Shown here one piece after another: positions 1 to 64,000 of a DNA stretch of 64,000 nt. The notes beneath the pieces were generated by a model, which was given only the letters and a program-made list of their open reading frames with translations, was not told the DNA's origin and did not search any database. Source of the stretch: Blepharisma japonicum (taxonomy: Eukaryota > Ciliophora > Heterotrichea > Heterotrichida > Blepharismidae); NCBI GenBank assembly GCA_949751835.1, contig CATKHK010000042.1, positions 1 through 64,000 of the forward strand, given 5' to 3'. A program made the translations under genes and the position numbers. Numbering within the stretch: position 1 is the stretch's first letter; each line of letters begins with the position of its first letter.

Positions 1-185
1 TTTCACGGGTGAGGAAGAGGATCTTTCAAACCTTTCCGAGCTATGTAGAGCAAATCTTCATCATCTGGAAGAGTTAGACCAAGGAAAATGCCGTATTTGA
101 TAATTTCATCTGCTGTTGGCTCGTAATTTTCTTCGATCTCACCTTTTAATTTGTTCCCCATTACAAATAATAATTTATCAATCAT
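1..185 (-). CDS. CEP164-like WW-domain protein, 5' part only
   Basis: The gene runs leftward and leaves the window at base 1, so only about 61 N-terminal residues are visible. They contain a helical stretch (ADEIIKYGIFLGLTL, then DLLYIARKG) leading to DPLPHPWK. This layout matches the region just before and into the WW domain of CEP164, the distal-appendage protein of ciliary basal bodies. The Trp of PLPHPW is TGA (bases 3-5), so a standard-code reading would stop exactly at the conserved Trp; this is one of the best single proofs of the TGA=Trp code here. The start could be the Met at 185 or the next Met at 161 (MGNKL). Other ciliary WW proteins share this motif, so the CEP164 assignment is a family call, not orthology. 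Confidence 0.6.
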
Positions 186-658
186 AAGCTAAGGTAATTA
201 TTTAAGCAGCTGCTACTGCTGAATAAGTGAAAAGGGAATTTAACTGATATTTTGCTCCTATTTAAGGGAGAGAATGCATTTTTTTTGATATTACAGATTT
301 TTCTTTAGATGAAGTATAATAAGCAGTCCTAAAAAATAGCCTATTTTTTGATATCTAAGCATATTAAGATAATAATTGCAAACAAACTATAGGATCAACT
401 GCGCATGCTTCTATAAAGCACCTCTTAGACATTTATTATTTATTCGTTTATATCACATATTTGTTTAAATGATTAAAAAATTTTTTTAATATATATATTA
501 ATTAAAACTCTTTCCTTGTTAGTAAGGCTGTATATATGGAGACAATTATGATGGGGAAAATCCGCTAGTGGGCCATATTCGCATAATATGCCATACACAA
601 TATATGCATATTTACCTCTATTTATTCTAAGTTATTGATAATAAATTATATTTACCTT
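186..658. other. Intergenic, 473 bp
   Basis: AT-rich spacer between the CEP164-like start and the end of the decayed kelch gene. A less AT-rich patch around 526-600 has a partly self-complementary stretch, but I could not assign it to any RNA family. Confidence 0.5.
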
Positions 659-1926
659 CTAATTAATAAGCATGTTGATCCATTCATTTTTCTTCAAGTC
701 AAATGAATGTACTTCTCCATCAATTACCATAAATACCTTTTCCTTATAAAAAAGCGGATGGTTCGATATTGATTTATCCATTGATATGTGAGAGCAGTTT
801 CCAATTTTACTTCATGATGTTAGATTATCATTAGACTCATAAATGCATTTCGAAAATTCAAATAAAATCACTTTTTCATTTTTTACAGAAAATACTTTAG
901 TAGTTTCTCGAGATAGGCTTATTGATGGAATTTCTGAAAACGAGTCTATAAGTATATCATATGCCCCTTTAAGATGAAAATTTCCTAAACAAATTTGATA
1001 TAGACCTAATGTATTTTTATCATTAATTGGCATAAAAAAGCAGGATTAGGACTAGTTGACCCTATCAAAATTTTATTTTTAAAGAGAGAGCATGCTACCC
1101 TAAAGTCAATAGGAATTGAAAATTTTGTAACATTGATTCATTCTTTTCGTTTTATAGAGTATTTTACAGATATTCTATTTTTTCCTCCAAATAAATAGAT
1201 ATATTCATCAGCACAAACTGCCCCAGCACTTGAGTTCCAATTGTAAGGAAAAATTGAAGCAACTCTGCCAATTGGATCAATAGTTAGTCATCTGTAGCTA
1301 TGAGCACAAAAAATTTGATTATTTGGAAGTAAGCATTGAACTCCGTCGGCTCCAAATTCCCATGCTCATGCTTCATTTATTTTTGTTACCTTATAAGATT
1401 CTGCATCAAATATGGCTAGTCTACTTCTCACTTCATTAGTTATAAATTTTACAACCTGGCTTGTGGGACGATAGAATTCACGATAATCAAAGCTTTCCTC
1501 TATTGGCTCTAAGCTAAACAACTCAAATATTTTACGTTTCTCAATCCGCCCTATCTTCAGTTTTGGAGATTGGATTTTATAGATCCGAGAATCATTTTTT
1601 GATATTAATAATGCCTCAAGAAAAGAAAGCGATTTCGAATTGTCAATTTCTTTAAGAGAACAAATTTCTAAAATAATTTCAGTCAATCTCTTGTCGTAAA
1701 TTTGTAGTTTTGATAATATATTTTCTGTTATTTTGTGGATTTGTTGGATAAGAGATGATTCTTCATTGACATCTTTAATCCTGTTGGCTCTGATATCTGA
1801 TTTTATACTAGAGAATCGCTTGATAAGAGAATTTCGTGCATTTTGGCTGATTTCTGACTCCCCTCACACGAAGTTATTGAGAATGAAGAATTCTAATTCA
1901 TGAATTATTTTGAGAAGATGGTAAAT
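659..1926 (-). pseudogene. Kelch-propeller family member, decayed
   Basis: A leftward relative of the proteins at 4403 and 5961. The coiled N-terminal region (IKSDIRANRIKD, then SSLIQQIHK, IYDKRLTEII) and the propeller are recognisable, including the kelch-like SSAGAVCADEYIYLFGG, with several Trp as TGA. The open frame reaches back only to a TAA at 1927-1929 and has no in-frame ATG and no Cys/His cluster at the N-terminus, unlike its paralogues. Near 1033 the frame changes; the break coincides with a 73-bp TA-flanked insertion (960-1032). After it the paralogue alignment resumes at YDILIDSFSEI and runs to TAG at 659-661. Loss of the start plus the frame break argue for a pseudogene; an internal short intron was looked for at the break and not found. 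Confidence 0.7.
960..1032. mobile_element. IES-like insertion, 73 bp, TA-flanked, TIR TATGCC
   Basis: Paralogues run from the equivalent of NPAF straight into YDxxxDSxSEI; here extra sequence intervenes. Its ends are TATGCCCC and, reverse-complemented, TATGCCAA: a terminal inverted repeat that begins with the TA duplicated at 1033-1034. Length and TA boundary fit ciliate short internal eliminated sequences. Removing 73 bp leaves the reading frame one base out (one extra T in a T-run), so either the excision boundary is off by one or the host copy has drifted. Confidence 0.6.
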
Positions 1927-2061
1927 TTATAATTAATTCTTAATAAAATAGTTTAGGATGTGCATTTGAAGAAGTTTCTGCCTATTTCATCCATTTTTTA
2001 CTATTTTTATTTAGTTTTATTCAGATAAATAAAATAATAGCATATTTCTTAAACATATAAA

Positions 2062-3774
2062 TTAAGTATTTATAGATATTGTCTTTAGCTCATTTTCCTT
2101 CGGATCAAATTCTATAAGTATTGAGCTACTACTTATGCATTCAAAATAAAATTTTTCATTAAATCTTATAACATAAGATCATAAATCTCCATTACAATCA
2201 ATTGTTCTAGTAGCGACGATTTCCCATTCCATAAAATCATTTATCGCACTTTGATAAATACGCCCAGGAAATTCAATTATATAAACCCTATTATCTGCTG
2301 AAAATATAAGTTTATTTGCATTCCTAGTCAAAGATAAACTTGAAATTTCTTGAAAGCTATCTTTTTTAATATTATAGCTTATAAGTTTTGTACGCCCAAC
2401 TATCAAAATATGGTCTTTAAATCCAACAGAAGATATTTGGTAGTCTTTAGTCTCAATTCTGCCCATAAATCCAATAATAGGTATTTGGTAGTCTTTAATA
2501 TCAATTTCAAGAGAAGCACAATTTTCTCATTTATTTTGTAAGCAGTTGTATTTTGCTGCTTTTCTGAGGCTAAATGCATATACATAGTTTTCATAATAAG
2601 CTAAGCTAGGATAAAATATGTCTTGTGCCCAAATAAGTTTCGTTATTTTCTTATCTGCATCAAGAATGAAAGCATTTATCAATAAATTTTTATGCATAAA
2701 CTCGCCATAAAATAAAATTGAGTTTGTAGTAGGGATAAATATATTGGTATACAGCCCATGACAATAATTTAAGTTCAAATTATTCGCTTTTAAGGTCTTT
2801 AAATCAACTGAATATATTTGTTTAGAACTTTGCGAGCAAATTATCAAATTGCTAGTTTCTACTACAGAACTGTTAGGAAGAATTTTTGGATCATAAGCTA
2901 CTTTTACAAGATCACTGTTCATTTCACCAAGATGTTCATTTGAACTATTGCTTGTTTGATCTGAATCAAGTTTTGCTAAAGGGCCAGAAGTCTCTGGAGT
3001 ATCTGAAATATTTAAAGATTCAATTTTTACTAAAGGATGAGGAAGATCTTGTGCAAGTCTGACAGAGTTGCTTGAAGAATTACTAAGATTAATTTCATTG
3101 TCGATTAAAGGAGAATTGCTGTATTTAAATGTGCTGAGGCTAAGTGAAACAAGGAGAAACAATATACTGATAGTAAAGTATCATAGCCAATTGTTTTGGT
3201 TTTTATTTTGATGATTAACAGGAAGGTCATTGATTATTTTATATAGCTCATTTATGAGATCACTTTGTTTGCTTATTTTTTTATTCAAATTGCCAATCCC
3301 TTTATCAGATTGTTTCTTTTCCTTTTTAAACTCATTTCGAAGCTCTTCCTTTATCGAAATCTTTAGATCTTCAAGTTTATTTCCAACAAAGCTCTCAATA
3401 ATTTTCTCTATTTCTACCCCCAAACCACAAAATATCCCGATGTCTTGGTAAGAATTTTCAAGAACCTTTATCTTCATTTTTTCTATTGCTTCTTGAGGGT
3501 CTAAGCTTAATAAGTTCAATTCTGAATCATCCTCTAATTTTACTATTTTTTGGGCTTCAAAAATCCTAACAAAATAAGAGTCCAGCACTAAAATATTGGA
3601 ATTCAATTTGTTTAATAATTCTTTAAGACTGCTTTTCGAAGAGTATTGGTTTTCCTTGAAGACTTGAAGCAGTATTGATTTTGACCTTTCTTGCTTGGAT
3701 TTTTCATTTATAATGAATTCAAGAAGTGCTTCTTTGGTATTTTGGTGACAATCTATGAGGTCTTTAGAAGCCAT
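2062..3774 (-). CDS. Membrane-anchored coiled-coil/kelch-like protein
   Basis: A 570-aa protein read continuously once TGA is Trp. Residues 1-190 are charged and helical, with coiled-coil character (KISIKEELRNEFKKEKKQ). One hydrophobic segment follows (YFTISILFLLVSLSLSTF, about 200-217). After a Ser/Asn/Pro-rich linker the last 300 residues resemble the kelch propellers of the neighbouring genes (LIICSQSSKQIYSVD, YENYVYAFSLR, KLIFSADNRVYIIEF). It lacks the N-terminal Cys/His cluster of the soluble paralogues. Start: an upstream Met exists at 3801, but MASKDL at 3774 is preferred because the ten upstream residues are non-polar filler. The topology (propeller inside or outside) cannot be told. 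I read it as a fusion or a divergent branch of the local kelch family; no function is assigned. Confidence 0.75.
2419..2514. repeat. Tandem 48-bp duplication inside the propeller
   Basis: Two adjacent copies of a 48-nt unit (2419-2466 and 2467-2514), differing at several bases, each encoding a 16-residue piece containing KDYQI. The unit length keeps the frame, so the propeller gained 16 residues. Confidence 0.75.
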
Positions 3775-3801
3775 TTTAAGATTTAAAGTAATGAATATCA
3801 T

Positions 3802-4402
3802 CTAATCTTATGCTAATAATAAAGTAAAATATTTAATAAGCTTTGCTTATAGAAGTTTGCAGAGATGGCACTATTGTTTGAAACCTTGCGAAGATAGATA
3901 AACTATAATTAGATTTCAAGAAATTATATTGCTATTAATTTCAATAATAATATAAGTCAATATGCTTCAAGTATTACCAAGACACCCATAGCTCAGTTCT
4001 CAATTAAAAAAGCATATTCAAGTAAAAACCCATCTACGAATTACTCTTATTATTTTATAGAACTCTACAATGAAAAGACAAAAAATAGTGTTTTCTGGCA
4101 AAAATCACCCCTTATTAGGCTATTTATTCCTAATAACGCAGTATAGTCAAAATCTTTATTTTTGGGAGTTAACGAATTATAATAAATCTTGCTTAATTTA
4201 CTTTCTTAATTCATACTATTTAAAGAATAGTACTTATATTTAAAATCATTAAAATTTCCTGTATTAAATATTCACTTCTGAGGTATATTTTGAATTTCTC
4301 TTCTATTATTAAAAAAAATCCAATTTCTTAAATTCGAAATCAATTTCAAAAAATAATTTATTTTGTGATGCAAATAAGATAGTAATAAAATTAGGAGATA
4401 AA
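3802..4402. other. Intergenic, divergent promoter region
   Basis: About 600 bp of AT-rich DNA between two genes transcribed away from each other. I see no coding or RNA feature in it. Confidence 0.5.
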
Positions 4403-5839
4403 ATGGACGATCTCTCGTTTGTTTGTAATTGTGAAACAAATCCCGTCCTAATATGTAAGAATCATATATCTGATCATTCTCAGCTCGCAAGAACTCACAG
4501 ATTTGTCAATATTTCTTCATCTATAAATCAAGAAACAAAAATCCCTATCATTAAATTATTTTCTCGAGTAAAATCGAAAATAAAGCAGTTTAAATTAAAA
4601 GTTATCTTTGAAGAATCATCTATAATTCAGAAACTTCACAAAACAGTCGAAAATACTCTAGAAAAACTCAAAATTTATGATCAAAAATTAACAAAAATTA
4701 TTTCAGATATTTGCTCTTTAAGTGTAATAGACAATACAAAACCATTATCTTTTATAGAGACATTATTGTCAAATGATAAATCAATAATCAAAGAAATTCG
4801 GTATCCAAAATTACATATAAATGAAATTGACACCAATAGCATTACTGAAATGTTTAACTTAGAGCCAGCTGATAAAACTTTTGATTATAGTGATTATTAT
4901 CGTCCAACTCCTCAAGTCATTAAATTTGTATGCAATGGAAAGCGAAATAAAATAGCAATTTTTGACCCTTCAACATTAAAAATAAATAAAATTAACTACA
5001 TATGAAAAAAGACACTCAACTTTGGAGGTGTTGGATGCTTGCTGCCTAATGGAAATCTATTTTATAACTATAAAGATTCCTGGCTAATAATTAATCCGAT
5101 AGGCAAAGTAAAAAAAATACCTGCATATAAATGGAGTAATACAGCAGGTGCGACTTATGTTGATGGCAAAATTTATATGTTTGGTGGATCTGATGATAGT
5201 GCTGCGAAGTTTATTATAGACCAAAATAGATGAAGCTCATTTGGTAAAAGCTCAATTTCAATAGAGTTTCATACAACCTGTACGCTATTTAAAAATAAAA
5301 TTTTAATAGCGTCTAAAAGTGGAAATCCTATTTATTATGATATTATTGCAGATTCTTACTTTAATTTATTATTTCATCTTCAATCTGGGCACAAGATGCA
5401 TTAAATGTGGCTTTCTAAGGCCTCTCCTCGCCAGAGTAATATTTCTTCCGAGAAGCAGAATCTTTATAATTGCCATCTATTAAGATTCTTAGGAAAACCC
5501 TGTATGCTATTAAATAAGGAGTATTTAGAAGTTTTACAAAAGAAGCTATTATCTAATACATCAAAATTATTTTTTGTAAAAGATGAAAAAGTGCTATTAT
5601 TTGAGTTTTCGAAATTTATATATGAAAGTGCTGATAATTTAGTTACATGAAATATAATTGGATCATGCTCAATAATAACGCATTATTCAACTCTAGCTGG
5701 CTATCCAACCTACTATAATGGTGCAGTTTACATTGCTGTTAATGATTATGCATATTCTTTTGACCTGAAGACAAATATACTAGAAAAAATAGCATCTTTT
5801 AATCACTCGCTGCTGAACAGATATATATATAATGGATAG
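4403..5839 (+). CDS. Kelch-propeller protein with Cys/His N-terminus, interrupted by an insertion
   Basis: Starts MDDLSFVCNCETNPVLICKN, a reduced B-box-like Cys/His cluster, followed by a coiled region (KSKIKQFKLKVIFEE, LEKLKIYDQKL) and a kelch-like propeller (SNTAGATYVDGKIYMFGG). Several Trp are TGA; the stop is TAG at 5837-5839. After DIIADSY the frame runs into unrelated sequence with an in-frame TAA at 5402-5404; alignment to paralogues resumes at EVLQKKLLSNTSKLFF. The extra piece is the 165-bp TA-flanked insertion at 5357-5521. Without it the protein would be 423 aa, close to the 417 and 416 aa of its relatives; with it, it is truncated at about 333 aa. Whether the insertion is removed in some genome copies is unknown. 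Family proteins of this type are common in ciliates; the ligand is unknown. Confidence 0.75.
5357..5521. mobile_element. IES-like insertion, 165 bp, TA-flanked
   Basis: Begins with TA (5357-5358) and is followed by TA (5522-5523). Removal joins gattct-TA-tttagaag, giving DSYLEVLQKK, exactly the paralogue alignment (DSYSEI...). The ends share TACT as inverted repeats; beyond that similarity is weak. It is noticeably richer in G+C in the middle than its surroundings, and 165 is a multiple of three, so only the internal TAA breaks the gene. Confidence 0.65.
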
Positions 5840-5960
5840 AGTTTATAATAGGAGTATTAATTTAGCTTTTAGATAATTATTTTTTAATAAAAGTTTACAT
5901 TTCTAGATAACTGCATTTATCTTCAGCTCAAAGCAGGGATGCATATTTATTTTTATTTGC

Positions 5961-7214
5961 ATGTCTGAAACAAACCCTATTCTTTTATGTAAGAAAAATA
6001 TATCCGACCATTCTCAACTGTCGAGAACTGAGAACTTTACCAATATTTCTTTTGACATCAAGCAAGAAGCAAGATCATCCGCTATTCTGCTATTTTCTAA
6101 AATAAAATCAGACATAAAAGCATGAAAACTAAAAATAATCAATGAAGAACGCTCTCTGATCCAGCAAATCCATAAAGCAGCAGGAAATACTATAGAAAAA
6201 CTAAAAGTTTATGATCAAAATTTAAACGAAATTATTTCAGAAATTTGCACTTTAAGAACAATTGATAATTCAAAGCCACTATCTTTTATTGAAACTTTAC
6301 TGTCTGGATGTAAACTAGTCACTGAAAAAATCAGATCTCCGAAATTCGATATAAAAAGTATTGATCCCAATAAAATTGCTGAATTATTTAATTTAGAGCC
6401 ATTGGAAGACTGTTTTGATTACCGTGAACGCTATTCTCCTATGACTCGAACAATTAAATTTGTATGCAGAGGAATATCGAACAAATTTGCTATTTTTGAT
6501 GTGAAAACCTTAAAGGTGAATAAATTTAGTTATAATTACAATAAAGAGCTTAACTGTGATGGATTTGGATGCCTAATTCCACATGGCAACTTGTTTTATG
6601 CTTGAAATGATTGTTGATTAATAATCGATCCAATAGGGAATTCAAGAAATATTACACCTTATTTAATATGCTACTCTGCAGGTGCAATTTATGTTGATGG
6701 AAGAATCTACATTTTTGGAGGATCTCATGAGGTTGCTATAAAATTCGACATAAATCAAAATAGATTTTCCCCACTTAGCAAATATTCTTTTCCAATTCAG
6801 AATCGAGCTATGTGCACTTTATTCAAAGACAAAATTTTAATAGCTTCTTCTAGTGAAAGTCCTATTTTTTATGACACTATTACAGACTCTTATTCAGAAA
6901 TTTTACCAATAAAGCTATCTACCAATACCAATAAATTATTTTTTGCTATATGTGAAAAGGTATTTTTATTTGAATTTTCGAAATTTATATATGAGAGTGA
7001 CAATAATTTAATGACTTGGAATAATATTGGAGAATGCTCAATAATATCCGATTACTCAACTGTTGCTGGGTATCCTATTTGCTATAAAGAAACAATTTAC
7101 ATTGCAACTTACAATTATGCTTATTCATTTAATTTAAAAGAAAAGAAGATGAAAGAGGAAAAAGCCTTTAAAAAGTCATTGATGGACGGATTTAGTTTTT
7201 GATATTGCGGATAA
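5961..7214 (+). CDS. Kelch-propeller protein (417 aa)
   Basis: The closest relative of the 4403 gene, transcribed the same way 120 bp downstream. It begins MSETNPILLCKKNISDHSQL, so the first cysteines of the B-box-like cluster are gone: upstream, the frame still reads FIC just before the Met, suggesting the original start was lost and translation now begins at what was an internal position. The coiled region (KSDIKAWKLKIINEE, LKVYDQNLNEII) and propeller (SAGAIYVDGRIYIFGG, LFFAICEKVFLFEFS) are intact. At least three Trp are TGA (at 6603 and 7200 among others); stop TAA 7212-7214. No insertion interrupts it. A binding or scaffold role is likely from the fold; partners are unknown. Confidence 0.8.
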
Positions 7215-7494
7215 ATGTATTATTCCTCATAATAAGTAATTTAGTTTTTTAATTTAAAATAATTATTGTAGCTAAAAGATTAAGTTAACTATGCTATGAG
7301 TTAATTAATTACTTTTTCAGGCTTCGATGTTAATATTTTTTAATATATAATTAAAGGAAAAAATAGTTAACTTCACATATAAATAAAAATTTATTTTAAT
7401 ATACTTTTGCTAAATTGCATTTGAATGCCAATCTAACCCTTCATAAAGCCCATCTCCAGTTATTGCACAATTACTTTGAATATATACTATAATT

Positions 7495-7700
7495 GATTAT
7501 ACTCAAAGATTCTCTTCTCACAGTCCTTCCTCTTCTTCTAGAAGTTTTATTTCTTCCTTCTAATTTCTACCTCAGTAAAAGCTCAATCTATATCTTCATC
7601 CTACTATGAGTAGCCTCTATCTGAACAATATTCATCTCAAGAGGCATTTCAGCTTGAGTGTAAATACGCCATATTAATGGCAAAAAAATCAATGAGGGGG
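7495..7700 (-). pseudogene. Fragment of a decayed acidic/basic protein gene
   Basis: About 200 bp strongly similar to 10786-10985. Read leftward it gives Trp/Asp-rich pieces (SWNASWDEYCSD, DEDIDWAFTEVEIR) with stops between them. The longer copy at 10519-10935 continues into a Glu/Lys-rich tail. I do not recognise the source gene. It sits inside an Arf relic, so it marks one end of the duplicated unit. Confidence 0.55.
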
Positions 7701-7881
7701 ATTTAGATTCTAATCACATAGACTCTAAATTTCTTTCATCTCTACAATTCATATTTATTTTCTGGGTACTAAGAACACTGCAAAAGAATCTACAACAAAG
7801 ATTACAGCATCAATGTTCTCATAATAATGATTCCACAACACCTTGATTTTCTCTGCTCCTCCAGTATGTCACACTATAAAT

Positions 7882-7987
7882 TATATTCCAAACTATATCT
7901 TCAGAAATACTTTTTATGGAGCATCTTGTTTAATTTTGCTAAAAAAGCCAGCTATAATTAAAAAATTCTTGCTATCCAGGTTAATAA
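7882..7987. mobile_element. IES-like insertion in the Arf relic, about 106 bp
   Basis: The intact Arf copies run through this point with continuous sequence (the codons of [10 protein letters not shown]). Here about 106 bp separates the two halves, with TA at both edges (7882-7883 and 7988-7989). The left part of the same insertion is present in the duplicated relic around 11155-11245. Several TA steps lie at each edge, so the exact boundary is uncertain by a few bases; no clear inverted repeat. Confidence 0.5.
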
Positions 7988-8489
7988 TATATTTTTATAA
8001 ATAATTGATTCCGAGCGAAATCAACTGTTGGGATGCATTCTAAAGTTTCTCCAAACCCTCAAGATATAAAGAATCGTGCTTTACCTGTGTGATAAGACCC
8101 GATAATAAGTATCCGTAATTTTTTATGCTTGTCAAACCTGCTTCAGAGATGTGATATTGAAGTTCCCAAGATGAAATTATACCATCTATGATGATTTTCT
8201 AATAGTTATACTACATTAATGCTATCCACTTCATAATGAATCATATTTTATATAAATATTCTATTTATCCCTTCCTTGTGGGATCTTTAAGAAATTCCCC
8301 GTTTTGGCTGATAACTCTATAATCTCATAATTTAATATAAGGATAATTATAACTGGTTCACCTATCTGAATTATTGAGGCTATAAAATTTTTAAATCTAT
8401 ATTAATACAGATTGCACTATTTAAGCCATGGTAAATCAGCCTACAGGTTGACACAGTTCATTCTTACTCATATTTATATAAAAATAAGA

Positions 8490-8829
8490 ATGATGGATAG
8501 TGATATTGAAGATCAAGTTTCAGATCTTCATTGAATTAGGGAAGAGGAACTGCTAACTTTCAAAAAATGGATATATTATAATAATATCTAACAACTGATT
8601 CAATCTCTGGAAGGAATTCATCTCATTTGATCCTCTATCATAGCCAATAGATTTTTTCAAAATTTTTTTTTATAGTGTGGTCTTAGAAATAATTTGATGA
8701 AGCCATGAAGATGCAATGTTAAGAAGTTATCACAATATCAGAAACAAAAAGTTCTGGATAATCCTGAAATCGACATATTATGAAAAGTTCTCACAGCGAG
8801 CCATGAAAGGAGTAAATATAATTAATATA
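8490..8829 (+). pseudogene. Relic of an unrecognised gene (unit 1 copy)
   Basis: A rightward frame beginning MMDSDIEDQVSDLHW that runs into TAA after about 33 codons, then continues in recognisable protein-like sequence (QLIQSLEGIHLIW, then QYQKQKVLDNPEIDILWKV). The duplicate at 11255-11580 has TAC where this copy has that first TAA, but carries other stops, so both copies are dead. No family recognised. Confidence 0.5.
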
Positions 8830-8917
8830 TAGTGAAATTCATTTAAGAATTTTAGTTTAAGCTTATAATGATTGTAGATTGGATAATTATGTATCTTTAT
8901 TTACATAAAATTTTATT

Positions 8918-9466
8918 TTATGTACTTTTGCTCATCACTGCATTTGAAAGCCAATCTAGCCCTTCATAAAGTCCATCTCCAGTCGTTGCACAAGTGCTTT
9001 GAATATACCAATTTCTGCCTCTAATCATATAGAGATCTAATTTATCAATTAATTCTGCGCTTCCTAAAGCGCCTGGCAAATCATTTTTGTTGCTAAGAAT
9101 AAGGAATGTTACATTTTCAAGACAACTATCATTAGCTGCTCTATGGAGTTCATCTTTAGCTAATTCAATTCTTTCCATATCACTTGAATCTACAACAAAG
9201 ATGACAGCATCAGTGTTCTCATAATAATGGCGTCACAAAATTCTAATTTTTTCTTGTCCTCCAACATCTCACACTACAAATTGTATATTTTTATAATTAA
9301 TTGATTCCACATTAAACCCAATTGTTGGGGCAGTGTTTACAGTTTCTCCAAGCCTCAGTTTGTAAAGAATCGTTGTTTTTCCTGCGCAGTCAAGCCCAAT
9401 CATAAGTATACGTAAATTTTTATGCTTGTTAAGTCTACTCCAAAGATGTGATATTGAAGTTCCCAT
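8918..9466 (-). CDS. Arf-family small GTPase, copy a
   Basis: A complete 182-aa Arf. N-terminal MGTSIS offers Gly2 for myristoylation. G1 is GLDCAGKTT (Cys where most Arfs have Ala or Gly), switch 1 PTIGFNVE, G3 WDVGGQEK with its Trp as TGA, LWRHYY also with TGA, G4 SNKNDLP (NKND rather than NKQD), and G5 region [18 protein letters not shown]. Arfs recruit coats and effectors to Golgi and other membranes in the GTP form. The next copy, 11670-12218, is nearly identical, so this is a recent duplication. TAA stop at 8918-8920. All elements needed for nucleotide binding are present, so it is likely functional; which Arf/Arl class it belongs to is not resolved. Confidence 0.9.
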
Positions 9467-9710
9467 AATTAAAAATATATTATGTAAAGCAATTTTCTAA
9501 TAATTGCATTACATAAAAGTTATCATATGTATAATGGGTTATATATAAATTTTTTAATTATATTAATATAATTTATTACGAAAAATTCTAATTATATGTG
9601 TCTAAAATAATGTAAATTATCTTTAAAAAAAGTACAAAAACAAAAGAAATTTAATCTATAAAGCAACAAATTTATAGTTTTTACATCAGATTTTAATAAT
9701 ATTTCTTAAA

Positions 9711-10361
9711 TTAATAAACTCGGCTCAAAATTGCGTTTGAAAGCCAATCAAGTCCCTCACAAAGCCCTTCTCCAGTTATGGCACATGCATTTTGAATGTA
9801 TCAATTTTTCCCCCGAATCATATAAAGATTTAGTTTTTCAATTATTTCAGAATTCCTCATTGCATTCGGTAAATCATTTTTGTTGCTAAGTATAAGAAAT
9901 GGAACATTTCCAAGATTAATATAATTCAAGTACTCTTATTGGAAGGTTTAGCTCGCTAGAAAAGCTATTAGGAAAAATTAAAATTTTTATTGAACTCCTC
10001 GCAAAAAAATTGCTTAAGCTATATTATTTGATGCCCTATGGAGTTCTTCATTAGCCTCTTCAATTCTTTGTATGTCATTTGAATCCACAAATAAAATTAC
10101 ACCATCATTATTTTCAAAATAATGATGCCATCGATGTCTTATTCTGTTTCCTCCTGAAACATCTCAACAAGTAATTGCTATATTTTTATAATAAAATGTT
10201 TCCACATTAAAGTCAATTGTAGGAATGCATTGCATATTTTCATGAAGCTTCATTTGGCACAAAATTGTTGTTTTTCCAGCACCATCAAGCCCTATCATTA
10301 GTATTCGTACATTTTTACGTTTGGAAAATCTGTTTAAAAGACGAGAAATTTTGGTACTCAT
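9711..10361 (-). CDS. Divergent Arf-like GTPase, copy b, interrupted
   Basis: Starts [14 protein letters not shown] at 10361: the sister copy has MGTKIS, so the myristoylated Gly2 is changed to Ser. P-loop GLDGAGKTT is intact, but switch 1 is PTIDF instead of PTIGF and the G3 motif is WDVSGGN, lacking the usual Gly-Gly-Gln that positions catalytic water. G4 SNKNDLP and the end [16 protein letters not shown] are present; stop TAA 9711-9713. After LHRASNN the frame enters a 102-bp TA-flanked insertion (9920-10021) with stops. Without it the product is exactly 182 aa, the same as copies a, which strongly supports the insertion boundaries. As it stands the DNA encodes a truncated protein lacking G4 and G5. 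Confidence 0.7.
9920..10021. mobile_element. IES-like insertion, 102 bp, TA-flanked with TIR
   Basis: TA at 9920-9921 and TA again at 10022-10023. Ends read TATAATTCAAG and, reverse-complemented, TATAGCTTAAG: inverted repeats matching at most positions. Removal restores [20 protein letters not shown] without gap. A 98-bp sister lies at the same site in the duplicated gene (12381-12478), so it was present before the unit duplicated. Confidence 0.7.
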
Positions 10362-10518
10362 TTTGGAAATTATTTGTAAATTATGGAAAATTTGTAAAAA
10401 GATTAATATTGGAGGAAGTCGAGTGCTCTTATTAAATAAATTTTGCATTTATAGCCAGAGATTAGCATTGAGCTAATAAGTCATATTAATAAAGCAGCAT
10501 AATGCTGGGGAATGATTC

Positions 10519-10935
10519 TTAAGATTCACTTTTACCTATTTTTTTCAAATTTTTAAAGGCTCTTTTAGCCTTTTTAGTTTGGGTTTTTGAGACTTTGGTA
10601 TTTTTGAGCTTTTATCCTTTTAATTATCTGCTCACCTGTCCCCGCTTTTTCTAATTTGGCTGACTTTCTTCGGGGCTTTTGATTTTTATTTCCTTTCCCG
10701 CTAGCATAATGGATTGAGATTTAGCATTACTTCTCAACTCATTCCTCTTCTTCCTCACTATCCCTGATTTTTTATCAGATTCCTCTTCTCACAGTCCTTC
10801 CTCTTCTTCTAGAAGTTTTATTTCTTCTTCCTAATTTCTACCTCAGTAAAAGTTTTATCTATATCTTCATCATGCCATATATCGCCACTATTTGAACAAT
10901 ATTCATCTCAAGAGACATTCCAGCTTGAGTATAAA
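10519..10935 (-). pseudogene. Decayed Glu/Lys-rich gene
   Basis: Leftward reading gives fragments in shifting frames: SWNVSWDEYCSNSGD, DEDIDKTFTEVEIRKKK, then EEEEGLWEEESDKKSG, RKKRNELRSNAKSQS, and a Lys-rich end (TKKAKRAFKNLKKIGKSES) to TAA at 10519-10521. Trp codons include TGA. At least two frame breaks and a stop separate the pieces, so it is dead. The upstream half is duplicated at 7495-7700. Composition suggests a charged, perhaps nuclear, protein; identity unknown. Confidence 0.5.
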
Positions 10936-11245
10936 TACACCATATTCATGGCAAAAAACAATCAATGAGGAGGAGTTAGATTTTAATCACATAAACTCTA
11001 AATTTCTTTCATCTCTACAATTCATATTTATTTTCTGGGTACTAAGAATACTGTAAAAGAATCTACAACAAAGATGAAAGTATCAGCGTTCTCATAATAA
11101 TGATTCCACAAAACCTTGATTTTCTCTGCTCCTCCAGTATGTCACGCTATAAATATAATTCCAAACTATATCTTCAGAAATATTTTTTATGGAGCATCTT
11201 GTTTAATTTTGCAAAAAAGCCAACTAAAATTAAAAATTCTTGTCC
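10936..11245 (-). pseudogene. Arf relic fragment (unit 2)
   Basis: Counterpart of 7700-7975: the KVLWNHYYEN and VVDSF region plus the left part of the TA-flanked insertion are visible, but everything upstream (P-loop, start) has been deleted, so the sequence jumps directly into the unknown relic at 11255. Confidence 0.6.
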
Positions 11246-11254
11246 TTGTCATCA

Positions 11255-11580
11255 AGAGCAAGTTTCAGATCTTCATTGAATTAGAGAAGAGGAACTGCTA
11301 TAGGTTTTTAACTTACCAAAAAATTGATATATTATAATAATATCTACCAACTGATTCAAGCTCTGGAAGGAATTCAACTATTTGATCCTCTATAAAAGCC
11401 AATAGATTTTTTCAAATTTTTTTTATAGTGTGGTTTAGAAATAACTTTAACAAAGCCATGAAGATGCTATATTAGGAAATCATCGCAAAATAAGAAACAG
11501 AAAGTTCTGGATAATCTTGAAATCGATATATTATGAAAAATTCTCACAGCGAGCCATGAAAGAAGTAAATATAATTAATA
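11255..11580 (+). pseudogene. Relic of an unrecognised gene (unit 2 copy)
   Basis: Duplicate of 8490-8829. The start is gone; QVSDLHW-like sequence, YYNNIYQLIQALEGIQLFDPL and KKQKVLDNLEIDIL are readable, with stops and small indels relative to the first copy. Comparison of the two gives the best view of the ancestral protein, which I do not recognise. Confidence 0.45.
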
Positions 11581-11669
11581 TATCGTGAAACTCATTTAGA
11601 ATTTTAGTTTAAGCTTATAATGATTGTAGATTAGATAATTATGTATCTTTATTTGCATAAAATTTTATT

Positions 11670-12218
11670 TTATGTACTTTTGCTCATCACTGCATTTGAA
11701 AGCCAATCTAGCCCTTCATATAGCCCATCTCCAGTAGTTGCACAAGTGCTTTGAATATACCAATTTCTGCCTCTAATCATGTAGAGCTCTAATTTATCAA
11801 TTAATTCTGAGCTTCCTAAAGCACCTGGCAAATCATTTTTGTTGCTAAGGATAAGGAATGTTACATTTCCAAGACTACTATCATTAGCTGCTCTATGGAG
11901 TTCATCTTTTGCTAATTCAATTCTTTCCATATCACTTGAATCTACAACAAAGATGACAGCATCAGTGTTCTCATAATAATGGCGTCACAAAATTCTGATT
12001 TTTTCTTGTCCTCCAATATCTCACACTACAAATTGTATATTTTTATAATTAATTGATTCCACATTAAACCCAATTGTTGGGATGGTGTTTACAATTTCTC
12101 CAATCCTCAGTTGGTAAAGAATCGTTGTTTTTCCTGCGCCGTCAAGTCCAATCATAAGTATGCGTAAATTTTTATGCTTGTTAATTCTACTCCAAAGATG
12201 TGATATTGAAGTTCCCAT
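11670..12218 (-). CDS. Arf-family small GTPase, copy a'
   Basis: A complete 182-aa Arf, nearly identical to 8918-9466. It keeps more canonical residues than its twin: P-loop [18 protein letters not shown], and G3 WDIGGQEK. MGTSIS again provides Gly2 for myristoylation; G4 is SNKNDLP; the end is [18 protein letters not shown]. Two Trp are TGA. Stop TAA 11670-11672. Lying in a duplicated unit in the same order as the first copy, it is probably the better-preserved parent; both are likely functional. Confidence 0.92.
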
Positions 12219-12289
12219 AATTAAAATTATATCATGTAAAGCAATTTTCTAATAATTGCATATCATAAAAGTTATCATATGTATAAAGA

Positions 12290-12818
12290 TATAGTTTTTC
12301 AATTATTTCAGAATTCTTCATTGCATTCGGTAAATCATTTTTGTTGCTAAGTATAAGAAATGGAACATTTCCAAGATTAATATAATTCAAGTACTCTTAT
12401 TGGAAGGTTTAGCTCGCTAGAAAAGCTATTAGGAAAAAAAAATTTATTGAATGCCTCGCTAAAAAAAGACTTAATCTATATTATTTGATGCTCTATGGAG
12501 TTCTTCATTAGCCTCTTCAATTCTTTGTATGTCATTTGAATCCACAACAAAAATTGCACCATCATTATTTTCAAAATAATGATGCCATCGATGTCTTATT
12601 CTGTCTCCTCCTGAAACATCTCAACAAGTAATTGCTATATTTTTATAACAAAATGTTTCCACATTAAAGCCAATTGTAGGAATGCATTGCATATTCTTAT
12701 GAAGCTTCATTTGGTACAAAATTGTTGTTTTTCCAGCACCATCAAGCCCTATCATTACTATTCGTACATTTTTACTTTCAGAAAATCTGTTAAAAAGACT
12801 AGAAATTTTGGTACCCAT
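12290..12818 (-). pseudogene. Truncated Arf-like copy b'
   Basis: Starts [18 protein letters not shown] with intact Gly2 and P-loop GLDGAGKTT, then IPTIGFNVE and [13 protein letters not shown] (Trp as TGA). After LHRASNN a 98-bp TA-flanked insertion interrupts (12381-12478). The reading resumes [16 protein letters not shown]... and ends at KLYLY, where a deletion fuses it to the spacer upstream of copy a', removing G5 and the C-terminal helix. Compared with unit 1, roughly 290 bp between the two Arf genes plus the Arf 3' end are missing. Dead as a GTPase. Confidence 0.75.
12381..12478. mobile_element. IES-like insertion, 98 bp (sister of 9920-10021)
   Basis: Same site in the gene, same left end (TATAATTCAAGTAC), right end rc TATAGATTAAG, flanked by TA at 12479-12480. 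Differs from its 102-bp sister by a few substitutions and small indels in the middle. Confidence 0.65.
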
Positions 12819-13082
12819 TTTAGAAATTATTGAATAAATTATGGAAAATTTGTAAAAAGATTAATATTAGAGGTAGCCGAGTGCTCTTATTAAATAAATT
12901 TTGCATTATAGCCAGAGTTAGTATTGAGCTAATAGGTCATATTAATAATCATGCATTTATGGCACTTTTTTATTAACAAATAACTTTTTCCATATATAGG
13001 CTACTATGATAATATATAAAACCGTTCAATTAAATTTTCAGTTAAAAAAGTATAGGCTCTTTAATAAAATCATTATGTTTGA

Positions 13083-13628
13083 TTAATTTCTACTTAAAAT
13101 TGCATCTAAAAGCCAATCAAAGCCTTCACAAATTCCTTCACCAGTTAATGAACAAGTGCTTTGAATGTATCAAATTTTTCCTCGAATCATATAAAGACCT
13201 AATTTGTCAATTAATTCAGAATTACTCATAGCATTAGGTAAATCATTTTTGTTGCTAAGAATAAGAAATACAGCATTTTCAGTATTGCTATCATTAATAA
13301 CTCTATTAAGCACTTCTTTGGCTTCCTCAATCCTCTGCATATTACTTGAATCTACAACAAAAATTATACCATCAGAATTTTCAAAAATATAATGCCATAA
13401 GAGCCTTATTTTGTCTCCTCCAGAAATATCTCACTGTGATATCGCTAAATTTTTATAATAAAAATTTTCTGTACTAAAACCAATATCAGGAATGGATTGC
13501 AAATGCTCATGATGCTTCATTTGATAAAGCATTGTTGTTTTTCCTGCACCATCAAGTCCTATCATTACTATTCTTAGATTTTTATGTCCAGAAAATCTAC
13601 TAAAAAAGCTAGAAACTATAGTTCCCGT
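13083..13628 (-). CDS. Divergent Arf-like GTPase, copy c, without ATG
   Basis: An uninterrupted frame aligning over the whole Arf fold: GTIVSSFFSRFSGHKNLR, P-loop [17 protein letters not shown] in switch 1, WDISGGDKIR (G3 altered as in copies b, Trp TGC-adjacent region intact), G4 SNKNDLP and STCSLTGEGICEGFDWLL. Stop TAA 13083-13085. The codon where every paralogue has ATG is ACG (13626-13628), and there is no in-frame ATG upstream; the first internal Met (RIVMIGLDG) would remove the N-terminal helix. Apart from that the gene has no break in 181 codons, so either it uses a non-ATG start, the base is an error, or decay has just begun. The shared SGG in place of GGQ marks b, b' and c as one divergent clade. 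Confidence 0.65.
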
Positions 13629-13867
13629 TGTGAAATTTATATAAAAAATGGGAATCTGTGAAATTTTAATATTGATAAACCTTTTTTTAAAAGTAAAATA
13701 TCATAATAAATTTTAAATTGTCGGTAGTTAATTATAATAATAACATTAATATTTTATAAATTGCCAAGCAATTTATTATAGTTAAAAAGTTTATTGTTTT
13801 TCTCATAGATTTGAAAAAGTTAACAATTAAAATTTAGAATAATGCTGACTAATAATAATATTAAAGT

Positions 13868-15118
13868 ATGGAAAATTGTACAAGTGGATGCTCTGCAAAC
13901 CCAGATAACGCTTGCTGTTGTGAAGAAGATATAGCTTTAATTTGCAAAGGCCATACAGAAAATCCTGATAAACTTGAAATTTTTTCAAAAATTGATGAGA
14001 AAACAAGAAAATCAACTTTTCAACTATTTTCTGCTGTGAAAGCAGAAATAAAATCAATTCAATCAAAAATTATCTATGAAGATCTCTTTCTAATCCAACA
14101 ACTTAATAAAACTGCTCAAAAAGCATTATTAGAGTTAAAAACTTATGATAAAAAAATAAGCCAGGTATTATTACAAATATCTAGCTTAAAAGAGATCGAC
14201 AATTCTAAGTCCTTAGGTTTTGTTGAGTATTTGCTAAATTTACCTTTTACCAATATTTCAGAAGTAAAAAAAATTCAATCACCGAAGCTATACATAAATA
14301 GGCTCAAAACTGAGAGTTTATGTCAAATATATGAGTTTGTTTTACCAGATCAAAATATTGACTATTATGAAGTTTTTAACACAAGTTCAAACTGCATAAA
14401 ATTTATAATTGATTGCAAGGCGAATACTTTAGGAGTTTTTAATCCAGAAAATGGCAAAGTTGCTAAAATAAACATTTTAACGAAAAATAATCATAAACTT
14501 GACCAATATGGAGCCAAATGTATACTTCCTGATGGAAGCTTATTTTATTATAATGGCGATATTTCTATTATTATTAACCAAATTGGTAGCTCTCATTATA
14601 TATCTCAATATAAGCCTAGCTTAAATGCATGCTCAGTTTATTTAGATGGATGAATTTATTTATTTGGTGGAGTTTATAATAACTCAGAAAAATACAATAT
14701 TAATGACGGCAGATGAGTATCGCTTAGACACGCACCATTTTCTGATGCAAATTATGCAACTTGCACATTATTTAAACAATCTATCTTATTAGCATCTTCT
14801 AATTCAGAAAAAATTTTTTATTATGATACAATTTTAGATTCATACTCAGAAATTTCGTTATTATGTGTGTTTTCACAATATAAATTATTTCTTGTGGAGA
14901 ATGAGACTGTTTTTTTCTTTCAGTTTTCTACTTATATATTTGAAAGCAATGACAATTTAATTACATGAAATAATGTAGGAAGATGCTCAATCTTAACTGC
15001 GCCTGTAACAAGTTATTCGATTAATTATGAAGGAAAAAGCTATTTTGTAAATAATGATGGAATTTTTTTATTTGATTTTGCAACGAAAGTAGTTTCAAAA
15101 GTCCTTAATTATTGGTAA
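13868..15118 (+). CDS. Kelch-propeller protein with Cys-rich N-terminus (416 aa)
   Basis: The best-preserved member of the local kelch family. MENCTSGCSANPDNACCCEE then DIALICKGH gives a full B-box-like Cys/His cluster. A coiled region follows (LIQQLNKTAQKALLELKTYDK), then propeller blades (NACSVYLDGWIYLFGG, KLFLVENETVFFFQFS, SYFVNNDGIFLFDF). Trp at 14651, 14713 and 14967 regions are TGA. Stop TAA 15116-15118. No insertion and no frame break. Role unknown; zinc cluster plus coiled coil plus propeller resembles adaptor-type proteins. Confidence 0.82.
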
Positions 15119-15607
15119 ATTATATTTAGGGAATATTAGGGCACTTGAAGTCTCTATAGCTTAGCCTATAAAATTGATATTTAATAAATTTGCTAAATAT
15201 AATATTTTTATCTAGCATTTTATTTAAAAATTATATAAATTAGTGCTAGAAATTATCCAAAAGAAATTAATAAAGGACTATTGAAGTTTCAATAATTCTG
15301 GAATAAGATTTTATAATAAAGATCTTCAACGATTGATTATGAAATTCTAAATCATTCTGATGATTTCTGAAAAATTTAATTATTATTCCAATTAGCTATA
15401 ATCTAAAGGTAAAATTATCATTTTTAATAAGCAAAATAATTATGTTGAAAAATAATCATTGCTGCAAATAAATTATTTAGGACAAAAAATTAGTTTTTAA
15501 TATCTCGTACACCTTCGGAAGAGAGGCAAAGCTATGATATTATTATATCAAAAATTTATTTGATTGCATTATTTTATTTTTTTAAATTTTTTGATTAAAG
15601 ATTAGAC
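15119..15607. other. Intergenic between convergent genes
   Basis: About 490 bp, AT-rich, holding the 3' regions of two converging genes. Nothing else seen. Confidence 0.5.
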
Positions 15608-17072
15608 TTAGTTTTGACCAAAACCAAAATCAAGGGAAATGGAATCGTCTTGACCCAAGTTATCTGTTATGATTATATATTTGCTTGTGCTTGATTTATC
15701 AATAGTCCAGCCTGCTGTCAAAACTGCAGTTCCATTAGAGAAACTGGCATTTATTTGATTTATGGAAAGAGTGGATGAAAGAGGGTGAGCAAATTGCATA
15801 GTGATATTTGGATAACTAATAATTAATTGAAAACCTATTAAATCGATTGTACAAGTGCTTCCATTTTGAACAATTGAGCTAGCACACATAAAACAACTAC
15901 CATTAGGAGTGCAAGCATTGCATGAATCAGAGCAAGCTAAATAAAACTTACAAATGCAGCTGGTTGCGCCATTATTATCATATAAAAAATATCCGGAATT
16001 GCATTGAGTGCACACAGTACTTGATGAACAATCATAGCAGTTACTAGAGCAATCTAAATAAAATTTACTTTTAACACAAGTAAGTCCTTGTAAAACAGAA
16101 TTACTTTTGCATTGGCAGCTATTTAGTGAATCCCCATTAGAATCATAGCAAGAAGAGCAAGCCCCAGCTGAATCGCAGCCACTACAAAGAAGAGGACATT
16201 GGCAGCCTATACCACTTAAGCACCCTTTTTCTGGATGGCAATAAGAGCTGCAAGACGCAGGGCAAGTAAGAGTATTTCCATTGTAGCTATTTAAATTGTT
16301 ATCATATAGCACAATCACATAATTAGTATTAGTACCCCCTGTTGCCTTGAAAAAAGATTGAATTTCATAATAAATTCCTCTAATGTTATATCCAAATCTT
16401 AAATAGCCTCCAGGCATTGGATAAGTTGATCCTGATTTTCAAATGGTAGGTGCTTCTGATTGAAAATATGTAAATGATATATTAGGACCTAATTTCGACC
16501 AATAAAATACTAAAAATTGTCAGTTTGCTGTATAAAAATTACCTATTGTAACAGTTATAGTAGATTGAATGGAAACCACCCAGCCAGCAGCAATTTTAAG
16601 TTTAATAGTTAACTGTCCATAGCTTGCTCCACCAGTAACATCATAGTAAGAAGTTGGGGAGACTGGGTCATTCGCAACTTGCAAGAGGGTGCCTGGATTT
16701 AAGTCTAAGGCTAAAATAGTAGGCTTAAGTTTGCATATAATTTAAGCTTAATGAACTTGGGTCCTGGATGAAGTAAATTCAAACACTGATTCCTACCCCA
16801 CTTGTAGAAAAACTCGAATATCGTCTGAAATCAGCCACAAATCACTTAGAAAGAGGATCTGATAAACGAAGGCCTGAGCATGTAGTTTGAGTAATTTCGG
16901 AATTATCACTAAGGTAGGCTGCAGGTGCGAGGTTGAGAGAGTCATTGATTTTTCCACTGCTCAAGTAATTTGAAGTTAAGATCCATCGCGCATATGGCGA
17001 ATATACAGCGCTTCCTAAAGATAGGCAAAGAATTAAGAAGACTGTGGTGCCTTTTTTTGATCCCATTTTCAT
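15608..17072 (-). CDS. Secreted cysteine-rich protein, one frame break
   Basis: N-terminus MKMGSKKGTTVFLILCLSLG is a typical signal peptide. After about 110 residues of Ser/Tyr-rich sequence comes a lectin-like stretch, then four to five Cys-rich modules (CPASCSSYCHPEKGC, CSGCDSAGACSSCYDS, CYDCSSSTVCTQCNSGYF, CNACTPNGSCFMC) of the furin-like/GPI-protein kind common on ciliate surfaces, and a C-terminal region without a clear GPI signal. Reading from the N-terminus the frame meets TAA at 16725-16727 (NYMQT-stop); the other frame, open from just before that point, continues KPTILALDLNPG to the end. The shift equals one base. No 15- or 16-nt intron fits. It may be a sequence error, a recent mutation, or a +1 frameshift at the TAA. 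Confidence 0.65.
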
Positions 17073-17159
17073 CCAAAATAAATATATATCACATAATTAG
17101 AATTGAATATTGGCTTGAAGAGAAAAAAAAGAAAGTAATAATAAAAATTTAATAAAATA

Positions 17160-17590
17160 TTAAAAGATGTGAATAACATCAAAGAACCATTTTAGAAATT
17201 TCTTTGGAAATAATTAAGGATTAATTAATAGTGCTTTACTAATTAGGACATCAGGACTTAATTAAGCATAATTAAAGAGAAGTTATTTATTATGATGGTT
17301 AAAATTTATATATTGCCAGCTAAAAGATAGGCAGCTTTTGAAATTTAGAAAATATTATTGGGTATATGATTATTAAATCTAATTAATTTTTAATTTCTAA
17401 ATGATAAATAAATACATAAGATTAAATTATTTTGATTTTGTTTTATCTATAAATTATAGCACTATAATCAGCTTATTCTTTCTCATCTAATGTTTTCTGT
17501 TTAAAATTGTAAAAATTACTATTTTAAAAATAATTAAACTCATTTTAAGATATGCTAAATATCTAAGCTAGACTAAGATATAATTAAATT
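17160..17590. other. Intergenic, divergent promoter region
   Basis: About 430 bp, very AT-rich, no recognisable element. Confidence 0.5.
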
Positions 17591-18074
17591 ATGTCAGACC
17601 TTAACACACTCGAAGATCAGATTAGTTCTCCCTTATTAAAAGAAGAAGTCTCATCAGTAAGCCCCACCTCTTCTTCTGATCAAGAGCTACATACAAGCCC
17701 TACTTCAGCAGCTGCAACTTCAGATGAGGATGGGATAAATGAAGTGGTTGATACTTTTATTTTCTCAAACCTTGAGAGAAAGATCTATATTATGAAGACT
17801 GCAAAGCAGTTTAATTGTAAACTTGGGGAGATTCTTTTTAAAGGATTTGGACAAATTATGAAAAAATACCTGATCATCAAATTGAAGACACTATTAAGAG
17901 ACTGCATAAAGAGACTGATAAAGAATTCTGTGCAATAAAAGACCACTTATTGTCAAGATTAGACTTTTTGAAGAGGCTAAAGTTGGTTATAGAAGATAGC
18001 CTTTATTCATAACATTTTATGGAGCCCTATTTGCAGTTGGGATTGCATTAAATGTATATTTCATATATCAATAA
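17591..18074 (+). pseudogene. Tail-anchored small protein, decayed copy
   Basis: Paralogue of the gene at 18157. It starts MSDLNTLEDQ and matches well through SSDQELHTSPTSAAATSDED. Then the frame shifts in an A-run near 17860 (the continuation IPDHQIEDTIKRLHKETDK lies in another frame) and shifts again near 18007, after which a C-terminal hydrophobic stretch (LFITFYGALFAVGIALNV) can still be read to TAA 18072-18074. Read straight it would end at 17938 without the membrane anchor. Confidence 0.65.
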
Positions 18075-18156
18075 TAATTAAAACTACAATTCATTATAAT
18101 AAGTATTTTTAAAAATTAGACTGTTAATGAGTAAAATATAACCAAAATATATAATC

Positions 18157-18639
18157 ATGTCAGACCCCAACACACTCGAAGATCAGAGTAGCTTGACTCA
18201 ATCAGAAGAAAAAGCCTTACAGATACTCCCCGCTAATTCTTCAGATCAAGAACTCTCTGCAGACTCCACTTCAGCAGCTTCAGCAACTTCAGATGAGGAT
18301 GCCACGAAAACATTAATCAAAAATTTTATTGAATCAGGCATTGAAACCAAAATCTTTATAATTAAATTGACAAAACGGATTCCGTTAGAAGACTCGGAGC
18401 TTGTTCTGAATAATTTTTTTCAAATTTTAAAAGAAGTTCCTGATGATAAAATTGAAGCTACTATAAAAAGACTTCAAAAAGAAACCGATAAAGACTTCTG
18501 TGCCATAAAAGACTATTTGATATCAAGATTAGACTTTTGGAAAAAGCTGGCATTGGGTATGGAAGATAGTCCTTTATGAATTGCATTTTATGTGGCCCTA
18601 TTTGTAGTTGGGGCTACAGTAAATGCAAATTTCATGTAG
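18157..18639 (+). CDS. Small tail-anchored protein (160 aa)
   Basis: MSDPNTLEDQ, then a Ser/Glu/Asp-rich disordered segment (SAASATSDED), a helical central domain (FIESGIETKIFIIKL, LVLNNFFQILKEV, IKRLQKETDKDF) and one C-terminal hydrophobic segment (IAFYVALFVVGATVNANF) ending six or fewer residues before TAG 18637-18639. The last Trp before the anchor is TGA at about 18577. This is the layout of a tail-anchored protein facing the cytosol. No family recognised; it has a decayed tandem copy 80 bp upstream. Confidence 0.65.
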
Positions 18640-18720
18640 GTGAATAAAGTTTAAAATGTATTAATTAATAATGATATGTATTAAAATTAAGATTTAGACC
18701 AAATATTTAAATAAAGTGAC

Positions 18721-18885
18721 TTATGATAAAGAGCACCATCAGGCCTTTTTTGGTCTGACCAAAGTGAAATTTCTCTTGCAAATTATTTTCTTATGAGTTG
18801 TTGTGTCAATTGAAGAGTGCTCTAGTATCCAAGGTCTTCTTCTCCTTGTCTTGATTTCATCTAGAATGCTGTTTTGTTGAATCAT
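18721..18885 (-). CDS. Small orphan ORF, uncertain
   Basis: A leftward frame of 54 residues starting MIQQNSILDEIK, very basic (KTRRRRPWILEH, THKKIICKRNF), with one TGA Trp and a TAA at 18721-18723. The surrounding 18730-19050 is less AT-rich than normal spacer here, which hints at former or present coding function. No homologue recognised and no paralogue in the window. Could be a relic exon. Confidence 0.25.
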
Positions 18886-19218
18886 GATACCTTGATTCAG
18901 ATGCTGAATTTATTTGTTCTAGATGCGATGCAGCGACATGGTACATCTTATAGCACAACACCTACTTTAGAGAATTCTGCACAGGCCAATATTGGATCTT
19001 CAAAGGTGCAACTGCGTCATCCTTTAGCCTGCAGTGTTGCTGTGCATGATGAATGATTATTTAAATAATGAGATTACGTTTCACCTGCAACTTGCATCGG
19101 CATGAATTGAAGCATGCTATAGCTTAAAACATTTTTTTCCAAAAATTATTTAAGCCTTTTTCTCTTCGAATTATTTACGCTAATCCTTGTGCTAGTTCGT
19201 TCACAGCTTTTCTTTTAT

Positions 19219-19422
19219 TCACCTTTCAGATATATCAAGTTGAGTATCATTAGCAACTTGAGTCCTTGAAAGTCTCCTGCTTAGAGGATTTTTTAATGGC
19301 CTGGGCCATGAGGATGATGCAGATAAATCCATTTCCAGCTTTTTATGAGAGGATTCCAGAGCCTTATGAGTCAGCTGTCCCTTTTTCACTGATTTGCCAA
19401 ATAAATTCAAGAGCTTTTCCAT
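19219..19422 (-). pseudogene. Fragment of a RING/TM gene
   Basis: The end of this frame (RRLSRTQVANDTQLDISE) matches RRLSRVRVANETQLAKSG, the juxtamembrane segment of the RING gene at 19678-21075, but the membrane helix before it and the RING finger after it are missing. A truncated relic of a third paralogue; the rest of 18640-19677 holds nothing else I can support apart from the small ORF listed separately. Confidence 0.5.
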
Positions 19423-19677
19423 TTAGGCAAAGGTCGCCAAGCAGCTCAGACAGTAAATAACTAAAAATAAAATAAAATAATAAAATGATATATAATATTT
19501 TTTAATTTTTTTTACCCTCATCCTTGACTAAACGATTAGTTGCGGTCTATCAAAGATGGGGAATAAATAAAAAATGTTAAAGAAATATAATATATTTTGC
19601 CCCGAAACATTTTGCTATATATCTCTAAAAAACTAAATCTATTCTAGGCTTTAATTTAAATTGAAATTTACCTTTAG

Positions 19678-21075
19678 TTAATTATGAACATTAGCAGTTA
19701 TTTCATGAAACCCAGGCTCAATACTATTATGGGTTATAAATCCAGCATCTTCACCCATCTCATGATTGCATTCTCTTGATATCATCAACTCTTGTGGCTC
19801 ACAGTTTCTTTTGCAAACACAACAATATTTATGATGCGCAAATCACTCGTCTATACAGTGGGCGTGAAAAATATGCCCACACATCATTTTTCTCACCGCT
19901 GACCTTGGCGTCATATTATCCATACAAATAACACAAATTTTCATTTCTTCCGATTTATTTCTTAACTCTTTTAATGGCTTAATTGGAAATGTATGCTGTA
20001 TTGTTGATAAATTGATACCAGATTTCGCAAGCTGAGTCTCATTAGCTACACGAACTCGTGAAAGCCTTCTGATCATATACAAAATTAAAACAACGAGAAA
20101 AAATGAGACAATAGAGCATATAATTGCTATTAGAATCACTGTCATCGAAGATGAGCCTGAATTTTCAGTTTTCTTTTTGGAAAGTTGACATGAAAATGAA
20201 ATTCTTCTCCCAGAATTAGTAATGGTATTATAAATCGCTAAAAATAGTAGCCTTTTGTCAGATACATCTGTATCAAAAGATATAGTTTTCGCTGACGAGC
20301 TGCTATTAAAAGAGATGCTAGATAAATAATTTTGGCTATTAGGAAGATCATATAAGCTGTTTATTGTTTACTTATTTGCTGGTTTTCCTAAATAAATTAT
20401 GCCACTTTCTCCAATATATGTGCAGTTAATAATGACAGAATTTTCTTTTCCTAAATTAATAATACATTCACTTAAATCAGCTTCAAAATACCCAATTTTA
20501 TCGTTATTTACTTGAATTTGTGTACTTTTATTTAAATAAAGCAGTGAAGGACTTATCCCACAATTTCTGGCAGCAAAATTCGTATTGCATAAGCATGAAT
20601 CTAGGCTATCGCACTTCCCGGAACCTGAGCAATTAGAATTGCATATATTGCCATTTGAATGTGCTAATGTTAATTTGTATTTAATTAATCCAATTTTATA
20701 GTTTGGATAAGCAACTCCTATATAAACATTTTGGCAATGCATCAATACCTCAGTATTTAATATAATTGAATGCTCTGTTATCTGATTTTCATAGGAATAA
20801 AAATCAGTATAGTTTGAATTTACAGTAGAAATGTTATCATTCAAAAATTCAGGGAAGTGGTCGAAATTTAACGTTAGCAAAGGGAAAGCTTGAAATTGCC
20901 TGTATTTTATTAGAAGATTAACAGAGATATGATCATCTTGAATGCCTGTGGTATTTAATTCTATATAATTTCATAAAGTATCTTGAGAGATTTCAAGAGA
21001 TTGATCAATATTGAGAAAGTATAGGCTAAATGAGAAGCGATGTAGAAGGGAAATTAATAGAATGCCTTTTAGCAT
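19678..21075 (-). CDS. Membrane RING-H2 ubiquitin ligase with EGF-like domain (1)
   Basis: A 460-aa type I membrane protein in two exons. Signal peptide MLKGILLISLLHRFSFSLYF; a lumenal domain of about 180 residues; an EGF-like Cys cluster (CSGSGKCDSLDSCLCNTNF); a membrane helix (MTVILIAIICSIVSFFLVVL); then a C3H2C3 RING (CVICMDNM ... CGHIFHAHC ... CCVC) whose Trp next to it is TGA. The intron is 15 nt, GTAAACAATAAACAG, at 20357-20371; its position is the same in the paralogue at 21581. Such TM-RING proteins act as E3 ligases on endosomes or vacuoles, with the lumenal part choosing cargo. Stop TAA 19678-19680. Confidence 0.85.
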
Positions 21076-21580
21076 ATTTATATTGGATTATTGAAAAATA
21101 ATGGATGAATTGTTGAGATTATTAATTTAAATTTAATTGATTTTAAAAGACATAAAGCTAAGTAAATTAGACTATTGAGATTATTATTGATTAATTAAAA
21201 TAAATAAGCAAATTTTGATATTTAGGCGAGGAAATTATGCAAACTGAATTTAATGGAATTTGGGTTATTTTCATTTTAAAGATAGAGAAAAGAAAAATTA
21301 AATAATTAGAAAGCTGCAAATAATTTATAAAGCAGATCTGAAGCATTTTAAGCAGTTTTAAAAATGCTAGCTAATTAGATTCTGATGAGGATGCAAGTAT
21401 TAGCTCTTATTATTCGCGATGCCTATATTTTCTATTTAATTTATTAAAAGGTCATCCTCTTTAGCTTACTAGCTCTTATTTCTAGTCTAAATTGTATATT
21501 CTGTTAAATATATTATAATTGAATAATCTCAATTAATAGTTATCAAATAATTTAAACAAATTTACTTACAAAAATGCTCA
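21076..21580. other. Intergenic between the two RING genes
   Basis: 505 bp. A short stretch near 21385-21470 reads LDSDEDASISSYYSR in one frame, perhaps a scrap of a lost gene; otherwise nothing. Confidence 0.4.
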
Positions 21581-22969
21581 CTAAGTAAGGCGAACTTCTA
21601 AAAATTCCACCTCACCGCCTCTTTCTGATGACACCAATCTTGTTCCTTCTCCTAATTCATCCAAAACAAGTCCTTTAATTACTATATCAGGAACTTCACA
21701 GTCCCTTTTACATATAGGACATACTTTATGGTGTCTGAATCATTCATCAATACATCCAACATGAAAAATATGCCCACAATTCAATTTTCTAACCTTAGAA
21801 TCTCCCTTAAAATCTTCCATGCAAATTACACAAATATTACCCAAATGCACAGCCACATTTTTTATAGGTTTACTTGGGTACATCTTTTCTATTGATTCTT
21901 GATTTATCCCAGACGCCCTAAAAGCATTAGAATCGTAAACTTGAACTCTGGCTTGGCGCCTAAAAAGGAAAAAAATAAGAACTGCAACTACTAGAGAAAG
22001 GACAATGCAGATGATAGAAATTCATACAATAGTGATTATTGTACAGGAATCTGATGAAGAACTCTGTTTGGATAATTGGCAAGTCACCCATAAACTGCTA
22101 TTTGAATTTATTAAAGTATTTCACACTGAAATCAAAATAATTTTTTGGCTGAAATTTGAGGTATCTACTAAAATAGATCCTGATCGAGAAAAATTGCCTA
22201 AATTTAATTGAGAGAAATAATTATCACTATTGGGAAGTTCGTCAACACTATTTAGAGCTTACCTATTTCCAGGGTATCCTACATAAAGAATTCCAATTTC
22301 CCCTGATCATTCGCAGTCAATGTAAAATTTTCAATTGTCTGATGAGAAATTCTTTGTGCTTAAAATTGCTTCAAAATAGCCAATTTCGTTATTTTTTACT
22401 TCCATTTCTGTGGGGTTTTTAAAGCTAAGCTGCAAAGCTGGAATCCCACAATTTTCCCCTATGAAATAAGATCCACAGCTGCATGAATCTAGATTAGAAC
22501 AGTAACCATTATTTGAGCAATCTGATGCACAAATATAGTCATCATATTGATTAAATTCTAATATATACGATATTCCACTGTTTTTATAATTAGGATTTGC
22601 AATTCCTATGTAATAAGTTGAGTTCTGAGGTAAAACTTTGTAATCGAAAATTAGTGAATGCTCTTTCAGTTGGTTTTCATATGAATATAAGTCAGCGTAA
22701 TTGGAAATTAAGCTAGAAATGTCATCTTGATTCAAAAACAGTGGACAATTATTGAAGCGGAGGGCTAATATAGGCGTAGTTTGAAACCCAGATTCAGTTA
22801 TTATTAGATCAATTCTGATATATCGTTGCTTGATATTTGAAGTATTTAATTTGAAAATGTGTCATAAACTTTCTTGTGAGATGCTTTCGCTTTGGCCTAC
22901 ACTAAGAACATCATCAAAAGCAAAGGCTGAATAAATTAAAATAATAAGTAGGTTTCGAGTTTTTTCCAT
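21581..22969 (-). CDS. Membrane RING-H2 ubiquitin ligase with EGF-like domain (2)
   Basis: 457-aa tandem paralogue of the gene to its left, same strand. Signal peptide (MEKTRNLLIILIYSAFAF), lumenal domain, EGF-like cluster (CSNNGYCSNLDSCSC), membrane helix (IICIVLSLVVAVLIFFLF), RING (CVICMEDF ... CGHIFHVGC ... CPIC). Four or more Trp are TGA, including SLWHIF near the N-terminus. The 15-nt intron GTAAGCTCTAAATAG lies at 22248-22262, matching the paralogue. Its RING keeps CPIC, the commoner form, where the first gene has CCVC. The two proteins are clearly diverged, so this is an older duplication than the Arf one. Confidence 0.85.
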
Positions 22970-23650
22970 TAATTTTATTATGAATTGCTTAGAATTTAAT
23001 TTTGATGTGGAAACATTTAGCTTGCTTTAATAAATATAATTATTAGTTAATAAATTCTAAGATGGAGAGATTAAAAATTAAGTCAATTATCGATATTAAA
23101 AATAAATTTCGTTTATTTAAATAATTTTTTTATCAGACAAAATTTATTTTTTATAATGCTCTAGTAATTTAAAATATATTACAATTCGAATATATTTATA
23201 TTGTGAATAAGCAATTTAAAAGTATGCTTTTTAATACCTATATATAAATCATTTTTACTTATAATATAATTAATCGAAACAGAAAGTAATTTATCTTTAG
23301 AACACTTATTTTTGTTGCTTTTGTTCTAAGATTTATAATTCAATTAGCATTTTGCCTTGCAAATTATAAAAATTATAATCATAATTAGTTTTTATTATTT
23401 TATAGTAAATTCACTTAAAAAAAATTTTTATGTGTCAAAGAAATTTGAATGACTTTTTCAATAATTAATTATCATGGATTAATTGAATACTTATATAAAA
23501 GTAATAACAAATTTGCCATTTTATTTAATTTTGAATTTTTTCTGTAAATTGACTTTAATATTAAAACGAACTAAAAGTGCTCAAAAACAAGAAATTGCGT
23601 TAGAAATGAATAATTTATCTCATAGATTAAATAATATCTTTTTAGTTCTC
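22970..23650. other. Intergenic, 681 bp
   Basis: Extremely AT-rich. A 60-codon frame on the + strand (23483-23674) has no ATG and looks accidental. Nothing else seen. Confidence 0.5.
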
Positions 23651-23995
23651 TTAATTTTTCGCATCAGTCGCTAAAGGTGGATAAGGATATATACGTAGTA
23701 CTTTCATCATTGGCCTCAGATCTGGATCGTAAGACCAAAATATCAGATCAGTGAGCATTGGGATGTTAATTTCTTTTTCAGGGACATAACTTTCAGGTAA
23801 TTCTAATGGCTTTAGATTAGAATTTTCATGCAAGAATAAATGCTCTTTTAAGTTTTGTGCAGATGAAAATTTTTTATAACAGACATCACACTCAAACCTT
23901 CGAATTTTTCTATGACAGCATTCTATGTGTCTTTTAAGGTTGTATTTTGAGCTTAAGCGCTTCTTGCATTCAGTATATGGGCATGTGTACGCCAT
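23651..23995 (-). CDS. C2H2 zinc-finger protein (114 aa)
   Basis: Two classical fingers: CPYTECKKRLSS...HIECCH (C-x4-C-x12-H-x4-H) and CDVCYKKFSS...HLFLH (C-x2-C-x12-H-x3-H), joined by a short basic linker. After them about 50 residues contain a Pro-rich acidic region and YPYPPLATDAKN. The start is placed at MAYTCPY (23995) rather than the Met nine codons upstream, because the finger begins at once. Likely nucleic-acid binding; two fingers are few for specific DNA recognition, so RNA or partner binding is also possible. Stop TAA 23651-23653. Confidence 0.75.
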   Translation of the reverse strand: MAYTCPYTECKKRLSSKYNLKRHIECCHRKIRRFECDVCYKKFSSAQNLKEHLFLHENSNLKPLELPESYVPEKEINIPMLTDLIFWSYDPDLRPMMKVLRIYPYPPLATDAKN

Positions 23996-24228
23996 TTTTA
24001 TTGTAATTAAATAATAAGCCAATTTAATCTATGAGGATTAAAGCTAAATTTTGATATGTCTCATAATGAGTAATTAAAGCTTGATGAGCAATAAACAGTA
24101 GCATTCAAAATTATACAATAATATAATTAAAATATTACAAAAATTGTCTTGCTCATTGAAGATAATTTATGAATATAATTTTTTATGTTTTATAAAAACT
24201 AAATTAATTGAATTTGTCATCATCTGCT

Positions 24229-25713
24229 CTAATTCTGATTTTTTGTGAATTTGGACTGAAAATAAGCTTCCAATTCATCAGCACTAATCAAATGATTTTT
24301 TCCTATCTTCATATCATCTAAGAAATTATCCCATTCTTTTCCTTTAACACCAATTACACATTCTTTAAGCTCTTCAATTGACAAAAGACCATCTCCATTT
24401 GTATCATAATTTTTAAAAATTTCTCTTAGCTGATTTTCATGGAACTTTTTATCTCACTGTATAACTCCAGTAATAAATTCAGAATATTGAATATATCCAT
24501 CTCCATCTCTGTCGCATTTTATTATCACAGAATTTGTTTCTTCTTTAGAGCCTAGCCGCATGCTTTTAAAGGCTTTATAAATTTCATCAGAGCTGAGCTT
24601 TCCATCACCATTTTCGTCTAACGATTTGAATGTTTCTTTTAGCTCTTTTTCTTCTCTTGCTGATGTTGTATGGTATGATATAAAATTTAATATAGATTTC
24701 TGGATTTGGGATTTTGCCTAGGTAAAAAATACATTAAATTTTGATAAACGGGATAATACGTCTATAGCTGCAGCTCTATCTGGAACTTGGTTAGTTGATC
24801 TCGATTTAATCCAAGGGTGCTCTAAAGCTGCTTTAGCTGAAATCCTGATATCTGGATTTTTTTCAAGCATTTTTGAAATGAGATCTTTGAATTCGTCCGA
24901 AGCATGAGCCCAAGTCTTATCAGCAAAGTTTAGACCTTTATTTATAGACTCAATTACTTTTTCGCGAGTTTTCCCATGAAATGGAGGTCTTCCAAATATT
25001 AAAGTACACAAAATTACTCCGCTGCTTCATATATCTACTTCGTTTCCATATTCTCCTTTAAACATCTCTGGTGCCATATAGCAAATCTACTTTAAGCTTA
25101 CGTCTGCAATACTTTTTTTGGAGAATTTATTCTCTCTTAATTTTCCAACAACAACCTTTATATTTGCATTTTCATTTTTTGAATCAAGTAAAATATGTCC
25201 TGGATTCAAGTCATAAAGACTTACATTTTTGGTATGACAGTAATTTACTACGTCTAAGATATCACGAATATATTTTGCTGCTTGATTTTCACTAATTTGC
25301 TTTGTTTCTATAACTTTGTCAAGCAGCCCACCTCCTGAGCAATATTCTTTTACAAAATAGATCTTTGAACCAGTTTCAACAATTTGGAATATTTTGATGA
25401 TATTTGGATGATCAAGACTTTGAAGAATGCTTAGCTGCTCACTAACATTTGTGATCCAGTTTTCTTTGTATTTGTGATACTCTTCTATTATTTTATAAAT
25501 CATTGTTCTTTTTTCTTTGGCAAGATAAATTGACCCGTTTGATTTCTTTTTATATGTTTTTAAGATTGAGAAATTAGAAAGGAATTTTTTTGGATCTTTG
25601 TTTCTTAGAACTATAGGACGTTCTGCTGATTGAGGTGAAGAGTCTGTTGGATTAGCCTCCGGATCTTCATTTGAGACTGTTTTATCATTATCTCTTGATA
25701 AGCAGCATCCCAT
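24229..25713 (-). CDS. CDPK-like EF-hand pseudokinase 1
   Basis: 484 aa in three exons with 15-nt introns at 25087-25101 and 24718-24732. MGCCLS is an N-myristoylation plus palmitoylation signal. The kinase fold is clear (LDHPNIIKIF, EYCSGGGLL, MAPEMFKGEYG, DIWSSGVILCTLIFGRPPF), followed by a CDPK-type junction and four EF hands (DENGDGKLS, DRDGDGYIQ, DTNGDGLLS and a weak last one). Catalytic motifs are lost: the Gly-rich loop keeps one Gly (KKKSNGSIYL), HRDLKPEN reads LYDLNPGH, and DFG reads VGK. The ATP Lys (YKII) remains. So it should bind Ca2+ and membranes but not phosphorylate; an adaptor or regulator role is inferred. Stop TAG 24229-24231. Confidence 0.85.
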
Positions 25714-26415
25714 ATTATTTTAATTATAATTTCTCCTCTTTGATATTAGTTTAGGAACAAGTATCTAATAAATTCGTGTAGTCCTTTTGACGTATGCAAA
25801 AATTAGATAGCATCATTTTATGCAAATAATTGGAGAAAAAAAATCTATGCAAGCAATCTTTTAAAGGAGAATGAGTTTACTAATTTTATTATAATTTGGT
25901 ATTAGAATATTTAGATCATTTAAAACTCACTTATTTCATATGCAAAATAGTTTCCATACTCCGATCAGATTGTGTGCAAATTCAATGCTAGTTTGAAAAA
26001 TATAATACTATGATGAATCCATTTTTATAAATTCTACTTTGATTGTAAACAACTCAATTTTACTCTGTGTAAATTGCAGAGGCCATTCTTTTGATCTGAG
26101 ACACATAGAATAATTCTACAAATAAGATGATATCATGATAAGTAGCTAAGAAAAATTTTGATCATAGACATGAGTATCTAACAATATTTTTCAAAAAGTT
26201 TATATCATATAAAAGACCTATATAATTTTAATTTTAAGCTGAAAATAATTATAAAATATTAATAAAACCTCTTAATTTCTTAAAAATAAGTTAAGTTTTG
26301 GATAAATTATAATGAAGAATAAAACTTTATTACAGCAACTAAATTTTCTTATATTTGAAAACTAATTGTTTTAAAAAATAAGAGCTAAAATTAATAGAAT
26401 CTATTATTAATCCTC
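25714..26415. other. Intergenic, 700 bp
   Basis: AT-rich spacer between CDPK-like copies 1 and 2. I see no gene or clear relic. Confidence 0.45.
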
Positions 26416-26732
26416 TTAATTCTCAATAAATTTGGGTCGAAAATAAGTCTCAAATTCATCGGCACGAATTAAATGATTGTTTTAAACATTCATATCATCT
26501 GGCTTTCCAATTAATAATAAGTAAGATCTAAAGGTTCTACTCAATTTCCATTTCTTCTAAAAATTATAAATTATGTCCAGATATATTTGGAGTAATTTTA
26601 CTACTGTTTATGACATATTTTATGCAATTCTTTACTTTTATAATTTATTTTCTTTTAAAAATTTTGTAAATCGAAATTTCGATTATAAAATATAAGTTAT
26701 ATCCATTTAATTAAATCCAAAATGTTTGGCAT
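26416..26732 (-). pseudogene. Displaced C-terminal EF-hand piece and the insertion before it
   Basis: 26416-26512 read leftward is the lost end of copy 2 (DDMNV, NHLIRADEFETYFRPKF, with one codon turned to TAA). Between it and 26733 lies about 215 bp of foreign AT-rich DNA. The edges carry AATTG on both sides, and the middle has a perfect 16-bp palindrome, AATCGAAATTTCGATT, at 26669-26684. Unlike the IES-like pieces it is not cleanly bounded by TA. Confidence 0.6.
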
Positions 26733-28139
26733 TTAGCTATTTTTTATCAATTGCTCCCATTCTTTTCCTTTTTCGCCAATTCCACACTCTTTAAGCTCTT
26801 CAATAGACAAAATCCCATCTCCATTTGCATCATAATTTTTAAAAATTTCTCTTAGCTGCATTTCATGGACTTTTTTGTCCCATTGCAAAACCCCAGAAAT
26901 AAATTCAGAATATTTGATATGCCCGCTTCCATCATTATTGCATGCTGTCATGACAGAGTTCGCTTCTTCTTTAGAACCAAGCAGCATGGTTTTAAAGGCT
27001 TTATAGATATCGTCAGGGCTGAGCTTTCCATCGCCATCTTCGTCTATCGATTTAAATGCCTCTTTTAGTTCTTTTTCTTCTCTTGCTAATGCTGCATTGT
27101 ACGATATAAAATCTAATATTGCCTTCTGGACATGTGATTTTGCCTAAATAAAAAATACATTAAATTTTGATAAATGGGATAATGCATCTATAGCGCATGC
27201 TCTATCAGGAACTTGATTAGTAGACCTGGATTGAATTCAAGGATGCTCTAAAGCAGCTTTCGCTGAAATCCTGCTTTCAGGATTTTTTTCAAGCATTTTT
27301 GAGATGAGATCTTTGAGCTCATCAGAAATATCAACCCAAGCCTTATCTGCAAGATTTAGACCTTTATTTATGGATTCAATTACTTTTTTACGAGTTTTCC
27401 CATGAAATGGAGGTCTTCCAAATATTAAAGTGCACAAAATTAACCCACAGCTTCATACATCAACTTCTTTCCCATATTCTCCTTTAAAAATCTCAGGTGC
27501 CATATAGCAAATCTATGTAAAAATTACGTCTGTAATGCTTTTTTTTAAAACATTATTTTCCTTCACTTTTCCGACAATGACCTTTATATTGGCATTTTCA
27601 TTTTTTGAGTCTAATAAAATATGCCCTGGGTTCAAGTCTTGAATGGCTATATCCTTGCTATGGCAATAATCAACTACATTTAAAATGTCACGAACATACT
27701 TTGCCACTTGATTTTTGCTTATTTGTTTTGTTTTGATGATTTTCTCAAGAAGTCCGCCTCCTGAGCAATACTCTCTGACAAAATAGACCTTTGATTTGGT
27801 TTCGACAATTTGGAATATTTTGATGATGTTTGGATGATCAAGGCTTTGAAGATTGTCTAGATGTTCATTAATGATATCTGTTCTGTTTTTATTGTATTTG
27901 TGGTACTCTTCGATTATTTTATACTTCTTTGTCTGCTTTTCTTTTGCAAGATAAATTGACCCATTGGATTTCTTTTTATAGGTTTTTAGGACTGAAAATT
28001 TGGATAGGAATTTCTTTTGATTTTTGTTTCGTAAAATTAAAGGAAGTTTTTCTGACTGATTGGAGGGTTCTGTTAAATTAGAATCAGAAGCTTCAGTCGA
28101 GGCTAGTTTATTGCTATTTCTTGAAAAGCAACAACCCAT
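26733..28139 (-). CDS. CDPK-like EF-hand pseudokinase 2, C-terminus lost
   Basis: 458 aa in three exons; introns GTAATTTTTACATAG (27513-27527) and GTATTTTTTATTTAG (27144-27158), at the same positions as in copies 1 and 3. MGCCFS N-terminus. Motifs: IQDLNPGH for HRDLKPEN, VGK for DFG, so again no catalysis expected. The EF hands present are DEDGDGKLS, NNDGSGHIK and DANGDGILS. The frame ends QLIKNS-TAA in an insertion, so the fourth EF hand and the tail are missing; their remains lie at 26416-26512. The rest of the gene is open over 450 codons, suggesting the truncation is recent or tolerated. Confidence 0.75.
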
Positions 28140-28855
28140 ATTGTTACAATTATAATCTTTATCTCAGAAACTCCAATAAATATGCCTTTTTTATTTTTGC
28201 AACAGTGACAAAATTATAACTGTCAATAAACGATTAATTTTCCAAAAAATAATAAAATTTTTTTTGATGCAAGAAATATATTTATTTGAATTTTCTTTGA
28301 CAAAATTTTTATTGAATTTTTTTCATGTTAATTATGTAATTTAAATGCTAAAAAGCAAGCTCATGTCTAGTTCGATTCAAAGCTAGCATCAAAAATGTCG
28401 TAAGTGCAAGAAATTAATATCAAGATGCTATTCTTAAATATTTATAGAAATGCTATAAAATTTCATCTTCCCAAATTCTTACCTAAAATTATATTTATTA
28501 TGTTAAGTTATAAATAAAATTTTTTTATAGTAATGAGTTAAAAATTATGTTCAGAAGGAGATTATAATAAAATTGATCATTAAATAAGACATATAACTTG
28601 CAATTTTTATTGCCAAGAGTATATAATTCAATATTTGTTTTAATTACAAATTTTCTTTTTCACTGTTAATTTTATTTGAAAATAGAAATGACTCTTTATT
28701 TCAAAGAATTCAGGTTATGATAAATGAAGAGACCTATGTTTATTTAGGAGAACTACTGAAAATTTTAATTAAATACTTATAGTAATATAGAAAACTGCTA
28801 GTGTTAAGAATTCATCCTATGCAAATATATACGAATAATAAATTCTGAATTTGTG
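28140..28855. other. Intergenic, 716 bp
   Basis: AT-rich. A GTTCGATTC motif at about 28372 was checked as a tRNA T-arm and does not fold into one. Nothing else. Confidence 0.45.
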
Positions 28856-29140
28856 ATTCACTAAATTTTGGAAAAGGGAGCATACATCTATAACTGAAGC
28901 TAGATCAGGATTTTGACTAGTAGGTCTATACTTAATTTAAGGGTGCCTTAAAGTTGCTTTTTAATTTTTTAAATGCATTGAGGGATTAGATCTATTAGCT
29001 TCTAAGATTTAGACCTTTATTTATACTCAATTTCTTTTTCGAGGCTTCTCATAGGATCTTAGCCTTCCAAATATTTAAGAATACAAGATTACTCTATAGC
29101 CCAACTCAGGTTCTCATCATTCTACTTAAAATATGCCTGA
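28856..29140 (-). pseudogene. Relic of a CDPK-like C-lobe
   Basis: Base-level similarity to the exon 2 region of the three CDPK-like genes (the parts coding LSRLSKFN, HPWIKSRST, KGLN and FGRP) with many substitutions, stops and small deletions. A fourth, largely erased copy between copies 2 and 3, in the same orientation. Confidence 0.65.
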
Positions 29141-29229
29141 CTCTAATACAATGATAATTAAGAAATAAATTGATTTAAATCAAATGTGTTTTAAATACTA
29201 AACTTAATCAAATTGATCATTTAATTATT

Positions 29230-30708
29230 TTAATTTTCAGTAAACTTTGATTGAAAATAAGCTTCCAATTCAGAAGCACTAATTAAATGATCTTTTTCGA
29301 TATTCATATCATCTAAGAAATTTTCCCATTCTTCTCCTTTCACACCTACTACGCATTCTTTGAGCTCTTCAATTGACAAAAGCCCATCTCCATTTACATC
29401 AAAATTTTTAAAAATTTCTCTTAACTGCTTTTTATGGATTTTTTTGTCCCATTGAATAACCCCAGTGATAAACTCAGAATAATCAATGTATCCACTCCGA
29501 TCATTATCACATGCTGCCATTACAGAATCTGTTTCTTCTTTAGAGCCGAGTCTCATGATTTTAAAGGCTTTATAAATTTCGTCCGAGCTCAGCTTTCCAT
29601 CGCCATCTTCGTCAATTGATTTAAATGTTTCTTTTAATTCTTTTTCTTCTCTTGCTGATGTAGTATGATAAGATACAAAATTTAATATAGATTTCTGGAT
29701 TTGTGATTTCGCCTAAATAATAAATACATTAAATTTTGATAACCGAGATAATACTTCTACAGCGCATGCTCTGTCAGGGACCTCATTAGTAGACCTCGAT
29801 TTAATCCAAGGGTGCTCTAAAGCTTCTCTCGCTGAAATTCTCAATACTGGATTTTTTTCAAGCATTTTTGAGATGAGATCTTTGAGCTCATCGGAAATAT
29901 CAGGCCAAACCTTATCTGTAATGTTTAAACCCTTATTTATTGACTCAATTACTTTTTTACGAGTTTTCCCATGAAATGGAGGTCTTCCAAATATTAATGT
30001 GCATAAGATTACTCCACAGCTTCAAATATCAGCTTCTTTCCCATATTCTCCTTCAAATATTTCTGGAGCCAAATAGCAAGTCTAATTTAAAATTACATCT
30101 GTAACGCTTTTTTTAAAAAAATTCTTTTCTTTTAATTTTCCAACCACAACCTTTATATTTGCATTGTCATCTTTTGAGTCGAATAAAATATGTCCTGGGT
30201 TCAAATCTTGTATGGCTATATCTTTGCCATGACAATAATTTACTACATCTAAAATATCGCGAATATATTTTGCTACTTGGTTTTTGCTTATTTGCTTTGC
30301 TTTGATAATTCTCTCAAGAAGCCCACCTCCTGAGCAATACTCTCTGATCAAGTAAACTTTTGCTCTAGTTTCAACAATTTGGAATATTTTTATGATATTT
30401 GGATGATCAAGGCTTTGAAAGATATTTAGCTGCTCGCTAATTATATCTGATCAGTTCTTTTTATATTTGTGTATCTCTTCTATAATTTTATACTTCATTG
30501 TTCGCTTTTCTTTTACAAGATAAATCGACCCATTTGATTTCTTTTTATATGTTTTTAAAATTGAAAATTTGGAGAGAATTTTTTTTTGATTTTTATTTCT
30601 TAAGACTATAGGAAGTTTTTCTGATTGGCTAGAGTTTTCACTTAGATTAGAATCAGAATCTTTAGATGGAATCAGTTTATCACTATTTCTCGAAAGGCAG
30701 CAACCCAT
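29230..30708 (-). CDS. CDPK-like EF-hand pseudokinase 3
   Basis: 482 aa in three exons with introns GTAATTTTAAATTAG (30082-30096) and GTATTTATTATTTAG (29713-29727). MGCCLS acylation site; one Trp (KNWSD) is TGA. Kinase lobe keeps LDHPNIIKIF, EYCSGGGLL, DIWSCGVILCTLIFGRPPF, but HRDLKPEN is IQDLNPGH and DFG is VGK. Four EF-hand units end the protein (DEDGDGKLS, DNDRSGYID, DVNGDGLLS, and MNIEKDHLIS, which lacks good ligands). TAA stop 29230-29232. With copies 1 and 2 it forms a same-strand tandem array; the shared loss of catalytic residues predates the duplications, and the long open frames imply selection for a non-catalytic job. Confidence 0.85.
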
Positions 30709-31748
30709 ATTATTTTAATTATAATCACTCATTTTAAAACTCCAGTAAATTTGCCATTCCATTTTGAATTTTGCAATAAGCTAGCAAAATTATATTTCAA
30801 TAGATAGGAATTTTTCAAATACTAACAATTTTTACTATTAGCTTTTCATAATTTCTAAATATACTTTTGTTTTGATTTGGCTATTAATTTTTTTATTTCA
30901 TGCAAAATTTAATCCTAAAGAGAAAGCTAAAGTTAAATAATATTTTCTAAACTCACCTAAAAAGTTTCAGAAATTTAGATAATTAATATTGAAAAGCTAT
31001 TTCAGAATGCTAATGATGAAACGCTAACAATTTTACTATTTTCAAATTGTTTACAAAAATTAATATTTGTATTTGAAATTAAAATTAAAATTTTTGCTTA
31101 CCAAACTTTATGATGAAAAGGGATATTATGGGGAAGGTTATCACTAAGCAAAAAGTTAGGCAAAAATATAGGAAAAACATTAGGTTAAAAATAGCTATTA
31201 TGGTGTGAAGTCGTGGATTTTATCTGCATTATTGCAGGCTCCACTTAGTTTTGAGCACACATTAAGGTAATGACCATTTTACGATTAATATTAATAAATG
31301 AAAATTAATGAATATTTGATTAAATATGCTTGATAATTATATGTGTTATCCATTACTCTCTATAAATTTTAAACTTTTAAAATTTTTTATTATTTTAATT
31401 TTCACAATAATTGATCCTGCTATTCTTCTATTATAAACAAAATTACTTACTTATTTTTTTGCATATTAAAGTTTAAATTATAAATCTGAGATTACTTTTT
31501 AAAATCTATTCTAAGAATTATCTAAATTTTAAAAATTTTTTCAATATAATTGAGTCAAAATTTATAAACTTCATTTTTACTCGTAATCTCCTGAAGGAAA
31601 TTTGTCCAGTAAATTAAAATAACGTAATTAAACCTATAATATGGAGATTTTATTTGGGGTTATATAATAATTTTTCTTAAAAATTTTAGTAAAATCTTAG
31701 GTAATTTCAAGTTATTTTGATTTAATTGTATATTGTATAAGAAAAATT
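30709..31748. other. Intergenic, 1.04 kb
   Basis: The longest gap without a gene. Mostly AT-rich; 31195-31285 is more balanced in composition but shows no reading frame or RNA fold I can name. Confidence 0.4.
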
Positions 31749-32418
31749 ATGGCCAGTGAATTGAACGCTTACCAGTGGAGCGAAGCTCCACTCCATGTTC
31801 CTATTCCAAAAGTGGAACAAATCCCACAAGGGTGTGTATGGGTTCCATGCATACCTGACTTCAGTACAAATACGTACATCCCTATTTATAACCTATATTC
31901 TTGCCCGGCTTGGAATCCTTCACCGGCAGCGCCAGTAAAAAACAACTTAAAAGCGAAAATCAGCCGAGGCGGTCTAAAAACCAAGCCTTGGAAAGAACAC
32001 GAAGACAAGCTCCTTAGAGATTTGGTTACTCAGTATGGTACCAAAAACTGGGCTTTTATTTCTCGAAGTCTAAACGAGGCCTTGCATGACTCTCATTGTA
32101 TCCGTAAAGGGAAACATTGCAGAGAACGATGGCATAATCACTTAAATCCCGACTTAAACAGTAAATTTTATTGTAGAGGGCGAATGAAGCTACGAAGAAG
32201 ACATAAAACTTCTATGTCTAAAGCAAAAAATCGGCAACAAATGGAGCATCATAGCTAAAGAACTTCCAGGTAGAACTGAGAATGGGGTCAAAAATAGGTG
32301 GAATAGCCTTATGAAGAAAGCAAAGCGTGACCAGAACTTTGGCTGCTGCTCCAGTGATATAATAGCTTGCAAGTTAATCGAAGATTTAGAAGAAGAAAAA
32401 AGGCTTTCTGAAGCATAA
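31749..32418 (+). CDS. R2R3-type Myb DNA-binding protein
   Basis: 217 aa. After a Pro/Trp-rich leader of 70 residues come two Myb repeats. R2: KPWKEHEDKLLRDLVTQYG, NWAFISRSL, KHCRERWHNHLNPDLN. R3: KGEWSYEEDIKLLCLKQKIG, KWSIIAKELPGRTENGVKNRWNSL. The R3 first Trp is TGA. The exon boundary falls in DLN-KGEW, with a 16-nt intron GTAAATTTTATTGTAG at 32161-32176; leaving it in destroys R3. Ends with an acidic helix (IEDLEEEKRLSEA), TAA 32416-32418. Nuclear sequence-specific transcription factor by family; targets unknown. Confidence 0.92.
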
Positions 32419-33155
32419 GCTTATGCCTTATTAGGATTATTAATTTTTATTATTTAATTCTATTGGATTTCATAAGAGCTTGAATGTTTATTTACTTTAT
32501 CAAGTGGATTTTATATCCCATAATTGAGCTTTAATAAGGAATTTTTTAAATTTTTACCTGCGTTACAGATTTTATAGACAGTTACGCTTTGATTTAAATA
32601 GAGCCTTTTAAAGGGGAATTTTAAGAAAAAAGCTGAGGGAGGTGGCTGGAAATGATTATTTTTATTAATAATTGAGATATGGAGATTTGTATCTTTTGGT
32701 TTTTTTTATTGGATCAGAAGAGGGAAAATTGAAAATTTGATATCAATCTTGAGGCGATTGCTTTGGAAATGCATATAAAAAATTACTAATAATTAATATA
32801 ATTTTTCTGAAGAATACCAATGAATTTAAGAGCTTATTCTGAGATTTTGAGGAAATAAAGAATATTAGATTATTTTTAATTTGAAATGCTTTGCAGTCTT
32901 AAAATTAATTATCTAGCTCTATATTGATGAGAGACAAAGTATTAATTAATTTCTTCTGAATTATTTGCTTATTTTTATAAAAACTCTTTATTTAAATTTC
33001 ATTCTTTTATTAATTTTTCATTATATATTTGCTTTATGAACGCATTTTCAGTTTCTGCTGTTCGTATAATTTTTTAAGATAAAATATTGTTGAGCTTCTT
33101 GAAACAAAACCGCAAAACTTAAGTCTCTCGTAATGCCAAAAATTTTATTTATAAA
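32419..33155. other. Intergenic, 737 bp
   Basis: AT-rich spacer upstream of the polymerase gene; nothing recognised. Confidence 0.5.
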
Positions 33156-35582
33156 ATGGCAGCAACAAGAATTTTTCGTTCAATTGCACAAAACCCTGCC
33201 TTTGAAAATCTCAAAATTCCTGGAATTACGATAGTTCGAACCAAAGATCAAGCAAAACGAGTTGTGGAAATTCTTATGAGCCATCCTGAAAGAATTCATG
33301 CTTGGGATACCGAAACAATAGGCTTCGATGTAAAAGAGCAATCTCCTGTAGGGAATGGTCAAATAATTTGTGCTACTGCGTTTATAGGCCCAGAGGTAAA
33401 TTTTGGCTCAGGTTCAAAACTTTTTATTGATAATTACGCAGAGGCTAATGGTATAATTGAGGAATTTAAGCTTTATTTTGAGAATCCTGACTATTACAAA
33501 GTTTGACATAATTATGGTTTTGATCGACACATTTTTTATAACCACGGAATTAATGTCCTAGGTTTTGGAGGAGACACAATGCATATGGCAAGACTTGCAA
33601 ACCCTTCACGAGGTCCAAAAGAATACAGCTTAGCCAGATGCACACACAATTATTCCCAACTTATGACTAAAGTAAAAAACAAACTTATTAAAGATCTTAT
33701 AAGTTTCCACACAAAAGATCCAGAAGTCTTAAAAACCATCAAAGAATATACCGCAAACACCAAAATGAGGGTAAAAAAGACAATGGATGAGCTTTTTGCG
33801 TATCAAAAACCTTTAAAATCAGGCGGATTAAGCAAGCTTCTAGTAACACCTGAAGTAGAAGAACTTCATACGACCCCAAAATTCATAGAAAAATGGGTGG
33901 ATTATTCAACACTTGATGCGGTATTTTTTATATAGGAATTAACCTTTTATTTGCGTGAAGCTTTGGTCACTGAATTATCAAGTTTTCCTTTAAAATCCGA
34001 AGATATGACCACTTTGTGGGATTTTTATTTAAAATATTGGCTGCCTTTGGGGGAAACATTGACTGATATGGAGAGAAATGGCATGAAATTAGACCTTCAG
34101 CATATGAAAAAAATCAATGATCAAGCTAATAATGACAAATTTAAATATAAAAATGAGTTTTTAAGCTGGGTTAATAATGTGGATCCAGATCTGCTTTATT
34201 TTAACCCAGATTCTAATGCTCATATGCAACAATTTTTATATGCTCCTTTTAATAAAGAACAAGGAGAAGCGAATTCTGATAGTGAAGGCGAAGAAGAGGA
34301 GGTAAGAAAGACGTCAAATATGTCTTTAAAAAACCAAATGTATTTTCCAAAAGAAAGGACATTTTTAGTAGAAAATTTAGATAGAAAAGATGGTGAGAAA
34401 AAAATGACCCATATGACGATTAAAGGGTTAGGACTCCCAGTGCCTTTTAGGACCACAACTGGAATGCCATCTGTTGATGGAAAAGCATTAAGATTGCTGG
34501 CTGGAGACCCTGGTAATGGCAAACATGGAGTTGCTTATGAATTTTTTAAAAATCAAGGAGATGAGAAAGCAGGGATTTCTATATGTTATGCACTAGATTC
34601 TTTATTGAAATATAAAGGGATTGATACTCTGCTTCACACTTATATTGAGCCTTTACAAACTTTGTGTGATAAAGAAGAAAGAATCCATTATTCTTTAAAT
34701 ATTAATACAGAAACTGGGAGACTTTCAGCCAAAAAGCCAAACGCCCAGAATCAGCCAGCTCTCGACAAAGATATATATAAAATCCGCAAAGCCTTTATTG
34801 CAGCTCCAGGGAACAGCTTAATTGTCGCTGATTATGGTCAGCTTGAGCTCAGAGTTTTAGCCCATATGACGAATTGTCAGTCAATGATAAATGCTTTTCA
34901 TGCAGGCGGCGATTTCCATTCACGTACAGCTATATCTATGTACCCAGAAATAAAGCAAGCTGTAGACGAAGGCAAAGTTTTATTAGAATGGGACAAATCC
35001 CAAGGCGAGCCCCCAGCACCTTTACTAAAATCTTTATATGCTGCACAAAGAAAAACAGCTAAAACCATGAATTTTTCAATTGCGTATGGTAAAACGGCCC
35101 ATGGTTTCGCAAAAGATTGGGGCTGCAGCTTGGAAGAAGCTAGTGAAGCGTTAAAAAGATGGTACGCAGAGCGAAAAGAAGTAGAAGATTGGCAAGATCA
35201 AGTAAGAAAACTAGTAAGAAGTAAAGGATATACAAGGACACTGCTAGGTAGATATAGAAAATTGACAGAAGTTAATAATAAACTTCCCTCAAAAAAGCAG
35301 CATGCCCTAAGAGCAGCTATTAATACACCTATACAAGGAGGAGCAGCTGATATTGTGACAGGCGCAATGATAAGGATTAACTATAATGATGAACTAAAAC
35401 AAATGGGCTGGAAATTACTAGTCCAAATACATGATGAAGTTATATTAGAAGGCCCTTCAAGCTCTGCAGATAGAGCCTTTGAGATTGTAAAAGAATGCAT
35501 GTCAGCACCTCTTGACGAGCCACTCAGAATAAACTTAGAAACTGACGCAAAAATTGCCCAAAACTGGTATGATGCCAAATAA
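33156..35582 (+). CDS. PolA-type organellar DNA polymerase (POP-like)
   Basis: 803 aa, one 15-nt intron (GTATTTTTTATATAG, 33921-33935). The N-terminus (MAATRIFRSIAQ) is basic and Ser/Arg-containing, as for a mitochondrial presequence. A 3'-5' exonuclease domain has Exo I WDTETIGFD (about 50-58), Exo II HNYGFDRHIF (with its preceding Trp as TGA) and Exo III YSTLDA. The polymerase domain has motif A DYGQLELRVLAHMTN (about 552), motif B RKTAKTMNFSIAYGK (about 626) and motif C QIHDEV (about 750). There is no 5'-nuclease domain. This is the plant and protist organellar polymerase pattern rather than metazoan Pol gamma; it probably replicates mitochondrial DNA. An acidic EGEEEE insert lies near residue 375. 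Confidence 0.92.
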
Positions 35583-35625
35583 AGTATTTATTTAATATAA
35601 TTTCCCACTAAGTAGCCATTTTATA

Positions 35626-36330
35626 ATGAAAATCTGGTTTTTCGCTGTATTAGCCCTCGCTTTTGCTTTAGATGAACCTGAGCCTATCAATGACCAAGAA
35701 AGAAACGACGAAGTAGCACAGTCAGAAACCCGTTCCCGTTGGGTTGCTTGTTTACTTATTTCTCGAACAAAATTAATCAAAGATTTCGACGATATTTCAG
35801 AAATTTATGCAGAATCAAGCTTCGAAAAAGAATTTATCCAGCGAAGAATTATTGCAGACATTCTTTATAAATGCGATAAAGTTTTAACCTCAAAACAAGC
35901 CGAAGAAATAATGGCAGCAGAGGATATAAATTTAGAGCAGCCAGGAATCAAAGAATTCACGATAATTGATAAGGAGTTTTATATGAATGAAAAAAGCGAT
36001 ATAAGATTGACTCAGCAACAAGAAGAGTTGGTAAAGAAAATTAACATTGTAAGAATGAATTAGGAAGCAAATAAAGTTGATGAAGAAATTGAAGTTGAAG
36101 CACCAATAGTAGATGACTTTGATGCTAGAGTTTATACACAAAGTAAAGATCTATTGCCAAGTAGCTTGTTTTACCCAGGACTAATTGGAGGTGTACTCTT
36201 ATTGATAGGGCTTGGGTTTTTCAGTAAGAAATATTTAGTTATTAAAAGAGTGTCTTCCCTTAAAAATCAAAAAGAAGAAAAATTTGCCTCTGCTAAAAAG
36301 AAATCAAGAAAAGATAAAAAAGATCAATAG
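35626..36330 (+). CDS. Single-pass ER-type membrane protein (229 aa)
   Basis: Signal peptide MKIWFFAVLALAFALDEPEP, a lumenal helical domain with one conserved-looking Cys pair (WVACLLISRT, ILYKCDKV), a membrane helix (LFYPGLIGGVLLLIGLGFF) and a Lys-rich cytosolic tail ending KKSRKDKKDQ. One 15-nt intron, GTAAGAATGAATTAG, at 36049-36063; without splicing the frame would stop at the intron TAG before the membrane helix. It starts only 43 bp after the polymerase stop, on the same strand. I do not recognise the family; the basic tail suggests retention in the ER. Confidence 0.7.
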
Positions 36331-37049
36331 GAGTATTTAATAAATATGATTTAACCATTGAGTTAATTATTGGTAATACCAAATTACTTTTCTGATTTCT
36401 AAATTTTTTCGATTTTTAAATATAATTTGTTGTAGATTTTTTTATTTGGAGCAATAGCTTTAGATTGTTTTGACCTTTATAATATATTTTTTATATTCGT
36501 TACACTGTTCTCATCATAATTTTAAAATTTTAACCAATATTGTTATCATGATTATAATTAAATTTACTTAAAATTCAAGATTTAGAGAGAAACTAAGTAA
36601 TAATCACTGCATAAATTCCTTATAAAACATCATATATCAGAAACTATTTGAATCATTAAAATAATAATATAGACTGAATATAAAAGGATTGCTGATATGC
36701 AGAGATATAATTATTTTATGCGGGAATATTAATTAAAAGCAAAAATGCATAATTATAAAATATTAAATCTGTTTGATCTAGCTAGTTTATTAAATTAGCT
36801 CTCCAAGATATTCTTTAATGCTTGAATGAAAATTTTTGAAATCTTGATTTTCTTGTCCTAGGCAGCATTGTTCTTGTTTTGAAAAATATTATTTATCGTT
36901 TCGCTGTAGGATTTAAATATATAATTTCTTTTGAGATTGGCTGCTATCTTCCAACATTATGATGAGCTTGCAAGTTATTTTTCTTGCTGGATAAAGACTA
37001 AGGAAATTGAATTGAATAATTATATTTTAATTTAAACTAAGCAAAGCAA
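36331..37049. other. Intergenic, 719 bp
   Basis: AT-rich; no supported feature. Confidence 0.5.
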
Positions 37050-40000
37050 ATGACTAAAAAATTTATTCATAAAAAACTAAGAGCAATAATGTCAAAGAAA
37101 CGAATAGGGAAAAGTGTTGATCCGATTAGTTCCACATTTCCAATCAGTGTTACAGAATCCTCAAGTAGAAGTGCTCGAGAATCTTTATATCAATATTTTC
37201 CCACAATTTCTCCGAGAAATTCAAACCCACAATTAAAAACATATTCAGATTTTGAGCCTGCAAATGTTTATATATCCGCTCTCAAAGAAATAGGGGAAAA
37301 AGCTTATGTACCTTTGAGTAGCCTTAAACAAAGGATGACTCCTAGAAGACTTTCAACACAGCCAAAAGCGAGCATAGAATCATGTACTTCTGAATTTCAA
37401 TTTATCCCTACCAATATAACCCCTGATCCAAATCCGTTACTTCCAGTCCAAGAAGAACAAGAACTTGAGTCATCCAAACAAGAATTCAAAACCTGAAAAC
37501 CCAAACTAGATTCCCTAAAAGTAATATTCAAATAGAAACAAATAAAAGATCTCAGAGAATACAAATATTTAGATGATTTTGTATTTAATTTTGAAACTAC
37601 AGGAAAACTTGTATAACTTACATAGGTTTCGGAAATGAAAAAATTCAATGGGGACGCAAGATTGACTTGTCTGAAAAGTTTGTCATATTCTTTAGAATTA
37701 TTTCAAAAATCCATAGAGCAGATTATTTTTGTCAAAAAAAGATTTGTAAAAGAAATTGAAAATTTAGCTGAAGAAAAATTAAGTCTTTTAAGAAATTTAG
37801 AAAAAGAAAAAACCCTTAATGATATAAAAATTACAGGGAAAAAAACTCACAAATCAAAAGAAAGCAAAAATTCACAAGAAATAGGGGTTGTTGCTGATAG
37901 CATCCACCGTAAAGTGGAGCTAGAAAAGGAAAAACTTGCAGAGAAAGTGGAGCAGTTAGAAAAATACGTTGCAGATCTAAAAGATTTCACAAAAGTAGAA
38001 AATTTGGAGCAAGAACTTACAGACTATAGAGATAAGCATTCAAAAATGTCAAAAGGGTTTAAAGTTTACAAGCTAGAAAAAGAGAAAATAATTTATTCCA
38101 TGGAGCTCCAAATAGGTGAGCTCCGTGAAAAAATTGCTTCAAATTCAATTTTCATGAAAGATTTTAATGAAATCAAAGAAAGCTTTGAATTGAAAAATCA
38201 TAATTTGCAGCTAAGAGTCCAACAATTAACAGAAGAATCAAGCAGTCTTAGGGAAAGTATGAAAATGTTTTCAGAAGATATGACGAGATATTTGATTTTT
38301 AAAGAAATGTATGAAAAATCGCTAGATCAATTAAACACAATGAGATATAAATATAATCAATTAGAACTCAATATTGCTGCTGGGAGTGTTCCATTAAATA
38401 AAGATGGAATTATTTGGATCCCATTAGACGACCCTTTATTTGCTATTGTGAGAAATATTCCTGCACAGATAGAAAACAATAAAATGATGATTATAAGCGA
38501 AAAAGTAGAGTTTGAGAAAGAAAAATCAAAAATTGGCGCTAAACATGACTATAGCACTGTAGGGCAGAGAAGAAACCCTTCTGCTGCTTATAACCCTCCT
38601 GATGTTTCAGTTGATCCAAATCTTATTGATCTTTCTGCTTTTAGATTCAATAGGCCAACTTATGCAGGATTGCTTGGCATTGATCAAAATGAAAAGAAAA
38701 AATCTTTTGAAGTCCCTTTTACAAACTGACTAGAAATCACTATAAGAGGTATATATGACTCTAAATATAATGAACATCTAATGGCATCTTTTGAAACTGG
38801 CAGAGTTCCTACCTCCTTCCCAGAATTCGTATATAATTGAATGGGTCATTTTTTTGTTGATGAAATTACTCGACAAGTCAAAGAAGTAGAATGATGGCGA
38901 AGAGAACAGGCTGACCAATTTCGGCTTCAGCTACTTCTTGCTTTGAAAAACGAAAAGAGCAAAAAAGTGTGGGAAATCCACACTTTTATAGAATTTTTAA
39001 ATGAAGAATTAATGCTTGACGAGCTTGCATTTTTTTTGTATTGCAGACATGAGCTTTTTAAAGGCCCACAGCTGTTTCTGACTCCTGGTAGATTTTCTGC
39101 TGTTCATTTTGTGGTTTTAAGCAAAATTTTCGAAATTATTGACAAAGTGATGGCGAAAATTAATCCAAACGATAGAAGTGACTTAAAGCTCCAGCTTCAG
39201 TCTAAAGCAAGAAATAAAAACGGGCTAATGACTTTAGATGCTGGGCTCGCTTTAAGAGTGATACTCGAATACTTTATTCGAGAAAAAAAATGCAGATATT
39301 TGGCTGTCAGAGGACTTTTTAACTTAGCCCCAAAAAATCAGAATGGGACTTTACCATTGAAATCCTTTAAATCCATCTGCAATAATTTAGACCCAGAAGC
39401 TCCTGACTCTTTAATTATAAAAATGTACAGAGATGCCTGAATAATGGGAAACGGAGTAATCACCCATGATCGATTTTTTATTTTAGCAAACGAAAACGGA
39501 TTTTTCTATAAATGTTTAAGACTAAAAGCAGATGCAGTTCCATTACCCCTGAATAAATATAACGAAATAAATGAAGAAAGCTCAGAATATGTGGCAAGAA
39601 TGAAAGAAGCTTATGACGCATTTTCCCATGTAAAGCAGCCTGTGGCTTTAATTAAAGATGCTGTAAGAGGGATGGGGCTAACTGATGTATTAGAAAGCTT
39701 AATAAAATTTGAGGAACTTATTAAAAACAAAGTCCAAGAGCCGCTAGAAAACTATAGAGGACTGACTCTTATAGATGTTTTTAAGCATTTCTGGGTCCTT
39801 TGCATACAAGCTCAGCTGGCTTTTGAAGAATGCAATAGAAAAGCGTTTTCTTTTAATATCCCAGAAAATATAAAAAATTTAGAAATATTTGCATTGCCAA
39901 GAGCTTGTGAAGGTTTTATTGAAACTTTGAATTTATTCTCAATACACAAACTGTCTACCAGAGTTGCTATTAGAAGAATACAAAGAATGTGGAAAGCTAA

Positions 40001-40088
40001 AAGGGATATAAATCTTACTGCAACTGTATTTAAAGGCATTACCAAATTTAAGCGAATTCTTAAAAAAAATCATCCACATCCAAAGTAA
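37050..40088 (+). CDS. Large coiled-coil protein, TSNAXIP1-like, with IQ-like motif
   Basis: 1,002 aa in three exons; 15-nt introns GTAATATTCAAATAG (37521-37535) and GTATAACTTACATAG (37611-37625). A basic Ser/Pro-rich N-terminus with LSSLKQRMTPRRL precedes long coiled coils (about 190-440: VKKRFVKEIENLAEEKLSL, ELEKEKLAEKVEQLEKYVAD). A globular, EF-hand-like helical middle follows (LTPGRFSAVHFVVLSKIFEI, KNQNGTLPLKSFKSI) and near the C-terminus RVAIRRIQRMWKAKRDI resembles an IQ calmodulin site. The order N-terminal helical domain plus coiled coil recalls translin-associated factor X-interacting protein 1, an axonemal/sperm protein, but that is a weak call. Several Trp are TGA (37495, 38727, 39438 regions). 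Stop TAA 40086-40088. Confidence 0.65.
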
Positions 40089-40105
40089 CAGTTAATAATA
40101 TTTTA

Positions 40106-41266
40106 CTAAAAAATCAAACATTCTTTTTTCTCATTAAAAGCACCATTTGTATGCTCATCTTTTGTTTTATTTCTACCTTCCATTACCTGTCTTCTGTCTG
40201 CAAATTCAGGCCATCTATGCTCTACAGTTGTTGAAGCTATATCTTCTTTGTATTGCAGCGATGACCTTTGCTCTATTGTATTTGTTTTAATTTCTTCTTT
40301 TGATTGTCTTTTTTTGATTTTTTTGCCTTTTTTTGCCTGAATTGCACTATCTGAGCTTCTTCTGGGAGAACTTGACTCACTTTTCCTTTTTCTTCATTCA
40401 AAGACATTATCAAATGCAAAATCATTTCTTTCACCGATAGATTGGATCATTTCTTTGATTCTGTCATAATTAGGAGTTTCTTCAAATCTTAAGCCTTTAA
40501 TATAGCTCATAAGAGGAATCAGCTCTGAAGGGCAACCTCTGAACAGCTGGTCTAAAGATGTGTTGACCTTCATGTTCATTATTTTTAAATATTTGTCTTG
40601 CTTATTTGCACCTTTAAGTCCTTGCCAAGGCAATGAGCCTTTTAAAAAATATAGGTAAACGTAAATAATACCTTCTAAATCGTCCCTTCGGCTTTGCTCA
40701 ATTCCCATATGAGAATTTATGGAGGCATATCTGGCTGTTCCTGTAAGGGTTCTGTTATCTCTATATTGGATATGCTGCTTTGTTTTGTTGTCTCTGTACT
40801 TTTTTGATAGTCCAAAATCTATTATATATACAAGTGATTGTTTCTTACCTAAGCCAAATAAAAAATTATCCGGTTTTATATCTCGATGAATATAATCATG
40901 ATTATGTACAGTTTCAATTCTCTGAATCATTTGTAAGCAAAGATTTGTTGCTGATTTCAATGACATTCTTCGATCTATCTCCGCAAAATTGTCCTCCAGA
41001 GATTTGCCTAAAAGTTCTTGGATCATTATATTATAAGACCCTTCAGTGCCATATCAATAAACTTTAGGTATTCCTACGCCTGCAATTGATCTCATGAGCT
41101 TTGCCTCATTAATAACTTGTGGAACTGAACAGTTCGCATTTTCAATTTTTACAGCAACTTCTTCTTGAGTTTCTATGTGACTGCCCATGAAAATTTCCCC
41201 AAAGGAGCCACCACCAATTTTTTTGCGGAGGATATATTTTCCTCCGACTCTGATATAGCCTTCCAT
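40106..41266 (-). CDS. Casein kinase 1 family protein kinase
   Basis: 386 aa, no intron. Starts [20 protein letters not shown]; glycine loop [12 protein letters not shown] Lys in VAVKIE, catalytic loop [21 protein letters not shown], then the CK1 signature [24 protein letters not shown] and LPWQGLKG. All catalytic residues are present. A Lys/Ser-rich C-terminal tail ([24 protein letters not shown]) may carry a nuclear signal and autoinhibitory sites. Trp after PKVY and before RKRKSE are TGA. TAG at 40106-40108, only 17 bp from the convergent coiled-coil gene's stop. Confidence 0.94.
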
Positions 41267-41921
41267 TATAAAAAATTTGTTATATCCAACTGCTTATTTT
41301 CGATTTAAGTATGATCCTATGATAGATATGCTAAAAACATACTCTTTAGAAAGGATAGCCTATCTACTTTTATTAGTTTATACGGTAAATTTAAAAATCC
41401 AAATAGTTAGATAAGTTGCATATTTTCAATTGATGGGCAATGGTAGGCTTATTTATTTTAAAGAAAAAGTATAGGACACCGATTATATGCTTAAGGATTT
41501 TGAATTTAAGGTATACAATTTAGTCCATAATTTCAAGATATGAACATATTTATTAATTCAATAAATTATTAAAATTTTTTTGTAAGATTAGATATTTGGT
41601 GGGATACTCCTGCGATGTTTTATGATTGCTGATAAAGAAAGTAATATAACTGGAATTATTAAAAAATGCCAATTTAAGATTGGTAAAATTTTATAATGAT
41701 TTTATATCACAGCAGATGATCTTAATATTCAGAATGAGTTAAAAAATATAAAAATTTGGATTTTATCATCAATTTCTAAAAATAAACGCCTAGCTATCAA
41801 ATTCCCCAATGATTATAATTTATTATTCTTATTTTCGTCTTTTGCTATTATATCTATAACTCTACCTCTAGTTTTTTTCTATTTTCTAGTAAAAATCCTT
41901 TGACTGTAAATCCATAATAAA
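41267..41921. other. Intergenic, divergent promoter region (CK1 / Piezo)
   Basis: 655 bp between two genes transcribed apart; no specific element recognised. Confidence 0.5.
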
Positions 41922-44900
41922 ATGCTGCAGCAAATATTTTGTACCCTTTTATTGCTTTGCGGATCATTTTATGCTACTTGCTTCTCTGGAGTTTACATAG
42001 CGTTTGCCTTATACATTTGAGTCAGCTTAATATTAGGTTACAATGCCCCAAAAGCGATCTTTAAATTTTTATTGCTCATGAACTTGCTTGTCATTTTGGT
42101 AAAATCTTCTCTGATATTTCTCATTTATTATAAAGAATTCAATATAATTCAAGTGACTGAAAATTCTTTTCTCACCCGAGGCTTATTTCTGGATGAAAAT
42201 GCTATGGAGCCTTGACTGTTCAAGAATTTTGGATTCGATCTTTTGGCACTTATCATATCAATTATTGGCTCGAAATATGGTTATCATTCTAAATTTTCAA
42301 GAAGATTAGGTCTATATGGCTTTCGATATCAGGTAATGCAGGTTTTCGAATGGGTTGGGCTTTCGCTCTTATGTGTAGAATGTGTAATTTATTTTTCAGT
42401 CATCAGTTTTATTTATTCTCTTTTGGCTATAGCAATAGGAATAAATTTACGATATAAATCCAACACTGCAGGGAAAGTGATATGCATTTTAGTATCATCT
42501 TTTTCGTTAATTCAGATAATTTTTTCTTATCTTTACAAGGTTATTTTGCATCAATGAATTGGAGATGATATTGTATGAGGCTTAGGACTAATTACATGAG
42601 ACCAAAAAATGCTTAGTGTCTATGTAACAGCTTTTGCTTTACAGTGGCTTTATACTTATTTAGGATTCGTAAAAATGAATAAATTCCAAATGAAAAAAAT
42701 GATGTGTGCTCCTTTAATTCTTGTAAATGACGGCATCATAAGCCAAGGGCATGGAAGTGCATTTCTAGATTATACGTGAAAAGAAACAGGCTTGCACTTA
42801 ATAGCAAGATTTTTCTGTATATTATGGTCAATTTATTTTAAAAATATCCTGAGTATGGCAATTATGATTCCTTTATTTTTATCAATGATTATCACACATA
42901 AAAAAATAATATTAGCCTTATACAGAGTCATTTTGATCCCTTTGCTATTTGGAGGGTTTTCATTTAGTTATGTTAAAAACCTATATCTAAATGACAATTC
43001 TTATTTACGAAAAGGGGAAATTGCATTTTTAATAATTACACTTATGTGCTTTATCATTTTAGTAAGGCTCGAATATAGAAAACATAGGAAAAAATTTCGT
43101 CCAAGCCGACTGAGTTTTCTTTTAAAATGATGATATTCTATATCTCTTTTATGTGTTCTCCTGGTAGGACTTTCCCAAGTAGATATAGCCCATGGATTAA
43201 TTGTTCTAGCATACTTTGTTTTCTTGATGATGGATGCTTTAATACCAAAATACTGAATTTACTTAACAGGCTATAGTATGGGTTATTTATTTCTAATAAA
43301 AACGATAAATGTTTTTCCAGAAATTTTAATGTCAAGTTTTGTATCAAATACAACTGATGCAAGCACTATAGGTATTTTAACAGAAGAATTTAATAGAACT
43401 ATTTATTGGAATGAAGTCCTTATGTGAGCACTTGTGATTTTTCAAGGAATTCAGTTATGGATAAATAAAACAAGAAAAAAATTAATGTTTAGAACAAGGC
43501 TGATTACATCATCTTTAAATGACCAAAAAAAGCATGCACTTTATGTATGGTATAAAGGCGTTGAGCTTTGATTTATTTTTGTGCTAATTTTTACATTTAT
43601 TTTAATGTCTGCCAAAAATTTCATTAATTTTGTTAGGTTCATCTTAGCTTGTGTACTCGTTATTGATCATTTGAAAAAGCCAGTAAAATATTATACAAAG
43701 GACTTTACAGGAGTACTCTATATGACATTTATATTCAAAATTTTAAGCGGGATTATTCTAATAGGGAGATACTTATATCAGTATTTCCCATTGTTTTCGC
43801 TGCCAACTACAAATAGTTTATTTATAGGAATAGAAATCTATGATACTACCGACCTGTATACCACAGTAATACTTGATTCATGCTTATATATTGCCTCAAG
43901 ATACTCATATAGACTACTTAAAGTGCAAAAGGCCAAAGTAATAAAATATCTTTTTGATTATTCAAAATACTATAAATACTGAGTAATTTTTGAATCTCAT
44001 CACTTCTTTTTACTTTTAGTAATCTTTGTACTCTCTGTGTATTGGAAGCTCTCACTTTCAATGTTTTTGTATTTATTAATTGCAATTATTTACTTTATTT
44101 CAATCTGTATTTATTTCAATAATGTCATAGATCGTGATTATGAAGTAGAGTTAAGATATCGAAGAAGGTTGTGAAGAGCGCTTTTCACTATAACAATCTC
44201 ATCTTTTATAGTTTCATACATAAATGTGCTATTAGAGCCCTCGTTTTTCCAGCCAGATATTAATCTATATTTGGAATGGACATTTTTTATTATAGGTTTC
44301 ACAAAGACTACCAACTGGAGTATTTTAGATAATTATGGCTACTTTATCATTTGCATATTTTTGATCATGGAGAAGCATTGCCTAGAATATTTAACTCCAA
44401 AAACTGAAGAAGAGCACTTACTAAAAGCAAAAGAACAAGAACTGGCTGAAGAAGGGGTTAAGAAAAAAGTAAATGCTGTGTTTATTGTTACTCTTAACCT
44501 TATTATTATCATTTCAGAATCAGTCATACCTATGATGCTTTTATTCATAGCATTTGATAAGCTAACAATAATAAGCGGAGTTTATTTACTGACTTTATTT
44601 TTTATCTCAATCTTAAGTAAAGATAACCAAAAATTGGTTTTTTGCATGACTTTATCAATTATGGTGCTAGTTCAGTATATATTGATTTTGAGCAATATAA
44701 ATAAAAAGAATTCGCCTCAGACTCCGCCAACTATTGTTCAATTTGATGAGCCTTGATTTATGAAGCAAGACTGAATTACAATGGACGATCCTTTCTTTTT
44801 AAATCTTGGATCTGACATTTCTCAGCTGCATAGCATACTTTTGGATCAAATTTGTATACTGCTTTGCATGCTGCATTTTATTCTATTAGTCACTTATAAA

Positions 44901-47900
44901 TCTGATAGAAAATTATATGACTCAAATCTCCGGCAAAATCAAGAAAATAATGAAAAATCAGAAAAATTTGAAAATTCAGAAAAATTAGAAAATTTAGAAA
45001 AATTAGAAAATTCAGAAAAATATGAAAATTTGAAAAAATTAGATAATTTAGAGAAATTAGAAAATACAGAGAAATATGAAAAAATTAAAAAACCAGAAGA
45101 TTCTCATGAAAATGAAGGAAACACACTGCAAAAAACTTGGGGATTTATTAAGAGACAAGTTTACAAATTTTCGCGGTACTTATTCTTATTCTTCGTCTTA
45201 TTGTTTACATCTCAAAGCTTAGGGCTAATTTCTCTGATTTACTGTATTTTTGCTTTACTTTTTATTTTAAAGGAAATTGACCTTATCGAAAGTATAGAAA
45301 ATCTCCAAAAATATATCAAACTCCTAGCCTATTTCCTCTTATTCGTATTATTAGATTTAATTGTACAATTTACTTTCCAGATGCCATTTCAAATTTTCCA
45401 AGAATATGGAGAGAATAATCTTTTCCAAGTTGTCGGAGTCTTAAAACTGTGAAGAGCAGGCTCCAACTCTTTTGACCCTAGCCATCGTGCCTGGACTTAC
45501 ATAAATTTGAAAATTTCAGTCTTTGCTGTAATTTGCCTTATCTATAGAATGATAAAAAGCGAAGAATTTAATAAATATTTTGATGAACAGCTAAAAGAGC
45601 AGAACAATCAATCTAAAGAGCTAGGCATACTTAAAGCAAAAAAATTTAACGACGATCGAATTGACAGGTTCAAAGACTACGAAAAAAGTAGATTTACATT
45701 TAAAAATGAGCTAAATAAGCTAGAAAAGCATTTAGAAATGCTGAGGTTAAAAGATAAAGAATTAGATCAAAAAAAAGGAAAAGATTTTTTAGACTTTTCA
45801 AATACCCCAAAATTAATGCCTAAAGCCACAGGTGAAAAGCAAGATAAACCATTGAAAGTCCACATTGATAATTTACTGATAAGGCTTGTAGATCCAGTGC
45901 TATTTAAAGATTATTTGCAAGAAATTGAAAAAAGAGATAAAATGCAGACTCCAATTTTAGAGTTGACGAATCTTGATGAAGAAATACATAGAAGAGTATA
46001 TAAAAGAAGCAAAACTGAAGCGCATCAACCCATAATAGGTGATGTTAAATTCGATGAAGATAATACTACTATAAAAGATTACAGACTGATTTTAGGGGAC
46101 TATTTAAGACTCCTTTTTATGTATATTCCCAGCAGTAATACTCAAAATCTTTTATTTATTTTATGCTTTATAAACCACTATAATTATGCAAGCCTAGAAT
46201 CAGTGATTTTGCCATTATCTGTTGTAGGGTATGCTATGCTTGAATATCCAAGACCCCCTCCGCTTTATTTCAAAACTTTACTGTACTACTGCAGCGGGGT
46301 TTTCCTAATAAAATACTGTATACAGCTAGAAATTTGGCCTTATATCACACAGAATAAATTTCCAAAGGAATATCATGACCCTTTTAAGACAGGCTTTAAC
46401 TTGGCTAGCAATACTCATAGCGAAAACCTATTTTACTACACCATTTGGGATACTTTATTAATGATTATGATTTTATTCCATTTATATTACCTCAGAAGAG
46501 TTGGCTTATTTTCTCAGTCAGAGTATGATATAGAAACCTTTGAGCAAGCTAAAGACAGAAAAGAAAAAGAAAAATCTCTGTCTAGAAACACATTAGAAAA
46601 TCTTGTCGTAGAAGCTCAAGACTCCTTTTTAGAACCCCACCCCTCATGCATTAAGCGATTTTTTAAAAATATCGAAAGATTTTTCTCAAGACTTATCCCC
46701 AACAATAAAGAAGAAAAGCCAGGAAAGGATTTTTATTTCCCAATTATTTTTACTCAGCTTGTGATTTTGATTTATATTTTCTTTACTTTCACCAAAATGG
46801 AGGGGTATTCCCAAGATATTTCTCAGTCAATAAGAGCTAATCAATTTCAAGGGAGAATGGTGATAGCTCTGATCGTACAATTTTCATTAATTCTATTAGA
46901 TAGATATTTATACGTAAGGAAGACATCGCAAGCGTTAAAAGAAAACTTAGAAATTGGGAGTGAAGACTCTGATAAAGAATCAATTGCTTCTGACGACTGC
47001 CTACCAAAATCTCGGTCAGCAACTGTCTTTCGGACTGATTTAGCTACTCATAGAAGTGAGCTTAAAAAGAGACTTTCCTTTTTGACGAGAGCACAATTGG
47101 ACTCTGATGATGAATTAGAAGATTTTGAAAAAAGCTTAGATGAATCCTCGAAGCAGTCTACTCCTGTAGAAAAAAGGCATAGAAGAAAATGGAACAAAGA
47201 TTTGCTGCTAAAAGTGCTTCTACATATTTTGATTATGCTACTTATCCATGTGCTAGTATTTTGGTATTTTCCTATCAGCGGCACATATAGTTTGACAGGA
47301 AAAGTGTATTGCCCTGACAATAACTCAGACAACTGCAATGATTTTCAAGTCAATGACTTTATTGAGTGGTTCTACATCATTTACGCTGTCTATTTTATGA
47401 TCGTTTCTCTACAAATTAGGCATGGTCTCCCCACCTTTAGAAAAGTTTCATTTCCGCTTATGAGAAGTACCAATATTTGGTCATATAGAATGTTCAAAAC
47501 TTATCTTGCAATGCCATTTTTGTTTGAGTTAAGGACACTAATGGACTGGACCTTTACAAAAACGACCTTGGATATTTACCAATGGTTTAAATTTGAAGAC
47601 ATTTATAATCAGCTTTATATAACCCAGTGCGTTTATAAATGATATGAAAATCCTCAAAAAGACCCTATTCATTGGACGTGGAAAGTTTTTAATGGCGCTT
47701 TTGTGATTCTTGTTATTTGTCTCGTCATTTTAGCGCCTTTAATTATATTTAGCACCCTAAATCCTATAGTAGAAAGCAATCAAGTAAGATACATGAATAT
47801 GGAAATCAGCATAAATACAGATGATAGGACTTATTTACTTTATAATACAAAAACTCTTGACGAATCACATTTTATTACTGAAGAAGAATGGACAAGCTAT

Positions 47901-48701
47901 GAATTTAATGATGTAAAAGAGGTCCAATCAAGCGATATCGATAGGATGCAGATTATTTCTTTACCTTTGTTTCAAGAAACTTATTGGCAAATTACACCGC
48001 CGAGTAAGGAAAGGCTTTGTAAATCACTTAATGATACAGCAAACTATCAGGGCTCGTCAATAGAAATGACGCTGGCTTTTTATAGAAGGTATCCGTATGG
48101 GCAAACCAGGGTATCACAAACTATTAGGGCGCCTCTGCTTAGGAAAACGAGGATATTTTATGAGATGATTTGTAATGAGGCTTATAACACGACAGAATTT
48201 AGATATGATGATTTTTATGGGAAAATTATTAGGCTCCCGAGTGCGGGGACTTTTATAACTTCACAGCCAATAGAAGTAAAAGGATTTACATCGGACTTGA
48301 TTATAAGACTTCACACATATAAAACAGATCTTTCATACTGAGAAGTGGGGAGCACAGGGCAAGATTCAAAAACTATTGGCTTGAAATTTTTTATGATCTC
48401 TGATCATTACAGCCCTGCGACATTTAATTTTTCTGTCTTGACTTTCTACATATCTGTAGTCTACTTAGTAGCCAGATTTTTAAGATATTTTGTAACTGGA
48501 GGTTCAAAAAATATTTATGTCACTGACATGAAAAACGCTGGGCCACTTATAACTTTATGTTCTGGGATTTATGTGAGTCGTATGAGAGGAGATTTGATAA
48601 GAGAAGAAGAACTGTATTATGAGTTGATTGATATCTTGAGATCGCCTGAGCTAGTTAGAATGATGACAGGAAAGTTATCAATTAAACTTAAAAAAGATTA
48701 A
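41922..48701 (+). CDS. PIEZO: Piezo mechanosensitive cation channel
   Basis: 2,259 aa in a single exon, open only because TGA is Trp: at least 18 in-frame TGA codons occur. Dozens of hydrophobic helices in groups of four match the Piezo blade repeats. Family hallmarks: YPRPPPLYF near residue 1445 (Piezo PRPSxxFW), LRTLMDWTFTKTTLDIYQW then FKFEDIYNQLY near 1870-1895 (the anchor/clasp region), a large extracellular cap between the last two helices (about 1945-2165), and the C-terminal beam LCSGIYVSRMRG ... EEELYYELIDILRSPE near 2213. Piezo forms a trimer that opens under membrane tension and passes Ca2+. A 43-residue Glu/Lys/Asn repeat (44952-45080) sits in a cytosolic loop. Start: ATG 41922, preceded in frame by TAA at 41907. 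Confidence 0.93.
44952..45080 (+). repeat. Low-complexity EKxEN repeat in Piezo
   Basis: About nine imperfect units of 12-18 nt built on gaaaaattagaaaat, coding EKLENLEKLENSEKYEN-like sequence. Likely a slippage-prone charged linker between blade helices. Confidence 0.8.
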
Positions 48702-48755
48702 TATTTTATTTTTAAACTCTTCCCTTTAGCACTAACATTATTAATAAAGAATAAG

Positions 48756-49583
48756 TTATGACTGCTTGAAAAGTTTGAATGCAGAATCTTGATGTGTTTG
48801 CAGTTCTTGCTCACCTTCAGATATTACATCCTGTATACTATTATTCTCTAAAGAGTTTGAGCTCTTAATTCCATCATTTTCAGCTGAGAGTTCAATAAAA
48901 TTTGATATTGACTCAAACAAATTCCCTTCCAAGATATTCGGGAGATTTGAGATTTCTAAATTTTCTGGAGCCCAAGGTTCAAGCCCTAAATCTTCTATCA
49001 AGAAGGTATCAATGTACTTTTTCATCAACATTCATTTTTGATAGCATAGCAATTCATGCTGCTCCCCCTCACAGCACTTAAAATCAAATTTATCATTTAA
49101 TATTGCAGGCTGAAATTCTGAGAACAATAGCTCTATATAATAGAAGTACAGTTTTCTCATCACAGGATGGCTGAAGTATCACTTACAAAATTTCCCATTG
49201 AAAGACTTACAATCGTCGTCACTTTTTCCTTTTCTCTTACATTTGCCATCAGTCAACGGGCCTGCCTCAGTTTTTATCCTTCCCTCAATTTCAGAAATGG
49301 CTTCTCTCATACACTGCTCAAGCTTGCTTCACAATTCTCTACAAATTGGATTGGAGGAGTCGAACCTATTTAAAGTCTTCTCAGGGATTTTACCTTGCTT
49401 CAGCTGCCTCATGATCCTTTTCTGTCCTCTAATGAGCTTGCACCTGATATATTCCTTTTTGGGGAATCCTCGCTTGCATGTGAATAGTGCTCTGACTGTG
49501 GTGTCAAATTGGTTTTTTGCTGGCAATTTTTTGAATGACGGGTCACTTAGCAGTAGCTTTGAGACGATTTCTCCATGCTTCAT
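48756..49583 (-). CDS. Unrecognised protein (275 aa)
   Basis: One exon, read with three or more TGA Trp. MKHGEIVSKLLLSDPSFKKL, then a basic helical region (KKEYIRCKLIRGQKRIMRQL), a Cys-containing centre (CKRKGKSDDDCKSFNGKFC, FKCCEGEQHELLC) and a helical acidic C-terminus (ISEGEQELQTHQDSAFKLF). The N-terminal half looks like a folded helical, perhaps nucleic-acid binding, domain; the paired cysteines could bind zinc. No family recognised. TAA stop 48756-48758, 55 bp from the convergent Piezo stop. Confidence 0.6.
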
Positions 49584-50235
49584 ATTTTGATTTTTGTTAA
49601 TGATTAATCAGATTGTCTTAGCATTAGATCTTTAACAGTCAATTGTACTAGATTCAAATTAGCATTTGAGGGATTCTACAAAAAATATGGTATTCTCTAA
49701 GAATTTTTAAATCTGTATAAAAGGGATAACGAGCTTTTTAGATCTTGAGATAAGACAGGATGAGTTCTAGGCTTTGCTTAGAAAAAAAAATTTGTGGAAT
49801 TGACCTTTTAATTTTTGACGATTTGATCGATTGGGTTGATAAATAGTTTTTGATGGCAGAATGAAAGTTGCTCTTTCGTCGGAATGCTATGGTATTTTAT
49901 TCAAGCTCTTCAATTGTGCTCCATATATTTGTTTATAACGTTAAAAATTTGCAGAATCCCATGCAACAAATTAAATATGGTCAATAAATTTTGATAAAAA
50001 TTTATAGAAAGCCCTCAGCTTTTACTTATTAAAATTCGTAATCTATCTAAAAATCTTAGATATGCCCCTTATAATAATAAAACATCCCAGATTCCCCAGT
50101 CCCTGGGCTCTTAGCCTAACTTTTTAATCGAAATTCCCAAAACCCAAAATTTTAAAACATGTAGAATCATGATAAAATTATTATTTATTTTCATCTAAAA
50201 ATCAAGCTGCAGCTTATATTATAAAAACATTAATA
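49584..50235. other. Intergenic, 652 bp
   Basis: Slightly less AT-rich than other spacers but without a supported gene. Confidence 0.45.
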
Positions 50236-51780
50236 TTAATGTATAATACTGAAACTATTCAAATTTGAATAAGGCATAAAGCCTGATGGCGTCTTTGTTC
50301 TCTTTTTCCGGTCGAACTTAAATTTAGGTTTTCCTACAGGAGTGATTGATCGTACTCTGACGTCTTTACGCTCAATGTTGAAGGAGCTTTCGTTTTGCTG
50401 CTTCTGAGCGATGAATTTTGAATAAGGCTTAGTCGATGGGATGGATTTCCTGACTTGATTTATTCTTGGAACAGGCGATAGCCTGTCCTTATCTATTTTT
50501 TGAGGAGAAAATTCAAGGAATGAAGGGTTTGGAGACTTTGGCTTTGATTCTATAACTTGTTTTTCGATTTTATGAATTGGCCGGTTTTTGGGTTTTGGCT
50601 CTTTTGGAGGCTCTGGCTTCACGTTTTCTGATAAAATGCCATTACCGACAGATTTAGCTGCGTCTTCTTCTATGAGCATTAAATCAATTAAAGAGACATC
50701 TTGTTGTGGGATTTTTGAAGTATTTACTAAACAAAACGCAGCATTTTCTTTGACGTCCATTGAGATATCGGTGTCTTTAAACAGCTCTGCTAAATCGACT
50801 TTTCCATCATTATCGTCTGCCAAATTTACTTTTTTCAGTAATTTTACATATGTATTTTCATCAATGTTATTCTGTGTGTATAGCAATTTAAGCCTTTCTC
50901 TCCATTTAGCCTTTGTTTTTCTAGGGAAAACATGCTTTTCTGGTTTTAAGTTTTCTTTAGATTCTTCAGTATCAAAGCAAAAATATTCAGGCAAAGGTGC
51001 AGCTAATGGTGTAGGAGGTCTTGAATAAACCTCAACCTTATTTAAAATTTCGTAATATTGTCTATCAGACTCCGCCACAATCTGTATTAATTCTTTAGCT
51101 ACTTTTTCAAGCGTCCCAACCAGCATCTGTATATGGTTATTTAATTTGTCTATTGTATTTTCTGCTGGGTTGCTACTCGGTAAAGTTTCTAAATCGTCTC
51201 TTGGGCTCTGCTGGGTTACGCTTTCTCTAGCAGACTCAGGCTGGGACATCGCAACTGAGCTTCTTAAGCTTGGATTTTCATTTATCAGAGGAAATTTGAC
51301 TTGCTCTAGGACGACACTTGTAGGGACTAAAGGTTTGAGGATTCTTCGAACATCTAAATCAAGGGATTTGAGGTATTCTAAAAAAGAATTCCTGCAGCGA
51401 TCTCTGTAATCTTTGAGAATTCTGGAGACTCTTTTCATTTGAGAGTTGATTATTTTTGAGTTTTCAACGATATTTTGTCGAATTGATTTTAAGTCATTTT
51501 GAACATTTGAGACCCCTTTTCAATGCCTTAAAAATTCTTGGATGCCGCATTCAATAATCACCAAGTGGTTATAGAGAACTGCATCTTCTGATGACAGCTT
51601 ATTCGCAACATTGGCAATTTCTTCAAGAAATGATAAATTTATTGCAACTTTGAAAGGGTTTTCAGGGATTGGTTCTGTTTCTACATTCTCAATAAGTGAT
51701 ATAAGCGAGGAGTGGCTAAATTCATTTTTGGAACATGAAACTTGCAGAACTGAAAGGCTTTTTAAAAGAGAGTTTACCAT
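50236..51780 (-). CDS. Coiled-coil and disordered protein (514 aa), unrecognised
   Basis: One exon with a TGA Trp at 51520-51522. The first 300 residues are helical (SFLEEIANVANKLSSEDAVL, NNHIQMLVGTLEKVAKELI). A small domain around 330-400 (KWRERLKLLYTQNNIDENTY, NDGKVDLAELF) has one EF-hand-like loop, DDNDGKVDL. The C-terminal 150 residues are Pro/Lys/Ser-rich with many SP/TP sites (KPKSPNPSFLEFSP, RSITPVGKPKF, RTKTPSGF), typical of phosphoregulated cytoskeletal or nuclear scaffold proteins. No family assigned. Stop TAA 50236-50238. Confidence 0.65.
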
Positions 51781-52103
51781 ACTAATTTTCTATTGAATTA
51801 ACTTGTGTTAATTTTCATCTGAAATTAATTTTAGAAATGTGAAAAAATTGGTGAAAAATAAAACTATTTGCGAAGTTTGTGTCATAGAAATTTTGAATTA
51901 TTTTTATTTTTAAAAATTGGAATTTTTTATATGAAAAATCCTCAAAATTTCATTTAGAATTATTTGAGATATGTCTCCTTACAAAATGCATATAAAATAA
52001 GAATTTGCCTGCTATTTTCCCAATCTTGATTAAAACACGCATTAATATCTATCCCATATAATTAAAATTGGAATTAATTTGAATGAATGTTATTTAGAAA
52101 TAA
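51781..52103. other. Intergenic, 323 bp
   Basis: AT-rich, no feature seen. Confidence 0.5.
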
Positions 52104-52712
52104 CTACCCCAATGTTCTTTTGGCAACTGCAACTTTGCCTGCATTAGTCATTTGCAATTTTTCTTTAGCTGCTCCAGGAACGCTTGCTTCTGGATTGAGA
52201 AGTACAATATAAGTAACTCTAGTTCTACTAGGCTCCAATCTTTCCAAGATACACCCACTGTAAATCAAGTGAGCTCTTACATGCTTTTTCTCAACTGGAA
52301 TATCAGGTAACTCCACGCTTTTTTCAATAAGAAAAACAGTATTCCCGTCATTTTCAACGAATTCTGTTTGTGCGTATAGGGTTTCACGATCATCCATTGG
52401 CCATTTAGCCTTGATTTGGGACTTAATCAGCTTGAGAGGTCCATTTTCATGGAGAACATGGACGTTCTTGAGCTTGTCATTCCATTGAGCAATGTTATTT
52501 ACGTTCCTGAAGAATTGGACAATGGCTTCAGGTGGGGCATGGATCTCAGCGACAGCTTTTATAATTGGCCAATCATCATGAGGACGGGATGAATATTGGA
52601 CTCCGTCAGCTGGATCTTTAGCTGTCCAGTCATTCCGAGATGCGAGCTGCTTTATTTCTTCAAGAGCTCTGACCAGAATAGGCCCAGCTGTAGCAACCCA
52701 ACCACTTTCCAT
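52104..52712 (-). CDS. START-domain lipid-transfer protein
   Basis: 202 aa consisting essentially of one START/PCTP-type domain: helix MESGWVATAGPILVRALEE, then KAVAEIHAPPEAIVQFFRNV, NIAQWNDKLKNVHVL, MDDRETLYAQTEFVENDG, VRAHLIYSGCILERL and RTRVTYIVLLNPEASVPG. START proteins carry phospholipids or sterols between membranes; no targeting signal is seen, so cytosolic. The C-terminal helix lacks extra domains. Stop TAG 52104-52106. The ligand cannot be told from sequence. Confidence 0.85.
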   Translation of the reverse strand: MESGWVATAGPILVRALEEIKQLASRNDWTAKDPADGVQYSSRPHDDWPIIKAVAEIHAPPEAIVQFFRNVNNIAQWNDKLKNVHVLHENGPLKLIKSQIKAKWPMDDRETLYAQTEFVENDGNTVFLIEKSVELPDIPVEKKHVRAHLIYSGCILERLEPSRTRVTYIVLLNPEASVPGAAKEKLQMTNAGKVAVAKRTLG

Positions 52713-53023
52713 AATAAATTATTATAACCAATTAATTTGTAATGGGTTAATCAGGCTAATTACAAATATGATATTAAATTCAATGGTTTACGTGGCTTTA
52801 AATAAAAGTATAACGATATATAGGTCCGATTACTTGTCTCGGTATTATAATATAAAATTTTATTTTTCTCTTTCTTACCAGAATTATATTAAACCTTTTC
52901 TATTTTTCCAGTATATTATAAAATAAATAAAGCGATTTTTGAGAATATTAATTTCTTGCTGATAACTACAAAAACTTTAAAAGAATATTACTTTGAGTGC
53001 TTATGCCTCATTTATTTTCGATT
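52713..53023. other. Intergenic, 311 bp
   Basis: AT-rich, no feature seen. Confidence 0.5.
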
Positions 53024-53482
53024 TTAAGCTGTCCGACCATTTTCTTTTTCATTCGCCAATTCTTCTTTTTTAGCAACAACACCAGATTCTACTAAATCTT
53101 TAAGTCTATCATCGAAACTTTCTTTAGCTTCTAAAGAGTCTCTTAATTTCGCATAATATTCCAAATAATCCGCAGTGTCATCTTTCTCTTCTTTTGTAAG
53201 AATTTTGGATCTTTTATAATAAGCTGCATCCTTTGATATGTCTGCTATTTCCTCCAGCCCTTTAATTCTTGCAATAATAATTTCTTTATCTTTTAATTCC
53301 TGTTCTAATTGTTTATTTTTTTTACCCAATTTCTTTTCTAATCTCTGTATATTTGTCTGCATTTCCGAAATATAGCTTCTTTTTACATTAATTGAGTGCA
53401 TTTGTTCAGCTAAATGTGAAGCCATTTCCCTTAGCTGATTTTCCCTCAGTTCGAGTTTTGCTTTTAATTGTTCATGATCCAT
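53024..53482 (-). CDS. Small coiled-coil protein (152 aa)
   Basis: MDHEQLKAKLELRENQLREM begins a coiled coil of about 80 residues (MQTNIQRLEKKLGKKNKQLE, LKDKEIIIARIKGLEE), followed by a helical acidic region (KEEKDDTADYLEYYAKLRD). No other domain, signal or membrane segment. No TGA codon needed for the frame. Lies 46 bp upstream, on the same strand, of the membrane-protein gene's stop. Function unknown. Confidence 0.65.
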   Translation of the reverse strand: MDHEQLKAKLELRENQLREMASHLAEQMHSINVKRSYISEMQTNIQRLEKKLGKKNKQLEQELKDKEIIIARIKGLEEIADISKDAAYYKRSKILTKEEKDDTADYLEYYAKLRDSLEAKESFDDRLKDLVESGVVAKKEELANEKENGRTA

Positions 53483-53528
53483 ATTAGAAATTAAGGTAAA
53501 TCATATGAATTTCTATTACATTGTGAAT

Positions 53529-54074
53529 TTAGCCAAGCCTATAGCCTTGTCCTTGGAATGGCTGTGGTTCTGGCGCCCTTGGAGGATCCCTAGCGTTTTG
53601 CCATGCTTGTGCAGGTGCTTGATTTCCTAAAATTCCTGCCCCTCCTCCTTCTACGACTTCAATAAATAATCCTAAATATCCCTGACCTTTGAGTTCTCTA
53701 TAACACAAGAATGTATAATATATTGAAAGAGTGTAGAATGGGAATTTGACCATTGAGACAAAGACAAGAATTCCATATTGCCCTTCAATCGAGCTGTGAG
53801 CTGTAAAATATTCCCCAACAAGCATTATACAAGTCATTATGTCCATCATGCAGAGAACAATGTAAAATACACATGTGCATCAATTTCTTGAACAAATAAT
53901 CATATAAAGAACGCTTGCCCCTATAAGTAAAAGAAAACCTGACCATATATCTACAAACATACTAAATATCCCAAGCATAACCTGAACAATTACAAGGGTT
54001 CGAATAATTCGAAATAACTTGATTGCTTGTGGCGAAGGATTTTCTGGTATTGGCGATGGAATGCAACAATACAT
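53529..54074 (-). CDS. Four-helix membrane protein (181 aa)
   Basis: MYCCIPSPIPENPSP, with two early cysteines that may be acylated, then four hydrophobic helices (LVIVQVMLGIFSMFVDIW, GFLLLIGASVLYMIIC, VFYIVLCMMDIMTCIMLV, YGILVFVSMVKFPFYTL) and a Gly/Pro/Gln-rich cytosolic tail (QAPAQAWQNARDPPRAPEP). TGA encodes Trp at 53880. Similar four-helix proteins with Pro-rich tails are common in ciliates; no function assigned. Confidence 0.7.
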
Positions 54075-54275
54075 TTATATTCGATTTTAATAAAAATTAT
54101 CAAAATAAAGATTTATTCTTTTGTTTAAGATTTTTCAAGAGCGCAAGATGTGACTGCTCATAGATTTTAATAGTTTTTGATTTTTAATAATTTATTTATT
54201 CACCAATATTTAAATTTTCATGCTTGGAAAAGGCTTATAAAGAATTTTTAAAAAATCAAAACACTTATTATATCT

Positions 54276-55311
54276 CTATTCTTCTGCAACTTTTTGCCTT
54301 TTCCTTGGGCCTGATTTTTTCTTTCGTAAACTTTGAGTACCTCCTGCTAGCTTTGACTTAAATTCTTCCATATCAATTTTCACAGTCTCAGGGTCGCAGC
54401 AGCATCTTGACACTTTTTCAGCTATATCAATCCATTTTGGCGTCGCAAAATTCACAGCTTCAGCACAATTAAAACCTGAGTTAAACCCCATATGATAAGC
54501 CCCAGCAAAAATTACAACAAATTCCCCTGCATTATGCACTATCTTTTGGACATTTATCCCGGCTTTTCTAAGGATACTAGGAGAAACCTGAGTAGATTTG
54601 TGTCTTAAGAATTCTGAACAAGCTGTAAAATCAGTATGAAAATGGAATTTACAGAATCGCTCGAATTTTTCAGACTCAGATAATGGAATACAGTACCAGA
54701 ATTTCGGCTTCCCAAAATGCAGATAATTAATAGAATAAAGATCTAAGTCTTCTTTGTGCCAGCAAAACATACTTTTCCAGCAGCCTACATAAATAAATGG
54801 CATATTAATTCCAGCAAGCTTATAAGGGTATAATCCTTTTCTATATATTATTTACGATAGTGTGGTGTCAAGCTTGGATAAATTCCACTCGCTATCTTCG
54901 TCAAATAATGTCTCTGTGTTACTGTCAGCTCCATATATTGGAGAATTATATCGGATTTGCTTTCAAAACTATATAAAAATTTACGAGTGATTCAATTTCT
55001 TCGTCGTTAAGTTTTTTTTTCATTTCTCTAGAAGTGGCATAATTTCGGTACGTTTTTAAGTCCATCGGCTTTTCTGTGATGAGAATCACATTATATATAC
55101 CTGCAAAGCCTTGAACATGCTGGCTGATGGGATTCGTTAGCTGGACTTGTATATCTTTATACCCTCTTTTTCGGGCCTTCCAGCCTTCAGGAGGTATTAT
55201 TTTTGCCATTCCGAAACCTTCAGACAGCCCTTCTACTTTTTCTATATATGCTTGGAAATCCTTCATATCTTCCTTTGTGGGGTGAAAGACTGGACAAAAA
55301 TTTCCTTTCAT
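54276..55311 (-). CDS. KDM4-like JmjN/JmjC histone demethylase, compact
   Basis: 334 aa in three exons: a 16-nt intron GTAAATTTTTATATAG (54969-54984) and a 15-nt one GTAAATAATATATAG (54841-54855). JmjN: CPVFHPTKEDMKDFQAYIEK. JmjC: FWKQIRYNSPIYGAD, SLF-type FDEDSEWNLSKLDT, WHKEDLDLYSINYLHFGKPK (Fe ligands His and Glu, 2OG-binding Asn and Lys) and the third Fe ligand in GAYHMGFNSGFNCAEAVNF. The KDM4 zinc site also fits: CSEFLRHKS plus CCCD. There are no PHD or Tudor domains; a basic tail RKKKSGPRKRQK follows. Predicted to demethylate H3K9/K36 methyl-lysine in the nucleus. Stop TAA-type at 54276. Without splicing, the frame would stop before the active site. Confidence 0.9.
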
Positions 55312-55734
55312 TGAGCAATTATTTCAAGATTTATTTTTGAGTTAGATGATTAGATAAGTTAAGAAAAGATTTTAATTTTCTATATGAGAGCTAAAAATAG
55401 CCATAATTATTTTATATTAGATATATGGAATTTTAAAATGGTAATCGATTTTATAAGAAAAGATATTGAAATTGCTCTTTTAAAATTAATTTGAAGTAAA
55501 ATACTTTGTAAGGAGAATTTATTTTGATTACTTTAGCAGATATCGCCATGTATTTCAATAAATTTATCATAATTTATTAGGAGAGAAATTAATGACTATT
55601 ATTATCTTCCTTAGAGGCTGAGTATTTTTATAGATACAAAATATCTTTTATAAGGTATGGGATATAGTGAGATATTTATATATATTAATTTAAAACTGCC
55701 ACATAAATACAAATTAAATATACATATTGTATAC
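55312..55734. other. Intergenic, divergent promoter region
   Basis: About 420 bp between the demethylase and CFAP100 starts; AT-rich, nothing specific. Confidence 0.5.
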
Positions 55735-57129
55735 ATGAATAAAATGGACTCTTCGCAAGACTCTAAAAGTATATTGCCTCCTCTTAAGCCAAGTATGTTT
55801 GACACTAGCCATGAAAATCCTTTCAAAGTCCCTCCTGATGAAGAAATCCTCAACATCCGTGAAATCAAAGCCAAAGAAAAAGAAGACCGTTCAAAAACTC
55901 GAAACATGAAAATTTGGGATAAAGGGCTAAAATATAACCGAGCAGGCGCATTACGAAAAATCGAAGAAATTGAAATCAGCACTACCCCAGCTGAAGAAAA
56001 AGTAACTGTTGCTGAAGCTGCACATGCTGCTCTTGTAGCTGATCGTGTGCGAGCTCGCGAAAACATTCACAAAACCATTGACAAGAAACGTGAAATGTTT
56101 CTCCTTCAAATGATGATTGATATAAAAAAAGAAGAAATCAAAAAACTTGAACAATTCGCCTTATTAAGAGAATATGGCTTAAAAAATTCTGAAGATATGC
56201 TTATAGAGGACACAACCCGGTTTAATGAATACTGGGACGAATGCAAACGGCAAAGCCACGATGCTATGAAAGAAGCTAAAAAATTGAATAAAATAAAAAT
56301 TGATATAACTCATGACATCAATCATTTAAATGAAGAAATCCAGCAACTGCAGACACAAATACAGAAGCATGAAGAAAGCTTGGAAGAGTACACAAAATAT
56401 AAAGAGTTTTTAGATAAAGTGGAGCCACATGAAAAAGATGCAGGGAATCATTTTCAGAATTCTGAGCAGCTGACTGACATTTTTCATGGCTATGTAGAAC
56501 ATAATTTAATTTTGATTCAAAATATCCAAGAATTGGAACAAAATCTGGAGCAGACTAAGCATGAATTCGAAAATATTGAAAGACTTACAGGGCATAAGCT
56601 ATCTGAATTAAATGGAGGGAGAGGGGAGTTAGGAAAAGCTATTGAAGAAAAAAATAAAAGATGCATACAGTTGGATGGGAGGTTACAGAAAACTATAGGG
56701 AATGAGCAAACTGGGCATCCAGTCTTAATGAGACTTGAGCAAACTACAAGAGATGTTCTCAGGCTAGAAGCAGATGAAGGTCAGCAAGATTGTCTGGGGC
56801 TTCTTACTGAAGTAGAGCATAGGCTAGATGTTTATCTAAGGATTTTTAAAGAATTTGATCAAATTGATGAAGAATATGTTACTAAAAAAGCTATTGATTT
56901 AGAAAAAAATAGAAGAGAAAAATCAAGGAATGAAACTCTCATTAAAGAAAAGAAGAAAAATCAAGATAAGCTGCAAAAATATATGGAAAGATCAGCAAAT
57001 CCAAAGATAAGAAAAGTTGGAAGGCAACCAATGCCAAAGAGTAAGCTGCCTGAAAAGATTGTTGAAAAAGTCGTTGTTGAGCCTCCACAAGAAGAATTAG
57101 ATCGAGTCGAATTTTTGGGAGATGATTAA
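55735..57129 (+). CDS. CFAP100: CFAP100 (CCDC37) axonemal coiled-coil protein
   Basis: 464 aa. The N-terminal NPFKVPPDEEILNIREIKAK followed by RNMKIWDK, and the central DUF4200 coiled coil (KKREMFLLQMMIDIKKEEIK, then RFNEYWDECKRQSHDAMKEA), match CFAP100/CCDC37. In Chlamydomonas this protein (MIA1) works with CFAP73 in the modifier-of-inner-arms complex at the base of dynein f, controlling ciliary beating. Coiled coil continues to about residue 430 and ends with a Pro/Lys/Glu tail. Start is MNKMDSS at 55735; MDSS at 55744 is equally possible, and a frame extension to 55657 looks non-coding. No intron. Confidence 0.85.
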   Translation: MNKMDSSQDSKSILPPLKPSMFDTSHENPFKVPPDEEILNIREIKAKEKEDRSKTRNMKIWDKGLKYNRAGALRKIEEIEISTTPAEEKVTVAEAAHAALVADRVRARENIHKTIDKKREMFLLQMMIDIKKEEIKKLEQFALLREYGLKNSEDMLIEDTTRFNEYWDECKRQSHDAMKEAKKLNKIKIDITHDINHLNEEIQQLQTQIQKHEESLEEYTKYKEFLDKVEPHEKDAGNHFQNSEQLTDIFHGYVEHNLILIQNIQELEQNLEQTKHEFENIERLTGHKLSELNGGRGELGKAIEEKNKRCIQLDGRLQKTIGNEQTGHPVLMRLEQTTRDVLRLEADEGQQDCLGLLTEVEHRLDVYLRIFKEFDQIDEEYVTKKAIDLEKNRREKSRNETLIKEKKKNQDKLQKYMERSANPKIRKVGRQPMPKSKLPEKIVEKVVVEPPQEELDRVEFLGDD

Positions 57130-57257
57130 ATAATAATAAAAATTTTCATATTATACACTATACCTTGTTTTAATATTTAGAAACACATCTATTTAAATTC
57201 TAATTTCTTTAAATTTACTAAATTAAAATAATTTAAATAGAAAAAGATTAGATTATT

Positions 57258-58223
57258 TTAATCCAACGATGTCGGCCTATAAGTAACTGGAAGTAAAGTT
57301 CCAAAAACAATATCCCAGAAATGGTTTGAAACTCCAAAGCCTTTAAATGGATCTTTATAATGATGTGCCATGTGATAAGTCTTCATAAAGCTAAAATATT
57401 TCCCATGAGGACGGCTGTGATGTGAATAATAGTGAAATAGGTCATAATACATATAACCCACTAATTTACCTGCAAAGAATGCATCGGCTACTGCAATTGG
57501 CATTATGTGATTGTATAATCCTGGTTTAAAAACCAGCCATAGCAGTAAAGATAAGGCTATTGGGAACACCAGTCTCATATTATCCATAGGATAAGCATGA
57601 TGTATCCCATGTGATAAGAAATGGAATAAAATTCAGTAAGGGTTATCTGGCAAGTATGGCTCACTATGAAATACAAAGCGATGAAGTGAATATTCAAACA
57701 GAGTTCACCATGCTATTCCTAATAGAAAGAGGCAAATAAAAGGGATAAATCCAAGCTCTAGGCCGCAATATGAATAAAAGAGCATGAAAGGAACCCAAAA
57801 AATTGGGATTGCATACCAAGGGGTTTTAGTGAAGGGCTCTAGAATTGGAGAATCAAACACTCGGATATTAGTTTTTGTGTGTTTAGGGTCGTTGACAAAG
57901 TCTTGATATGCCTTAAGATTTAATTTGGTAAACACTTGATAAACAACTCCTCGAGTTGGGTCAATAGTTAAATTTTCGTCTGGTTTTGAGACTTTTGCTA
58001 AATCTCCAACTTCCATGTTCTTTGTCATTTTGATAGCGTTTTCAGAGTGGTCATTTTCATCGAATTGCTTTGTAATATCTTTTCCTAAATAAGGCACTAT
58101 GATATCAGAGCCGCCAGGATGGTCATTAAGAAACGAAGTTATGTTAAGAACTCTTCCTTTATAAATTACCCAAGCGTCGTTAGGCTTATTATGCTTCATC
58201 ACCTCATCTTCGTCCAACCCCAT
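57258..58223 (-). CDS. FA2H: Fatty acid 2-hydroxylase with cytochrome b5 domain (1)
   Basis: 321 aa. Cytochrome b5 domain at 1-90 with heme ligands in HPGG (35-38) and DHSENA. A hydrophobic hairpin (ILEPF then FWVPFMLFYSYCGLELGFIP) leads to a fatty-acid hydroxylase domain with the His boxes HRFVFHSE, HFLSHGIHHAYP, HYYSHHSRPH and HMAHHY that hold two irons. The enzyme adds the 2-hydroxyl to the acyl chain of ceramide in the ER, as yeast Scs7/mammalian FA2H. One Trp near 57705 is TGA. Stop TAA 57258-57260. Tandem copy 275 bp upstream. Confidence 0.92.
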
Positions 58224-58497
58224 ATTTTATTAGACATGCAAATCCTTGGCAAAAACGTCACTTAAAAACAATTGATAAATTTTTATACATTTTATTCCCC
58301 GCTAAATTCAATATTAGCAATTTACAGTTTTATTGATATGTTTTTTGACTCTAATTTACTTTTTTATTTCTAGAAATTCTACTTCAAATAATTTTTCCAT
58401 ATTATGCCATTAATCAAAAAATCCAATAACATTCAAAAAAATAAACTAGGATGATTAATTGTATAAATCAAAGAAGTTTATATTAAATATAGGTAAA

Positions 58498-59463
58498 TTA
58501 ATCTAGCGATGTCGGCCTATAAGTAACTGGAAGCAAGGTTCCAAAAACAATATCCCAGAAATGGTTTGAAACTCCAAAGCCTTTAAATGGATCTTTATAA
58601 TGATGTGCCATGTGATAAGTCTTCATAAAGCTAAAATATTTTATATGAGGACGGCTGTGATGTGAATAGTAATGAAAAAGATCATAATATATGTATCCCG
58701 TTAATTTTCCAGCAGCAAATGCATCAGCTATAGCAATTGGCATTATTTGATTGTATATCCCTGCTTTAAAGACAAAAACTAATATAACACCTAAGGCTAT
58801 TGGAAAAACTAGTCTCAAATTATCCATAGGATAGGCATGATGGATCCCATGTGATAAGAAATGAAACACAATCCAATAAGGGTTGTCTGGCAAGTGCTTT
58901 TCACTATGAAATACAAAACGATGAAGTGAATATTCAAATATGGTCCACCACACAATTCCTAATAAATATACGCAAATAAAGGAAATAATTCCAAGTTCTA
59001 AACCACAATAGACATAAAATAGCATGACAGGAATCCAACAAATTGGGATTGCATACCAAGGGGTTTGAGAGAAAGGTTCTAAAATCGGTGAATCAAAAAC
59101 TCTAACGTTGGTTTTTGTATGCTTTGGGTCATTGACAAAGTCTTGATATGCCTTAAGATTTAATTTGGTGAATACTTGATAAACAAGACCTCGAGTTGGA
59201 TCAATAGTTAAATTTTCGTCTGGTTTTGAGGGTTTCGCTAAATTTCCAACTTCCATGTTCTTCGTCATTTTGATAGCGTTTTCAGAGTGGTCATTTTCGT
59301 CGAATTGCTTTGTGATATCTTTTCCTAAATAAGGCTCTATGATTTCAGAACCTCCAGGATGGTCATTAAGAAATGAAGTTATGTTAAGAACTCTTCCTTT
59401 ATAGATTACCCAAGCGTCATTAGGTTTATTATGTTTCATCACTTCTTCTTCGTCCAGCCCCAT
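58498..59463 (-). CDS. FA2H: Fatty acid 2-hydroxylase with cytochrome b5 domain (2)
   Basis: 321 aa, tandem paralogue of the gene at 57258 with all heme and di-iron histidines conserved. No in-frame TGA is needed here (WWTIFEYS uses TGG). The two genes are almost identical at both ends and clearly more diverged in the middle (for example LVFPIALGVILVFVFKAGIY versus LVFPIALSLLLWLVFKPGLY), pointing to gene conversion of the ends. Both look functional. Stop TAA 58498-58500. Confidence 0.92.
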   Translation of the reverse strand: MGLDEEEVMKHNKPNDAWVIYKGRVLNITSFLNDHPGGSEIIEPYLGKDITKQFDENDHSENAIKMTKNMEVGNLAKPSKPDENLTIDPTRGLVYQVFTKLNLKAYQDFVNDPKHTKTNVRVFDSPILEPFSQTPWYAIPICWIPVMLFYVYCGLELGIISFICVYLLGIVWWTIFEYSLHRFVFHSEKHLPDNPYWIVFHFLSHGIHHAYPMDNLRLVFPIALGVILVFVFKAGIYNQIMPIAIADAFAAGKLTGYIYYDLFHYYSHHSRPHIKYFSFMKTYHMAHHYKDPFKGFGVSNHFWDIVFGTLLPVTYRPTSLD

Positions 59464-59638
59464 ATTTTATTAGACAAATCCGTCAACAATTGTATAAAAA
59501 ACTTCAAAAAATCTTAATATAGATGAACTTTATTTCCTTTCTAAATATTATTTCAACAATAGCTTTATGCAAATTTTATCATCCAATATTTTTAATTCTA
59601 ATTATCTATGTATTATGTAATATTCAAAAAATCACTAT

Positions 59639-60547
59639 TTACAATATTTTTGCTTTTTCCCTAACTTTCCGGAAAAACTCCCTTAGCTCTTCTCTAGTTG
59701 GATCTTCTAAATTATACCATGCATGCTTCTTAATTTCTTCAATGTTTAATCTTTCATTTTCCAGCTCTCCCAGCATTGAATTAATAATTTTCTGATACTC
59801 GCTTGACACAGCCAAATTTTTTGGCTTCATTCTTATCCAATATTCATTATTTTTCGCCTTCATCATCTTGAAGTAGGGATCTAATAAGTCAGCTCGCATA
59901 AATGGAGGCTTTTGGCACAGTAGTATAAAAAACATGACCCCGATGGCGAATAAATCTGCTTTATTTTTCATATAAGGCTTCCTTTTGACTATTTCCGGGC
60001 TTTTATAATAATCCAGTCTTCCATTATAAGTCGGGGCTTCTTGACTATCAAACGAGCTATGTGAAAATCCACAAATTCTCAGCCCAAAATTTTCATCTAT
60101 AAGTACATTTTCTAGTTTAAAATTTAAGTGCGTCAGACCATGAGAGTGAAGCCCTTCAACCCCTTCAATGATTTGTTTGAAGTAAAATCTGAGGATTTTT
60201 TCGTCTGGTGAAAGTTTTACAACATCCCAAAGTGAGCCATAAGGGCAATATTCAAAAAGCGTATAAAAGCAGGAATATTCTCCTTTTTGCGACTTTTTTT
60301 TGTAAATTCCTGTGCTGCTTGATGCTAGAACTCGAAGAGTTCAGAGAGTGTTAATATTTCGGTAAGCTTTGAGTTCGGATTCCCACAGCGTCATGTGTAA
60401 AGTCCTCAAAGCTAGAGATTTAGCTTTGAAAATTTTAGCAGCGAACTTTTTACCATAACTATCTTCTATTAATTTTACAACTGCGTGTTCACCTTTTTTT
60501 ATTGTGTGTAAAACTACAAAGGAGTCTAAACTGCTTTTTTCTGACAT
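59639..60547 (-). CDS. Pseudokinase (302 aa)
   Basis: A kinase fold without the catalytic residues. N-lobe: HTIKKGEHAVVKLIE (degenerate Gly loop) and FAAKIFKAK with the ATP Lys. Hinge FEYCPYGSLWD. The catalytic loop HRDLKPEN reads HLNFKLEN (Asp to Asn), and DFG reads CGF. The C-lobe is well kept: YYKSPEIVKRKPYMKNKADL, FAIGVMFFILLCQKPPF, KHAWYNLEDP. It resembles the large ciliate CAMK-like kinase expansions (KADLFAxGV, PPFxxAD). It may act as a scaffold or regulator. TGA Trp after NTL at 60341. Stop TAA-type at 59639-59641. It is unrelated in detail to the CDPK-like array, which lost different residues. Confidence 0.8.
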
Positions 60548-60747
60548 TGGATTTTTTATATTATATTTTTTGGTGTTTTTATTGAGGAATCAATTATTTC
60601 ATTGTGAAAAACGAGGGGCCAAAGTAGATTTATTATAAATTAAGTGATAATGTTATGATAAATCAAGTATATTTAAAGGTATTTCCATATTGGATAAGTA
60701 GTAAAAGATTTGCAGTTATATAAGGGGATAAGGATTATGAAAAAAAA

Positions 60748-61311
60748 TTAATTAATATTAATGAAACTTGCATGTGCTTCTTCAGTTGTAGAGAAATCAT
60801 TGGATAATACAATTTGGATAGCTCCAGCGTCATCATGGTGTTTAATAAATTCTCCTTCATTTTTTCCAATAGCCCACAACAAATAATATTCCTTCCCTTC
60901 AATTAATGATGTATCTTTTGCATCTTTAGTGTCAAGCCATCTTGACCAGCTAAAAATTGTGTAATTGTCCTTAACTTCGTGCATTTTATCTTGAAGATCA
61001 TCCATTCCTCCTTTTTCTTCATCAATTGGAGGATTTGAGTTTCTTGGGCTTCCAAATCTATCTTCAATTTTTCCTGAGTCAAATATAGCAGCTACGAAGT
61101 CACCATTCGCCATGGTTCGTCCTGATTCAAGTGTTTTAAACCCAATTCCTGCCCAGCCAAAAGGACCGACTTCTTTATTAGGGATCCAGAAGTGGAAAGT
61201 TATAGAATCTCCTTCTATGTTCCATTCTAATTGAAGACCATATGGGAATTCAGCTTTGCCTGCAATTGACAGAGAGATGCAAAGAGCTATAAAAGCAAAC
61301 TTGTAATTCAT
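60748..61311 (-). CDS. Secreted DOMON-domain protein (187 aa)
   Basis: Signal peptide MNYKFAFIALCISLSIAGKA, then one DOMON domain: LQLEWNIEGDSITFHFWIP, GPFGWAGIGFKTLESGRTMA, NGDFVAAIFDSGKIEDRFGS, and a C-terminal YYLLWAIGKNEGEFIKHHDD. DOMON domains bind heme or sugars and often pair with cytochrome b561 or monooxygenase domains; here it stands alone. HHDD near the end holds candidate ligands. Secreted or in a vesicle lumen. Stop TAA 60748-60750. Confidence 0.82.
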   Translation of the reverse strand: MNYKFAFIALCISLSIAGKAEFPYGLQLEWNIEGDSITFHFWIPNKEVGPFGWAGIGFKTLESGRTMANGDFVAAIFDSGKIEDRFGSPRNSNPPIDEEKGGMDDLQDKMHEVKDNYTIFSWSRWLDTKDAKDTSLIEGKEYYLLWAIGKNEGEFIKHHDDAGAIQIVLSNDFSTTEEAHASFININ

Positions 61312-61853
61312 TTTTTAATGACCGTTAGGAATTTAAATCAAAATATCAACAGTTATGATGGCAATGAATCTAAAGAAAATCTATAACAGATTTGAATCAA
61401 AAATAGCTTTAAACAATTATTATAAAAATTGAGTTGAAATTTGAATGAGGAAATTTTATTAAAAAATTCAAAATAAAAAATCGTGAAATGATAGACGAGT
61501 ACTTAGGGTCACTATTATATAGTAAATATACACTATTATATTTGTTTAATCTGATATCATGATTATATATATATGAGAATTTATATTTATATAAACTAGA
61601 CTTTCTCAGCGAATAAAATTGTTTTGGTATTGACTTAATTGTGTTTAAATTTTTTTACATAAAGCGCTCAATTTGATGCTATTTAAGATTTCATAAATTC
61701 AGCTTTCGATTTTTATTATATTTCATTTATAAAATCATATATGTTTTCTAAATAAAGTTATATATAAAATTTGGCGCAATTAATTTTAAGTTCATTTATT
61801 TTATTATTTAATTTAAATTAAAACACGAAATTCTAATTGCAAAACATTTTATC
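61312..61853. other. Intergenic, 542 bp
   Basis: Very AT-rich; contains only the flanks of the H2B and DOMON genes as far as I can see. Confidence 0.5.
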
Positions 61854-62198
61854 TTAACTTGTGAATTTAGTAACAGCTTTAGTTCCTTCACTGACAGCGT
61901 GCTTTGCGAGTTCTCCTGGAAGAATAAGTCTGACTGAGGTTTGAACTTCTCTGCTGCTTAAGGTTCTTCTCTTTTGATACCTAACTAATTTGCTGGATTC
62001 AAAACAGACTCTTTCAAAAATATCGTTGATGAATGAGTTCATTATACTCATAGATCTTTTTGAAATACCAATATCTGGGTGGACTTGTTTAAGGACACGG
62101 TAGATATAAAGAGCGAAAGTTTCAGATCTCTTCTTTCCTTTCTTTCCTGCTGCTTCTACTTTTGGTTTATCTTCTCCTTTCTTTGGGGTTTTTACCAT
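61854..62198 (-). CDS. H2B: Histone H2B
   Basis: 114 aa. Short basic N-terminal tail ([20 protein letters not shown]) then the H2B fold: [73 protein letters not shown]. The tail is shorter than in animals, as usual in ciliates, and the conserved ubiquitination Lys lies in GTKAVTKF. No intron. Stop TAA 61854-61856. Core nucleosome component. Confidence 0.97.
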
Positions 62199-62743
62199 TT
62201 TATAAATAAAGGCTATCTTCGGCCCATTTATAGCTGATTTTTATCCTAAAAATGGCATATGATTGGTCAATTTGGAAAATCTACTTTAGATATAGATACA
62301 TTTTAAAACACTCAGCATCTTTATGAAATCATACAGACATTTATCAGAAATATTAAAATTCAAAGTAGAGGTTAAATACAATTCTATAAAGTTATAATAA
62401 ATTTTAAAATTAAAGAAAGAAGCAAAAAATTTAATTAAATATTTTTAATTTCAGCTTCGATCGATAATTCTATAATGCCAAATACGTTTAATGTTTTAAC
62501 TAGAATAAATTTGCTTATGTCTCTAAAAATGCTATTGCCATATTAAGATTCTGTTAACTAATTATTTTATTAAAGCTTAATGCTGATTTATTTTTAATAA
62601 AACTGTAACTAAACACTAAGTTTACAATTTCTTTTAATGATATTTAAAAATATAATAACTTTTTATATATTCAAGATTCGAATTAAAGAAATTATTAATC
62701 AGAGAGTTGCATAAATAAGTTTCTAAAAATATTAATATTAAAT
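62199..62743. other. Intergenic, divergent promoter region (H2B / membrane protein)
   Basis: 545 bp, AT-rich. It must hold the H2B promoter, but no consensus element is recognisable by eye. Confidence 0.45.
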
Positions 62744-63442
62744 ATGGACTACAGCTCTAATTATTTTCCTATTTCTTACTCTCCAACATCAACATATCTC
62801 AACCGTCATAGCACCTGCAAGGAGCGTCTAAATCAATTATACTTTTCAGGATTTGCTCGCTATTTTTACATAATCCAGATTATTTTAAGTCTCTTTAGCA
62901 TGATTTGGGTTTTAAATCATATCAAAAGATATCCAAGTAATTTCCAAACAGATCAAGGATGGTTTATTGCATTAGAAGTCATAATTTGTGTCACAATTTT
63001 ATCTGAAATTTTACTTAGAATGTATTTAATCGGTCTTCGCCGATTTTGGACTGCATTGAGTAATATATTTGATATTTTTATAATTATTCTGTGCATATAT
63101 GGAATTATCTTTGCCTGCACACAAGATGCCTTGTTTGATGACGTAGGAGGTATTGTCGGCATTTTTGTACTTATCGTCCGAAATTTAGTTCTCCTTTTAC
63201 GAGTGCTACTATATTTCAAAAATAAGCATAGAAAAAGAATTCCGAGTATTCATTTAGAAGAAATGACGCTGACTTCGCATTTAGAGAATGAAGTAAATTT
63301 GCACTCAAGCTTGCAGGTAAATAGAGAAGTAATTCAAGAACTTTATAAACCTAGGCTAGATGTGCTACATGAGGAAGATGAAATAATGGAAAGCAGCTAT
63401 AAAACACCTTCGATATGGAAAGGAAGGGCAAGTCAGAATTAA
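62744..63442 (+). CDS. Voltage-sensor-like four-helix membrane protein (232 aa)
   Basis: Four hydrophobic helices laid out like S1-S4 of ion channels: FYIIQIILSLFSMIWVLNHI (S1), WFIALEVIICVTILSEILLR (S2, acidic residue in place), FWTALSNIFDIFIIILCIYG (S3, with NIFD) and IVRNLVLLLRVLLYFKNKHR (S4, two or three spaced Arg). No pore helix pair follows, only a cytosolic tail with acidic clusters. Stand-alone voltage sensors include Hv1 proton channels and TMEM266; the sparse S4 charge makes it uncertain that this one senses voltage. No TGA needed. Stop TAA 63440-63442. Confidence 0.65.
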   Translation: MDYSSNYFPISYSPTSTYLNRHSTCKERLNQLYFSGFARYFYIIQIILSLFSMIWVLNHIKRYPSNFQTDQGWFIALEVIICVTILSEILLRMYLIGLRRFWTALSNIFDIFIIILCIYGIIFACTQDALFDDVGGIVGIFVLIVRNLVLLLRVLLYFKNKHRKRIPSIHLEEMTLTSHLENEVNLHSSLQVNREVIQELYKPRLDVLHEEDEIMESSYKTPSIWKGRASQN

Positions 63443-63541
63443 TACAAATTGAATTAATAGAAAATTATTTTAAATAAGTTTACATTAGTCTCCTTTACAG
63501 ACATTTTTGATTTTTTTAATAATATGTTCAGGAGCTGTGCC

Positions 63542-64000
63542 TTAATTTCCATTTTGCCTAAAAAGACTGTATTCATCAATGTGTTTAAGGATTTCTTTTG
63601 AGCTGTCGATTGGGCTTGGGGTTTTATGCCGTATAGGAATTAGTGATTTTACTTTTCTCTCTGTATTGCTACTGATATTATTTGCGCTTTTTTCTTCAAT
63701 TTTTTCTTTTTCATCTTCAGTATCTGAAGGGTCGACATCAAACTCTACAATATTTTCAGTAAATTGTATAGACCCTCGAATCCTATTTAGTCAAGGAGCT
63801 TCAGGCTTTGGAGAAATTTTGGAAAAATCAAAGAAATCTTTGACTTTTTCTTCAACACTGAATTCGAATGAAGGAGCTCTAACTCGTGGCAAAGAAATTG
63901 CAGGCCTTGCTTGCAGTTTAGGCATATTAGAAAACGGTAAAGTAATTAAAGGAAAATTGGATGAAAATTCACTTTTGGTGTTTAACGGCAATAAAGTTGT
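63542..64000 (-). CDS. Unrecognised protein, C-terminal part only
   Basis: The gene enters from the right edge, so its start is outside. The visible 152 residues are disordered: Pro/Ser/Phe-rich (PNTK-like start, FSNMPKLQARPAISLPRV), a Lys/Phe piece (VEEKVKDFFDFSKIS), an acidic cluster (DPSDTEDEKEKIEEKS) and a short conserved-looking end (SKEILKHIDEYSLFRQNGN). One Trp (APWLNR) is TGA. Stop TAA 63542-63544. No family recognised. Confidence 0.5.

Follow-up and report, generated by a model that had tools for sequence, protein, structure and literature searches.

A 102-bp insert in an Arf-like gene near the left end of contig C42, together with its sister in a neighboring Arf copy, is probably an internal eliminated sequence (IES)-type, TA-bounded piece that was left uncut in tandem Arf pseudogenes. 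The window analyzed here is the first 64 kb of this 390-kb contig, which belongs to an assembly of 45.2 Mb in 224 contigs. The gene copies and inserts are listed in Table 1.

Table 1. Arf copies, Kelch-like gene and inserts of the array, in positions of the window.
Feature	Position	Strand	Remarks
73-bp insert	958..1030	(-)	CATA repeat; in Kelch-like gene 659-1926; alignment gave extra 74 bases
Kelch-like gene	4403..5839	(+)	otherwise open over 423 codons; 165-bp insert breaks frame
165-bp insert	5357..5521	(+)	boundary repeat TA, as aligned
Decayed Arf copy	7377..8180	(-)	has its own 104-bp TA-bounded insert
104-bp insert	7885..7988	(-)	ATAT repeat; in decayed Arf copy
Intact Arf A	8918..9466	(-)	182 aa; omega 0.226 vs B
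Arf copy 1	9711..10361	(-)	insert-broken; 182 aa without insert; G2S, G50D, F90L, V91F
TA-bounded insert, Arf copy 1	9920..10021	(-)	102 bp; boundary repeat ATAT
Intact Arf B	11670..12218	(-)	182 aa
Arf copy 2	12282..12818	(-)	insert-broken; C-terminal part missing (291 bp absent vs unit 1, boundary repeat TATAA)
Same insert, Arf copy 2	12381..12478	(-)	98 bp; boundary repeat ATAT
Arf copy 3	13083..13628	(-)	insert-free relative; ACG at expected start codon

Genomic Setting

The Arf frames of the window were open when TGA was read as tryptophan, and they aligned to solved Arf1 structures. Against PF00025 (ADP-ribosylation factor (Arf) family), Arf A scored 230.6 bits, and the two halves of copy 1 scored 127 and 62.1 bits. 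Nine of the ten in-frame stops examined between abutting ORFs sat at a 15-nt GT..AG candidate intron. Arrays of CCCTAACA were found in the assembly, several of them within the first 100 bases of contigs among the matches listed. TGA as tryptophan, 15-nt introns and such telomere-repeat arrays have been reported for Blepharisma stoltei in the part of the source used here (PMC9942806), and from these three features the organism was judged to be Blepharisma-like. Further along the window, positions 41910-48701 (6.8 kb) held an uninterrupted frame of 2263 aa with Piezo channel domains.

The Insert and Its Boundaries

The minus-strand frame of copy 1 ran to ELHRASNN and then met stops inside the insert. 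When positions 9920-10021 were taken out, 549 nt remained, encoding an open Arf of 182 aa that aligned without gaps to both intact Arfs (8918-9466 and 11670-12218). The coordinates given by an earlier sequence-only reading were thus confirmed, as was its claim that excision at TA yields a protein of the same length as both intact copies. That reading had also placed a TA at each edge, and an ATAT direct repeat, which contains TA, indeed bounded the insert in both copies. Owing to these ATAT edges, the insert of copy 1 could be placed in five equivalent ways, starting anywhere from 9919 to 9923, all giving an identical product. Neither copy has lost the TA at either edge, so failed excision cannot be put down to a simple boundary mutation, which counts against the reading of an IES left uncut.

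The sister element proposed at 12381-12478 proved to be real, with the same ATAT and 89% identity to the 102-bp insert (BLAST). All differences between the two lay within the last 44 alignment columns, and the first 58 columns were identical; conversion is a possible cause of this clustering. Faster evolution of the insert than of its exons was not supported (7/98 vs. 19/435 differences; Fisher p = 0.30). The sister gene did carry the insert as claimed, but it was not restored to 182 aa, because 291 bp including the C-terminal codons were missing relative to unit 1, and removal of the insert restored the coding sequence only as far as this separate loss. The missing bases correspond to the stretch 9531-9821 of unit 1; the loss lies at window position 12282 and has the boundary repeat TATAA, so that gene DNA itself shows a TA-bounded deletion. 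Neither copy 3 nor the intact Arfs A and B carry the insert, and a search of the whole 45-Mb assembly found no third copy, both known copies being in the tandem array. Its presence in both units indicated that it is probably older than the unit duplication, in agreement with the earlier claim.

The boundaries were compared with those of 400,000 intervals, each 60-200 bp long and drawn at random within the window. A TA-containing boundary repeat was found in 3.5% of them, and one of at least 4 bp in 1.2%. The insert ends had been described as inverted repeats, and 8 of 11 positions did match; however, four of these eight came from the shared TATA, and among 435 TATA..TATA pairs lying 80-130 bp apart in the window, 16% scored as high, which is not above chance. 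Against these controls the TA boundary stood out; the inverted repeats did not, and they were no longer counted as evidence.

The part of the B. stoltei account available here (PMC9942856) gives 39,799 IESs, 10,778 of them in the 65-115 bp range and largely non-repetitive, with TA in the boundary repeat of most, about three quarters; terminal inverted repeats were common, heterogeneous and not universal. Measured against these features, the insert had a TA-containing terminal repeat, restored the coding sequence on removal, and at 102 and 98 bp fell within 65-115 bp. Judged by boundary, length and precision, it is plausibly an IES-type piece, and it resembles neither an intron nor a repeat-family member.

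Selection on the Gene Copies Carrying the Insert

Copies 1 and 2 were compared over 145 codons with the insert left out. Of their 19 differences, 16 were nonsynonymous and 3 synonymous; for Arfs A and B the split was 12 nonsynonymous and 11 synonymous. In the codon model, omega was 1.08 for copies 1 and 2, indistinguishable from 1 (p = 0.91), and 0.226 for A and B (p = 0.001 vs. 1). It was 0.225 between B and the relative on contig C154 (p = 0.0005) and 0.464 between A and the same relative, not clearly below 1 (p = 0.08). A direct comparison of the count tables for copies 1-2 and A-B gave a Fisher p of 0.048, with small power from only 19 and 23 differences. When changes were assigned to branches by rooting on copy 3 and the intact Arfs, copy 1 received 2 synonymous and 11 nonsynonymous changes and copy 2 received 0 and 5, with one nonsynonymous change unplaced.

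Forty-six columns were invariant across nine Arfs of the genome, a set that includes three close relatives (A, B and C154). Copy 1 departed at seven of these columns (G2S, L37M, G40H, G50D, G69S, F90L, and V91F), sharing L37M, G40H, and G69S with copies 2 and 3, and copy 3 departed at 11. Gly2, which is the myristoylation site of Arf proteins, is thus lost in copy 1, unlike in the Arf family. At the GGQ motif, copies 1-3 have SGGN or SGGD in place of the GGQE of A and B. The usual glutamine is missing from other Arfs too: two on contig C2 have GGGD, and the relative on C154 has GGHP.

Copies 1 and 2 show no detectable purifying selection, copy 1 has lost residues that are conserved in functional Arfs, and both look like pseudogenes. 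An omega of about 1 in the carriers, the lost residues and the ACG start of copy 3 together suggested that this whole branch of the family is decaying. Removal of the insert therefore restores the length of the protein and probably not its function, because the gene outside the insert shows no purifying selection. The earlier interpretation of a left-over IES whose removal restores an Arf held for the IES-like boundary and the length, whereas rescue of a working Arf was unsupported, given the omega of 1.08 and the seven changed columns. This is also a warning that a frame restored by TA-bounded removal is insufficient for calling a gene functional, since the selection test disagrees here.

The broken gene has a third relative, a partial copy at C154:35035-35210 of which only the C-terminal part is kept. 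A T run differing by one base puts this copy out of frame, and Kelch-like sequence comes next; the copy ends before the insert position and is uninformative on the presence of the insert. At 7484-7785, the decayed Arf copy of the window has lost about 178 bp and instead holds about 300 bp of different sequence, which resembles 10777-11058.

Other Inserts in the Arf/Kelch Array

A comparison among Kelch-like and Arf copies within the array revealed three further inserts, giving four independent sites (73, 165, 104, and 102/98 bp) with the repeats CATA, TA, ATAT, and ATAT. The TA of the 165-bp site follows the alignment; an automatic scan, in which the reference was short on the left, favored a placement four bases on, with an unchanged length and TT as the repeat. 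The boundary scan at the 73-bp site listed TA-containing repeats only. At these two sites TA is thus a less independent line of evidence than it is for the Arf inserts.

The 165-bp insert is longer than the 65-115 bp class, contains a stop, and is the best candidate in the array for a normally excised IES. Besides its 73-bp insert, the Kelch-like gene at 659-1926 seems to carry a one-base frameshift. The first 87 bases of the 104-bp insert recur with 94% identity in a second fragment at 11158-11242. An extra stretch of 145 bases in a Kelch copy on C154 was left uncounted, as that copy was too decayed for its boundaries to be placed.

As a control, additional stretches roughly 40-600 bp long were sought in 30 Arf loci out of 151 matches. 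All five loci of the array, which overlap one another, were flagged, and a comparable insert was found in none of the 25 loci on other contigs. Between 15.2 and 64 kb, 17 of the 41 ORFs have a paralogue there, and no insert was found in any of these 17.

Origin of the Insert

Among the other explanations, the one that survived best, and that we hold to be unlikely, is that the left end of the contig (about 1-15 kb) is unprocessed germline DNA or a macronuclear (MAC)-variable region, and that the inserts are ordinary IESs absent from most macronuclear copies. The inserts found did sit within the first 12.5 kb of the 390-kb contig, of which 64 kb was examined, and the coding DNA that was compared, about 8 kb, yielded five insert instances, a number compatible with germline density (P of 5 or fewer = 0.22, lengths summed by hand). 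The density used, about 0.97 IES per kb (39,799/41 Mb), was computed from B. stoltei, which may be another species. MAC-variable regions of Paramecium, as described in the portion of PMC8354472 used here, are low-coverage scaffold extremities with 0.4-0.5 IES per kb. However, about 4.15 kb of intact array genes were free of inserts (P = 0.018 at the B. stoltei-derived density, with hand-summed lengths). The 6.8-kb Piezo frame was likewise unbroken (P = 0.0014 at the same B. stoltei-derived germline density), as were the 17 ORFs with a paralogue. Together with these ORFs, the Piezo frame disfavored a wholly germline contig, the first 15 kb apart. A repeat end that would be expected thousands of times in B. 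stoltei germline DNA gave eight matches in the assembly, each with two mismatches, with the caveat that the species may differ. Copy 1 is moreover enclosed by Arfs A and B, which are intact and under purifying selection; the array therefore looks like expressed, macronucleus-destined DNA.

It seems quite improbable that the insert is a fixed TA-targeting insertion into a pseudogene, for instance by a MITE-like piece or a decayed transposon, that was never excised as an IES. The TA boundary would fit, and B. stoltei germline DNA contains a Pogo-family transposon with many MITEs and also a Tc1-family transposon, according to the part of PMC9942856 at hand. Against this, the 102-bp insert had no relatives outside the array, and each of the 165-bp and 104-bp inserts was, when searched, unique or shared only locally. 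A copy from a MITE or transposon family was rejected, since in place of dispersed copies the search of the assembly yielded two, each lying within the tandem array. Such pieces are in any case not sharply separable from IESs in ciliates.

An unusual spliced intron is scarcely credible, for although removal restores the frame of copy 1, the product is without constraint, none of the five placements has GT-AG ends in either insert copy, and a spliceosomal intron (GT-AG, 15-16 nt here) was rejected on those ends and on the 15-nt GT..AG candidate introns at 9/10 of the stops examined in the window.

We thus favor an IES-type piece left uncut in Arf pseudogenes, although a fixed TA-targeting insertion, or assembled DNA that was unprocessed or only partly processed, would give an identical picture. 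A TA-bounded piece of this type would have entered one Arf paralogue, probably at a time when copy 3 had already split off and copies 1 and 2 had not yet arisen by duplication. The unit of carrier paralogue plus intact Arf would then have been duplicated in tandem. With the carriers under no purifying selection since that duplication, the insert may have been tolerated and the efficiency of its excision not maintained. The excisase presumably recognizes the insert or once did, and the insert would stay in the macronucleus of the sequenced cells. The Kelch-like gene at 4403-5839 goes against a pattern of dead genes only: it is otherwise open, and it fits a normally excised IES better.

Should the insert be a retained IES, the array would set carriers beside non-carriers of one family, so that loss of excision killing a gene can be weighed against a dead gene dropping the cost of excision. 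A wider proposal, which we regard as doubtful, is that the Arf/Kelch array is a hot spot of excision error in both directions, with pieces retained at four sites and the TA-bounded 291 bp over-excised from copy 2, driving the birth and death of gene copies. If that were true, the product of the Kelch-like gene could depend on how frequently its 165-bp insert is cut.

Comparison with Known Systems

Literature searches for a retained IES with a pseudogene and for Blepharisma with a TA-indel returned nothing. One of the closest likenesses is to the short periodic IESs of B. stoltei, as presented in the part of Seah et al. (2023; PMC9942856) drawn on here, which share the alternating T/A repeat with TA, the length class, the non-repetitive nature and the often intragenic position. 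Those IESs, however, are defined by their absence from macronuclear sequence, whereas here the assembly itself contains the insert, within a gene that shows no detectable purifying selection.

The TA-indels and residual IES retention of Paramecium (Arnaiz et al., 2012; PMC3464196, in part) are alike in being TA-bounded presence/absence differences that arise by retention or excision of destined DNA. They were seen as reads against the assembly at one locus, whereas paralogues within one assembly were compared here. In the same portion of that paper, TA-indels are treated as errors of the excision machinery and not as IESs unless there is further support, a caution that applies to the present insert. 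The MAC-variable regions of Paramecium, in the excerpted account of Sellis et al. (2021; PMC8354472), likewise place IES-bearing DNA in macronuclear assemblies at scaffold ends; in contrast to them, the array described here holds intact genes under purifying selection.
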